Origin: Nereocystis luetkeana
Lineage: Eukaryota; Sar; Phaeophyceae; Laminariales; Laminariaceae
Direction of reading: 5' to 3'
NCBI GenBank assembly: GCA_031213475.1
Contig: JARUPZ010000002.1
Coordinates: forward strand, 1,426,001-1,490,000
Length of the DNA: 64,000 nt
Of this stretch, positions 1 to 64,000 are shown piece by piece. The position numbers and the translations under genes were made by a program. Positions within the stretch are counted from its first letter, which is position 1. Each line of letters starts with the position of its first letter. Below the pieces are notes generated by a model. The model saw nothing but the letters and a program-made list of their open reading frames with translations, ran no database searches and was not told the DNA's origin.

Positions 1-420
1 GGAGTGTGGGTCGTTGCCGTAGATGACCCTAGGCCCCCCTGGTAAATGCTCAGGGTTTGTATTCCCTAACGTCAACCATTGTGAATGAAGACCATCCATG
101 ATGGCAAGTCTCGTAGGCTGGACGTTTTAGGACTACAGTCCCTTTTGGGGGACAACACCACACTATTTCCAAGTATTTATCCCCCAAACGGGACTGCGGT
201 CCTAAAAGCGTTAACGCATCTTCATGGTTGCGGTGTTGTGATCGGAGACTGACGGTATCTACAGTAGTACGTACCCTGTCCTCCGCCCTTGGTCTCTTTT
301 TTATTTTTATTTTTATTTTGTCGTCTCCTCCCACCCCGTCCAGACCCCGTCCGGTCCGCCCCCCTTCGCGGTTTATTTCGCGCGCGCCGCCGCTGTCGTA
401 TCGTATATTATTTGCGGCAG
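1..420. other. Upstream intron sequence of the kinase-PP2C gene
   Basis: No exon is recognised here. The stretch should be intron, because the exon at 421 starts inside kinase subdomain V and so the glycine loop and catalytic lysine must lie upstream. The only structured element is a short hairpin repeat at 125-207. The last bases read as a plausible 3' splice site (TTGCGGCAG, ending at 420). The N-lobe exons are presumed to lie outside the window. Confidence 0.5.
125..207. mobile_element. Hairpin MITE, TTAA-type family, copy 1
   Basis: The left arm TTTTAGGACTACAGTCCC pairs with the right arm GGGACTGCGGTCCTAAAA, and a GTTAA follows close by. The same arms occur at six other places in the window. 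Too short to code; presumed non-autonomous DNA transposon. Confidence 0.7.
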
Positions 421-3400
421 ACGGAGATGTGGTTGGTTTTCCACGATGAAGGCATGTCCCTGCGACACTACCTCTACACCGAGCGAGAGGCGAAGGGGTT
501 CGTCCTGCACGGTCAAAGCAACTTTTGGAGGGACATGCGCCTTGATCCCAAGGGGCCAGAGGTGGGGGCGAGCTTTTTTTTTTTCCCATCTTTTTGGGCG
601 GTTACCACGGCTGGCAGTCGAGTTATAGACCGTGTGTGCGGGGAGGAGAGCCTTGACTCCGCACAAGGGAAGTGATTGTATCGCGTAGTGTGTACCGAGT
701 ATATGGTAGGGCACCCACGAGGAAGTTGCACCGTATACCCATTGCTGTTTCTGGAAAGTGACGACACCAGAAAACAAATCAATTCGTTCGAAGCTTGTCG
801 TCCATTTCAAGCCCGCCTAGGAGGCGGTTCTTAGCAGGATGCAGCTCACCCTTCATGCTACTCGCCCAACACGTCACGGCGCTTCGCGCTTTGCTCAAGG
901 AATGCCTGCCTGGTCAGTAAAAACCCGACGTGCTTCGTCCCGGCGTTGTAGGGATGCGAGGGTCTATGGTCATACGACTACAGCCATGCCTGATATCGAG
1001 GACACCCCCCCCAACGCTCCCACTGGAATTTGACGCCTATCCCTTTATAGACCCTTTACAATCAAAACTCCATGGTTCGTGTGGGAACCGATCGGATATC
1101 GAATTGATCCGCGCTGAAGGGTAAGGGCTAGCTAGCGACAGAAGTACGACAGCACAGAGCCTGTCTGGTTATTTGCCGAAGCCCCTGTCGACGGGGAGGG
1201 GGAGGGGGGCGGGACGGGGGGGGGCACTCATTTGTTGCTTGCCTTCGGAATTTTACCATTGACCACGCATCCCTTTCGAGGCGGAGCACCGTTCCTACTC
1301 CTAAAAGAGACACCGCCGATAGTTGGGCGCTCATTACGTTGTTTCTATTTAATGCATAGGAAGGGCTTGCTAATCTGGATAAATTATGTCGCGTGCGGCC
1401 TTTTTGTTTAACCCCCGCCTTCCCGGTCCCCCCCCCTCGCCTCCTTGTACAAAAAAACGTCAACCTCGTGCGTTGGTTTCGGGCTTAGAAAAACTTTCCA
1501 GGACTTTTCGAGTTAACGCTGTGCCTTAATTTCGTGTTGTTACTCGTAAGGAATACCAGGTACCAGGCAGCCCTTGTTCGATTCCATTTATTATTATTTG
1601 GCGTCGTTGGCGGGATTTTACCAGGCCCGATTCCACCCTACACCACCACTACCACCTTCCCGTTCGACCCCCCCCCCCCCCCCCCTCCCACAGGCGGCGA
1701 AACAGGAAGGAGATGAGACTAGCAGAAAGGTTCTATGTGCTATATGGGGATAACGTAATGAGCACCCAAATGTTGGAGGTGTCCCTGTCGGGAGCAAGAA
1801 CGGAGTGCTCCGTCTTAAAAAGGATGCGTGGTTCAATGGTCAAATTACTAAGGCTAGAACCCCCCCCCCCCGCGCGCGCCCGGGCGCTTCACAGGTAATG
1901 AAGACGATCCTGCGGCAAATCTTGGAGGGGACGCGGTTCCTCCACGGACGAGGGATTCTCCACCGAGACCTCAAGCCTTCCAACCTAATCGTCTCGATAC
2001 CCCCGCCGACTCAATCCCGCCGCGCGAACGCCAGTGGCGGCGCAGCCGCCGCCGCCGCTGCCACCCCGAGGGCCGGCGAACGCGCGGGGGAATGGCAGCA
2101 GTCCTACCCTGCCACGGCGACCACGACGCCGGTCATGGCCGGGACGGGTCGGGGTTGGGGTTGGGGTACGGCCGGCGTCGTCGGAGGCAGCAGCAGCAGC
2201 AGTACCAGCAGCAGCAGCAGCAAAAGGAGGCGGAGGGGAGGGGGGGAACGGGAGCGGGAGCGGGAGCGGGAGGGTACCGGCAACGAGCACGGGCGTTCGT
2301 CGGCGTCGTCATCAGCGGCGGCAGCGGCGGCGGCGGCGGCGACGGCAACGGCGTCTTCGCCTGTACTGTTGAGGGTTTCCGATTTTTCGAGCGCGGTGGA
2401 CGAGGGGGCGATGGCCGCCGGGCTGTACGGGGCAGGTGGGCCGGCACAAGGAGAGGAGACGCTGCAGTACGCGCCGCCGGAAGTGCTGTTCAATTCGGAG
2501 GTGAGGGTGGGCTCGAAACTCGCTGAGGGTACCTGGTACATGCTTTACCACTCGTTCGAGAAAATTGTTGACACGTCCTGTGTACGAGACCGAGCAGACC
2601 TAACCTTAGTTCTAGCCCTGAGCCAAAGCCAATCAGACCCGATCAAAGCATGGTCAGCGTTTAGTCCTCCTCGTCTCGTACACAACAGTGCGTGTCAACC
2701 AGTTTCTCGGATACGTGGTAAAAGCTCTGCTCAAGCCGCTTGGCCTGGAAGGGCCCGAGTGCTTTTTGCCTCCTCACTTCCGTACGTCTATCTGTCGTTT
2801 CTTGTCTCCCCCCCCCCCCCACCCCCCGATGTGGGTAGGCATAAAATAATATACTGTGCAAACAAGCAGGTGAGGTAAACACGGGAATAGCTACCTTAAG
2901 AGCACAGAACGGTAGAACAGTTGGTAGTTCGAAGGGGTAAAGGGGAGTACTAGTGGAGCATTACCGTAAGCTAGGAACGCCCACTGCCAACGAAACGTTC
3001 GACGCGGAATTCGTGGAGGAAATCAACGCCTGGGCAGAGGCGAACGTAGATGCATCAGACAGGGAAGATAATGGTTCAGAAGGGTTACAAAGAGAGCTCA
3101 TAAGGGAAGAAGTAAATAAGTGCGTAGCTAGACTTAAAAATAGAAGACAGCAGGGGCGATACTAGGTAGTGAATGAATTCATGAAGTACGGGGGAGAAGG
3201 AATGCTAACCATGACGATTAGGTTATATAACTGGATATGGAAAAACGAGTGTGCACCTAGGAGGTGGAGAGAAGGAGTAGTAGTGAACTTGTTGAAGAAA
3301 GTGGATAAGTCTGACCCGGGAAACTATAAAAAGATGACGCTATTAAACACAGTAGGCAAAACATTTTGTAAGATTTTGAACGATAGGATGGGAACAATGA

Positions 3401-6400
3401 TGGAGAAGGAAGACAAAATAAGCGAAGGGCAAGGAGGGTTTAGGCCAAGCCGTATCTGCGTAGACCATGTGTACACTCTAGGTAAGATAATCCAAGGTAG
3501 GAAAGACGGGGGGCTAGCAACGTACTGTTTCTTTCTAGATGTACAAAAGGCCTACGACAAAGTAGGGAGAAATGGATTGTGGAAAAAAACTGTGGGAAAT
3601 AGCTGGTAGGAATCAGAGGGAAGATGGGGAGAATGATGAAAGATATGACGGAATGCGCGTGAAGTGCTGTGATGCTGGACGGGGAAGTATTGAAGTATGT
3701 TGGTATTTTTAGAAGGAGTTACGGAGGGATGTACGTTGCCACCTAACCTGTCCAACACATATATTAACGACCTGATAAGTAGCAGGCAAAGCAGCAAGGC
3801 AGGGAGTCACGGTAGGGGGAGATACGGTGTCAGTGTTGATGTTTGCGGATGGAGATAGAACACCCGAAGGATCGCAGAAAAAAAATAGAAAACGCGCCAT
3901 AATAGACTATTACGGGGGACCATAGTTAATAGGACCAAATATTGTCAGTAAAAATAGGTAAATATAAAGGTTTTTGTGTTGAACGTAAGTCCTATTTACT
4001 ATGGCTCCCCGTAATAGGAAGTGGAGGGTGACGGCGAAGGTCAAGAAATGCGCAGTAGTTGTATGTATCGAAGATAAGGTGACCCCAGTAAATTTCAGTT
4101 GAAAGTGGGGAGAAGATGAATTGCCCATGGTAGATCAGTATACGGATCTTGGCGTAGATATATCAAAAGCCTGCTCTTGGGATACACACATAGCAAAAGC
4201 AATAGGAAAGGGTAACACGCACGTAGGCAAGATAGATGCCGATCTTAACAGACTCGCACCTGAACACTAGGATGAAAAGATGTATCCAGATGAATGTGAT
4301 AGTGCTCAGGCTAGAATGTGCAGGAGCAGTATGGGAAGGGAACGCGAAGCGCGTAGAACAGTTGGAAACAATACAGATGACCACAGCTAAATGCCAAGAA
4401 GCTCAAGTACGACTAGCGATACAGACAGTATGAAGAGAAGAAGTGGGAATGTACCCACTCAAGACAAAAAGAGACTGACGAGAACGTTGAATTTGCAATA
4501 TGAAGTAAGGAACATTGCCAAAAAAGAGGTTGCCAGCTATAGTTGATAAGAGCTGAATGGAAAAAAGTAACAAAAGGGCGAGCTGGAATATGGTGGGATA
4601 GCGCAGTTGAGAAAGTATGGAAGGATATAGGGGGAAACCAAGGAGACATGATGTCCGCAGATAAGTTTGGGAGGTACAAGGCAGGAGTAGAATATACCTG
4701 GTATAGTAGTAAGAAGGGAAAGGCTTCGTAGCGCTCAGAAACAAGGTGAAATCGGAGACGGGGGATTAAGCGAAGGGATAAGAATAAAAACGTATTTGCA
4801 CGGCCCAATGGACTTCGCAAAAAAGCTGAAATTGCGAGTTCGTGTGGGTGACCTGGACCTGCCAGAAAGAAAAAAGAGGTATGTATACCTGTAGCCGGGA
4901 GGAGGAGGAGGAAATAGATGCGTAGATGGGACCGTGTGGCAAAGTAATAGAGAGTAGAATTCACATATAGTAGTAGGAGAATGTGATATGTACAATGAGG
5001 AACGGGATACGTCAAGAAGAGGAGATGAGGCAAATAGACAAGTGTGATATGGAGGAGTTTGGTACACTACATAGCAGCGATAAAACGATCGCTATCCTAG
5101 GAGACAGATGGTGGCCACAGGCGGCGAAACAGGAAGGGGGTGAGATTAACAAAATAAAACTATGTAATATATGAGAACAACGTGATGATCGCCCAACTGT
5201 TGGAGGTGTCTCTTTTCGGAGTAGGAATGGTGCTCCGTCTCGAAAGGGATGCGTAGTCAATCGTGAGGCAAGCAGCAAATGAACACGCCCCCACCCCCCC
5301 GCCTGCAACTGCTGGACTGTGTGATGACCCCAGCGCAACTCCTCTCGCTCGCGCGACCACCCCCCCCTTCCCCCTTTCACCGTCCCTGATTATGTTGATT
5401 CTTGATTGGTTTGGGGGCGACGATGGCTCATTGGCTGGTGGCGACGTCTGATTGGCTGGTGGTGGCGTCTGATTGGCTGGTGGTGGCGTCTGATTGGCTG
5501 GTGGCGGCGACCTCTGATTGGCTGGTGGTGGCGTCTGATTGGCCGGCGACGGCATGTGATTGGCTGGTGGCGGCTTCTGATTGGCTGGTGTGGCTTCTGA
5601 CTGGCTGGTGGTGGCGTCTGATTGGCTGGCGGCGGCGGAATTTTGTGTGCGTGCGGATCGATGCCACTGCTCCGTTCAGACGGCCTACTCCGAGAAGCGG
5701 CCGGAGTCTTACGATGTGTGGTCCATTGGGGTCATCCTGCTCGAGCTTATCCTAGGGACTCCCGAGGTGACGTGTTTTTATGCAATAACGAGTAAGCTAT
5801 CCGTCTTCTTCTTGCGGCTGAGGCGACCGCGCCGCCGGTGGCACCGTCGCAAGATGAAAATGTTTTAGTTCTTGCTGCTTCGGCTTTGCTTATTCAACGG
5901 CTCGCGATCACATGTGCTTAACCTCTTTTCTGTTGTCCCTGCCTTCCCCTCCCCCCCCCTAGACTCGCACCTTGACACTAGGATTAAGAGACATATCCTG
6001 ATGAGTGTGATTGCACCAAAGCTAGAATATGCAAGAGAAGCATGGGAAGGGAAAGCGAAGCTCGTGAAACAGTACAGATGACAGTAGGTGAAAAAATACT
6101 AGGATGCTCAAGTACGACTAGTAATACCAGGTACCGTATTGAGAGCAGAACTGGGAATGTACCCACTCAAGACAAGCTGAGACGTGAGAAAGTTGAAATT
6201 GTAATATAAAAAGTAAGGGACTTCCAGCCATAGCTGACGGAGCTGTGTGGGAGAAAGTAACAAAAGGTCGAGCTGGAATAAGGTGGGATAGCGTAGTCGA
6301 GAAAGTATGGAAGGATATAGGAGCAAACCAACAAGAGATGCTGTCCGCAGAGAACTTTGGGAGGTGCAAGGTAGAAGAAGAAGAAAACATAAAACGAAGG

Positions 6401-9400
6401 GAAAGGCTAGCGCTAAGAAATAAGGTGAAGTCGGAGAAACGCTCAGAGTAGTACGGGGGATTAAGCGAAGCGATAGGAATGAAAAGGTATTTGCACGGCC
6501 CAATAGACTTTCGCGAAAATGCTGAAACTGCGATTTCGTGTAGGTGACCTGGACCTGCCAGAAAGAAGAAAGAGGTATGCCAGTGGTCGGGGGAAGGAGG
6601 ACTTAGATGCACCGATGTGCCCATGTGGCAAAATAATACCAGGTAGAGATCAGAATTCGCATACTCGTAGTGGGAGAATGTGATATGTACAAGGAGGGAC
6701 GGGATGTATTTTAAAGAGGAGATGAGGAAAATAGACTAATGTGACATGGAGGAGTTTGGTACCCTAGACAGCAGCGAGAAGACGATCGCTATCCTAGCAG
6801 ATAGATGGTGGCCACAGGCGGCGACATAGGAAGGGGTGTGGACTAGCAAAATGTTTCTACAGTATGCTTTATATGGAAATAGCGTAATGAGCGCCCAACT
6901 GTTGGCAGTGTTGCTCCGTCTCGAATGGGATGCGTGGTCAATGGTCAAATGCCTAAGGCAAGCCACAAGTGCGTACCCCCCCCCCCCCCCCCACTCCCCC
7001 TGCCCCCCACCCTACCCCCTGCCATCGTGCACGCCTCCCCCCCTCCATTCACGCCTCCGTAGGTGTTCACGGTGGACCAACGTACCCGCGCGATTCTGGA
7101 TCGTGACCTAGCTTTCGAGGAAGACGCGGTGCGAGCTAAGGCACACCTGCTCGCGGCTATGGCAGACATGTGAGCGTCGCGACGAGACAACCCTCCTCCC
7201 CCCGACGAACTCACCCTTATTTCATACTACCATCAAACTGAAATGTCATCATTTCGTAAAAGGACCTGCGGTAGATCCCGCAGATCATTCACAGATCAGG
7301 AACCTATTTGTCCGAAACGATCTAAGTCATGAAATAGGGATCTGATATGTTCAACGTGTGCACCTTTACACACGAGAAGGGATAATTATAGAAGGTTCGG
7401 ACGAGAGACCACTGCTGCGTTTTGTTGTTAGAGAGATACCGGCATGTTTTTGTGACTGTCGAAAGCGTGGACACAGCCCGTGGGAGGCAGTGCGCCGAGA
7501 GCAACCACCGTGTAGGCGGACAAGCCCACGTCGGAACAGAGGTGAACAGACTTGCAAGAACAACAGCTAAAACCAAGAAGTTATCGATTACGAAGTTGAT
7601 TCCTTTCGGGAGATTAGAAACGCTAACAAAAATGGCTTCTACAAGTGCATACAACTCTAGACGGAAATACAAGGACCGGTTGATCTTCATGTTGATGGCT
7701 AAACGATCATTATATTCTCGGTCAGATTGGTATGCTATATCGTAGGGCCACAACTTTGCAATACGATACCTGGTATATATTTATTTTAATCACCTTGGGG
7801 AGTGAAATATTTCTAGTTTTGGAGCTCTGCGGCCCTCGATCTGCACTATCTGTGTGCCTTGTGCCTCCATGGGGCGTGTGCTTATTCGACACCGTGACAC
7901 TTCGGGGTGGGTGTTGAGACATCGAAGCCACTATCGTGCCACCAGCGTCATTGCCGTCGTCGTCGTCGTCGTCGTCACCCCCCCCACCCCCCGCCCGCCT
8001 CACTTACGCCTTAGTATAGGTTTCCACAGCATAAACGAAGGCGGTGCGACACTCTCATTATGAGCCAGGGTTGCACCGTTATCGTAACGCTAGCGTCGTT
8101 GTCGTCCCTCCCCCCTCTCCGGCATTGTGGGGGTGCGAGGTACATGGTCGTAACCCCACGGCCATGCATGAGATGAGTACACCGCCTCCCCTCCCCCCTC
8201 TCCGTCTCGAAAGGATTGCGTGGTCAAATGGTCAAATCTCGAAAGGATTGCGTGGTCAAATGGTCAAATGAGTAAGGCAAGCAGCAAATGAGTGTAACTA
8301 CCCGCCGCGTCACTCCCGCCTTTGTATGGGTTTCCGCAGCAGTATATGCGGTATACAGCGAAGGGAATTACCACTGAATCCTCCCTCGGATGCCGCTACG
8401 TTTTGATTTCGATAGGTGCATCTACTCGCGGTCGGGTCACAGCAGCGGAGGCGGTAGCGAGAGGGCGGGGGTGGGGAAAGGGAACGGCAGGCGCCCTCGT
8501 CACACTCACGCCTACGGCCATGGTGATGGCGGTGGCGGCGGTGGGGGTGGTGACGGTGGAGGCGGTAGCGGGGGGGGTATTGGGGACGCGACAGGGTACA
8601 GCGAGTGGTCGCACTGGCCTCTTGGAGATAGGGCGGTCGTGGACGAGAGGTGCACTTTGGCGGAGCTAGGGAAGGCCGTGCACACGAGGGATGCGCTCGA
8701 TATCGGGTTTCCTGACCAGGTGGGGGTGGATTCGTCGGGGTGGGCGTCGGGGTGGGGCCTGTATGGGTGAGGTTTTTGGTTTGTGGTGGGGTGGTGGCGG
8801 GATGTTTGCCGTGTCGCTTCGTCAAGTTCAGTTTGGGTCAGAGGCGAGGGGGGGGTGTTGTTGTCTTTGTCGTTGTTATTGTTATTGTGGTAGCAATTAT
8901 TAACCCAGTCTGTGGTCGTAAGACACGTCCTTTTTTTACTCATCTACAACTCCCGTCTCGCCGATAGTTTCCCGTCTCCGCTGCGAACTCCTGCGCGCTC
9001 GTTCCATGTTTGGCTTTCTGCTGCTGCGTTCTCAGTGGGGACTGGATCTGCTGTGGCGCCTCTTGCGGTGGGACGCTCTTGAGCGTATCTCCGTGGCCGA
9101 TGCCCTTGAGCACGCCTATTTCGTCGGTCCTTTCATCAGCCTCCGAGACGGATCTGCGCACGCTACCCGAAGGTGTTGGGAGGGGAGGAGGGGATGCTGA
9201 ATAGACTTGTCTCTATTTTGTGTTTGTCGTTGCTCGAGACGTGCTGGGTTGTGTTGTGTGCGCTGGTTGTGGTGGTGGTGGTGGTGTAATCAGACGTTGT
9301 GTTTCTGTGGGCTCGAAAACAGAATGGCAGGAACATAAGGCGATGAAAAGCGTAAGGGACACGACGGAAGACATGGTCGTTCGGAGGAAAGCGCGCGAGA

Positions 9401-12400
9401 CGAACACTCCACTTACCTACCATGCTGCTGTTAAATATTTGACAACATTGTGAGTATCAGCTCCGCTATCTCAGAGCCTCAGCAGTAGTGCCGGTTTGGT
9501 CGAAATCAACCGCTTGCCGCCCTTTCGAAAAGGGATCTGGCACCCCCGCCCCCCTTCCCTGGCCATTTTGCACGACGCCAACACCTGCGAAAATTGTCGA
9601 GTCACCCTATTACATACCAGGGTACCGGTCCACTTTAAATACGCTTCTCACTCATCTGCAACCCCCTTCCCTCCCAGCCTCCGGCCGTCCCTATCTACCC
9701 CCCCACCCCTCCCGGTGCTCCTCTTCGAAAGGGAAGAGTGGTCCATGGTCGAATTACTAAGGCAAGCAACAAATTGGTACGCCCCCCCCCCCCCGCCGCC
9801 CCCGCCAATCCCTCCCTCCCCTTCCCTCCCTTCCTTCCCCCCCACCCGCTCCCACCCTTGCTCCCTGTCGGCACGCATGCAGGGAGGCAATGACGTACGA
9901 TGGTTGGTTCACCGGCTCGAAGAGGATGGACCCGAACACGCTCGTTTTACGGCCGCGACCATCCCCGCACGCGACGCTCTGGGGTGCCGCATCCAGCGGC
10001 GAGGGGTTTCACGACGAAGATGGCGTTTTTGATGGCCGGGATAACGGAGACGCGGGGAGGCTCGTGACCTCGTCGGTATCGGGGGCGGCGGCGGCGGCGG
10101 CAGCGGTGGCAGAGGGAAAACACTCGTTCACGCTGGACCATCAGCACACCCTGGACCTAAAGTACACCTGTCCAAAGGTATTTTTGTTGTTTCGCTGGCT
10201 GTGATTGCCCTTGGCGGATGTCGTTTCGTTTGATTTTTTTGGGGGGGTTTTACGTTTTTATTCTCCGCACTCCAAAAGTGTCTTGAGACTGTCTTTTGTG
10301 GGACCATGAATAACGTTTTGGCGGTGATAACAGCTTCTATACATTGTTTTGCGGAGCTGTGTGCAGTGGCGGTACGCGTGCTACTTGCCTCCGGTACGAA
10401 GTAGCTGTCAGGTCAAATATATTCCAGAAGTGGAGATGCCGCAGCGGTTGATAGTTAGGGAGGTCGGATGATCGTGGCAGCTAGTGGGCACATGAACCCT
10501 CCTCCTCGATTCCGGCTGGTGCGGTTCATAGATGATCGTGGCAACTAGTGGGCACATGAACCCTCATGCTCGATTCCGGCTGGTGCGGTTCATAGGTCTG
10601 CGCGTTACAGCATCCCCTCACAACCCTCCCTGATCGTCATCAAAGCTTTTGGAAGGGAATATGAAGCCACCATCGTGCGGAGCGTCCCCTATACCGCCAC
10701 GCTGTGCGCTTTTGTTTTCGCGCGTTCGTGTTTGACACCGTAGAAAGTTTCACTGAAAAAAGTGTGGGCGCCACCCCACCCCACGCCACCCCACCCCATC
10801 CCCTCCCATCCCACGCCTCCCCCGTGCCACCGCCGCCGCCGCCCCCGCCACGCCCGCGACATATGCCCGCTTTCTCGCGGCCGAACCGTCCAGTGCAACC
10901 GCACGTTCGAGCTGTGGAAGAGCTGCTACAACCACGTCGTCGGCCGGAAGCACTCGTCTTTTTGTCAGTACGATACCTCGTCACTGCCGCCTTGTGTCAG
11001 CAGCCACTCCATGTGAGGCACACCGCCGGCAGGGTATGATGAAGATATTCAAAACATGCATATAAAGCTGTCTTCGCTTGTGTTCAGGTTGTCCTTGCTG
11101 GTCTGTAGGTTTGCTGGTCGTCAGGTTGTCTGTGCTGGTCGTTATGGTGTCTTTGCTGGTTGTCAGGTTGGCTTTGGTGGTTGTTAGGTGGTCTTCGCTG
11201 GTCGTTAGGCTGTCTACGCTGGCAGTTAGCTTGCCTTCACTGGCGTTCGCTTGTTTTCCCTGGCGATTATCGCTTGTGCACGCTGGTCGTTAGCCTGTCT
11301 TCGTTGGTCGTTAGCTTGTCTTTGCTGGTCGCTAGCGTAATTTTCTGCCCGCTATCATAGATAACTTTTCGGGAGAGACATCTTCCCGCGGGCTGTTCGA
11401 AGGGAGACAACACTGCTGCTCGCTCTCTTTTTTTTCCGGCTGCTTTATGTTCTTGTTGTCGGCGTCACCACTGTCGCCACGTCGCCCCGATGCGCTTGTC
11501 GCTCGCGCTTGCGCTCGCTAGGCTGCCGTTCGACCCCCACTCGGGTTGGTGCGACGTTCAGGGGAGGAGATCGAGGATCGAAGACTACCACTCCATCGTT
11601 TTTCAGGTATGATATATTACACCGGTGTATGTTACGTCGTTTTATTCTGCGCATAGTGCGCGTGTAATGTACACAGCACATAGAGAACACGCGATACATG
11701 TTGGCCATACAGGGCACACATAACATACAGCGCATGCGTCACGTACAGCACCTAAATCGCGTAAAGCGCACACGACACATACAGCGCATACAGCACATGC
11801 AGCACACACGGGGTATGTATCACGCACAGGGCATACCTAACAAAATAACATACAGCACATACATATATCGTGTGAAGCGCTTACGGCGCATACAGCGCAT
11901 GCATCACATACACACATAAAATACATGCAGCACATACAACACACACCACATAATGTCGCGTACAGCGCATACATCACACAAAGAGTGTGCACACCATACA
12001 GCGCCTACAACACATACAGGGCATACATCGTATAAAGTGCATACAGCACATACAGCGCATACATCACAAAAAATAAAGCGCATACAGCACATACCCGGGG
12101 TACAACGCATACACTACACAACATCGCATACAGCGCATAGATCGCATACAGGGCGTGCAGATCATACAACACTCACAGCGCATGGGTGGATGTATCCAAT
12201 CAGCAGACGGAGCCGCCACATGCCTGCAGTGGAGCAACGTTCCACGAACGGGTGTGGAAGGCGTGCGTATCAAGAGCGAGTCGCGGCTTTAGCGGTTGAC
12301 ACAACAACAGTAGATCCTACTGCGGGAGCAGCAGCTCCTACCACGGTGGCAGCAGCTCCTATTTTGGCGGCAGTAGCTCCTATCACGGCGGTAGTAGCTC

Positions 12401-15400
12401 CTGTTATGGCGGCAGTAGCTCCTATTGTGGCGGCAATAGCTCCTATCACGGCGGTAGTAGCTCCTACCACGGTGGCAGCAGCTCCTACTTTGGCGGCAGT
12501 AGCTCCTATTGTGGCGGTAGTAGCTCCTATCACGGCGGTAGTAGCTCCTGTTATGGCGGCAGTAGCTCCTATTGTGGCGGCAGTAGCTCCTATCACGGCG
12601 GTAGTAGCTCCTGTTATGGCGGCAGTAGCTCCTATTACGGCGGCAGTAGCTCCTATCACGGCGGTAGTAGCTCCTATTATGACGGCAGTAGCTCCTATGT
12701 CGGCGGCAGTAGCTCCGATTCCGACGGCAGTAGCTCTTGTTGCGGCGGCAGAGAGTATCGCCGTCGCTTTTTTGCCGCTCCACGCTGAACTAAAGTGAGG
12801 CGCGCTGGCCAGTGCGCTCCGGCGGGCGTCTTTTCGTGTCTCTCGGCATTGCTGCGTGCGCGCATTTTCATGGTTGAGCTCTCTCTATTTCTCAGGGTGC
12901 TTCGGCGTTGTTTTTTCTCCGCCTCAACGGTCGTTTGATGCCTCCCCCCCCCCCCCCCCCCCCCTCCTCACGGCGCTTCGCGCTTGGTGCAAGCAGTGTC
13001 GGCCTGGTCGGTGAAAACCCGACGTGCTCCGTCCCGGCATTGTAGGGATGCGAAGGTCTATGGTCATATGACTACGGCCATGAATGACATGAAAACTCCC
13101 CCCGACCTCTATATTTTATATCTGGTATATATAGGTTGGGTTGGCGTCGGTTGGCGACGATGCTGTAAAACTGTAAAACACGCCTCTCACTGCGTGAGCT
13201 CCTGTAGACCAGCGTACCGTTTTTTTCTCGTTTTTTTTTGGCGGTCACCACGGCTGGCGGTCGAGTTAGACCATTTGTGCGGGGAGAACATTAAGTCCGC
13301 ACAAGGGGGGTGATCGTACCACGTATTGTGTATATGGTAAGGCACCCACCACGCAGTTACATAGTACTCCCGTTGCTGTCTCTGGAAGTGGCCACACCAG
13401 AAAAATAAATCAATTAATTGACGCTGTCATCCATATGCAAGATACTCCGCCTCAAAAACGGTTCTTAGTAGGATGCAGCTCACCCTTCATGCAACTCGCC
13501 GGACACCTCACGGCTCTCGCGCTTGGTTGGGGCAAGCAATGTCTGCCTGGTCGGTGAAAACCGGACATGCTCCGTCCCGACATTGTAGGGATGCGAGTGT
13601 CTATGGTCATACGACCACGGCCATGCATGAGATCGAGTACACCCCCCCCCCCCAACACCTCCCCCTCCCTGACCATGCATAACATCGAGTACAACCCCAC
13701 CCCCCCCCCCTCCCTCGTATTTCCTGACCCTGCCATACTCTCTCTTTACCCCGTACCCCCTCCCCCCGCCCCTCTTTAATGTCCCACAACCGTACTTTTT
13801 CTGAGACCCCTTATTTGAAGAGCTCCGTACGTCACCCGTCAATGAGCTTAAGACTTGGAGAACTTATGCAGGCTTGAACCGACTAACAACCCCATGGTCT
13901 AGGAGACGAAAAATATTGTGCAACAACACCTACGGGAAACACTGTATACACCCTATTTTGTCTCTTGCTCGTGCTCCCCTAACCCCCACTCCCCCCTCTC
14001 CCCACCCCCCCCCCCCTCGCCCGCTCCTTGCCTTCCAGGAAGAGTACAAGTTTTACGGCGTGTTTGACGGGCATTGCGGCACCCGCGCCGCCAAATTCAC
14101 CTCCCGCGCGCTGCACCTCAACCTCGACCTGTTCCTCAACGCACAAAAGTCCGACGACAGTTACGTCCACGGCCATGGTCACGGTCACGGTCACGGTCAA
14201 GGTCAAGGTCAAGGTCACGACCCCGGCGCCCTCCCCGACCGACACGCCTCCGTGGAGCGCGCTGTCCGCGCCGCGTTCCACAAGACCCAGAGGGATTTCC
14301 TGGACTTGGTGCAACACAGCGCTGGGGCAGGTAACGCTTCTGGTGCGGCTAGCGTGGCCAATGGAGCTGCGGGAGCTGCGGGAGCTGCGGGAGCTGCGGG
14401 AGCTGCGGGAACCGCGGGAGCTGGCGGAGCTTTTATGCCTCAGAACGGTGACGGCGCCCCTCCGATTTATACCGCCGCGGATGTCATCGCGAGAGGCGCC
14501 GGGGGCGGAAGAGGAGCGGGGGGGGGCGGAAGAGGAGCGGGGGGGGGCGGGGGGGCGGGGGCGGGGGGGGCGGCGGTGGATGACAGCGGGACGACCGCTA
14601 CCGTTGCATTGGTTTACCCAGATGTGACGGTGATCGCTCATGTTGGGGACTCGAGGGCGGTGATGTGTTGCGATGACGCCGGCCGCGCCGTCGAGCTTAC
14701 CGAAGGTGACTCAGTCGGTGACTGCACTCGGTCGGTAGATCGAAAGGTCGATCTTTCCGTCCGTCGAGATTTCCGGTCTAGGCACGTATTTCGAGGACAA
14801 ACAGAGGACGTAACTCGGGCGTCCCAGGTGCCAGGCGCGGTCGCAGGCGTATAGGCGCATATGCATATAGGGGAACAAAGAACGGGAGAGGTGATGTTCT
14901 GTTGGTGCAGTGCCGACGACGCCATAACTTCGGTAAGGTTCGCTCTGCTCCGGCTGGGTTTTTTTTTTCTCATACCTACATGAGAGCGTTTCTTTCTTGA
15001 AGAAGACATATATTCGCATAATTTTGGCGACCGTGAGATGCAGGGTCAGCCAATAGCCGTGGGGGGCGTACGTCAGCGATTGTGTTTGCATGGCTCCCAG
15101 ATCGATCCTGTGGTACGCTGTCTGCTCAATCTCCTATACCTGCACATCTTCCATCTTTCGGGAGATTCGTCGGAATTTTACGATTTTTTCATCGCAAGTT
15201 TCCTGAGTAACTTCTTCGAAAAGTTCCTTCGGATTTTTTTTTTCGGATTTTTCTTCGGAAGTTTCTCCGGATTTTTCTTCGGATTTGTTTTTGGTTCTCG
15301 GGTAGCTTTCCCTCACCTCACCCCCCCCCCCCCCCCCACCTCCCCCCCCGCGCCCCCTCCCCCTCCCCCTCCCCACCTTCATTCTTGCATGCGATTTTTC

Positions 15401-16257
15401 GCCTTTTTTTCGCCCCTCTTGGCATCGTTGCGGCTGCCGCGACAGACCACACGCCCTACAGCGCGGGAGAGCGCACGCGCGTGGAGGCTAACGGTGGCAC
15501 GGTGGAGCACAGGGGCGTCCTTCGCGTGAACGGGGAGCTTGCGGTGACGCGAACCATAGGCAACCGCCGCCTAAGCCGCGGTGGGGTGTTGTCCTCCGAG
15601 CCCGACGTGGTGTTCGTCTCCCACCGTGACAGCGGTAGTGGTGGTGGTGATGGTGGTGGTGATGGCGGTGGGGGTGGGAGGGGGGAGGGGGGTGGGGATA
15701 GGGGAGGGGGGGGTGGGGGGGTGCCCGGGGGCGGGGGTGGCGGTGGTAGAACTACGGCGTTCTACGGAAATTACCATCAGCGGAGGGATTCGTCCGGTCG
15801 TGATGACAACCTTGGGGTCGGTGGTGGTGGTGGTGGTGGTGGTGGTGGTGGGGGTGATGGGGGTGATGGGGGTGGTGGTGGTGGTGGTGGTGGTGGTGAT
15901 GATGACAGTGGTGGTGGCGGCAGTGGCAACATCAGCAGGGCGGCTTTCTTGGTGGTTGCCTCCGACGGGCTGTGGGACGTGGTGTCTAGCCAAGAGGCCG
16001 TCGACATGGTCAAAGAAGTTATCGCCGGTGCTTCCTACCTCCCGGGAGAAAAGGGAGACGTGGCAAGCGCAGCGCCAGGGCCGGGAAGGGGGACGAGGCA
16101 GGAGGAACAGCCGCCAGGGAGGGTGGCGAGAAGTTACGGTTTCTACGCTCCTTGGCAGGCGTTTCAGGTGGCGGCGACCGCGCTCACCCACGAGGCTTAC
16201 GTTCGAGGTAGCACCGACAATATCGGTGTGTGCGTGATCGACTTGCGGCATCACTGA
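421..16257 (+). CDS. Protein kinase - C2H2 zinc finger - PP2C phosphatase fusion (5' partial)
   Basis: A signalling protein with opposing activities in one chain. Exons read: 421-561, 1895-2500, 5680-5766, 7063-7169, 8416-8719, 9036-9172, 9883-10177, 10894-11012, 11522-11606, 14039-14705, 15446-16257. They total 3360 nt and keep frame at all ten junctions, including the phase-2 and phase-1 ones, with a TGA stop at 16255-16257. In-window residues 1-460 are a kinase domain from subdomain V on, 557-579 a C2H2 finger, and about 600-1119 PP2C. The kinase half matches, as I remember it, the plant PP2C-kinase proteins of the At3g63330/At3g63340 type, motif by motif through the C-lobe. In those plant proteins I recall the phosphatase lying N-terminal, so the order here would be reversed. 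Introns carry LINE and R1 repeats. Poly-Ala, Ser, Arg/Glu and Gly inserts sit between motifs. Exon borders rest on reading alone; no transcript was available. Confidence 0.85.
571..1012 (+). repeat. R1 interspersed repeat, long copy
   Basis: Begins at a poly(T) tract, then GGCGGTTACCACGGCTGG, TCCGCACAAGGGAAG, GGTTCTTAGCAGGATGCAGC and ends GATATCGAGGACACCCCCCC. It starts about 10 bases after the donor at 562. No coding potential recognised. Confidence 0.78.
1215..1400 (-). mobile_element. LINE 3'-end fragment
   Basis: Read on minus: ...GGAGCACCGTTCCTAC in reverse, then GGCAAGCAACAAATGAGTGC and a run of C. Matches the last ~180 bp of LINE copies A and B. It sits in the first in-window intron of the kinase gene. 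Confidence 0.75.
1686..1872 (+). mobile_element. LINE 3'-end fragment next to a 3' splice site
   Basis: Starts CACAGGCGGCGAAACAGGAA as in copy A and runs through ATGTTGGAGGTGTCCCTGTC to a poly(C) tail at 1861-1871. The acceptor of kinase exon 1895 follows only 22 bases later. Confidence 0.78.
2953..5290 (+). mobile_element. Non-LTR retrotransposon (LINE), degraded copy A
   Basis: 3169-3609 encodes the first half of a reverse transcriptase: SDPGNYKKMTLLNTVGKTFC, SEGQGGFRPSRICVDHVYTL and the motif-A segment FFLDVQKAYDKVGRNGLW. The frame then breaks. Near 3839 the active-site box reads FADGD, with the second Asp of FADD lost. Further fragments cover the LINE C-terminal part and a Cys-rich finger region, and a 3' end ending in poly(C) near 5290. 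It lies sense-oriented in the kinase gene intron 2501-5679 and is certainly inactive. Confidence 0.85.
3910..4014. mobile_element. TA-flanked 105-bp MITE, copy 1 (nested in LINE copy A)
   Basis: Terminal inverted repeats TTACGGGGGACCATAG and CTATGGCTCCCCGTAA, with TA on each side. It interrupts the LINE copy shortly after its reverse-transcriptase active-site region, so it arrived after the LINE. Confidence 0.8.
5428..5635. repeat. 21-bp minisatellite carrying CCAAT-box words
   Basis: About ten units of TCTGATTGGCTGGTGGTGGCG with variants. Each holds GATTGGCT, the inverse of AGCCAATC. It lies in kinase intron 2501-5679, ending about 45 bases before exon 5680. All three plus frames are open here, which is a repeat effect. 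Confidence 0.85.
5960..6990 (+). mobile_element. LINE copy B, 5'-truncated
   Basis: Matches the last part of copy A: a stretch beginning GACTCGCACCTTGACACTAG, a frame encoding GAVWEKVTKGRAGIRWDSVV-type sequence (6240-6450), the MCPCGK-type Cys motif near 6620, then the shared 3' end with a long poly(C) tail at 6977-6993. Sense-oriented in the kinase gene intron 5767-7062. Confidence 0.82.
8120..8185 (+). repeat. R1 3'-end scrap
   Basis: GGCATTGTGGGGGTGCGAGG, then GGCCATGCATGAGATGAGTA and CACC. Matches only the last ~65 bp of R1. Upstream of kinase exon 8416. Confidence 0.55.
8196..8292 (+). mobile_element. LINE 3'-end scrap with internal duplication
   Basis: TCTCGAAAGGATTGCGTGG is present twice in a row, followed by AAGGCAAGCAGCAAATGAGT, the LINE 3' terminus. 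No poly(C) run here. Upstream of kinase exon 8416. Confidence 0.7.
9718..9795 (+). mobile_element. LINE 3'-end scrap with poly(C)
   Basis: TCGAAAGGGAAGAGTGGTCC, then AAGGCAAGCAACAAATTGG and a run of C interrupted by G. The C-rich sequence continues to the acceptor of kinase exon 9883. Confidence 0.7.
10169..10953 (+). other. C2H2 zinc finger created across an intron junction
   Basis: Exon 9883-10177 ends with codons for Cys-Pro-Lys and exon 10894-11012 starts with Cys. Spliced, they give CPKCNRTFELWKSCYNH followed by VVGRKH, which is C-x2-C-x12-H-x5-H with Phe and Leu/Trp near the usual core positions. The finger lies between kinase and phosphatase and could bind nucleic acid or a protein partner. 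Both splice sites (AAG|GTATTT and GTCCAG|TGC) are phase 0, and the downstream junction into the PP2C exon also keeps frame. A chance C2H2 is possible but spacing and core residues fit the family well. Confidence 0.72.
10467..10597. repeat. 64-bp tandem duplication
   Basis: GATGATCGTGGCAGCTAGTG at 10467 recurs at 10531 with few changes, each followed by GGGCACATGAACCCTC. Intronic, between kinase-gene exons 9883-10177 and 10894-11012. Confidence 0.85.
11085..11340. repeat. Degenerate minisatellite (GCTGGTCGTTAGGTTGTCTTT)-like
   Basis: About twelve units of 20-24 bp with the core GCTGGTCGTTAG. Lies in the intron before the first PP2C exon (11522). Confidence 0.8.
11655..12185. repeat. Degenerate CATACAGCGC-type tandem array
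   Basis: Dozens of 10-11 bp units (CATACAGCGC, CATACAGCAC, CATACATCAC). Open frames across it encode only repeat peptides and are not called as genes. Intronic in the PP2C part. Confidence 0.82.
12300..12750. repeat. 21-bp minisatellite, about 21 units
   Basis: Unit GTAGCTCCTATCACGGCGGTA with variants. It is open in several frames and gives heptad peptides (AVVAPIT on plus, GATAAVI on minus). Same intron as the CATACAGCGC array. The long plus frame 11953-12798 is just these two repeats. Confidence 0.85.
12965..13100 (+). repeat. R1 repeat, 5'-truncated
   Basis: Starts CTCACGGCGCTTCGCGCTTG and ends GACATGAAAACTCCCCCC. Immediately followed by a longer R1 copy in the same orientation, in kinase-PP2C intron 11607-14038. 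Confidence 0.72.
13110..13710 (+). repeat. R1 repeat, near full length
   Basis: Starts near GGTTGGGTTGGCGTCGGTTG, passes GCTGTAAAAC, a T-rich tract, GCGGTCACCACGGCTGGC, then ends GAGATCGAGTACACCCCCCC with a partial repeat of the end (CATGCATAACATCGAGTAC) and more C. One of the two longest copies. Confidence 0.8.
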
Positions 16258-17555
16258 CCGATGAAATACGTGAGTCGGACACGGGCATTGACGAGCCATG
16301 CGCTTCTGAGGGGGAGAGGCGGGGTCATGAGGTGTCGTGAGCTAGGAGGTACTATTGATAGGAGTTTGTTTTTACCTGATAAGGGGGAGAGGCGAGGGGC
16401 GTTCTGGTGCTGTAAAACGTGTGTATCTCTCACCGGGAGTTTATTTATTTATTTTATTTTCGTCAAGGATGTAAGTAGTGCTGCTGCTACAAATAAGGAA
16501 GCGGGGGGGGGGGGAGCTGGGTTACAGGAAGTGGGGACGCGGGGAGTGGGGGGGAGGTGGGGGCCGGACCGCGTGCCGTGTATAGGACACGGGCGGGCAG
16601 AAACGATGGGATCCGGTGGAAATTGTGGATTGGTGCCTGCGGGCGGTGTCTTGTAAAAGTCCCCGCACCGGGCCGCGGAAGGGAGAGAGGGATTAGACGG
16701 AAGGCGGGGCGGTCGTGTAAAGGGAGACGCCACACTGCACCGTAGCAACATCCATGTTCGTCATTTCGACCGCTGCTGCTTCAGCGGCTGCTGCTCCTGC
16801 TAAGGGTGTTGGCGTTTGTTTTTTTGTCTCCAGTGCTGCTTCCTGAATTGGAGGGGTCAGACGTACAATAAATTAGTTTCGGATATAGAATACCCTGAGT
16901 ATACCCAGGGAAACCTGCGTATCTCTTTGGCCGGGAAAAACAACACACGTTTGGTCTATGATGTCAATATTACACGGTGCTTATATTTTTCGGTCATGGT
17001 GGTATTATGCTCGTAGTATTCCTACTAACAATATACCAGGTCTTCTACGGAGCAGTACCGGTGGGTGTTACGCAGTAGCAGTAAGAAAACTAGATTTGAG
17101 CGGGTGGGTTTGCCCTGAGCTATGTTGGGAGTCTCAAATAGTTTTATATGGCTTCTTCCTTCTCTATGAATAGTTGAAGAAGCAAAGCGGAGAGCATGTA
17201 GGAACAGAAAAAGTAGGGGCCCGTCTCTACCACAGTAGATAACGCCTCTCGTTGTGTCGGGGATAGGGGCTAGCGTTGTATCGCTTTTCCGTTCCCGACC
17301 CCGAGGAATACGGATGTTTCTTTGAGGCCTTTGAGGTATGACATGGTTTATTCGATAGCGGACATCGAGCTCCCTCCCTCCAAACCCCGTAACTTTCTTT
17401 TGTTGTTGCTTCCGCTGGTATTCGAGTGTCAGTAACTTGTTTTTTCGTGACGGCGTCGGGGTTACCATATGCGCCCTTTTCTATCATGTGGCTGGAATCG
17501 CGAGAGCCTAAGGTAGCATAAAGCGATGATAATCGAGGAGTAATCCCCCCCCCCC
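16258..17555. other. Spacer after the kinase-PP2C stop
   Basis: About 1.3 kb with no recognised gene. GCTGTAAAACGTGTGTATCT (16409) resembles the 5' part of R1. G-rich 16505-16560. No clear poly(A) signal was identified, so the 3' UTR end is unknown. Confidence 0.4.
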
Positions 17556-17820
17556 GGTGGTCTCCTGCTTGAATCTCGAACCTATATCGCAAGTAGGTAC
17601 GGTCGATATCGCGAGTTCGAGCCCCCCCCGAGATTGTATTTTTCTTGTGTAGAAATTGACAGCAGAAAGCGCGTAATAGCGCGTGTACGCACAATTTCGA
17701 TGCCATTCGACGAGAGAAGAAAATGCTGACCTCTTTGCGATAAATAGGAAGGCGTGCGCGGTAGTGGGGAGGGGGGGGGCACGCTCGCTATGTGACCCCG
17801 GATCTGAGTTACGAAAAGGA
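17556..17820 (+). repeat. tRNA-head SINE-like element, copy 1
   Basis: A box-like TGGTCTCCTGCTTG at 17558-17571 and B box-like GAGTTCGAGCC at 17613-17623, then a body with ATTTCGATGCCATTCGACGA and a shared 3' block GACCCCGGATCTGAGTTACG. The body and tail match the minus-strand copy at 61690. Confidence 0.6.
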
Positions 17821-18014
17821 GGGAGGTGGAGAAATAGAGAATATATATATTTAGATGGGACGGAAGAAAGAAAAAACGAAAATAAGGGAGATGACGAGTC
17901 CTAAATATGCGCGATAAAATCGAAGGCATTTGCCAAGGGGAAGCAGGGAAGACATCTGTGATCAAACGGCTTGTCCACAAGGTCGTTGGGCGTAAAATGT
18001 CCTGTATCTTGCTG

Positions 18015-18072
18015 TGCGTAGAAATATCTTGGGCGGTTTATTATATGCGTAGAAATATCTTGGGCGGTTAAT
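18015..18072. repeat. 27-bp direct duplication
   Basis: TGCGTAGAAATATCTTGGGC followed by GGTTTA occurs twice with 4 bases between. No other role seen. Confidence 0.8.
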
Positions 18073-18160
18073 ACCCCAGCACAACGTTTTTTTAGTCTTG
18101 GCCGTGATGGAACAGAAAACGCAGGAAACGGTACAGCAGTGGGCTTCCCGAGTTAACCCA

Positions 18161-18241
18161 TTTAGTACTGCAGTCTCGTTTTGGGACAGACCACTCAATT
18201 TCTAGGCAGTTTGCCCCCAAAACGGGACTGCGGTCCTAAAA
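18161..18241. mobile_element. Hairpin MITE, TTAA-type family, copy 2
   Basis: Arms TTTAGTACTGCAGTCTCGTT and AACGGGACTGCGGTCCTAAA. A TTAACCC lies directly on its left side, matching the mirror end GGGTTAA seen at other copies. Lies between the kinase-PP2C and NOL11-like genes. Confidence 0.7.
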
Positions 18242-18457
18242 GGGCTAAGAACACTCGAGATAAAAGAGTGTTCTGGAGCTAAGAGCGCTCTAAACGGCTC
18301 GTCCCATCTGTATACTAAAAAGCTACCAGGTAGGTGTGAATTACCCACCACCAGGTACAGATCGAAGCAATATGCAGCTACATATTAAGAGCGCCTGTTT
18401 CGACTTGTCATTGGGTGCTCTTAACTCGGGGTCCACACTGCTGTATCTCCATATATA

Positions 18458-18791
18458 TGGGGTTGTTGGGCCTTTACGGAAATTCTACCGTTCGCTGGCG
18501 TAAAAACAAGCCACCGGTTTACCGATTTATGGCGATGTGGCGGCTTATTGCGGACGATTTTGGACGTGGGGGTTCTTGGGCCTTGAGGGAAAATTCTACC
18601 GTTCACTGGCGTCAAAACACGCCACCGGTTTACCGTTTTATGGCGATGTGGCGGCTTATTGCGGACAATTTTGGACTAGGGGGTTGTTGGGCCTTAGGGC
18701 AAATTTCTACGGTTCACTGGCGTATACACAAGCCACCAGATTTTACCCTTTTATGGCGTTGTGGCGGCTTATTGCAGACAATTTTGGACTT
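18458..18791. repeat. Three tandem units of about 110 bp
   Basis: Each unit has GGGTTGTTGGGCCTT, TTCTACCGTTCACTGGCG, AAGCCACCGGTTTACCG, TATGGCGATGTGGCGGCTTA. Open frames crossing it repeat the same peptide and are not called as genes. Confidence 0.85.
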
Positions 18792-19027
18792 TTGCCTAGA
18801 AGACCACAGAGTAAACTATGAAACTTAGTAGGAACCACAGTTAGTAGTAAACAATGGAATATCATGTTCTACGCAAGACATCTGCATGCTGTCGGTGTGG
18901 CTTTGCGAGGGAGAGGCTTGGACTCCTGTCCAGTACCGAGCGACACTTCGCACGCTGTGCACGAGTGACCTCCCTCCTCAGAGAGAAAGGGACTGGAAGA
19001 AAGAGAGTGGGTGTCCGTCTCCAGCTT

Positions 19028-19206
19028 TCCTATTGGTCAACTTCTATAAAAAAATGAAAACATGATTGGTCAGCAAACCGAGTCATCCAATGAGATAGAA
19101 GGGGGAAACGGTGACGGCAGTTTTCCCATCTCCTATTGGTCAACTTGTTTTAAACGGAACTTTTCGATTGGGCGATAACGATGAATATATCGAATACATG
19201 ACGTCA
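19028..19206. promoter_or_regulatory. Cluster of CCAAT boxes and a CRE-type palindrome
   Basis: CCTATTGGTCAACTT occurs twice, with further ATTGG/CCAAT words between and after, then TGACGTCA at 19199-19206. Such clustering is typical of eukaryotic promoters (NF-Y and bZIP sites). No convincing gene starts on either side; the plus frame 19627-20307 is the nearest candidate. Confidence 0.35.
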
Positions 19207-19626
19207 TCCCAGGACTCTTGATGGCTGTTCTCCCTCTAATGCTCTCGTCGCTTCACTGGTTGCTGCTATCCTTCACCGTAGTCCTCGCATTAATGGCGTC
19301 ATCCGATTCACCCCCCTTTATGCTATTGCAAAACACATCCCAGTCTAATTCCAAGTAGTTGTTCCTCGAAATATAACCAAAGCACATGCAAAAAGGTCAA
19401 ATACGAGACGCGAAGCAAAGCCAAGTCAGGCACGGAAGAAAAAACAGCGCGAGCAGCGAAAAACACCCCGAGAGCTACCAATAGTGCTACTGCCGTATAC
19501 TCCTGCCCTCTGTCCCTCCCCCAATCCCCCGCAAAAAATGCAGGGTGCCCATTCGGAAAACCCGACCAACCTCCATCCGCGAGGCAAGCATCTCAAACCT
19601 CAAGCGCAGGCAAGACAAACAGGGAC

Positions 19627-20307
19627 ATGAGGGTCGATCTCCTAGCCTCACTTTTCCTTGTTTTTTTCCAGTCTTTTTTGCCCCGGAGAACTAAATTGAT
19701 GAAATATTGCCAAAACGGGGGGGGGGGGAGAGGTTCGCGGGCGAGGGGGTTACGATACAGATATCTGGACGTAGGCGAAAACAACCTCCGCCTCAATCCC
19801 ATACAAAACGCGTCTCGTCTACAAAGCAGGGGGTTTGAGCGGGCGCTTGACTGCTCAAGCTTCCGCGAGCGCACCTGCCCCCCCGTCTCCTCTCCGACCA
19901 AAAACGCCTCCAAAACGCCAACTTTTCCACCGACACGGAAGCATTGCGTACACGAGCACGAAGTTAAAATATTTCAACCCAAACTGCAGGGCTCCCCGCG
20001 AATCCACCGCGACACAACGCACACGCTAAAGCGCAACCGAACACCTCTCCCCTCCATCCCCCCCGCCGGCACAGCCTCCAAACGAAAAATATGGTCTTGG
20101 GCCCGCGCTCGCCCGGCTGACTCCACCGTGAATCGCTGCAGAGCAGAGCCCTTCCATAGACATTCATGCCGGCATCCACGCCCCCGCCTCCCCCCCCCCC
20201 CCCGACCAAAACCGCCTCTGTTCAATGTAACGCCGTTGACAATGCCGCGCCATCAAAAAAGGGGAAGCTGCGGCTTTTTGTACCTAGTCACCCCTAAGAC
20301 AAAATAG
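19627..20307 (+). CDS. Open frame of 226 codons, hypothetical, doubtful
   Basis: A plus-strand frame starting MRVDLLASLFLVFFQSFLP (a hydrophobic, signal-peptide-like start) and continuing with Arg/Pro-rich sequence. It lies about 420 bases after the CCAAT/CRE cluster. No family is recognised, the minus strand is also open in places, and GC-rich composition could leave it open by chance. Reported because the spacer has no better candidate. Confidence 0.2.
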   Translation: MRVDLLASLFLVFFQSFLPRRTKLMKYCQNGGGGRGSRARGLRYRYLDVGENNLRLNPIQNASRLQSRGFERALDCSSFRERTCPPVSSPTKNASKTPTFPPTRKHCVHEHEVKIFQPKLQGSPRIHRDTTHTLKRNRTPLPSIPPAGTASKRKIWSWARARPADSTVNRCRAEPFHRHSCRHPRPRLPPPPRPKPPLFNVTPLTMPRHQKRGSCGFLYLVTPKTK

Positions 20308-20559
20308 CGCAGGTGAAAAAAACGCAACAACCGACGTGTTTTACACACGTACCGTATGATATTACGCGGGAATTACTGTAGTGTTGGATCTCGGGTCGGA
20401 GGTATCGATGTAAAGAAGTATCCACTCTATCGATATATCAAAATTTAGACATACCGTATCCAACGCGATGTTCCTTCAATCCCATCCCTTGCATCGCCGT
20501 AGTTTATACCAGGTACGCCCATTCTGAACACGAAAAGCTCCGACATATCGACCACCGAA

Positions 20560-20830
20560 AATAGTATCGTATCGTATCGATTCTTCGTTTATCGGAATCG
20601 AACTCAATTCTCGTTCGACATCCAATATCACTCGATCCCGACATCGTTGGATATTGATTATTTGTTCGTTCCTATTATCGTTCGATGTCGAATATCGTTC
20701 GATGTCGAATATCGTTCGACATCGATTGTCGTGCGACATCGCCTAGCGTTTGATATCGAATATCATCCGATATCGATTATCGTGCGATCTCGGTTTTCGT
20801 TCGGCATTGCCTATCGTTCATCCATCACTA
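20560..20830. repeat. ATCG/TCGA-rich degenerate tandem region
   Basis: Repeats of TCGAATATCGTTCGATGTCG and TCGATATCG-like words, with local palindromes. Not coding in appearance. Confidence 0.7.
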
Positions 20831-21003
20831 ATGGGCAACACTTGGGCGCACGCTACCGACCGGCCTACCGACCGGTCGCGGATTTCGTTTCGTTTTACGC
20901 CGCACGAAAATAATAACCAGCCAATCACCGCCACCGCCAGACAAAGACATCGCGCCCTCCCCCCCTTTCACCCCTTCCCCTCTCCAAGATGTGGCGGCAA
21001 TGG

Positions 21004-21128
21004 CTAGAAACGGAGCACTCGCAGGGTAAAGAGGTCTCGCTTGGGGAGTCGCTTCGAGGCCGCGGACACCGCCGCTGCCGCTGCTGCTGCCGCGGCATGC
21101 TGCCTCCCGAGCTCATCCACGAGCGATC
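21004..21128 (-). other. Possible isolated minus-strand exon, weak
   Basis: A pyrimidine-rich stretch and AAAAG precede a frame RSLVDELGRQH, poly-Ala, KRLPKRDLFTLRVLRF and stop. It looks like the end of a protein but no upstream exons were found before the NOL11-like gene. The plus strand is open too. Confidence 0.2.
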
Positions 21129-21374
21129 GCACCTTTTCCGCAGCAGACGAAAATGAAGAGGAAAAAAAACATCCGACAGAACAAAAAATGGAATACAAAA
21201 AAACGGAAAAAAAGAGGAGAGTGCAAATATCGGTACCGTTAGACGTAAACCCCTTTAAAACAGGACGAGAACACGTACTACTAGTAGGAACTCGTACAGG
21301 ATAATTTTGCCGTGGCGTAAGGGTCAAGTTTATAGACGAAACAGCAAAAAACGAACGCCTGGGGAGGCGTCTAC

Positions 21375-21585
21375 ACAGGGAGGGAGGGGGAGGGGGGCGT
21401 GCTCGATAGGAGAGATGTACTCGATCTCATGCATGGCCGTAGTCATACGACCATAGACCCTCGCATCCCTACAAATGCCGGGACGTAGCATGCCGGGTTT
21501 TCACCGACCAGGCAGACATTGCTTGCACCAAGCGCGAAGCGCCGTGAGGAGCGAGTCGCATGAAGGGCGAGCTTCTTCTACTAAG
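21375..21585 (-). repeat. R1 repeat, 5'-truncated, minus
   Basis: On plus reads poly(G), GTACTCGATCTCATGCATGG, then CGCGAAGCGCCGTGAG, the reverse complement of the R1 3' third. Adjacent to a LINE 3' end at 21586. Confidence 0.72.
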
Positions 21586-21715
21586 TCACTCGTTGCTTGC
21601 CTCCCGCAGTCATCAGGCCAATGACCACGCACCCCTTTCGAGACGGACCACCGTTCCTACTAATAATACAGTATTTCAAGAGACACCTCTAACGGATGGG
21701 AATTTTCTACACGAG
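21586..21715 (-). mobile_element. LINE 3'-end fragment
   Basis: On plus, GTTGCTTGCCTCCCGCAGTC followed by GACCACGCACCCCTTTCGAG is the reverse complement of the LINE end. It directly abuts a minus-strand R1 copy, so the two repeats are joined or nested. Confidence 0.65.
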
Positions 21716-21854
21716 CGTCTTCCGCGCTAATAAAAACAATGAGTTGGGACAGACGAGTTGAGTACGCGGAGAGGGCAGGGAGGGGGAGGCAAGGAACAGT
21801 CAGGGGAGGGGGCACGCCACGACACTCGCGGGAAAAGGGTACGCACTCCCCCCC

Positions 21855-22395
21855 CCCTATTTTATATAGGATGGGTTGGCGTCGGTTGGCAACGACACTG
21901 TAAAACATGCCGCTCACTACGTGAGCTAGACAACCAGGGTACCGTTTTTTTTTTTTTTTTTTTTTCGGCGGTCACCCACAGCCGGTTGTCGAGTTAGATC
22001 ATTTGTGCGAGGTAAAGAACCTTTACTTCGCACAATTGGGAATGATCGCATCACGTAGTGTTCAAGGTAAGGCACCCAAGAGGCAGTTACATAGTACTCC
22101 CATTGCTGTCTCTGGAAATGCCTACACCGGATATTGAATCAACTCATTGAAGCTGTCGTCCATATGCAAGTCCGCCTCAAAAGCGGTTCTTAGTAGGATG
22201 CAGCTCACCCTTCATGCGACTCGCCAGACACCTCACGGCGCTTCGCGCTTGGTGCAAGCAATGTCTGCCTGGTCAGTGAAAACCCGGCATGCTCCGTCCC
22301 GGCATTGTAGGGATGCGAGGGTCTATGGTCATACGACTATGGCCATGCACGAGATCGAGTACATCTCTCCTATCGAGTACACCCCCCCCCCCATC
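21855..22395 (+). repeat. R1 repeat, near full length
   Basis: GGTTGGCGTCGGTTGGCAAC, a T tract of more than 20, GCGGTCACCCACAGCCGG, GGTTCTTAGTAGGATGCAGC, and an end with doubled TCGAGTACA before poly(C). Lies just downstream of the NOL11-like stop codon (opposite strand). Confidence 0.8.
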
Positions 22396-22553
22396 CTCCA
22401 AGCCCCGTATCACCCGAAACCGAGGCGTTTCTACGAAACATCAACGCTCCAGCCCCGCGCGCCATCACACTATTTTGACAAGAGGAGCGCCCCCAACGGC
22501 AAATACACATCAAAGCTGACACCGCTGACAATCAACACCATACCATCACCACA

Positions 22554-22862
22554 CTACCTACCACCACCACTATCACCACCCACCTCGCACAAAAGCTCGC
22601 AGCAAATGGCCTCTCCTCTCGTCGCCCTCTTCAGGGCCTTGAGGGCGTTCACGAGGCCCACGTCGGCCGCGCCCCCCACGGCCAGCCTTGCAAAGTGCGC
22701 GTCAAGAACCGCCGCCGCCCAGCCGAGGACCAAGTCCGTCCGGGCAGGGGGTAACCTGCGAGCAGTTTTTTTCGCGCCGCCCCGCCGGTTCTCCGCAGAA
22801 CGACCCGAGGCTTCCTTGGTGCGCCCCTCCGCGATCAGACGGGTGAGGACCTGATCGTGGTG

Positions 22863-22893
<31 letters not shown>

Positions 22894-25800
22894 CAACAGT
22901 AGTCGGGCGGGTGTGTGGCAGAGGCGGTAGCGGCGGTGGGTGGCGAAAAGGGGAGACAAAGCAAGGGTCGGGGTCGGTCAGGGTTGGGGTTCCTGTAGAA
23001 GCGTGGGCGCTGTCTTCGGGCGGGGGGGGCGTAGGGGGCGGGGTCTCGGTGATCCGCTAACCCTACCTTTTGTGTCAAGAGTACAACTGTGCAGAAACAA
23101 GAAGGGCGCCGGTGCAAACGGTAACATATCGGCCGTCCAACGGCCCCGCATCGTTACGGGTAGCATTTGTGGAATGTCCCCGTCAGGGGAGCGGGGTCAA
23201 CATTCCCCTACTCCCCCCCCCCTGTTCCCTTGGCAGGAATTGTTGCGGGAGAAATCGCATACATTGTGTTTCAGCTGTCAAGTCGTTTTCTTTATATCCG
23301 GAAGCGAGAAGGAACCTTACTGCCGAGCCTAATTAGGAATTCGTGAACCACCACCGCCTCCGGCAACCAGAAATGCGAAGGTTGTCCAGCTATAAAACCC
23401 AACAGCTACACATCTATCCAAACCACGATTTCTTCATCATAACGGCTGAAAATCCATCATATTGGTTCCATATTGATCATATCGGCTGAATATCCATCGT
23501 AACGGTTCGATATCCATTTTAACGGGGACTGTTTCATCAGAACGGCTAAATATCTACGAAGTATCCTAACGGTTCGATATCCATCACAACGGCTGAATAT
23601 CGATATCCATCCTAACGGCTCCATACATCTATCCTATTCCGAACGCCTACATACCCAAGTAACGACTACGCGCACTCGTACGTTGAGCTTGCCCGAGGTG
23701 CGGAAACAGCCCCCCCCCCCAAAATAAATTCCTGCCAGAACAAAGTGAAACGGAAAAAAAAGTCCCCCCGTCCCACCCCCCTAGGTGCAAGCAATGTCTG
23801 TCTTGTCGGTTGAAACCCGATGTGCTCCGTCCCGGCATTGTAGGGATACTAGGGTCTATGGTCATACGACTACGGCCATGCATGATATTGAGTATACCCC
23901 CCCCCCCCCCCCCCCGACCCGCAATGTCTCAACACACCGCGGTGACTAACCTTCAAAACCACGACGACCTCGCCATGACCAAGCCCCGCCAGCGCCGACC
24001 TCAGAAACGCCTCATTATGAGGAAACATCAAGGCAACGCGGACGCCTCTCTCCGCGCGCGCCGCCGGCGTATCCTCGTCGGAGCCCACACCACCTGCCCG
24101 CGCACGCTTCTTCTTGTTCTTCCCCGCAGTCCCCGCTCCGGCATCCCCAGTCCCCGGGGGCGTGTCCGCTTCCTGGGTCCCACCCCTGGAACACCCGCCG
24201 CTGTCGCCGGACGTTCCCCCGTCTTCCTGCGTTGCTGCCGCCGCGTGTACACCGTGACCGTTGGACAGGTTCGGAGCCACCGCCCCGTTAGCGTGCTTAG
24301 TATTATGTCGGCCTGCGCTTTCCGCCACCTCTTCCTCCTCATCCATCGCATCGGTCGCTGCTGGAAAGCCCACCGAATCCAGCGCGGCGCTCTTTCTCTT
24401 CTTCTTCTCCTCCTTCTTGCTCTTCTTGCTCTTCTTACTTGTGCTGGCGCTCTCATCCTTGCCACCATCGCCGCCGCCATTGCTCGGCGAACTCAACACA
24501 TCTACCGCGATGTCGGCGACGCCACCGTCGATCCCTGTTCCCGCAATGGGGGCAGCCCCCCTCGCCCGCTTTGCAGGATGTAGAACAGCCGCGGCATCGG
24601 CCGGGGGGGTGTCTGAAGCCACCAAAGCCCCCGCCGCCGCAGCTGCTGCCACCGCTGCTGCTGCTGCTGCTGCCACCGGGGGCGGCTCTTCGGCTGATGC
24701 GGCGGCTCGGGCCAAGAAATGTCTGAGAATTCGAACCGCGTCTGCCTCCGGGAGATCGGGCACGTGGAGCATGACCTGTTTGGGATCGGGAGAGAAACCG
24801 ACGGAATACGCACAACACCGTACAGCGCGGCAACGCACCGACAGAGAGAGGGAAGGGAGGGGGAGGGGGCAATGGGGAGGAGGAGCAGGAGGAGGAGGAG
24901 GAGGAGGAGGGAGGGGGCAATGAGGAGGAAGAGGAGGAGGAGAAGGAGGAGGAAGAACATGATGAGGAGGAAGATGAAGGTCAGGGTCCACTATCGTGAC
25001 AACCGGTGTCAGCTCTTACCACCCTGTCTTGACTCTTGAGCGCGGGGGGACTCACTTCTTGCTTGCCTTAGTAATTTCACCATAGACAACGCATCCCGTT
25101 CAAGCAGGAGGGAGCACCGTTCCCACTTCTAAACAGATAGATCTCCGACGTCTGGGGCGCTCATTACGCTTTCTCCATATAATACAGGGGGGAGCGGGGG
25201 GGGGGGGGGAAGGCCAGCGTTCAGTGTCGTAAGAACTGGTGTCAGTTTCTACCAGCCAGCCTCACTATAAGCGCGGGGGGGGAGGGAGGGGGGGGGAATT
25301 CTGAGCGTGGAGGGAGGGGGGAAGGTATGGGTACGCTAAGGCTTGCCTCGCGCGCGAATAGCGGCTCGCGATTTCGAACGGAAGATCGCGCAGCGTACAA
25401 ACAAAAAACACTATTTACTACCAATAGTACAGAAACGGAGGGGAAGAGGTACGTGTGTCCCGTTCTCCCCCACTCGCTCGGAACAAAGCGGCAACCCTCG
25501 GCTACACGACAGACAAACCCGTTGACTGCAGGTACGTTAACAAGAAGCACAAGAAAAAAACAGAAACAGTGAGCGGCGGTCCGCACGCGACCAAAAAACA
25601 CACCAGATGATTGCAAAACGCCAACCCCTTAAGAACTCTATCCACGTTTCGGAGACAAGTTACTTGGAATTAGAGATGATAATTTCTCCGGCACTTAAAG
25701 GGATACACGTTGGTTGACTTCACATTGCGGTCGGCGCACGGTGGACAAAAAATACAGCCGGAGGCCTGCAATGTACCAACGAAGAAACACCGGGTCCACC

Positions 25801-28800
25801 GAAAAAAAAATACGGGGAAAACAACGCCAGCCTCACCTCTTCCAGCAACTCGGGGGTGGCATGCTCGACGACCGACGCCACCAGGCCCCGGTGTTGTCGG
25901 GCCGAAACGCCTCCAGATCTAACCAACACCGCGAGGGAGCTCCACAGCCCAGCTTTAGGATTCTTCAGGCACAGCTCCACCGCCGCCGCCACCACCCCCG
26001 GCGAGTAGTCCTCCCCCTCGCGTTCCTCTCGCCGTCGTCTTCTCTTCCGTCCCTCTTGCCCCTTCTCCCCGACAACCCCGTCGGCCACATCGACGCTAGC
26101 AGACCCCCCCGCTGCCGCCGCTGCGGACGCGCGCCGTTTCCCATGCTCTCGCAAGACGCGCTCAAAAGCGTCGCAGTCTTTCCACCGCACCGCGGCGTGG
26201 AGCGATTTTATAACCTTCGCCTCCGCCTCGCGAAACGGCGTCACTACCGCCGCCTCCCATTCCGCCGCTTCTAAGGCGCCCGACCTTCCCAAGAGGCTCG
26301 ACGCCGGACCGTTTCGCGCGAGGTCTACCGAGGGAAACGCTAGCCCAGACAGCCCACCGCCTCCTCCCCCCGCTGCCGCCGCCTTTGCAACTGCAGAAGA
26401 GGAGGAGAGCCGCTTGCGCCCCAAAAGCGAGGCCAGAGTCCCGGCCTCTTTCACGGGGAGGGGACAAATGAGCACCCTCCCCAAAGCGGAAATGCCAAGA
26501 TGAGCACCGTCTCCCGAAACCGCCATGCTCACAGCTTTGCCGGCAGCCTTGCCGGCGGCATTGCCGCCGACCTCGGACCCTGGCGCCCCGTCGTCGTCCA
26601 AGAGCACACCGTACGCGGCGTCCCAGATGGCGAGCCGCGGGGTAGCCCCGCCGCTGTGCACGAGGAGGCGCCCGCCGTCAGCGGAAGCCACCGCGGGCAC
26701 GCTGCCCCACGCGACCGCGCCGCCGCTGTCCCCCGCTTCGACCGAACCTTTAGACCTGGCAGAAGTCTTTTTAGGGCTGCCGCCGTGGCCGTTGCTGACA
26801 CCACCAACAAGACCACCCGGACCACCGATACCGTTACCGTTGCTCTCAACCATTGCGTCAATCATGGCTGCGGCAGCCGTTGCTACCGGTCGCGCTAACT
26901 CCTCTCTCGCCCCCGTCGCGTCCACTACAACCTTCGTCCACGCCGGACCGCGCGACGTCCGCCAAGCCACCGACACCACACCACGCCCCCCCTCCACCTC
27001 CCCCCCAAGAAACGCCGCCGCACAAGCAGTCGCGGACGCCTCTTCTTCAGGTGCTCCCGCCCCCGCCGCCCCCACGGACGCCCCGACCGCCAGAGACGGC
27101 GGCTTCGTCAGCACGTGCGACGACACGAGGGTGACGGATGCGGTAGCGCCAGTTCCGTCGGTACCGGCGGAGGCGCTTGTGCGGCGCTGGGCGGGCGGCA
27201 CCGAAAGAACGAACGTGGTGATGCGGTCGGTCGTACCGATGTTCTCGAGAACGAGGACCTTGTTCCCGCGAACGCCGGACCAAACCGCCTTGGCAAGAAC
27301 CCGAGCGCTAGCCCTAGCCGGAGTGTTTGCCCTAGCCCTAGTCTTTGCAATTGCGGGGGATGCCGGCAGGGAGCCGCCGGCGGCCTCGTCACAGCGCGCC
27401 GCGAGCTGCAGCCCGCCTTGGTAGAGGGCGACTCCTCCCGACGAGAGGACGGCCACAAAGTAGTCGCCCAACTGCGGGCACGCGTGGACGGCCTGCACGA
27501 CACCGGAAGCCTGCAAGGGAGCGCGGGATGGGACAGGGTGACTGACTGTGAGGAGGGTGGTGATGAGGCGGCAAGCTCACGGTCGAGAATAGGAGCAAGG
27601 GCCAGACTCAAGGTCGATGTCAGGAGTTGAACGTAGGGGTCACAGGGTTAAGGATAGGGTTAAGGTCAACGTCAAGGCCAGGGTTTCCGAGGCCAAGGTC
27701 AGGGTCCCAAGATAGGTTCATCGCCCATATTAAATGAGTGCCGGTCCAGACCCCGACGACGTCGCAGGTACCACGTATCAACTATCGGTGTTCATATTTC
27801 TGCCGCAACTGGATGGAACAGAACAGAACAGAACAGAACATGCGAGGCCGGAAGGGTGGGTGGGGGGAGCAGGTTGGGGGTAGGATTGGATTGCCAGTGG
27901 TAGCGTTTCTCATCCATAACTTGGGGCTATGAAGAAGCCCAAGACGGTAAAGGTGAAATGTAAAGGATCGAACGACCAGCAGTTGTTTCGTGTGGTCGGT
28001 TCGATAACCTCGATAAGAAAAGGTGTAAGAAGAGGTCGTGATGTAGAGATCAACCCCTCCAGGCCGTCATACTATTCATACCGCTGTACGGCCGTATATT
28101 GGAACACGCACAATTAACACACACCCTCGGACAAACATAGATTTTCTCGATAGCGGGGAAGGACTAAATGCCCACCGATGCGTCTACGCAAAGATCTCGT
28201 CGACAGCTTTCCACAGCCCCCGTGCGTCTGACACTGAGGAGATTTCGTGTACTTCGCTATCCGGAGCACCGGTGTCGGCGAATGCCGGCACCTATGCGGA
28301 GCATTCGTATATATGTACCATAAATACGCGGTATTGGTACCTGGTATGTACGGAGCCGAAGCATGTAACTCGTACTGCTGCAATCTCAAGACCACATGTG
28401 ACGTTCTGCACCAGCACAAGCACCGTGCGTCTTGTTCCAATCGGATCGGACGACGGTACACGAAAACTTGAGAAATAAGTGTGGACAGGGGTTTCCTCTC
28501 GCTCTCCGGGGCAGAAAAAAAAAAAAAAAAAACGTGCACTTTTTTGCGAAGGGTACGGTTGTTCGTGGCCATTTCTACACGACACAAAACGAGAAAACCT
28601 TGGCATAAAAAGCCTGTGGAACCTGTGTATAATACCAGTAGTAACGTAACCTGAACTACTCGTACAGCTGATGTGCAAGCAAGGCTTCGGGTATAAACGT
28701 GAGAGCTGCGGCAAGGTATTCTGGGAGTTGGTATGCTCTTGCCTGTGCGCTAAGAGGACGCTTCACGTCCAGCTCGCTCTCTCTCCAGCTGACGAGGGTG

Positions 28801-29405
28801 GACCCTTGCTGCACGCCCACGTAGCGCGACCCAGCGGGGAGGAACACGGCCGCGTGGGAGAGGGCGGTTGCCGCCGATGGTTTGAAGGACCACTGGTGTG
28901 TCCGTCGCGACTCTCCCGGCTTAGAGGGCAATAAGAGGCGAGGGTCGACGGAAAAGAGTAAGAGAAAGCAACCGCAGTGTTGAACCAAATCAACGGCTGG
29001 CAAAACGACAGCAAGCGTCAGGGATGACTCTACCAATGCCGGCGATCATGGGGAGGAGGAGGAGGCTCGGTGCGGGGGCCGGGGGCCACGGGCAGTCGAA
29101 CATGTCCTGTACCGCCCTCATTACCACTAAAACTACTAGCTGTACTATTATAGTATCTGTTTCTCCATCATTACTTGACCACACGACCCGCGGAGCACAG
29201 AGACTCGAACATCGCTGTGAGGAGTGGAGCTCCACTGCATACCAGGAGCACCTACCTTGTAGACGACTACTTGGTGAGTGCAGGTCACCACTAGGGAGGG
29301 GCTGGGGTGTGACCTGGTCAGGGTTTTCCACGAGATGCCCACGACGTTGCCATCTCCTCCTCGCACACCGGTACCGCTCTGGTGAAGCACGATGCTCTCC
29401 AGCAT
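22554..29405 (-). CDS. NOL11-like nucleolar protein (SSU processome, rRNA transcription/processing)
   Basis: Five exons on the minus strand: 29405-29256, 28919-28743, 27510-25837, 24775-23951, 22850-22554 (stop TAG). All four introns are phase 0 and the product is 1040 aa. The start is the first ATG after an in-frame TAG about 57 nt upstream. Order and spacing of landmarks follow NOL11 as I know it: a propeller start (LVVTCTHQVVVYK, then HQWSF and STLVSWRESELD), a WD-like LAIWDAAYGV, a helix EAKVIKSLHAAVRW, then LHVPDLPEADAVRILRHFL, and the C-terminal VLGWAAAVLDAHF. NOL11 belongs to the t-UTP/UTPA group that promotes pre-rRNA transcription and early 18S processing in the nucleolus. Lys/Arg clusters in exons 3 and 4 suit nucleolar targeting. 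The intron after exon 2 uses a GC donor (CAG|GCAAGA). Poly-Ala and Gly stretches lengthen it relative to the human protein. Assignment is by remembered motif order, not a search. Confidence 0.78.
23435..23635. repeat. Degenerate TATCCATCNTAACGGCT tandem repeat
   Basis: About nine irregular units with the core AACGGCTGAATATCCAT or AACGGTTCGATATCCAT, in NOL11-like intron 22851-23950. Confidence 0.75.
23784..23916 (+). repeat. R1 repeat, 5'-truncated
   Basis: GGTGCAAGCAATGTCTGTCT to GATATTGAGTATACC and 18 C's. Antisense in NOL11-like intron 22851-23950, ending 35 bases from the donor. Confidence 0.75.
25045..25195 (-). mobile_element. LINE 3'-end fragment in a NOL11-like intron
   Basis: On plus, CTTGCTTGCCTTAGTAATTT and GGAGCACCGTTCCCAC; the poly(C) tail appears as GCGGGGGGA at 25041-25049. 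Same orientation as the host gene, upstream of its exon at 24775. Confidence 0.7.
27600..27715. repeat. Short GGGTTAAGG/AAGGTCA-rich tract
   Basis: GGGTTAAGGATAGGGTTAAG and several AAGGTCAACGTCAAGG words in NOL11-like intron 27511-28742. Not a telomere array: units are irregular and few. Confidence 0.5.
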
Positions 29406-30117
29406 GATGTCGACTTGCTTCGAGCGGGCCAGAGAGTGGAAGAGGCCCACAACACGCTGCTAGGTCACGGCTGCCGATTACTAAATGCAACTGACCACCA
29501 GAAGTAGATCACTCTTTGCCTGTACCCGAGCTGGCGTGTGAGCGGGGCACCGTGCTCACTGCGCCTCCACGCCTTGAAATCGCGTTGTCGAGACGAACGC
29601 CAACTTACAAGCAGCAGGGGATCATATTTTTTATCCCCTCTTGTTTGGCTCGGTCGATGCAGAAGACACTGCCCGACCAGCCCCTTGTGCTGCCCAACGC
29701 CCTCGCAAGCGCGACTGTTGTGTTGCGGCGAGGGTGATACTCGAAGAAAACAGTAGTGCTTAACGGTGATCTGGTGGGGGTGGAACCACCACCTCCGTCG
29801 TACCGCGCTGGTCGAAGTCTTCGTGTGTTTCTTACCGACACTGCTGCTGCTGCCGCTGTTGGTCTGCACGCGGGGCTTGACTTTTTAGCCCGTTTGAGTG
29901 CCGCGAGGGGGGCAAGAGCCGGACTCCGATTGCAGGCGGTTCGGTGGTATTTGGCCGGAGCTTGCGAGGTGCGCGCCGTGATACCCGTTGCGTCCAGTGT
30001 TCCCGTGCCTGCGGTCACTGCGGGAGACAGGAGGTTGCTGATTCGGCTGGGAGAAGGAATTGGGCTCTTTCCTCTTCTTGGGGGGAAGAAAACTGGGCTT
30101 GGGCGGTAGGCGTCAAC
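29406..30117. promoter_or_regulatory. Putative divergent promoter region between NOL11-like and PH-gelsolin genes
   Basis: These 712 bases separate the NOL11-like ATG (29405, minus) from the proposed first ATG of the PH-gelsolin gene (30118, plus). I find no convincing TATA box, and no repeat copy sits here, unlike most spacers in the window. If the first exon at 30118 is right, both 5' UTRs and a shared promoter must fit in this interval. Confidence 0.4.
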
Positions 30118-33100
30118 ATGGCATCCGTGAGCGAGCCCGACAGCGAGGAGGCTCTATCGCAGTCATGGCCAGACACGGAGATGGGGCTACTGGAGCAGCC
30201 GCCGGAGTCTCCCCCTATACAAAAGCGAAAGACGTACTCGCACTACACGCAGGTGGGGAACCCCCTAAAGTCGTCGCAGTTTGTCCAAATGTGGAACTTA
30301 CAGCTGTAGATGGTGCGGTTTCCTTCGTTGCTCGTCCCTAGCAGTACGGTACGTAGCCGTTCACCACGTACGAAAGTCCACAGGGCGGGAGCGTCCGGGT
30401 GCTCCAGACTCCCAGACTCTAAACCTGAAACAATGCCAGCTCCCGTTCGCATTAACCTCCCGCTCTTGCGTCCGGCTCACGTCCTCGTGCGCAGGGCTCG
30501 AGCAGGCCTCCTCTCGTCCATCGTGTTCCGTTTGTGCTTTGTCCGAATTCTGGTTTGTTCTGGTCGTTTTTTTTTCCGTGTTGTGTTTGTTCGCGGTGGC
30601 GTGCGGCATGCGGCCTGATTTTTAAAAATATGCAAAAAAAAGGTTTGGTCGTGGTCCTGGTGCTGCGTGGTGCGCTGTAGTGTTCTGCTGCTTGCTCGGA
30701 ACGGCCGTTTGGTGTTGCGTGCAACGGGACCACAGCCCCCCCCCCTCTACGTACGTACGGTTACACTCTCTCGCGCTCCCAAGCGTACATCTATGATATA
30801 AATTGCAGCGAGACAAAGCGTGAAGTTAAGTTGCTGCAGCTGGCGCTACTGCGGTACCCCCTAAAGAATTGGGCGCTTTCAATCCGAGCGGCGGTCACGT
30901 ACTACTGTATGTAGTACAGCAGTCAAGTGCCTAATGTTCTCGAGAATAATATACCAGGTACGAGTACCTGGTACCACATACATGACAGGTACAACAGGGC
31001 ACGAACGTACCGCCGCAGCACGAAAAAGACGGAAACTGGGTCTCTTTTTCTCTTGTTTTGCAGCACAAGTAGTGAGGGCTGAGGACGTACCGGCAACGCT
31101 GGTTTTTATGTGCCTTGTCTCAGAATAGAGGTGACTCTCTGCGGGTACAGATATCATATCATATCATCTACGTACACCCTGTAGGTACCTGGTTGCTCTG
31201 TATGATACGGTAGTCAGATATCATATCGTAGCACCTCCACTTGATATACGGCGGTGTTGCCTCGTTGCCACTCTGCTACCCTGGTATGAGATACCAGGGC
31301 ACCTGGTATATCCTACTTGGTAGTGCTGGTACCGCTGTAGTCTACTTACAGCGTACCTGGTAGGTTTCTACTGCTGTACGTAGTCAAGGATGTAAATATA
31401 AATATGTACCATTACGCAACACGATAAATGCGAGGGGAGAAGTGACGAAAACGCACGGACGACGAATAGGGACGGACGTCACAGCAGCCAGCGTCACAGC
31501 CCGGGCTGCTGGGTTCGGGTAGGGACCCTAACGTAATGGACTGCACTCCCGTTTTGGAGGAAAACTACTTGAAAATTGAGTAGTTTGTCCCCAGCACGGG
31601 ACTGAGCCCTAAGAGGTTAATTTGTTGAGTCACTGGTACTGCTGTACAGCGGTAGCAGTGTCCGAACTACCATGGGGGGAGTCGCATACCGGTATACAAC
31701 ACGCGCGCAGCATGACCCCCGCCTGTCCTGCTGCGTGCCTGCACCCGACACTCGACGGTTCCTGAGGCTTGCTTGCTGAGGCTGCCATTCTCCTCTGTTT
31801 CTGACCATAAAGCAGTAAGAGGCCATGCCTACGTACGTATACAACAAGAGTAGTATCGCAAATAAGACATATCGAAATAAGAACATAAAGTTTTAGGGGG
31901 GACGCTTCACGCTTCCTCGTACATATCATACCTGGTACATAATTTAAGAGACTCGTTTGAAGAAAACGTGCTCAGAGGCGAGCGCTACAATAAATATTAC
32001 CAGGTATACTCGTAGTAGCGCAAGATTGTTCAACGGTGGTGTTAACGATAAGGTTTTAAGGCTTGCTCAGTTCGTAGTACGTACGTAGGCCGTTTCTTGT
32101 TGACCTGCTCAAACTGAACTCTATACTCGTACCTGGCACTGATGTTCCTGGTACACTATTACGGGGGACCATAGTTAGTAGGACCTGTGGTATATATAAA
32201 AACCTATATATTTAGCCATTTCTACTAACAATATTTGGTCCTATTAACTATGGTCCCCCGTAATAATACTACCGACATGTCTATGATGACGAGAGCACGG
32301 ACTCAGGTTCGGATGTGATGTACCTCGTCCTATATTTTATGCATACTACTTGTAGTCTATAGAGCTACGAGTACGCATGCCAGGTACTTCTCTAATGACA
32401 CGACATGTTTGGCGTTGGCACTGCTGTACTCGTGTGTAGCTGCGTGCTGGCTCTTCTACCGTATACCGGCATAACACTCAAGGCACCCCCCCCCGGGCGG
32501 ACTTTCGAAGCCGATTTCCTTTAAAACAACGGGGGCACACACAAACAAAATGGTGACCTTGGGAGGATGTCGAGGCAATCTTTCCACACAGGTGCATCGC
32601 TCGGCGTTTACACTCTTGCCCGTTGTCGAAAAAAACCAGCTTGCTTGGACGTTCGTAATATATCATATGTGTATACGAGGGGTGTGCGATGTTGCGTGGT
32701 AACAGCAGTACTGCTGTACCTGGTACCAAAATACGGTATCGTATGCCGGCATCGCTCTATCCTGGGTCCGGTGTTATGCTTATTTAGAGACAGTCGTTTT
32801 GATGGCATCTCTGATATTTGGTGTCGGACCTCGAGTGTACTTGTGTATAGCTCCACCGGCGAAGCCCCCGAAGGTATTCGACACCGTTTTTGGATTCTAT
32901 TCTCTATTACCGTATCAAACGGGTCGACTACCCAGACGCTTCTATCGGCCCTGCTCCCACTTCGCAACCTGATCCCACCACAACGTGGGCCTTTTAGAAC
33001 CGCAGTTCCGTTTTGGGGACAAACCAGTCAAATTTCAAGTAGTTTGTCCCCAAAACGAGACTGCGGTTCTAAAGCGGTTAAACTGGGTATATTTGCATAT

Positions 33101-36100
33101 ATTTTTAATGCCTGGTGTATAGCTGTTCATATTAATAGCCGTCGGCAGGGTAGCACCCAAGTACCCTAACCCCACGCGACTTTATCCACCAAAATCGGGA
33201 TTCTCCCACAACGGTCCCACCCAAGCGGGCACTAAACCAAAAGGGCAGTATTTATAATATAATACTGTACTCTAGTGTCTGATCTACCAGGTATGTGGCT
33301 CTCTCCCACAGGATCATGCCTACAAATTGTTGCGCCCTATAGTCGGATAGTTGACACCCCTGCACAACCTGTAATACCCAGCTCAAAAATAGTCGGAGGT
33401 TTATAGTTAATAGCCAGCCAACTGGTGTTCCATGTTGGTAGTATCCGAACGCCTCGCCCTTCCAGTTCCGGACAAAGTGTGCCGCGGCTAATGTTTTGGG
33501 TTGTTTCATGTTTCGTCCGTTGATGGCGGAGGGGGCGACAGCAGCTGACAATCGATCGGACCGTTCTGCTCTCTCCTGGTCTGATACAAAAGCGTACTCT
33601 CGCACTCTCGCCCACGCCCACACCCCATGAGTTAACTCTGCCGACAGAAACAGAGCTACCAGTACAGCAGTAGACTTGCACCAGTGACTACATTTTTACG
33701 AAGTTTCATGCTTCGGTTCTAGAGATTGCCTGTCGTTGTCGGCCTTTGGACTTCGGACTTTGGATAATCTATCTTCGACCTTTCGGTTATCATACATATC
33801 GACATACCAGGCACCACCGGGCGTCTTCTATCTTGTGTCTTGTCGACCTGGTCTGTCGGTCTATTTTTTACTACATCCCTTTATGAATAGTACGGCTGTG
33901 ACTTGGCTGGCTTTAAGTCGCCGACTAATTATTACTTGGCGACGTATCACAGTACTACTGTTTGTTGCAGCGGTTCTAACTATCCGACTGCTGGGTTTTC
34001 GTCGTTTGCAGGAAGGCTTGCTTGGTTTATCACATTTTTTGTCTATACTTTGAAGTAAAGCTAGGGCTGTGAGTTGGCTGACAATAAGTCTCCCACTAGG
34101 TATTAGCTGGCAAGGTATTACAGATTGTTACAGCGGTGGCAAGTACCGGGCTAGTGGTGCCCGCTACTGTATGTGCAGCTGCATCCTACACAAAACTTTG
34201 TGCAGTACGTGTGTCGCCAATTTCAACCTTGCACGTGGACCCAGACCAACCCAACCCCAGGCCTGACCCTATCCCGAACCCCAATCCTGTGGGAGGCTCG
34301 AGGTCGGCTGAGGCAGTCATGTAGCTCCGCCGCGTGTTTTGGTGGCGCTTCCCCGAAAGGAATGCCGTGCGGCCGAAAGACCCGCCTTGACCAATAAGAC
34401 CCGCATCCTCCACAAAAGTTTTGTGCAGGGTGCAGCTGCACATAAGCCGAGTCCCGGGCTAGTGGGTTATCATTGCTTGCCGGAAGGCTTGTTCGGTTTC
34501 ATTATACCTGGTACTTTTTTATGTTGGAACATGAAGCGAAATAGCGCAATTAGTGCCTCCAGCGGCGCATTCAGCGAAAACCTCCGAAACGCTCCCGGAG
34601 GGAGACGTCTCCTGCGCCCCCCCTTGGCCAGGGGCGTGGGTGGGGTGGTTTGCTTACTGTAATTAGCCTGACTTTAGTCGGCTAAGGTCAGTTGGTTGGC
34701 TGGCCTCGCCCCCCCACCAACAGTAAGCCGTGCAGTCCAGCCCATTCACAGTCCCCCCCCCCCCCCAGCATTCACGGCACCCTATAGGAACGTGCGAAAA
34801 AGAAGGAAACCAAAGACGATTACTCATATATACCACGTTTTATAGCTCCGTTTACACGTGGCAACCCGGCGCTGCTGGCTTGGACTAGGGGCAAGGGGGG
34901 GCACATTTAGGCTGTTAGTCTTACTCGTACCTTTTTGTGACCCATGTATGGCTTGTACGTATATCGATGAAACAGTGAGAACCGCGATATTATCATCCGG
35001 CTTCTAGTTGTGAGAGCGCCCAGCATGCGATAGTGCATGCATGAAAGACGTGTGTCGTGCAACTCCCTTGCGTTGGATTGTAGACCGATTTTCGAAGCAC
35101 CGTCCGCTAACGTAGCAGCTACGAGTAGCAGCCCGTGTTGCTTCTTACGGCCGATGCTGTAGAAATCATGCTTTTGTGTGAAAATTGTGACGTTTTTTGG
35201 TGATTTATTTCCCTCTTGAAGTCCCAAAAAACAAAAAGGGCTTATGGTACCGGGACTACGCTGCTACCAGGAGTCGCACAACCCCCTCGCAGCATGAAAT
35301 TTATACTTGATAATACGTGTACAGTACTGCTGATCGCTCTGTGATAGAATAGGATGATACACATCGTATTGATGTTTTATCATGGGCTCTTCCTGAGACA
35401 AGCCTCATGTTTTGTTTGTTGTGCCGCTGTGCCGGGATCCCAAAGGTGTCTTTGCAGGGAGCAGTTGACTACAGACATGCACGTATTGCAGAGTAGTACC
35501 AGTGTATGGTAGTGTTATCTCGAGCTCTCGGAGATGGGGCGATGTTGTATCCGGGAATCGTGCTTATAAATAGTAGCTGGAGGCTGCGTAGGTCACATCG
35601 CCACCGCCGTCGACTACAGTAGTACATGGAGCACAAGGGAAAATGCTGCCAACCCTGAAGAAAGATCATATGAGTACGTACGTATATACTTTTTATTTTG
35701 GTATGGGCACTTTACGAGGTGCACTCCTTATTGGTACGAGTACGGTTTTACAAAGCTTCACAGCTTTCCCCATTCGCCTGTGGGCTACGGCCGCCGCCGC
35801 CGCCGCCGCTGCTGCTGCTGCTACTGCCTTGTCCGTTCCTGTCTCTTATGTAGCACCGTCCTGTCTGGTGGTTTTGCCTGTGTACGTGTACTTGTATAGA
35901 TGGGGTTTCTCAACGTGCTTGTTCCCTATCCGATAATACACCGTACACTATTCAGACAGGAATACGAGTGATTCTTGCTCGTTGATGTACCGGGAGTATT
36001 ATACGCTGGTGGCTTTCTTTATGTCCGAGATGTGGGGCTCCTTCTGTCACGCTCTGTCTCTTGGACGGGGCATTTCTACGAAACCTAAGTGCAGACCGGT

Positions 36101-39100
36101 CCTGCAAATAGCGCCCTGCAGCTTTGCTAGGCCCTGCTTTGACAACCCTGATCCCATCCGGACCTAAGCCGTCGAAAGTGACCTTGGGTATATAATTAGC
36201 CGCCGGCAGGGGTCACCAACACACCCTGATCCCACCCGTTCCTTGTCCGCCAAAAGCGAGAGTTTCCACCAGACGACCACAGAAGCAAAAAACACTTTTC
36301 ACCAGGTACAGCAGTACCAGATATGTACTTGAGCTTGTAAACCAACATACAGTGAACGACCTGCAGAGTTGTTTTCGCAGCGCCGTCCTGTCTTGAGACG
36401 GCCCCGAGCATTTTTGTTGTTCTCATGTCCCACATGTCATCAACGACATACCTATGGTATATGTACCCGAGGGATCATACTTCGAGCTACTGTGTTACAT
36501 ATGATAGCTTGAATACCTGGTACGATACTTCGGAGTATGATATCACATCAGTCGATCAATCAGCAGTCGCATCAGTAATCTCGGACTTGTTCCGCCAGGT
36601 AGGTGGTAGGCAGCACTACTACTATTGTGGGCCAATGCGTACGAGTCCACGTACCATGTATTCCAGTATTTCAGCACCCTGTACGGCAGCAGTATGGTGC
36701 AGCAGCAGCCGCAATGCCGTACTTGGCAGGTAGTTTTGTAAATATCACAGAAAAGTACCGGAAGGCTTTCTGCAGTTCTACAGACAGTATTAAGCTATAT
36801 ACGTGGTGACAGAGAACAATTTTCGATGTTCCGTTTGTTTGTGTACAAGGGTATATGGTGTCATGTGTATGATGCCGTTATTTTACCGGTAGTTTCTTGC
36901 GATACCAGATACTGATATACCAGGTAGGTGGTATATACCACTCTGTCCCGAAATGTAAGAACATTTTTGTTTAACATAATTATACAAACGTTGTTTATAT
37001 TTAGAGACAGAGTAGTACAAGATTTGTCTTCATATATACAACGTATATAGCAGACAGAGTATCCTACCGAGAAGACGATCGCACGAAGTTGTAGCAAGAA
37101 TGGATATGACGCACTATTCAGTTATGCATTTAAACAAACCACAGGTTGTGTCTTGAACCTGGTGCTATGTATCTGGTATCTGGGATACATGCGATGCGTC
37201 CCAGGAATGTCGGGTCCACGCGAGAGAGGGAAAGAGAAATAGAGAGCTGCGGAACGAGGAAGGGAGCGCGAATCGATCGAACCAGACGAAAGATCGAAGG
37301 GGGAGAATTGCTGAGCCTGTGGGGGCGGGGGGGGGTGTAGGGAGGGGTTGAGGGTCGGGTTGGGGTATGTGGGTGTGTCCCCAAACATTGCCGGCTTACA
37401 CGCACAGAAGTTACCAATGTCGCCCGGGGTTAACGAATATTGATCGCGCGCAGTGCAGAGATACGACAGAATCAACCTTTGACGAAGGGAAGTGCCCCGT
37501 CTGCTTTGCTTTCGCCGTGCACTCCCCTCCCCCCCCCCCCCCCCCCGCCGGCGACCATGCGCGATATCAAGTACACCCCCCGCCGCCTGCATGCCTCCCT
37601 ACCTGTCCGTCTTCCTGCGGATGTTGTCTGTGCTTTCTCGCTCTCTGCTTGTGTGTTTTCTCTCTATCGGTATATCCCTGCCTCCCTATCTCTATCCCCC
37701 CCTCTCTATCTGTGTGTCTCTCTCCCCCCCCCCCCCCCCCCTCTACCTTTCTCTATCGGTGTCTTTTCTCCTCGGCATGTGTAGGTCCGGCATAACGGGT
37801 ACCTGACCAAGCGCTTCAAGCTTGTGGGGGCATCCGCGCCATGGTCACGGCAGTTCTGTACGGTGCACGGCAACATTCTCAGATGCTTCGCCGGGAAGAG
37901 ACAGTTCACGGACCACGAGGACCCGGTGGTGAGTGAATGAAGCCCAGCCAATCAGAAACGCCCAATGTGGCGAGTCAGCTTGAGCCAATTAGAGACGTCC
38001 GCGGTGGTGGGTTAGGCCAATCAGAAACGTCCGCCATGGTGAGTTAAGGTTAGGCCAGCCAAAAGTGCTCGCCGTGGTGAGTTGAGCCAATCAGAAACGC
38101 CCGCGTGGCTAGCTCAACCAATCAGGCACGTCCGCGATGGTGAACCAAGCCTATCAGAAACGTCCGCCGTGGTGAGTCAAGCCAATCAGAAACGTCCGCG
38201 GTGGTGAGCCAAGCCAGGAAATGCATAGGGGAGGGTTAAAACTGACGCTACGCTTTTTGGAATGTAATTTACAGGAAACGAATATCATTCGAGCGGTGCG
38301 TTCGTGGCAGGAGGAGTTCAGCAAGCCGTACAATCGTGGCCTTCTGATTGATTGCGAAGGGGGGGACACGATCATAGCCAGGACAGACACCTCCGCAGAG
38401 CAGGAGGAGTGGACGGAGGCTCTGGGCACGGTTACCGACCTCCTGGGGAGCAACTCGGGGGGCGGCGGGGGGGGTGGCGGTCACTTCGGCAGCGGGGACT
38501 CGGTCGATGACATGGACGATGGGGACGAGGAGGAAAACGGTTTCGGGGGGCGGAGGATTCAAACGACCTACCTCGCACAGAAGGATGAGCTGCTCTCGTC
38601 TTCGGAGGCGACTGGGGCTTGCACAGTTGTGTTTCAGGTGAGTGGGCAGGCGGCGCGGACGGGGGGGGGGGGGGGGGCTGTGTATTTCGGAGAGGGAGGG
38701 GGTGGTCAATTTATATATGCCCCCTTCGCAACTTCCTGCACCCACAGTTCGGGAACACAGGCTTGTGCCAGGTATATATACCACTCTGTTTGGAAATGTA
38801 AGGATCGTTTGGGTACTCATGTTGGTACCCAAATGTTCCTTATTTTTACGGACATAGTGGTGTATGTTTTGCAGTAGAAAGGTGGAGCGCCGGAGGTGTC
38901 AACTAACCCCCCCGTGAGCGAATAGACTGCCACTCTGACCGGGAATATTATACCCGTTTGATACTCATGTTGACGGCCAGAGGGTGTGACTTATATTGAC
39001 GGCCAGAGGGTGTGACAATTGATCAAGTGGCGGTCTAGTCTTGATTAATCGAAGCCTCGTCAGACGTGATATCCTAGTTTTATGTGCTAGTTTTAGTGTG

Positions 39101-42100
39101 AGGAGTTTGTTGAAGGCTACTGTACTCGTACTAATATTTCGGGGGGGGGCGGAAATCAGAACCAAATCCGGTGTGTGCACATACTGTAGGGGGATGATCT
39201 GTTTTTTTTTGCGTCTATATCGTGTGTTCTGATTTCTATCCCCCCCTATGATAGCGAGCGTCAAGAGCGCCGTGACCCGGCATGTTTGCCCTTCTAAGGC
39301 TTGTTGTGTTCATGCTATTGAAGCAGTCCGCGAGGACTGTCTGGGCGATGTCGTCGTCCTCACGTCCGTTGCGGACTCTTGCGTTCGTGCCTGGGACCCG
39401 CACAACACTCAAACTCGAAGGAACGAGGGGATAGAGAGTGTCTACCCTTTCGCGCTTGGGACGGGGGTGGGGGGGGGCGTCACACACTCGGATAGATTAT
39501 CTACAGATAGATCATCCCCACCTAATGATCTAGATGTTTCAGGGCAGATAGATATATTCCTGATCTGTATGATTTGAATCATCTGCATGATCTAGCTCAT
39601 GTCGCCAAGTGGAAGCCGTACAACCTGCATGATCTGGAGTACGTATTTTCTGGGATGGATATGTACTACAGTACACAGATCCTGCCGACATCTCATTACG
39701 ACAGGTTACGATCTAGATGGTCTACGAGGACCTAGATCGTGATGAAAGGTTAAGTTAGTCTAACAGCCTAACGCCGACACCGTGTATACCCCCTCGTCTT
39801 CTACCAACCCCTGCATGTGTGCCTACCGCCTTCCAGGTCGCCAAGACAACCCTAAGAAGAGTCGACGACGCAGAATTTGGGCGTTTCAACAACGGGGACG
39901 TTTATTTGGTGATGCACGCGGTCCACGGGACCTCCGGCGCAGACCCCGGCGGAGCCAATGGGAACACCGGCGGTAACGTCAACACGGTGACCCGCACCCT
40001 GTTCTACTGGGTGGGGTCGAAGGCTTCTATGGACAAGGGGACGGTGGCGTGCATCAAGGCGGTCGAGCTTAGGAGGGCGCTACCGGGCCCGTGCTCGATC
40101 CGGAGGGAGGACGAGGGCCAGGAGAGCCCCGAGTTTTTGGTCCTGTTCGATGAGGTCACGGTCAAGGAGGAGGAGTCTGGGCCCCGGGTGCTGACCAAGG
40201 TGGGAGGATGGATTAGGGGAGGGGGGGGGGGGGAGAGGGATTGGATGGAGGGGGGGTCGGAGGGGGGGGGGTGTACTCATGTCATGCATGGCCGTAGTGT
40301 TACGACAATAGACCCTCGTATCCCTACAATGCGGAGACGGAACACGTCGGGTTTTCAACCGACCAGGCAGACGTCGCTCAGGGAGAAGGGGGGGGAGGGG
40401 GAGGAAGGGGATTGGGGTTGGGGGCGGGAGAAGACGCGATGGATGCTGGAGGGAGGAGTCGGGGGATGCTGAGTGGGGAGGATGAGGCGGTAGATACTTG
40501 GGTGGTGGGGGGAGGGGTGGTGGGGGGGGGCGGCGAGAAGGGTGGGAGGGAATAAAGAGAGATGGTTTATGTTTAGACGGCTTGCCCTCCTTTTATGCAC
40601 TACTGCAAAAATATATCCAACTCTTGCTGCTCGTAGTTAGTTCGTGCCACGATACCACGAAACGTGGATGCAGTCGGGACGTCGGTGGTGGCCGAGCCCT
40701 GGAAGTGGAGGGCGGGCGTTTTAGGCGGTCTGGGATGTTTCGTAGATGCGGAGGCGTTTCGCGCTCGAGGTGCTCGGGTTTTTTCGTAGGTTTTGGTGTT
40801 TCGTTGTTTCGTTGGGCTGTGTGTCTGCGGGAGCGGTGGTCCTAGCCCTTGGTATGAATAAGGACGAGCGGAGGAAGCTACGTTCATAGCGAAGTGGGTA
40901 TGAAGCAATCGAAGCGCAAGAATATGTCCGGTCCTGGTGGGTATGGCTGGGGTGCATTACGTGGAGGAAGGTGGAGGGAAAGAGGGAGCAGGGGCGGGCT
41001 CGGCTCAGCCGCCGTTGCAGTGCCGTGAGGTGCTGTTCTTTCGCTTTTGCTCGTTCGCTTTTGCACTAACCGTTTGTTGTGCAGTCATTCTGTTCGGTAG
41101 TTTTGGCTGGTCGTTTTTCCTGATCTATCATTTTGTTTGGTCATTTTGTTCATCTGTCCGGCCATGTTTTTGTTTTTTCTTCGTTCGTTTTCCGCTGCAA
41201 CATTTTTTTGTCGTTCGGTTTCTTTGCTCCTCGGTTGTCAAGGTCAAGAAATGGAACGAGCAGCCCCCAATCATGTACTCGGTGAGAATACGCCCCCCGA
41301 CGAAGGTGATAAATAACGCCGCTGACGGCGATGGAGACCCGGGGACACCTAAAAGCAGTCCCCGCCCTGTAACTCCTCGTCGGCCACTGCATTCCTCCTT
41401 CACGGTGGGTCGGATCGACCTCGACGAGGACCAGCTAGGGAGCGGGCGAGTCCTGCTCGTGGACGACCGAAACGGCCATATTTACCTTTGGTGCGGCAAC
41501 ATGTCGACGTTCAAGCACCGCGGCTTTGGGCTGGAGGCGGCAACGCGGGTGAAGGCTGACAGCCCGAAGGGCGGACAGGTGACGCCTTGCACACGTCGAA
41601 AAAAATCAGATCAAGTCAGACCCCTGTTTCTCTATCTAGATATTTCGGGACAGACAGATCAAACATATCCCTGATTTGTATGATGTACATTATTTGTGAT
41701 ATTACTGTTATTTTTTTGTTCTAACGTTTCGCCGAGTTGGGGTCTGTATGGCACGGCTTTTTTTTGCGCACATTTTTTTTGCCCGGTTGGGGTCTACTTA
41801 AGTACATGTTTCGGCTCTTTCCACAGCATCTCATAGCGGCAACAGCGGCATCTGCAGTAGATGATATATCTCTAGATGATCTATCAACAGATGATGATCT
41901 ATCAATAGATTATCTAGATGATTTATAGATAGATGGTGATTTGCCCGATGTATGGAGCCTTGTGTTTGTTGGTTGGTGGTAACTTTTTGTCCGCTGCCAC
42001 CACCACCGCCCCCGGCGGCCTTCATGGTCAGGAGAAACGGGACGAGTTAGATGGGGGTGGGGGTGGGATGGGGGGGGCTGGACAAGTAATTGGGGTGGAG

Positions 42101-45100
42101 TGGGTTGGGTAGGATGGGGTGAAGTGGGGTGGGGTTGGGCGAGACGGCTGGCACCCCTGCGGAGAGAGGGTTGCGGACGGAGCACAGACATCAGTGTTCT
42201 GATTGGCTGAAATGTGTTGCCGTCGTAACGATCGAGTGGCATGCGTCGCAGGCCGAAGACGGTGCTGCTTTCGCTAGTGGCGAGGCTTTCCCTCGACCTT
42301 ATAGGCCATCGCGCGCCGTTGCGCAGTCCAATAGCGAAAGCAAATCTGCTCGTTTGAGCCTCCCTCCCTCCCTCCCTCCCTCCCTCCCTCCCTCCCTCCC
42401 TCCCTCCCTCCCTCCCTCCCTCCCTCCCTCCCTCCCTCCCTCCCTCCCTCCCTCCCTCCCTCCCTCCCTCCCTCCCTCCCTCCCTCCCTCCCTCCATCCC
42501 CCCCCCATTCCCACCTCCTTCGCTTCCGCAAGGTGGTGCAAGTTGACGAGGACGACGAGCCCCCCGAGCTCCGGCGCATCCTAGACCGCGCCCGCAAGCA
42601 GCGCCTGCTGGAGCTCCAAGTGCGCGCCGCCGAGGGGGACGAGAATGGGGCGGAGGAGGAGGGAGCCGAGCAGCGCCGCATGTCGCTCATGGGGGCGAGC
42701 GCGGAGGGGGCGGGGCCTGCGGTGTCGCTGTTCCGGGTTACCCAGGCGGAGGGCAGCCTGCAGCTGTCGCTGGTCGCGTGCACGAGTCGGCAGTATATCG
42801 CTGAGATCGGCGGGGATGAGCTGGAGCCGGAGGAGGTGAGACTACTGCGGGTACTGCGTGCCTTGCTGTTGGTGTGAAAAGTCTCTCAAGTCTGCGTTAC
42901 TTGGGAGACGTTTTGTCGGTGTACTTTTATTTTAGTGCGTGTTGGCATTTTTTTTAATGAATTTATTATGCTGCGAGAATTAACCAATTTTAAGTTCCAA
43001 CGCCTTTCGCCCGAAACCCGGCGTGCGGTTGACACAATGATCGCACGTCATCACCCCGATATTCGGTATTCCTGGTGTTCGATTCCCCCGCACTTTCCTA
43101 CCCGGCATGTACGTACGCACTCAAATCGAACAAAAGATTACCTCAAGCTTCCCCCCCCCGTCCCCCCGCCGCCGCCGCCGCCGCCGCCGCCGCTGCCAAC
43201 CTAGGACGGAGACCCGATGCTGTCGATGCTGGAGAGAGACGCCGCGTTTATCCTTGACGTATTCACGGAAGTCTTCGTCTGGTACGGCGAGGACGCCGAG
43301 CGCACGGCGCGCATCGGCGCGGTAAAGGTCGCCCACCAGCTCGTGCACGCGGTGGCACGCCCGCACTGGGCGGAAGAGATCACGCACGTGCGCGACAACC
43401 GCGAGCCGTTCCTCTTCCGCGTGAAGTTTTTCGACTGGGGGGTGGCGCCCAGAGGCCAGGTGCAGGGCCCGATGAACTGCATCACCACGTTCCACAAGGC
43501 GATCCGGACGATCGCCGAGGTCCGGCACGACCCGGAGACGGAAGTGGAGTTGAGGTCGACGGACGTGCTGGTTCGGGGGGTCGGGGTTGATTTGCCGGCT
43601 CCCGCTGACGCTGCGGTGGCGACGGCGGGCGCTGGGACGGACGAAGGTTACGGGGAGCTGCTGATGTGGAGGGTTCATCCGAGGGGGCTGGTGTCCGTGC
43701 CCGAGGAGGAGTTTGGGCACATGCAGAGCACGCACAGGTGAGGGTTGTCTGCGTACTTCCCCTGACCCCGCCCCTCCCCTGCCTCCCACTCCGAAACCGC
43801 CGCCGACCTGACCCGATCCTGCCCGACTTATTCCGACCCATCGCACCCCGCCCTACTCTGTATTTGGAAGCAGTGTGTTTCCTCGACGTGCATTCTAAAG
43901 GGGCTAACTAACGGTGCTCCGGAAGCAGTAGTGTTTACGAATTGGCCGTGCTTCGACACGATGGTTGGTTGTCCACACTAACTCTTCATTACACATAAAT
44001 TCCGAGAGTATTCCCAGGCGGTCGGGGTTTGGCTCCGTGTCAGGGCTTTACAGTTGTGTTCATTCCAACCAGTTTTGTCGAAGCTAACCCCATTAAGGTC
44101 TATGTACAGCCTTCACTGGGACTCAACACCTGACGAGAGAAGCAGGGAGGGTGGGGGGGGGGGGGGGTTGCTCCTCTTCCTTGTTGTTTTGTTCCTACTC
44201 CCAACAGCAGCGTTACCTGCAAGCCCGATAGCTACGATGGTGCCTTCTGTTCCTTTCAGTCTGTTATCTATCTCTGCTCCGGCGTGCGCGTTCGTCTTCC
44301 TACGCGATAATTGCTCTATACGTAAAGGCGCTGCCTACCAGGGGCTGCTACCACGCTTTTTGAGAGTTATAAACATGCCATCATCTCTCTCGCGCCAATC
44401 ATGGCAACATTTTTTGTAAAAAAAATGTATTTGCAAGCCTCTCACTTTTTGTTGTTCGTCGATTTTCCTTGTTTTATGTCTTCTCACATGTGTTTTGTTC
44501 TCGATTCTCCGGGTTTTTCTTGCGCCCTCCCTTTCCCACGCGTGTCGCCTCCCTCTGTCCAAACCAGCTACGTGTTCTTGTACGGCCACGATGCGGCCGA
44601 TGGCGGGGACTATGACGATGATGACGAGGCGTCGGATCAAGAAGGGGTCGACAGCGTCAAGGACGACGGCGATGGCGGCGGCAGCGGCGACGGGAAGAGC
44701 AGTTCTGACTCATCGGACCACGATTCCGTGCTCGCGGGTTTCGACGCGCGAACAGGCGGTACGGATGATGACGACGATGACGAGGAGGAGGAGGAGGGGG
44801 AGGAGGAAGGGGAGGGGGGTGGAGAGGGCGACGGAACCACCGGTAGGGGAAAGCGAACCGGAACAAACGGGAGGCGAAAGTCTTCTCGCGCAAACGGTAG
44901 CAGCAGCCGCGGCGGCGGTGGCGGCCGTGATAAGGCGAGGGAGTCGTCGGGAACGCCGACGAAAGGTGGCGGCGCCGGCGCGGGTGGAGCGGACGGTAGC
45001 AGCCGGCGGAAGACGATGTTCGCCGAGATGAAGCGGGAGAGCATGGCGGGGACGTTGCAGCAGGTGGGAGGGCGGCAACGGCCTAGGCGATCGCTCTCTG

Positions 45101-48100
45101 GGAACAGCGAAGAGTACCGGAAGGTGGACTCCATGGCTCTCCGGGAAGAAGACGAAGAGGGGGAAGGGAGCGGGGATGACGACTTGGATGATGAGGATGA
45201 GAGGGAGAGGCGGAGGAGGAAGAGTATGCTCCGCTCGAGCGAATCCTCCAAGTTGGCCGGGGGTGGCGGCAGCGACAGCGACGAGGACTCAGACGGCATC
45301 TCGGAAATTACCGCCGGCAGCGACGATGATGACGAGGATGACGGCGTTGGGGGAGGGGGGCTGGGGGGAAGCATCGATGAGGACAGCGACGAGGGAGGGT
45401 GCGGGGTAGGGGCGGAGCCGCGGTTCTTGATTTACTTCTGGGCCGGTATCCGGGCGAAGAAGAGCGACTGGGTGCTGTGGAAGCTAGAGCTTGCCAAGAG
45501 CATGATCCCGGAGTGGCAGAAGGTGAGCGGGCGCGTCCTTCACGGAAGGAGGTCTTATGCGCGCGATTTGCGCCCAGCCGGCGAGCAAGGGGGCGTGATG
45601 GTGGCGCTGCTGATTGCGTGCTTGTGTGTGCTTGCGGGCTGGCGTGCACTGTGTGCTTGTGCCCTGTGGGCCCTTTCTACCCTCGTGTTTTTCCCCTTCC
45701 CCTCCCCGTGCGCTCCTTCGTGCCCATTCCTTTTTGTGTGTCTGGTTTTTTGTTGGCTCTCTTCACATTGTCGTGTACCAGTTTCTCTTAACCTACACCA
45801 AGTACCTGGTACGAAATACCAGGGTATTGATCTATCTCCCTCCCTCCCTCCCTCCCTCCCTCCCTCCCTCCCTCCCTCCCTCCCTCCCTCCCTCCCTCCC
45901 CTCCCTCCCTCCCTTCCTTCCTCCCTCCCTCCCTCCCTCCCTCCCTCCCTCCCTCCCTCCCTCCCTCCCTCCCTCCCCTCCCTCCCTCCGTGCCTTCTTG
46001 CCCCTCATTACAGGTTATCAACGCTGAGATCCCTCAGGTCCAAGTGGTGCAGGGCCAGGAGCCTCTGCACTTCAGAAAACTGTTCGGGGTGGGGAGGGAT
46101 CGCGGGAGGTTGATCGTGCACGATCGGGTATGGCGGAAACGGGACAACCCCGAGAAGCGCGTTTCGCTTTTCAAGGTCCAGCGAGTGCCAGATGGGGAGT
46201 TCCAGACGTTTCAGGCGAGCATGCATCCACGGGTCTGGGGTGTATTGAGGGGTTCGCCGCGGCTGGTGGTGGTGGTGGTGGTGGTGGTGGTGGTGGTGGT
46301 GGTGGTGGTGGTGGTGGTGGTATGTATGATGCTAGTTCTTTGGTGTGCATGGCGGTGCGCATGGCGGTGCGCATGGCGGTGCGCATGGCGGTGTTTATTG
46401 GTTTGTAGCTGTTGTTTGTTTTTAGGGGGGAAAAGGGAGTTAGGGGGGGGCGTACTTATTTGCTGCTTGCCTTAGTCATTTGACCATTGATCACGCATCG
46501 CTTCCGAGACGGAGCACCGTTCCTACTTCTAGTAGAGACACCTCCAACAGCTCGGCGCTCGTTACATTGTTTCCACATATTCCATAAGAGCCTTTTCCTA
46601 ATCTTATCCCATACATGTTTCGCCGCCTGTGCCCACCATCTATTCCTAGGATTGCGATCGATATCTCGCTACTCTCTAGTATACCAAACTTCTCCATGTC
46701 ACATTCTTTCATTTCCCTCGCCCCGTTCCTCAATTGTACATATCGCATTCTCCTACTATTACGGGGGGCCATAGTTAATAGGACCTATGGTGTACATTAA
46801 AACCTATATGTTTGACCATTTTTACTAACAATATTTGGTCCTAGTAACTATGGCCCCCCGTAATATTAGCTGTGAAGTTTTTCCCTTTATTTAGCCTTGC
46901 CACACGGACACATCTGTGCATCTACTTCGTCCTCCTCCCGCCTACTGGTATACCGCTTTCTTCTTTCTGGCAGGTCCCGATCCCGTACACGAAATCGCAG
47001 TTTCAGCATTTCGCGAAGCCCATTGGGCCGTGCAAATAAGTTTTCATGTCTTACCTCTTCTCTAAATCCCCCGTGTGTTTCTTGAGTGTTTATCACATTT
47101 TCCCTTACTTCTTAGCGCTAGCCTTTCCCTTCTTCTTTTCCTTTCTTCTACTTCTGCCTTGCATCCCCCAAACTTGTCTATAGGCAGCACCTCTTGGTTT
47201 CCTCCTATGTGTTATCCTTCCACACGTTCTCCCCTACGCTATCCCACCTTCCTCCAGCTCGCCCTTTTGTTACTTTCTCCCATACAGCTCTGTCAGCTAT
47301 GGCTGGCTACCTCTTTTTTGGCATGTCCCTTCACTTTATATTGTCATTCGAATTTTCTATCGTCGTTACGTAGATGTCTTGAGTGGGTACATTCCGAGTT
47401 CTGTTCGTAATACCCCATTACCGTTCGTACTTGAGCGTTCTAGTATGTTTCTAGCTGCCGTCGTCTGGATTGTTTCCAGCTGTTTTACGAGCTTTTCGTG
47501 TGTTTGGCGAGCTCCGCGTTCCCTCCCCGTACTTCTCTTGCATGTTCTAGCTTTGGTAAAACCACATTCATCAGGATACATGTCTTGATCCTGGTGTCAA
47601 AGTGCGAGTCTCTTACCATCGCATCCATCTCGCCGAAGGGGGGGGGGGGGGGGGGGAGGCAAGAGAGCAGTTTATGGAAGGCGTGTTTGACCAGCCCGGC
47701 AGCACAGGTTTACACATTACAATATATATCAGGGATATGCTTGGTGTTATGTTTTCTTAGACACGAGGCGGGACCTGAAAATGCCGTAACATCAAAAATC
47801 GATTATAGTATCTGAATAGAGGCCATCGGCAGTAGCACAGTAGAAGAAGTAGGAGCAGCCGCAGCAGGAGAAACGGCAGTAGCACTCGCAGTGCCGTGAC
47901 GATCCTCCTCGGCGGACAACCACTTGCCGCAGCTTCCTGCGTTCCCAGCCCAAGCCTGCCTGCCGTTCCCAGTCTTACAGCCTACTACCTCACCCCGAAA
48001 CCATAGCATCCCACTCCTCAACCCCAACCCCCTACCCCCAATGCCAACCCCGCCTATACAACCCCTACTCTTACGCCCAACCCCCACCCTCAACCTCACC

Positions 48101-51100
48101 CCGAAACCATAGCATCCCACTCCTCAACCCCAACCCCCTACCCCCAATGCCAACCCCGCCTATACAACCCCTACTCTTACCCCCAACCCTACCCCCAACC
48201 CCTCGTGCCCCACTCCTCAACACCACCCCCCGCCAACCCCGCCTATTCCAGGTACCGCCGGCCGTGGGCTCGTTGAATTCTCTGGATGTGTTTGTTTGCA
48301 TCTGTACGGTGGTGACGGATAATTGGGTGGGCAACAACGACGAGGCGGTGTTTTTCTGGGTGGGAAAGCACGCCACGCTATCTCTACAAGAACACGGGGC
48401 AAAGGTGTGCGAACTGGAAAGGGGTTGGGGAGGCGGGGGGGGGGGGGGGGGGGGGGGGGTTATGCGTGACTGCTTAGGGAGGTTTTGTTGTGTTTGTTGG
48501 TGGCTGTTTTGCCACGTTTGTGCTGTTGGATGGTGTGAGTAGTTGTGTTTCGTGGGCTATCTGTGGGCTATCTGTAGTCAGCGACATACTAAAATATTAG
48601 TGTTTTGGGCGCTTCCTGTGCGGGGCCTTAAGGACGAAAGGGTTTCCTATTGTAAAGGACAAAAAAAGGTTTCCTCCTGGTTATATTTATGTTGTTGCCT
48701 GTCACGTTGTGTCGTGATATACAAAACAAAGTGCTTGCATAATGGCTTTTTGATACTTACTACTCTTGTAGCTGAAATTGTCGGATCCGAAAAAAACACG
48801 TTTCGCGCCAACCTCGTGCCAAGTGGGGGGCTTGAATCGAAGTCGATTCTTCGTCAAGTTTTCTTATCAATAATGGTTTTTTCTCCGCCCTCTTTCGTTC
48901 TGTGGGATTCGCTTGCGTGACAAGGTTTTGATGGCTCTGATGGAGTATTACTGCATGCCCGCGGACTTCAACGTCCAAATCCTGGAAGAGGATGAGCTGT
49001 TCGACGACCACGCACATCTGTGGGACGAGTTGTCGGAGATGCTGGGAGGCGATGTGAGGCCTCGCGCTCTTCTTTTGCTTCTTTTTTATCATTTTTATCA
49101 TTTTTTCGTGCGCGTTTTTCTTCTTTTTTCTTCCTTTTTTCACATGCGTTTTTCGTCTTTTTGTTCTGTTTTTTTGTCTGCGGTGTCTTTTTCTCCATTT
49201 TTTTTCTACGTACCAGGGTGTGTGTTTTGGAATGAACTTGGTTGTGTCGGCTGCCTGGTCTGTTTTTTTTTTTTCTCTTCTTTGCCTGTCGCAAGACGCT
49301 TCTGCAACCGGTGACACGGTACGATCTCCAAAACGTATCATGGAGATTTTCGGTTTTTTTCGAGTATCCCTCTGTTTTTGTGGAGAATGATCAGGCCTGC
49401 AGACACGTTCTTTTGTCAACACGAAAACCGTAACGCCCACAAACGTATCGCCACAAATCAAACGCTCGGAAACATCAAAACCTACCGCAAAAAAAAACTG
49501 ACACCAATAATCTAACACAAGAAAAAAACTGACAAAAAAAATGTACGTATCCTGGTATGCATATACCTGGTACCTGGTACCAGGTATATATATATATATA
49601 TATATAGCGCGAAAAAATCAACGCGAAAAACCTAGCGTAAAAAACGTAACGCCTACCCGTAAATCGAAACCCTGAACAGGTAACGTGGGCAACGTGGGAC
49701 GACGTTTTCGACGACGAGTTTGACGCTGATGAAGATATGGGCTGCGTGCCCAAGCTGTACGTGGCGGACTCAGGCAGCGGCAACGTGGAGATGTCGTACG
49801 TTGGGCACATCCAGAGGACCAGCCTTCTGCCCGAGGTGCGCGAGGGGCCGGGAAAGCTGCTTTTTGGGAGTTATTTGGGATGATCTAGGGGTGGTTTGGG
49901 ATGGTTTAGGGGAATTTCGGACGGTTTCGGGGTGGTTTTTGGGGTGATTTGGGGGTTTGGGTGGTTTTGGGTGATTTTCGGATGATGTTTTCTTTGTTTT
50001 TTCGCTGGGTGTGTCGTTTTCTGTCGGCTCTTGGGATGATACGGTACGGTTTTAGATGGGGCTTCGGTTCGACTTTGGGATGATACGAAAACAAGGACAA
50101 CAACCCAAACCTCAAAATCACCTACCACTCCAACAGCAGCAGCAAGAACAACCTCTATCTTACACACTCCATCCCCTTTTTACTTGAATATAAAACATTC
50201 ACATCCGCGAAAACAACCAAGAATGACACCAACAATACAAAGAATCGCTATTAATACCACCACCCCAATAACAGCAACAGCATCAACAATCGTATACCCT
50301 CCCTCCCTACCTTGTTTCTTTTCTTCTGCTCCGATCCATATCCAGACGGTAGCGGTTTTAGACACCGTAGAAGGCGTATACCTGTGGCGCGGCTCCAAGT
50401 CGGACATTTCCCAGTACCGCGTGATTTCTAGAGCCTGCCAGGCGTTTTGTTCGCACAAGGAGCTGGAAGTGGGGCGCCGAGTCATCGAGGTCCAAGAAGG
50501 CCAAGAGCCCTTGGTTTTCCGCGCGAGGTTTCAGGCTTGGGACGACGGGGGTCCGGGAGAAATAAAAAAGTTTGAAGACGTTTACGAGCAGCGAATGGTG
50601 CAGATGACGGTGAGCGACAGGGGGGCGGGGAGCGTAGCGGGCCTACGGAGAAGTGTGTTGTTTTATGTGTGTTACCGAATGCCAGATATGTGTTTTGTTA
50701 TGTGCGCGGGGTGATTCGTCGGCCCCCCTGCCTCCCCCCTACCCTCCTCCCCCGCCCCCTCATTCTTCCTGTCGCCTTTCCTTTACGCTTCCTGCTTCCT
50801 AAACGATATGGCGCTTTTCGGCGCCACAGAAAGAGGGCAAGCTTGGGGACATGTCGATGCTGAGGGGGCGCGTCTTGGGAGACGCCGAGGCCGCAAAATA
50901 CTGGAACCAGCGAGGTGCTGAGCCTGGAGGGGGCGGGGTTAGAGAGGGAGTGTTCAGGGATGATCCGGCGTCTCGCTCGACGCAGAGGAGAGGTGCTCCT
51001 GGACGCAAGGCTTGGGTAAAGCCTGCGCCGAAACCCCCGGTGGATTTGGGCAAGGTTAAGGAGCTGGAGGCGAAGAGGAACTTTTTGGCGCTCAAGGTCG

Positions 51101-54100
51101 GGATTTGTTTTTTTCTGCTCGGTATGTTCCTGGTTTGTTTTTCGTGGGCTGGGTTGGGGATGGCTCTTGCGCGTTTTGTCCCGCCTACCCCCCCCGCTCC
51201 GTGGCAAGGGTGGCCTGGGTAATCGGGCCACTCCTTTGTGGCACAGGACACGTTTCCGGAATTGTGGGCTGGGTTTGGGTGGTGTTTGGCGTACCCCGTG
51301 TTGTTTTTCTTCTCGTCCTACCAATCTCTCCCCGCTCGGGAGCTGGGGGCGATCTGGATAAAAATTGGCAATATCTACCGGGGAGCAGGACCGCCTCGTT
51401 TGCTGTGTTAAACGTTTCGCTTTTCCGTGTACACTTTCTTTGCCCTACCCCCGTTGCGGGTGGGCATGGCGATGACTTTCTTTGACGATTTATTCCTGCC
51501 CCTCGACCCCTTTGGCACCGCAGTCTCGTTTTGGGGACAAAACACTTGGAATTTGAGTGGTGTGTCCCCAGAGCGGGACTGCAGTGCTAAAAGGGTTAAT
51601 TAAGGCTAGGCCTTCCGTTTTTTTTATTTTCCGACGTACTTTGCCGGATTCGTTACGTTGCCGTTCAGAGGTGTGGGTGTGGGTTTTGAGGAGCCGCATC
51701 TTTGACTGATGTTTTAGCTTTCGGAATTGGGGTTTCCACGAAATTCCCATAATTTTTCATGTACGGCTCGTCAGAGTGGGCTAGTGTTATGGTACTGCTT
51801 TGAATGAGGCTGAAAGGCCGGTAATTACCTGGGTTCAGGTGTTGTGATCGTATTTGTAGTACTTAGAAGGGAGGCGTACCTTAGGTGGGTGGAAAGCCAG
51901 GGGTTTTGCCAGAGACGCACGACCCTTGCTCGCAGTCTCCACCGTGCACGAAAGGAAGAAAGCTGCTCTTCTCCTGTCTCTAAGCAAACAACACACGTGA
52001 GTCCCAACGAGTACCTGCTCAACAGGCAAACCTGTCTAAGGATACAAAGTGTCCCGACCTTGATGTTGATATGGAGTTGTGGAAACGGAGTCGGCGTTTC
52101 TTTGTGTCGTGTGGTGCAGTTTGGGTCAGGGTGGGGTGGTGCGGTGTGGTGTGGCTTTGGTTTTGGTTCGATTTGGTTCGGTTGGATTTAGTGTGGCTCA
52201 TCGTTTCGATTCGTGTTGTTTTGTCTGGGCTTGCCTTGGTTTGATTTGGATTGATTTGGTTCGGTTCGGTTCGGCTCGGCTCGGCTCGGTTCGGTTCGGT
52301 TCGGTTCGGTTCCGTTCGGTTCCGTTCGATTCGGTTCGATTCGGTTCGTGTTTTTGTTCGCTTCATTCCGTGTCCTTCTCCTTCTATTTCCCGGCGCCCA
52401 CCCTACCAACCTTGACCTTACAACACGCGTTTATCCGCCTCACCTTACCCCCACCCCTCCCCTCTCCACCCCCACGCCTCCCTCCACCCCCCACCCCCAC
52501 TCCTCTCTTCACCCCCAACCCCCCTTAGGATCGTTTCGAGGGCCGTGGTGGTGCCGAAGCCTTCTGGGCTAGCAAGCCCAAGAACGCCTCGTTCAGCCGC
52601 CGGAGCCTGCTGGAGGCGAGGGAACAATCGATCAAATCGGGCCACTCCACCAAGTTCAAAGAGGCGGAGTCAAGGACGGCGAGCTCCGGCTTCGCCAACT
52701 CCAGAAAAATTTTCACCCGACGGAATAGTCTCGGCTCGAACGGTAGCGCCAGCGGTGGGAGCGGCGGCAGCCGTGGTGTGGGGGGGGGTGGGGGCAAGGG
52801 CAAGGTGGCGGAAGAGAACGAGCAGGAGGGAAAGGTGGGGGGGGGGGAGGAGGAGGAGGTTGTCGCGGGCGCGTCGGAGCCGGAACTGACCTCGGGGAGG
52901 GTGTCGTGGGAGTCGTCCTCTTCTGCGAGGCGCAGGCACGCCGCATCGGTGAGAAGGAGGCTTGTAGGGGGCGCGGGCGCGCGAGCGAGGGGGGGGGGGG
53001 GGGGGGGGCGTCGCACCTTTCTTTTTCGTCCCCATGAGCCCCTACTAAATAAAACGCCTCTTTTTGTACTCTTCTTGGGACCCAAGTATTGCGACCTAAA
53101 AAACGAGAAAAAATTGTTTTTTAGCTCCAACCGTTCTTCTGTGGGAAGAGCCCGCAGCGGTAACGAGTATATATCGTCATGCTGCGCGCATGTCGTACGT
53201 GTTCGTGCCTTTGTTGTAGTTTGGACGCATATCATGTATGTACCTCAGCAGCCCAGGATTTTTATCTCTTGCTGATGGCTCCATCGCTGTTTGGTGTGGA
53301 TACTTGCCCCTGCTGAAGCTCCCGGGGGCTAAGGGGAGCGCGGGAGTGGGGGGGGGGGGGGGGGGGGGGTCTCCTACCTTTTTGGAAGGGTGCGGCGAGT
53401 TGGGAGGGGGGAGGGGGGGGACTTCCTCCAGCCAGGGAACGGGAGTAAGGTCCTGTCATTTTTACAAGGGGGGAGGGTGCACTCATTATCATGCATGGCC
53501 GTAGTCGTATGACCATAGACCCTCGCCACCCCTACCATGCCGGGACGGAGCGCGTCGGATTTTCACCGACCAGACAGGCGTTGCTTGCACCAAGCGCGAA
53601 GCGTCGTGAAGTCGCATGAAGAGTGAACCGCATCGTAGTCAGAGGGGGGAGGAGGAGGGGTCGCGCTGATGCCCTTTGCAGTGACTCCGAGACCGCGTGC
53701 GCTCGATGGATGGGTTCTCGAGGAGGACCGGAGACCATCCGGCGTACTATGTGGGTGCCAGGAAAGTAGCGTATGATGGGGCACTCCCGACCCGCCCGCT
53801 CATAGTCACCCCTCCCCTCCCTCGCTCCCTCCCTCCCTCCGCCCCTCCCTCCACTCCCCCTCCTTTCCACCCCCCCCTCCTTTCCACTCTCCCTCCCCCC
53901 ACACGCACACGCCTTCCTCTCCCTCCGCCCCCCCTTCTTTTTCTTGCTACCCCACAGCGGGAAGGAAAGGCCGCCGCGAACAAAGCAGCTCGGAGATCAG
54001 TCGAGCCCTCGGCAGCTCCTGGGGGAGCGCCGCGATTCCAACGATCGTCCTCAGGCAACAGCGCCGCCGCCGTCGCCGCCCCCGGAGGCAACAGCTCCGT

Positions 54101-57100
54101 TGCTTCCTCCTCCTCGGCCAGCTCTACCACGCGACAGGCTCAAGCGCAGGGGCCGGGACAGGGGAGAGGGGCGGCAATGGCAGCGGCAGCAGCACCAGCA
54201 GCGCCAGCGGGGCAGGAGAAGGTGGTCGTCGGCGGCTGGGTGCGATGCGGCAGCAGCGGGTCGCTCTCCCCTCCGCGCCCTCCAGGGGCGGGTGGGAAGG
54301 CCGGGGGTGGTGGCGGAGGTGTCGGCTGGGTGCGCCGCAGCAGCAGCTCGTCCATGTCGCTGTCGCCACCATTGCCCGCGCGGTTGGTCACGGCGGAGGC
54401 AACAGCATCAGGGTCGGTGTTTACAACGCCACCGAAAAACAATTATCCGACGCGGGTTTCCACTGGGTCGAGGGGCGGGGGGGAGGGGGAGAGGAGCGGG
54501 ACGCTTGGTTCCGCCGGGGTGCTGGGGGGACTGGCCGGGGCTGTCCGGGGCCCAGCGGGGACGAGGATATCCCTAGACTCGATGAAGGCAGAGATCGGGG
54601 AAACCGTGCGAGATTCGGTGGACTCCCCCGCCGGTCTCGCTAAAGCGGCCGAAGGAAGGCTGTCTGTTTCTGTTGGCACTGGCCGGAGCTCTGGGGGGCA
54701 CGGTTGCGTTGAGAAAACCCCGAGGGGAAGCTTGGACCGAGCAAGCTTTGGGCCGGCAGGGGGGGGGGGGGCGGGGGCGAGGGGGGGAACCTCACGAACA
54801 ACGCCTAGTGCAGGCGGCAGGCACTCTGAACCGGGGGGGGGGAAGAGGTTGGATGGGGAGAAGAGGGCTGCGAGGAGCACACCGCGGGGGCCTCAGAAGA
54901 GCGAGGGTTTCAGCGATTATCGCTGGAGAGGAGCGGCGGAACTGCGGCCTGTCAACAAGGAGAGGAGTTCGTTTGGGGCGCAGGCGTTGCCGCAACGCGG
55001 AGACGCGCAGCCGGACACCCGACAGAGCACCGCGTCACAGCGGGCGTACAGGAGGTTGAGGTCGAGGTCGGGGTCTGTTGTGGACAACGAAGGTTTCCAG
55101 GCGAGTGAAGGCGGGATGTTTTTGTCGGGTGAGGGTGGAGGTAGTGGTGTGAGGTCTATAGTGGTTTTATGGCGGTGGTGGCGAGGGAGGGGGGGGGCGT
55201 GGTGGTGCTGATGGTGCTGGTGATGGTGGTGGCGGTAGTGGTGGCGGCATTGGTGGTGGTGGCGGTGGCCACTCCTTATCTATGCGAGCACATGTACGTG
55301 TACGTCCGCGTATGTAGGTGCACACGTTGTGTGATCGGCTCGTATTTTTATGCTCCTGTATTTTGAGCGCTTCGCAAGGGGCATTCGGACCGGGTTGGTT
55401 TACCATCCGACACGCCCCCCCCGCCGTCTCCCCTCCCCCGGGTGGTGGGCGGTGAATGTGGTATCATGTTGTAGGTGTAGTTATGTCAGTGTCTAAACCA
55501 AGCCTTGTGGTAAAGAAAGCTGTATTTTCGGGATGGCTCTCAGGTGTATGGTTCCATCTTGTAGATTTGGTCACCAATGTCCAAAGCAAGCACGTGTGCT
55601 GGCGAAAGCAGTCCTTCTGGGTGGGGGTCTAATCTTGCTGCTCTCGTTGCTCTCGTTACTTTTGTTTCTCTGGTTGCTCTCCTCGTTGTTCTGGTCGTTA
55701 TTATCGTTGAACGCGTGCTTCGAGCTTCTGCGGCTACTCACTTGAGGAGCTCCGTCAGTCATTTTTACGGGGGACCATAGTAAATAGGACCTCCGGTATG
55801 CACAAAAACCTACATATTTCCCTATTTTTACTATTAATAACAATGTTTGGTCCTATTTACTATGGTCCCCCGTAATAGTGCTATTAGGATGTCATTAATA
55901 CTATTTATATTAGTACGTCATTACAGTAGTATTGTTATTACGGGGGACCATATTAAATAGGACCTACGGTTACCGCATAAACCTACATCATTCGCTATTT
56001 CTACTACCAATATTTGGTCATATTTACTGTGTACTCCCGTAAGAGTGAGCTATTGGACTATTTGGTAACTCATTAGTACTATTAGTGAGTCATTCCAGTA
56101 GTACTATTAGTAAGACGTCAGTAGTACTACAGTAGCTAGTTACCCTTAGCTGAGTTTTTGAGGGAAAATGTAGGCTTAACATTTTCAAGACTGCAGTCCC
56201 GTTCTGGGGACGAGCCACTCAAATTCTAAGTAGGTTGTCCCCAAAACGGGACTGCAGTCCCAAAAGGTCAAGACCGATGAAAAATCCCATGGCGTAGATG
56301 CTAGCGAAAGACTTCGTTCATTGCGCATAGATACAAACGAACGGGACATCGGGTAGTTCCTTAGTTGAGCAGCAGGAGCTCCGTCAGTCATAAATGTTTG
56401 CCTTGGAAAGCTAAAAATGCTACTCCTGGGGCTTGCATCACTCGATGTGGTCGTCTTTTGTCGTGGTCATTTTCTTGTCGTTGTCTTTCGTGGCCTTTGC
56501 CGTCGTTTGTCAAAAATTGTCGTCGTCCTCGTTATTGTCGCCCCACAGGAGGCGTTGGAGCAAGCGGAGCAAGAAGGTCGGCGCCGATCTTCGGGAGGTC
56601 TCGGCAGCTCCACCCGGTCATCCCCTTCCGCGCGGCAGTCTTGGCCGAGCCCTCCCGTCGTCGACGGCGTCGCCGCCGCAACGGGGCGAGACTCGGGCGG
56701 CAGGAGTAGCTTGTCGGGAACCGGAGGCAAGGGGAGCAGCGGAAAAATTAGCAGGAGCGGGAGGAGCAGCACTGGCTGGAGGAGTGGAAGTGGCGGTGGC
56801 AGCGGAGAGGGAGTGGGGATGGGGGTGGGCTTCGCGGCGCCGCGGGATGATGATAATGCGGCGACCGCTTACAGCCGGGCTCTGGCGAGGGTACGACACG
56901 AGACGGTCCAGGAAGGGCTGAGGCATGGGCATGGCAGGGAGCGGGAGGGGGCTGGACGTCACGCGCAAATTGCCAAGTGAGTGTTGTATGTCGTGGCCAT
57001 TGGGGGGGGGGGGGGGGGGGGGAGGGGGCGTGTACTCATGCCATGCATGGGCGTGGTCGTACGACCATGAACCCTCGTATCCCTACAATGCCGGGACGGA

Positions 57101-59417
57101 GCGCATCCGGTTTCCACCGACTAGGCCGACATTGCTTGGGGGAGGGCTGTTGTAGGGTTGAGTAGGTGTACTCGACATCATGCATGGCCGTAGTCGTATG
57201 ACCGTAGACCCTCGCGTCCCTACAATGCCGGGACGGACGGAGCCCGTCGAGTTTTCACCAACCAGAGAAGCGTTGCTTGCACCAAGCGCGAAGCGCCGTG
57301 AGGTGTTCGGTAGGGATAAAAAGCGGGGAAAAGCTTGGCTGGGAGGATTCTTGTGATACCAGCACATACGCCGGAAAACCCCGAGAAGGCTGTGACGAGG
57401 TGCATGTTAGCGTACTGCCTACCCGATATGTTCGGAAATGTTGAGAGCGTTTGGATTTCCATCCGAGCGCCGAACAAACGCACTCTATATTTTCCGAACA
57501 GAGGGGTGTATGCGAGATGCCATCATTGCCCCGTGGGCAGTAAACCGGCGACCGACCGATAAGATAAGAGCTGCCTTCTCTTGCGCGGCGTGACGTTGCT
57601 CTTTGCCTCTCTTGGCAGGGGCTGTGCGGCAGTGTTATCTGCCATGTCCGCACGTATGCCGAAGTTCGGGTCCCGGTGGTGCTGGTGCCTCGCTTTCGCT
57701 GGGGTGCTGTTGTCCCTGCTTTTTGTCTTTGTGTCAGGTGTTTTAAGCAGAGAGCGGCGCTGGGGCTGGGTGATGTGTGTCGGGGGGGAGGCTTGCCGGT
57801 GGTTTTTTTGTTTCCAGAGAGGGCATCGAGACCGAGTATGATGTCTGATGACTGCTTTGTTTGCGGGGGGTGGGGGGTGGGGTATATTTTTGCATTTTTA
57901 GTGCTGTAGTTGTCAGCCCGTTTGATTGTTGGCTCAATTGTTGAAACGGTTTCACTCTTCGTGTATCCACTGGGCCTGTTGCAGGCTATGCAGCCTTTTC
58001 CCCCCACCCTTTTGGAATGAACCCCCCGAGTTCCCGCACCACAGCAAGAGCTCCTGCGGCTGCAGAGGTGTGCTTCTGTAGGAGATTACCTCCTCTCTCC
58101 CTCCAACGCAGCGTACCCCCCCTCCCCCCTCCCCGTTCCCCTCTCTCCCCCTCCAGGGATCCCGCTGGAGCTCCTCCAGAAGACGACGGCAACGGAAAGG
58201 CGACCGCCAAAACTCCCGTGTCGCTCAAGCGCGCCATGTCGCGCGTGAAAGACCAGAGCAAGCCTTCCTCCACCCGCCCGACGACACCGCCAGAATCATC
58301 GGCGATGGGAGCCACTCCCGAAACCACCAACGCTGCCGCTGGCAGCGGCGGAGGCGGCGGCGCTCCCGCCCTCTCAGATGCCTCCCCTGGGCACACTCTC
58401 CGCGCTGGGGGGCGCTCGTCGCTGTCTGCCGAGGCGTCCACGGCGGCGTTGCGGGCGAGCATTGAGTCTGGGATGAACTTCGACGATGACGACGATGAAC
58501 AAGACGACGGGGATGAGGACAGCCCGCGCAATCGCGGCCGTCAGTACGATGACCGCTGGAAGGTGCCGGGACACGCGGAGTCGGTGCTGGCATCGTTCGT
58601 TGAGAGGTTGGAGCACCGCGGACACACACTCGACGACGAGATTGTGGAAGGCGGCGGTGGGGGTGGGGGCGGCAGGGGCGGGGGTGGGGGGGGGTTGTCT
58701 TCAGCGGCTGCCGCGCTGGCGGAAGCGCGCGCTAACCGTGGCGCCGCGATTGCCGTGCTCAGCGGTGCTGTGCTGAGCGGTAGCACCCGCGCTGCTGCCG
58801 AACGACCGGCGCGAAAGAGCCCGGGGATGGTTGGCGACGCTGCCGCTCCGACCAGGAACAACCCGGTGGTGGTGGTGGGGAGCAGGAAAAGGAGGAGCGC
58901 TGGCGGGGGTGGGGCGAGAAAAGTTGGGATCAGGAGTGGCGCTAATGGTGGTAGTGGCGGCGGTGGTAGTGGGGGTGGCGCTGGCGGTGGTGGCGGGGGG
59001 AGGAGTGGTGGCGGCAGCGGTGGCAAGGGCAGGGCTAAGGGCAAGGTTAAAGAAGGCGGGAGGAGGGAGTCATTGGGGAAAGGGAGGGCGGGGGTAAGCC
59101 CGAAACATCAAGAGAGCTTTGTGGTCAGGGGGGGCTTGAGCGGCGGTGGCAGCGCGGGTGGTGGTAGCGGTGGTAGCGGTGGTAGTGGTGGTGGTGGTGG
59201 TGGTGGTGGTGGTGGTGCGTGGTCGAAATTCGGGAACATGGCGATTCAATCGATCCAAAGAGCGGCGGAAGCCCTTGCTGGAGTGTCGAAGGATCAAAAT
59301 GGGGACGAGGAATGGGCGGGGGTGCAGAGGGTGGACGTCGAGAGCACGAGGGAAGCTGCCTCGGCGTTTTTGTCTTCGGCTTCATCTCGTAGACCCCGCG
59401 CCAACGACCAAGAGTAG
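30118..59417 (+). CDS. PH domain - six gelsolin repeats - long disordered tail (villin/gelsolin-family actin-binding protein)
   Basis: Exons read: 30118-30252 (first, less certain), 37785-37928, 38275-38637, 39837-40199, 41243-41578, 42533-42835, 43205-43737, 44568-45522, 46014-46214, 48252-48404, 48925-49053, 49680-49835, 50346-50609, 50830-51096, 52529-52948, 53958-55100, 56549-56976, 58157-59417. The sum is 7554 nt, 2517 aa, in frame throughout; 15 of 17 introns are phase 0. Residues 46-151 form a PH domain, 215-1330 six gelsolin repeats, and the rest is Ser/Gly/Arg-rich. The family severs, caps or bundles actin in a Ca2+-dependent way, and PH domains often bind phosphoinositides. Dictyostelium villidin also combines PH and gelsolin modules. 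No villin headpiece is seen. Introns after 46214 and 55100 start with GC. The first exon (MASVSEPDSEE...) is chosen for a good ATG context, a phase-0 donor and length; it implies a 7.5-kb first intron. Confidence 0.83.
31530..31613. mobile_element. Hairpin MITE, TTAA-type family, copy 3 (diverged)
   Basis: The right half (TAGTTTGTCCCCAGCACGGG) and end GGTTAA are clear; the left half is more mutated. Lies in the proposed first intron of the PH-gelsolin gene. Confidence 0.6.
32159..32263. mobile_element. TA-flanked 105-bp MITE, copy 2
   Basis: TTACGGGGGACCATAG and CTATGGTCCCCCGTAA ends are nearly perfect mirrors over about 28 bp, with TA on both sides and an interior AT-rich spacer. Length equals that of copies 1, 3 and 5. 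Confidence 0.82.
32992..33073. mobile_element. Hairpin MITE, TTAA-type family, copy 4
   Basis: TTTTAGAACCGCAGTTCCGT pairs with the right arm ending CTGCGGTTCTAAA, and GGTTAA follows. It appears inserted in a spacer repeat that shares a GCCGNCGGCAGGG block with sequence near 36200. Confidence 0.68.
34168..34445. mobile_element. 278-bp MITE with about 36-bp terminal inverted repeats
   Basis: TGTGCAGCTGCATCCTACAC at left and GGGTGCAGCTGCACA at right are mirrors, extending inward through CAAAACTTTGTGCAG. TA flanks both ends. The host sequence is a degenerate repeat unit whose other copy lies at about 33885-34055 without this insert. Confidence 0.7.
36938..37014. mobile_element. Stowaway-like (Tc1/mariner) miniature, copy 1
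   Basis: Left end CCACTCTGTCCCGAAATGTA, right end TTATATTTAGAGACAGAG; the arms resemble the CTCCCTCCGT...AAATATAAG ends of Stowaway MITEs. Intronic if the proposed first exon is right. Confidence 0.5.
37553..37585 (+). repeat. R1 3'-terminus scrap
   Basis: GACCATGCGCGATATCAAGT then ACACCCCCC, between C-rich stretches. Only the terminal ~30 bp is recognisable, so this is a weak match. Confidence 0.4.
37785..38448 (+). other. PH domain of the gelsolin-family protein
   Basis: Two exons encode it. The first opens with NGYLTKRFKLVGASAPWSR and a strand pattern ending RCFAGKRQFTDHED. The second carries RGLLIDCEGGDTIIARTD and closes with the helix EQEEWTEALGTVTDLL, whose Trp is the PH family's hallmark. 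Basic residues in the first loop (KRFK, then WSR) could contact phosphoinositides. The intron between them (37929-38274) is almost entirely a CCAAT-bearing minisatellite. Confidence 0.85.
37941..38217. repeat. Degenerate 32-36 bp minisatellite carrying CCAAT-box words
   Basis: About eight units of AGCCAATCAGAAACGTCCGC plus a GTGGTGAGTTAAGCC-type spacer fill almost all of the PH-domain intron 37929-38274. Each unit also contains GGTGAGT, a decoy splice-donor word. Confidence 0.85.
38781..38863. mobile_element. Stowaway-like miniature, copy 2
   Basis: Arms CCACTCTGTTTGGAAATGTA and its mirror ending TTTTTACGGACATAGTGG; about 34 bp each around a short loop. Lies in the intron 38638-39836 of the PH-gelsolin gene. 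Confidence 0.55.
40262..40382 (-). repeat. R1 repeat, 5'-truncated, minus
   Basis: Poly(G), GTGTACTCATGTCATGCATG, to TTTTCAACCGACCAGGCAGA. Starts about 60 bases after the donor of PH-gelsolin exon 39837-40199. Confidence 0.72.
42359..42497. repeat. (CCCT)n microsatellite before a 3' splice site
   Basis: About 35 perfect CCCT units, ending some 35 bases before the acceptor of PH-gelsolin exon 42533, so it forms most of the polypyrimidine tract. Confidence 0.95.
44590..45416 (+). other. Acidic insert of about 275 residues splitting gelsolin repeat 4
   Basis: Within exon 44568-45522, between YVFLYGHDAADGG and EPRFLIYFWAG, lies a run of Asp, Glu, Ser and Gly with two basic patches (GRGKRTGTNGRRKSSR and RERRRRKSMLRSS). 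It is uninterrupted by stops and flanked in frame by matching halves of one gelsolin repeat, so it is an inserted loop, not an intron. Multiple RxxS-like sites suggest phosphorylation; this is inference. Confidence 0.75.
45835..45990. repeat. (CCCT)n microsatellite before a 3' splice site, second instance
   Basis: CCCT units with three small interruptions, ending about 25 bases before the acceptor of exon 46014. An independent intron of the same gene has the same repeat in the same place. Confidence 0.95.
46263..46321. repeat. (GGT)n microsatellite
   Basis: About 19 GGT units, 49 bases into the intron that begins with a GC donor after 46214. The open frames here give poly-Val or poly-Gly only. 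Confidence 0.95.
46440..47640 (-). mobile_element. LINE copy C, 5'-truncated, minus strand
   Basis: On the minus strand it reads the same C-terminal LINE frame (MYPDECGFTKAR, VKQLETIQTTAARNIL, LRTELGMYPLKT) and the MCPCGKAK Cys motif, then the shared 3' end with poly(C) (poly(G) on plus, near 46443). A 105-bp MITE is nested at 46759-46863. Antisense to the host PH-gelsolin gene. Confidence 0.82.
46759..46863. mobile_element. TA-flanked 105-bp MITE, copy 3 (nested in LINE copy C)
   Basis: Same ends, with TA flanks. It sits inside the minus-strand LINE copy in the intron after exon 46014-46214. Confidence 0.82.
47990..48195. repeat. 110-bp tandem duplication, C-rich
   Basis: CCCGAAACCATAGCATCCCA at about 47994 recurs at about 48103, each followed by CTCCTCAACCCCAACCCCCT. 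It extends the C-rich tract before exon 48252. Confidence 0.88.
51511..51592. mobile_element. Hairpin MITE, TTAA-type family, copy 5
   Basis: Core GTTTTGGGGACAAAACACTT and right end TGCTAAAAGGGTTAA. It lies in the intron between exons 50830-51096 and 52529-52948 of the PH-gelsolin gene. Confidence 0.68.
52230..52350. repeat. (TTCGG)n-type pentanucleotide microsatellite
   Basis: Runs of GGTTC and GGCTC units in the intron before PH-gelsolin exon 52529. Confidence 0.85.
53466..53632 (-). repeat. R1 repeat, 5'-truncated, minus
   Basis: GTGCACTCATTATCATGCAT to GCGAAGCGTCGTGAAGTCGC and GAGTGAACCGCATC. In the intron before PH-gelsolin exon 53958. Confidence 0.72.
55765..55875. mobile_element. TA-flanked MITE family, copy 4 (111 bp)
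   Basis: Ends TTACGGGGGACCATAG and CTATGGTCCCCCGTAA; the interior is a few bases longer (repeat of a CTATTAATAAC stretch). The left flank is TT instead of TA. Intronic in the PH-gelsolin gene. Confidence 0.8.
55938..56042. mobile_element. TA-flanked 105-bp MITE, copy 5 (diverged right end)
   Basis: The left end is TTACGGGGGACCATATTAAA, the right end TTACTGTGTACTCCCGTAA. Only 62 bp separate it from copy 4, in the same orientation pattern. Confidence 0.75.
56183..56265. mobile_element. Hairpin MITE, TTAA-type family, copy 6
   Basis: Arms GACTGCAGTCCCGTTCTGGG and CCAAAACGGGACTGCAGTCC, with TTAAC just left of it. Third DNA-transposon miniature in the same PH-gelsolin intron (55101-56548). Confidence 0.7.
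57003..57140 (-). repeat. R1 repeat, 5'-truncated, minus
   Basis: Poly(G) of about 20, GTGTACTCATGCCATGCATG to CCGACTAGGCCGACATTGCT. First of two neighbouring minus copies in the last PH-gelsolin intron. Confidence 0.72.
57160..57305 (-). repeat. R1 repeat, 5'-truncated, minus
   Basis: GTGTACTCGACATCATGCAT to CACCAAGCGCGAAGCGCCGT and GAGGTG. No long G run on this copy. Confidence 0.7.
57411..57507. mobile_element. Stowaway-like miniature, copy 3
   Basis: Left TGTTCGGAAATGTTGAGAGC and right TCTATATTTTCCGAACAGAG pair as inverted arms. Lies in the last intron of the PH-gelsolin gene. Confidence 0.5.
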
Positions 59418-60860
59418 CGGCAGCGGCCACAGCGTCACTGGCGGCAGCAGCAGCAGCAACAGGCACGGCGTAGCGGCATGAGCAGCAGCGGCAGCACGCA
59501 GCTCTTACGGAGAAAGGCATTAAAGAGGGGAAGCCGATGGGTAGGGCAAGAGGGAGGGAGGAAGAGGGAGAGGCTGCTATCTGGCCACAGTTTTTAATGG
59601 TTTCGAAGGGCTGGGCAATCAAACAAACGGACCTTGGAAAAGGGGTGGTTTGTCCCCTACGACGCGGGTACCGTATGGGCGTTGTGCTCTCCTGTAAGTG
59701 TATATTGTAGTTTTTTTTATGATTATTGTTTCGTGATGTGCCGATATGTTGAGTTATAGGCGAACGAGGTGGGAGGTCCCCCCCCCCCCCGGGACATTGG
59801 TACTGCTGGCCTACGGAGAGAGAAGAGACATACAGATATCGAGAGGGAAAGAGAGAGAGAAAACGTCAAAGAAGGGGAGGGGGGTTGAGAGAGATTGGGA
59901 GGGGAGTGAGGGCTCACGCGTGTTTGCACGCGGAGGTTGGAAAATGTTAGGCAAGCGCGGCGGTATGATTTCGAGGAGAGGGTTAGACGCGCACGTAAGT
60001 CAAGACTGGGACCCTTTTTTGCCCCTCTCCTAACTGAAGTAGGGGTGGTAACCGATGGTATTTCTTTGCCCTCTACTGTCTCGCTGTATACAAGGGGCAG
60101 GGAGGGGGGGGGGCGGGAAGGCGGGGGGGATGGGGGTCGCGGGGGGAGAAGCCAGTGCCGTACGCATCACGGTTGGAAAGGGGAAAAGGAAGTTTCGCCT
60201 CCGCGCGGTGCGTCAAGGAATGTAGCCGCCCCCCGAAATTTCTTCAGAAATTTCTCCGGAAATTTCTCCGGCGTCAGTCATTTCCCCGCCGTTTTTGTGT
60301 GGGCGAGTGGTTGCGGTGTTTCCACGGAAATTTCCCCGAAAAAAAACTGCGTTGTCAACTGCCACGCCTTTTTCTGTGCTTTTGGTTGGTGGCTTGCAGC
60401 GTTTGAACCCCCCCGCGCCCCCCCTCGCCAACTGACGGGGTTTGGCGTGGTGGTTGGTGACCGTGTACGATCGTTTCTTTCATTTTTGTTTTTTGTTCCT
60501 TGTTCTTTCTATTTTTTTTTCTCTTCTTTTGTGTGCAATTTAGAGACAAGGAGACGAGAGGTCTGTCTGACTTTGACCGTCCTGTCTGTGCCTGCCCCTT
60601 GTGTGCGGCGTGCCTGGTTTTGTGCCATCAATCCGTTTTGATGTTTTACCCGCGTAGTGAACAATAATGCGAAGGGTTTGTGCGATCATGGTGCTTGAGG
60701 ACATATGAAAATTGAAGTAATTATATTTATACGGAAGTGTTGTGATTTTTTTTCGAGGGGGGGGGGGGGGGGAGGAAGGGGGGGAGTGGGGGGGGGGGGG
60801 GCATAAGGTTTGGTTTCATTGTGATGTTTTCGCGATTTCTGCCTGTCTTTCTTGACCCGG
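59418..60860. other. Downstream region of the PH-gelsolin gene
   Basis: 3' UTR and spacer. T-rich 60470-60540 and two G runs near 60765-60800. Several TTTCTCCGGAAATTTC-type words around 60235-60340 recall a similar patch in the kinase-PP2C intron at 15210-15290. No gene recognised. Confidence 0.4.
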
Positions 60861-60943
60861 TTCAGCACCGCACTCCCATACGTGGGGACAAAGCACTCTA
60901 ATTATAAGTAGTTTGTCCCCAAAACGGGACTGGGGTCCTAAGA
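60861..60943. mobile_element. Hairpin MITE, TTAA-type family, copy 7
   Basis: GCACCGCACTCCCATACGTG at left and TTTGTCCCCAAAACGGGACT at right, then GAGGGTTAA. Lies about 1.4 kb downstream of the PH-gelsolin stop codon. Confidence 0.65.
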
Positions 60944-61314
60944 GGGTTAAGGCTGACGGTCGAAGGCACTCGGACTAACTCTATAGTTACGATAGCATTC
61001 GGGACTCAGGACTGACTCTTTGTTTTGTGCGTCGCGGGCTGGAGATAGGCGTGTGGCGTTGGTCCCCGGTAGTAGCGTACCTGGTATACGGTATGATACG
61101 CGGACAGAAGATGGCCGCATTGTTGTTGTTGTTGTTGACAGTCACGAACAAATTGTTTGTAATATGAACAAAAAAACAAAGCTACTCCACTGCTGTACTC
61201 GTAGCCGCTCGGACATTCGACAGTTTTTTTGTTGAAGGAGACGTAGCTTTTTACGTCGGCGGCTGTACACTTTTTTTTTCTTTTTTTTCAGTCATCACTG
61301 CCTTCACTTTCCAG

Positions 61315-61560
61315 CCTAACTCGTAGGAGGTTTTACCCTCGACGGCCTTCTGGACAAGCCGTGGTCACAGGTGTCTGCTACCCTTACGTGCCTTTATTTT
61401 TTGTCGCGCATAGGGTTCATTCAGCATTCCAACTGTGCTCGTCGATTTTCATCGAATGTAGCTAACTCATGCTCTCGCGCTTTTCGCTAATCAATTTCTT
61501 TCACGCAAGAAAAAGCCCTTACGAGCATGCGCTCGGTGGGACTTGAAACCCACGAAATTA
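61315..61560 (-). repeat. tRNA-head SINE-like element, copy 3 (degenerate)
   Basis: Body matches copy 2 in order (plus-strand order: CTAACTCGTAGGAGG, TCGTCGATTTTCATCGAATG, TGCTCTCGCGCTTTTCGC). The B box is mutated (GGGTTTCAAGTCCCACC on minus) and the A box is missing. Confidence 0.5.
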
Positions 61561-61689
61561 CTGATTTTTTAATACTGTACTGATGATACGTACTGCTGTA
61601 CCTGGTTGTAGATATACATGTACCTGGTACCTGGTGGTTAACTACCTGCTGTCCCATTTATTCTTTTCGCACATCTTCTTCTCTCTCTC

Positions 61690-61977
61690 CTTCCAACTCG
61701 TAACTCAGATCCGGGGTCACATAGCAGGCTCTTCTAATCCCTTCCCGCTACGGTACGTGCCTTCATTTTTATCGCGAGAATATTTCAGCCTTTTCTTCCC
61801 TCGTCGACTCGCATCGAATTGTGACTACCCACGCTGCAAGGCGCTCTCAACCATTGAATCTTTTTTATTTTTATTTTTGCAAATAAAGTCAAATGTCCGA
61901 CCCACCTGGGGCTCGAACCCAGGACTCAAACACAAGTAGAGTTCGAGGTTAACCACTTGAACCACCGGGGCGAACGA
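61690..61977 (-). repeat. tRNA-head SINE-like element, copy 2
   Basis: On minus the head gives TGGTTCAAGTGG (A box) and GGGTTCGAGCCCC (B box) in tRNA spacing; the T-arm can pair but the acceptor stem cannot, so it is tRNA-derived, not a tRNA gene. The body reads through to CCCGGATCTGAGTTACG, as in copy 1. Confidence 0.65.
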
Positions 61978-62394
61978 TGTACTATTATTACGTACGTAAA
62001 ATAAATACTGCTTATTAATAGTAACGTTGTCCGTTCGTTCTGGAGTCGCGCGGGTACTATGTTACTCTTAACAATGACGATTGCATCACGCACACAACAG
62101 AAAATTCCCCGGAAGCCCCATATATTATACCAACCAAAAGGAACCCGGGGATACATCCAGGATGATCCCTGATGACCACAGACGCGCCATTAATAGCAAC
62201 ACTACAACTGCTACCGACACGTACAACATCAGCGTCCGATCTCAAAGCTGTACTTTTGGAATACTACTATTTATACTGCTGTACTCTCGCAACAACTGTT
62301 TTTGGTACTGTAGTCAAAACAGTATAGTACGAGTGTGCGCAAGTGGTTTTCGTAAATGAGAACATAACTTTTGAGGAGGCACACACGTCCTAAC

Positions 62395-62575
62395 CTATAG
62401 TGAACACTGAACACTCAAATCAAGTGAACACTGACCACTCTAACTTGAAGTGAGCACTGAGCACTCTAACTTGAAGTGAGCACAGAACACTCCAACTTGG
62501 AGTGAGCACTGAAAAACACTCTAACTTGAAGTGAACACTGAATGCTCTAACTCGAAGTGAACACTGAACACTTTT
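62395..62575. repeat. Degenerate 28-30 bp tandem repeat
   Basis: About six units of CTCTAACTTGAAGTGAGCAC with the follow-on TGARCA. Non-coding in appearance. Confidence 0.85.
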
Positions 62576-64000
62576 ACGTGCTTCATCACTGCCTTTCATG
62601 AAAACTCGACAACTCGAGTCCAATGCCTAGAAATAAAACGTGGAACTCAACCTCTATTCGGCCTCATAAACCGCATGCATGATTGGCGGGCGACAGGCGA
62701 TCTACCTACTATGATACCTGGTACACAGTACTACTGATTACTCGTACAGTAACGGTAACGACTGCCGTGATACCAGGTAGGTAACAGATAGCGGTGGTCC
62801 GACCTTTCGGGCTAACGGCTGACGGCTAACGGCTAACGGCTGCCCCACCAATTTCCCCCGCTCGATCACCCAATCAAAAATTGCGCCGCACAGTCGAAAC
62901 GCAACAAAAACAACCGATAAAACGCATGAAACGCTCGCGCAACCAGAAAAATAACACCGCACTCGCATGAAGTCGGGCCAAGCAAACAAGAGACATACTG
63001 TACCTGGTACATACCACGCGCGTACGTATCACAGCAGTACGATCTGCCATACATACGAACGCCAGCAGAGCACGGAGGTACCTTCTCTCGCGGCGCCCGG
63101 GGCGCGTGTTGCAGGGCGGAACACTTGAGCCAAGCCGCACACAACTTCGCTGCTGCATCCCCACACAAACGAGCTCTGGACGTCTTGCAACACGAACGCC
63201 CGGAGGCTGGACGGACCCGCCACCATAATCCGATCATCATGTCTACGCGATGGGCGACGAGCATGCCAGCTCTTCCCCTCTCGGCGTCGGCTACTGACTT
63301 CCCCATGGTACCGGGCATACGGCGAGGCCACGGACCTTACGTGAAGGCAGGTTATATACACCCTGAGGGTGCTGCAGGTGTAACAGTAGCTAGGCGGAGG
63401 TCCGGTTTGGACACCGTGTGCTTTACGATGCACGCGGCGGTATCACCTGTCACATGAAGCTTGCTTTCGGAGGCAGATACTGCTGTAGTACGAAACGCAA
63501 GGAGGAAACGGAGTTATTTTCCCGTCAAGCACTGCAACCGACGGGCCCTCGCAAACGGTCGGGTGTGCTTTTGCCTGGTACACAGTAGTAGTAGCACCGG
63601 AGGGAGTAAGTACAAGTGGGGTCGCCGCTCCGTGTCGCCGGTCATATTCGACGACATCTCACAACCGCACTTTTTTGTGTACCTCATACCGTTCCTACGA
63701 ACTTGAACGAGGGACGCATGCGCACATGTATCGTATGACGTCTCTCTGTGTGCAGTCTGTCTACAGCGAGAGATCGGCTTTTTCATACAGTTCTGTGTTT
63801 CCGCCATCCCTCTTGTACGAGTACAGCGGTGTACGTACGTAGCGTAAAGGACTGCCTGTAGTATGATACGGACAGCTTCAATGAGCCTTTGCTGGCTTGA
63901 TCGACAAGGGACATACACCTCTGAATATCTCAGGACTACGAGTTTGTGTCACGATGTTGTTGCCTTGGTGATGAGCATAATTTGGCGAAGAACGAGCAAG

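Follow-up and report, generated by a model that had tools for sequence, protein, structure and literature searches.

A predicted kinase–C2H2 finger–PP2C protein of the brown alga Nereocystis luetkeana and its relatives across several stramenopile classes

The fusion of a protein kinase with a phosphatase of the PP2C type is as such not new, since it has been described in the plant protein VTC3 and in oomycetes and is known from At3g63330/40 as well. In VTC3, which we take to be the product of At2g40860, the kinase domain comes first. The Arabidopsis protein is needed for ascorbate and is described as carrying kinase and PP2C domains in one protein (PMC12675267), and a survey of rice and Arabidopsis PP2Cs reports kinase domains in AT2G40860, Os01g36080 and Os11g37540 (PMC2612031). 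In oomycetes, four kinases with PP2C domains are reported for the P. infestans kinome (PMC3019232), and the 2024 oomycete phosphatome reports five kinase-bearing PPMs in P. sojae, each of which is supported as a single transcript by read mapping according to the legend of figure S2 (PMC10925823). The second group of relevant systems consists of kinases of the secretory system. An example is tpSTK1 of Thalassiosira, described as an ER/Golgi-associated silaffin kinase of 60 kDa with a signal peptide (PMC4557024). The diatom ER-associated silaffin kinase is reported to account for only about a quarter of the silaffin kinase activity (PMC3820600), and the animal enzyme FAM20C is reported to be absent from plants (PMC12292773). 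In the open-licence literature, no description was found of a kinase–finger–PP2C architecture or of the finger considered here within a kinase–PP2C fusion, and the term "zinc finger" has 0 occurrences in the main texts of PMC3019232 and PMC10925823. This agrees with the original prediction as far as the finger bridge is concerned, and the kinase–PP2C fusion is known.

The DNA considered here, referred to as the window, is a stretch of 64,000 nucleotides from a 465 Mb assembly of Nereocystis luetkeana. Splicing of this DNA joins 11 exons, all on the + strand, into exactly 3360 nt in a single frame, which encodes 1119 amino acids and one stop, and 10 of the 10 introns are of the GT-AG type. The first of these exons (421..561), which the upstream exon search identifies as internal, encodes the kinase hinge and the next segment (TEMWLVFHDEGMSLRHYLYT...). 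The following one (1895..2500) contains the HRDLKPSN catalytic loop, a low-complexity insert, DFS in place of DFG, and APPE. The kinase C-lobe begins with DVWSIG (5680..5766) and continues through VFTVDQRTRAIL (7063..7169) and an exon with a Gly-rich insert (8416..8719) to the end of the kinase domain, WGLDLLWRLLRWD...ALEHAYF (9036..9172). The seventh exon (9883..10177) encodes a linker and, with CPK (10169-10177), the opening three residues of the finger, while the remaining C2H2 finger (CNRTF...GRKH, 10894-10953) and the conserved linker FCQYDTSSLPPC, placed by splicing and alignment, lie in the eighth (10894..11012). The phosphatase starts with GWCDVQGRRSRIEDYHS (11522..11606), has its core motifs VFDGHCG, SGTTAT and VGDSRAV at 14039..14705, and ends with RVNGELAVTR, ASDGLWD, STDNIG and the stop at 15446..16257; the last two exons are also defined by Pfam. 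The PP2C (PF00481, E 1.4e-36) and Pkinase (E 4.8e-18) models match the spliced protein above cut-off, so that the phosphatase combines a Pfam match with its core motifs; finger models stay below cut-off, as do all matches to NCBIfam. The in-frame splice of eleven exons, the kinase motifs HRDLKPSN, APPE and DVWSIG, the full PP2C motif set and the order kinase, finger, phosphatase within one protein, all predicted originally, are thereby reproduced.

The exon at 421 is preceded by AG and opens inside the kinase hinge (TEMWLVF). It is an internal exon and not the start of the gene. Guided by similarity to the E. fasciculatus protein P0002, the search located about five further exons as far as 9.7 kb to the left (approximately window coordinates -9691 to -2094). 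These encode the kinase N-lobe, with the GGSHGEVW Gly-rich loop and the VLKR lysine, preceded by a hydrophobic N-terminus with an 11-mer hydropathy of 2.55, which lies in an exon found via P0002. One chain of splice sites adds 387 residues in frame and free of stops, giving a model of about 1506 amino acids and about 16 exons, in which the start codon is putative and the acceptor of the second exon is one of several candidates.

Several other elements were observed in the window. A reverse-transcriptase fragment (RVT_1, E 9.4e-9) at 3166-3609 (+), within the intron 2501-5679 of the kinase gene, is probably a piece of a LINE-like element. Short tandem repeats of the GATTGGCTGGTGG and GGCGGCAGTAGCTCCTA types were noticed by eye at about 5400-5640 and 12300-12780; they are intronic and lie outside the spliced protein. 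Further downstream, gelsolin repeats above the Pfam cut-off occur in three open frames (39759-40469, 40904-41671 and 43205-43738, +), which are probably exons of one villin/gelsolin gene.

The nearest protein match comes from Ectocarpus sp., with 68% identity over 90% of the compact query. Three protein searches, each scoring the roughly 8000 candidates with the most shared words, listed 68 of 68, 120 of 388 and 120 of 277 hits, which amount to 280 different proteins; all counts below refer to these listed proteins. Since motifs left 85 of the 280 unassigned, the domain order was counted by profile. This yields 137 kinase-first proteins, mostly from metagenomes, 121 PP2C-first proteins, 20 with the kinase only and 2 with PP2C only. 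The finger pattern is present in 130 of the 137 listed kinase-first proteins, lying between both enzymes in all 130, and in 0 of the 121 listed PP2C-first proteins. The uniformity of the latter is expected, since they were mostly drawn from a plant seed; they bear out the earlier statement that plant proteins of the At3g63330/63340 type have the phosphatase first.

P0206 and P0026, two of the seven kinase-first proteins without the pattern, have C-x1-C in place of C-x2-C. The Aureococcus protein P0039 and its relative P0030 (80% identical) have lost the finger ligands and kept the rest of the linker, and the finger is thus dispensable in these two, which represent a naturally occurring form without it. 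In P0280 the finger region is absent, and the Chrysoparadoxa protein P0003, also without the pattern, looks mis-modelled right after the first two cysteines. P0048, counted among the 137, falls outside the family in both the kinase and the PP2C trees.

Named kinase-first members come from Ectocarpus, Chrysoparadoxa, Tribonema, Aureococcus and Pythium, and from the diatoms Odontella, Seminavis, Nitzschia, Thalassiosira, Pseudo-nitzschia and Chaetoceros. A lineage look-up of six of them returned stramenopiles in 6 of 6 cases, and the remaining ones presumably belong there as well. The records themselves bear names such as "C2H2-type domain-containing protein" (Odontella) and "linked kinase-associated serine/threonine phosphatase 2C" (Seminavis). 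In eight transcript-derived members a single sequence contains the parts; 7 of 8 show the regular finger pattern and 5 of 8 the whole kinase profile, as P0035, P0254 and P0260 start inside the kinase. Compared with Ectocarpus P0001, the window protein is identical at 256 of 341 positions in the kinase part (107 gap columns), at 48 of 53 in the finger and linker, free of gaps, and at 274 of 379 in PP2C (147 gap columns). It has the domain order of the family, the linker FCxYDxxxLPxC...SGxCDxQGRRxxIED and the hydrophobic N-terminal segment. Judged from sequence, the combination of kinase, C2H2 finger and PP2C in that order is a family across several stramenopile classes, with the same order found in Ectocarpus, Tribonema, Pythium and diatoms, and the window gene is a member of it rather than a one-off.

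The finger, CPKCNRTFELWKSCYNHVVGRKH, matches C-x2-C-x3-F-x8-H-x5-H, and the PROSITE-style C2H2 pattern occurs in 0 of 2000 shuffles of the window protein. The overall spacing C-x2-C-x12-H-x5-H is known from fingers of the U1/JAZ type. Every Pfam finger model (PF00096 and relatives) remained below cut-off for the window protein and five kinase-first relatives, and the finger was therefore examined by a family profile and by structure models. In an alignment of 18 members, the window protein and 17 relatives picked among finger-bearing members, the two cysteines, the two histidines and further cysteine and histidine residues of the linker are invariant, and conservation continues from the finger directly into the start of PP2C. 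In the PDB, the family profile matches C2H2 chains, among them MP42, a protein of an RNA-editing complex (E 8e-4), and ZNF622 (E 0.011), although these whole-chain E-values are inflated by repeated fingers and the single matches are weak. The AlphaFold models of P0010 (mean pLDDT 79.2, pTM 0.75) and Ectocarpus P0001 (72.6, 0.63) show two short strands and a helix in the finger, with block means of 88-94. The finger originally predicted as the bridge is thus of the C2H2 type by its ligands and by the beta-beta-alpha fold in the models of its relatives, and it represents a conserved domain missed by the Pfam cut-offs in the members scanned.

The two enzymes of the window protein differ in their kinship to the plant proteins. 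For the window kinase, comparison with the plant fused kinases gives a median of 154 and at most 172 bits, and comparison with its kinase-first relatives a median of 173 bits, versus at most 62 bits for the generic kinases found. In the tree, plants and stramenopiles are joined at 100/100 against an outgroup of 12 generic kinases, with no other CMGC kinase among them. By these comparisons the window kinase is of the same kinase family as the plant At3g63330/63340 type. The label "CMGC-like" is used because the top-scoring PDB matches to the kinase are CDK chains and one Helianthus record names the kinase CMGC-GSKL. Against the plant fused PP2Cs, the phosphatase reaches 50 bits at the median and 66 bits at most, versus 60-61 bits against three other PP2C hits, and a rice stand-alone PP2C reaches 69 bits with the whole window protein as query. 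A HAB1 variant scores 86 bits with the kinase-first PP2C of P0018 and 98 bits with the plant fused PP2C of P0044, and the structural matches of the P0010 model (range 572-857) are PP2C chains.

Such a pattern suggests that plants and stramenopiles probably joined the kinase to PP2C separately, at opposite ends, which is the history favoured here. A single ancient fusion with a later swap of the order is somewhat unlikely in comparison. It is compatible with the AU test, which does not reject uniting both PP2C sets (p 0.064; 0.072 without the longest rows; 0.275 without PPM1K), and the PP2C tree is affected by long branches. However, that tree places the plant fused PP2Cs beside PPM1K (96/93) and apart from their stramenopile counterparts; the window PP2C is closer in bits to the rice stand-alone enzyme and to the three other hits than to the plant fused PP2Cs at their median; and P0046, whose kinase sits in the plant branch (95/91), has no detected PP2C and is possibly an unfused relative.

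The cellular placement of the family was approached through the N-terminus. A hydrophobic 11-mer was counted within the first 60 residues in proteins that start with M and retain the start of their first domain, which leaves 80 of 130 kinase-first and 118 of 121 PP2C-first proteins. The 11-mer is present in 59 of the 80 (shuffled mean 19.5, maximum 27), in 113 of the 118 (23.4, 35) and in 2 of 19 other hits (3.0, 7). By eye, some N-termini resemble cleavable signal peptides and others membrane anchors. In the plant PP2C-first proteins P0042-P0045 and others, a GESSTCLTVYKEGGAPAVFQSPKCPRW-like motif with two conserved cysteines directly follows the signal-peptide-like stretch. Together, the N-termini suggest, with moderate confidence, a membrane or secretory placement of the family.

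The side of the membrane is addressed by the flanking charges. The N-terminal flank is the more positive one in 53 of 60 kinase-first members, a set extended by P0002 (5 ties, 2 opposite), and in 95 of 113 PP2C-first members (6 opposite, 12 ties), which would point the catalytic part to the lumen in most members. The window protein has a charge of 1 on the N side versus 3 on the C side, the reverse of the family, and P0002 ties, so that a lumenal side is unsupported in brown algae. Sequons for N-glycosylation are enriched over the reversed motif in the plant PP2C-first set only (9.6 versus 6.2, and 5.2 versus 6.5 in the kinase-first set), which leaves the lumenal place in algae without sequon support.

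The original prediction proposed a DNA- or protein-docking element. In that case the enzyme would signal in the cytosol or nucleus, and its finger would attach to a nucleic acid or a partner protein. This reading, which we consider unlikely, could draw on the resemblance of the finger profile to the nucleic-acid-binding chains of ZNF622 and MP42, on the charges of the window protein, which lean toward a cytosolic catalytic part, and on the 21 of 80 kinase-first members without a hydrophobic segment. However, there is only a single finger, its spacing is U1/JAZ-like, the N-termini of kinase-first and PP2C-first proteins alike are mostly signal-peptide-like, and the unbroken conservation from the finger into PP2C is what would be expected for a structural joint. 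DNA docking thus becomes less likely, and the favoured reading is a kinase/phosphatase located at a membrane or in the lumen, in which the finger has a structural role.

The catalytic competence of the kinase part is a further point. DFG is changed to DFS in 111 of 130 kinase-first members, HRDxKPSN is exact in 91 and a GGSHG-type loop is present in 77 of the 130, with partial sequences included in these counts, and the Pythium model P0038 lacks HRD. A pseudokinase that holds substrates or regulates the phosphatase, with PP2C alone active, would fit the DFS change, the name "Probable inactive protein kinase At3g63330" of a plant relative, and the substrate binding suggested in the P. infestans kinome paper for the inactive kinase of two other kinase–PP2C proteins (PMC3019232). 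It appears rather improbable, as the window gene retains HRDLKPSN, the DFS aspartate and the VLKR lysine, and the listed PP2C-first members keep DFGS and HRDxKPEN, each in 117 of 121.

Least of all, two adjoining genes with only an apparent fusion, suggested by the end of the P0002 model (...LKYTCPKVGSGWVL) at the position of the exon 7/8 border and by long introns, one with the reverse-transcriptase fragment, can be rejected as highly improbable, because the supposed border runs through the finger, within the gapless region shared with the single-protein Ectocarpus model, the eight transcript-derived relatives span the linker, and both domains occur in the 137 listed kinase-first proteins (P0048, outside the family, among them). 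P0002 lies on an 18.5 kb contig, where a cut-short model arises easily, and it appears to read into the intron.

The explanation regarded as fairly likely is that one gene encodes a stramenopile-family protein with a hydrophobic N-terminus, a CMGC-like Ser/Thr kinase, one C2H2 finger, a conserved Cys-containing linker and a complete PP2C. This protein would be located in or on the membranes of the secretory system. Its finger may serve as a zinc-stabilised structural joint which positions the two enzymes relative to one another, rather than as a reader of nucleic acids, and the phosphatase could limit or reverse the effect of the kinase, either on substrates common to both or on the kinase's own activation segment. 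The self-resetting signalling module of the original prediction is kept as a hypothesis. A bolder extension, offered tentatively and judged unlikely as a whole, is that stramenopiles and land plants independently fused the same secretory kinase at opposite ends, giving in stramenopiles a lumen-side write-and-erase enzyme with a finger joint, unrelated to FAM20C. If the secretory placement holds, the family provides candidates for the missing kinases of secreted and wall proteins in algae and plants, and on the lumenal side the enzyme could phosphorylate secreted proteins, for instance those of wall and silica. Should the two enzymes have been joined on two separate occasions, each time the other way round, their combination must be of use in itself, and a comparison of both builds would show the requirements of a kinase–phosphatase fusion.

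Among the known systems, tpSTK1, compared by its description, resembles the family in being a secretory-system kinase of a diatom that carries a signal peptide, and differs in its size of 60 kDa and in that the excerpted description mentions no PP2C (PMC4557024). The oomycete kinase–PP2C proteins share with the window protein the presence of both enzymes in one stramenopile protein, whereas at least PITG_08304 and PITG_09375 are described with cyclic-nucleotide-binding domains and an inactive kinase (PMC3019232); others could be members of the family, since the Pythium member P0038 exists. VTC3, likewise compared by description, has a Ser/Thr kinase and PP2C in one protein, and the excerpts of its description mention no finger (PMC12675267). 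The plant At3g63330/At3g63340-type proteins share the kinase family (100/100) and a PP2C in the same protein with the window protein, and the signal-peptide-like N-terminus (113 of 118 in plants) with the stramenopile family. They differ in having PP2C first, the finger in 0 of the 121 listed and DFG rather than DFS, and their fused PP2C apparently comes from another PP2C branch than the stramenopile one.
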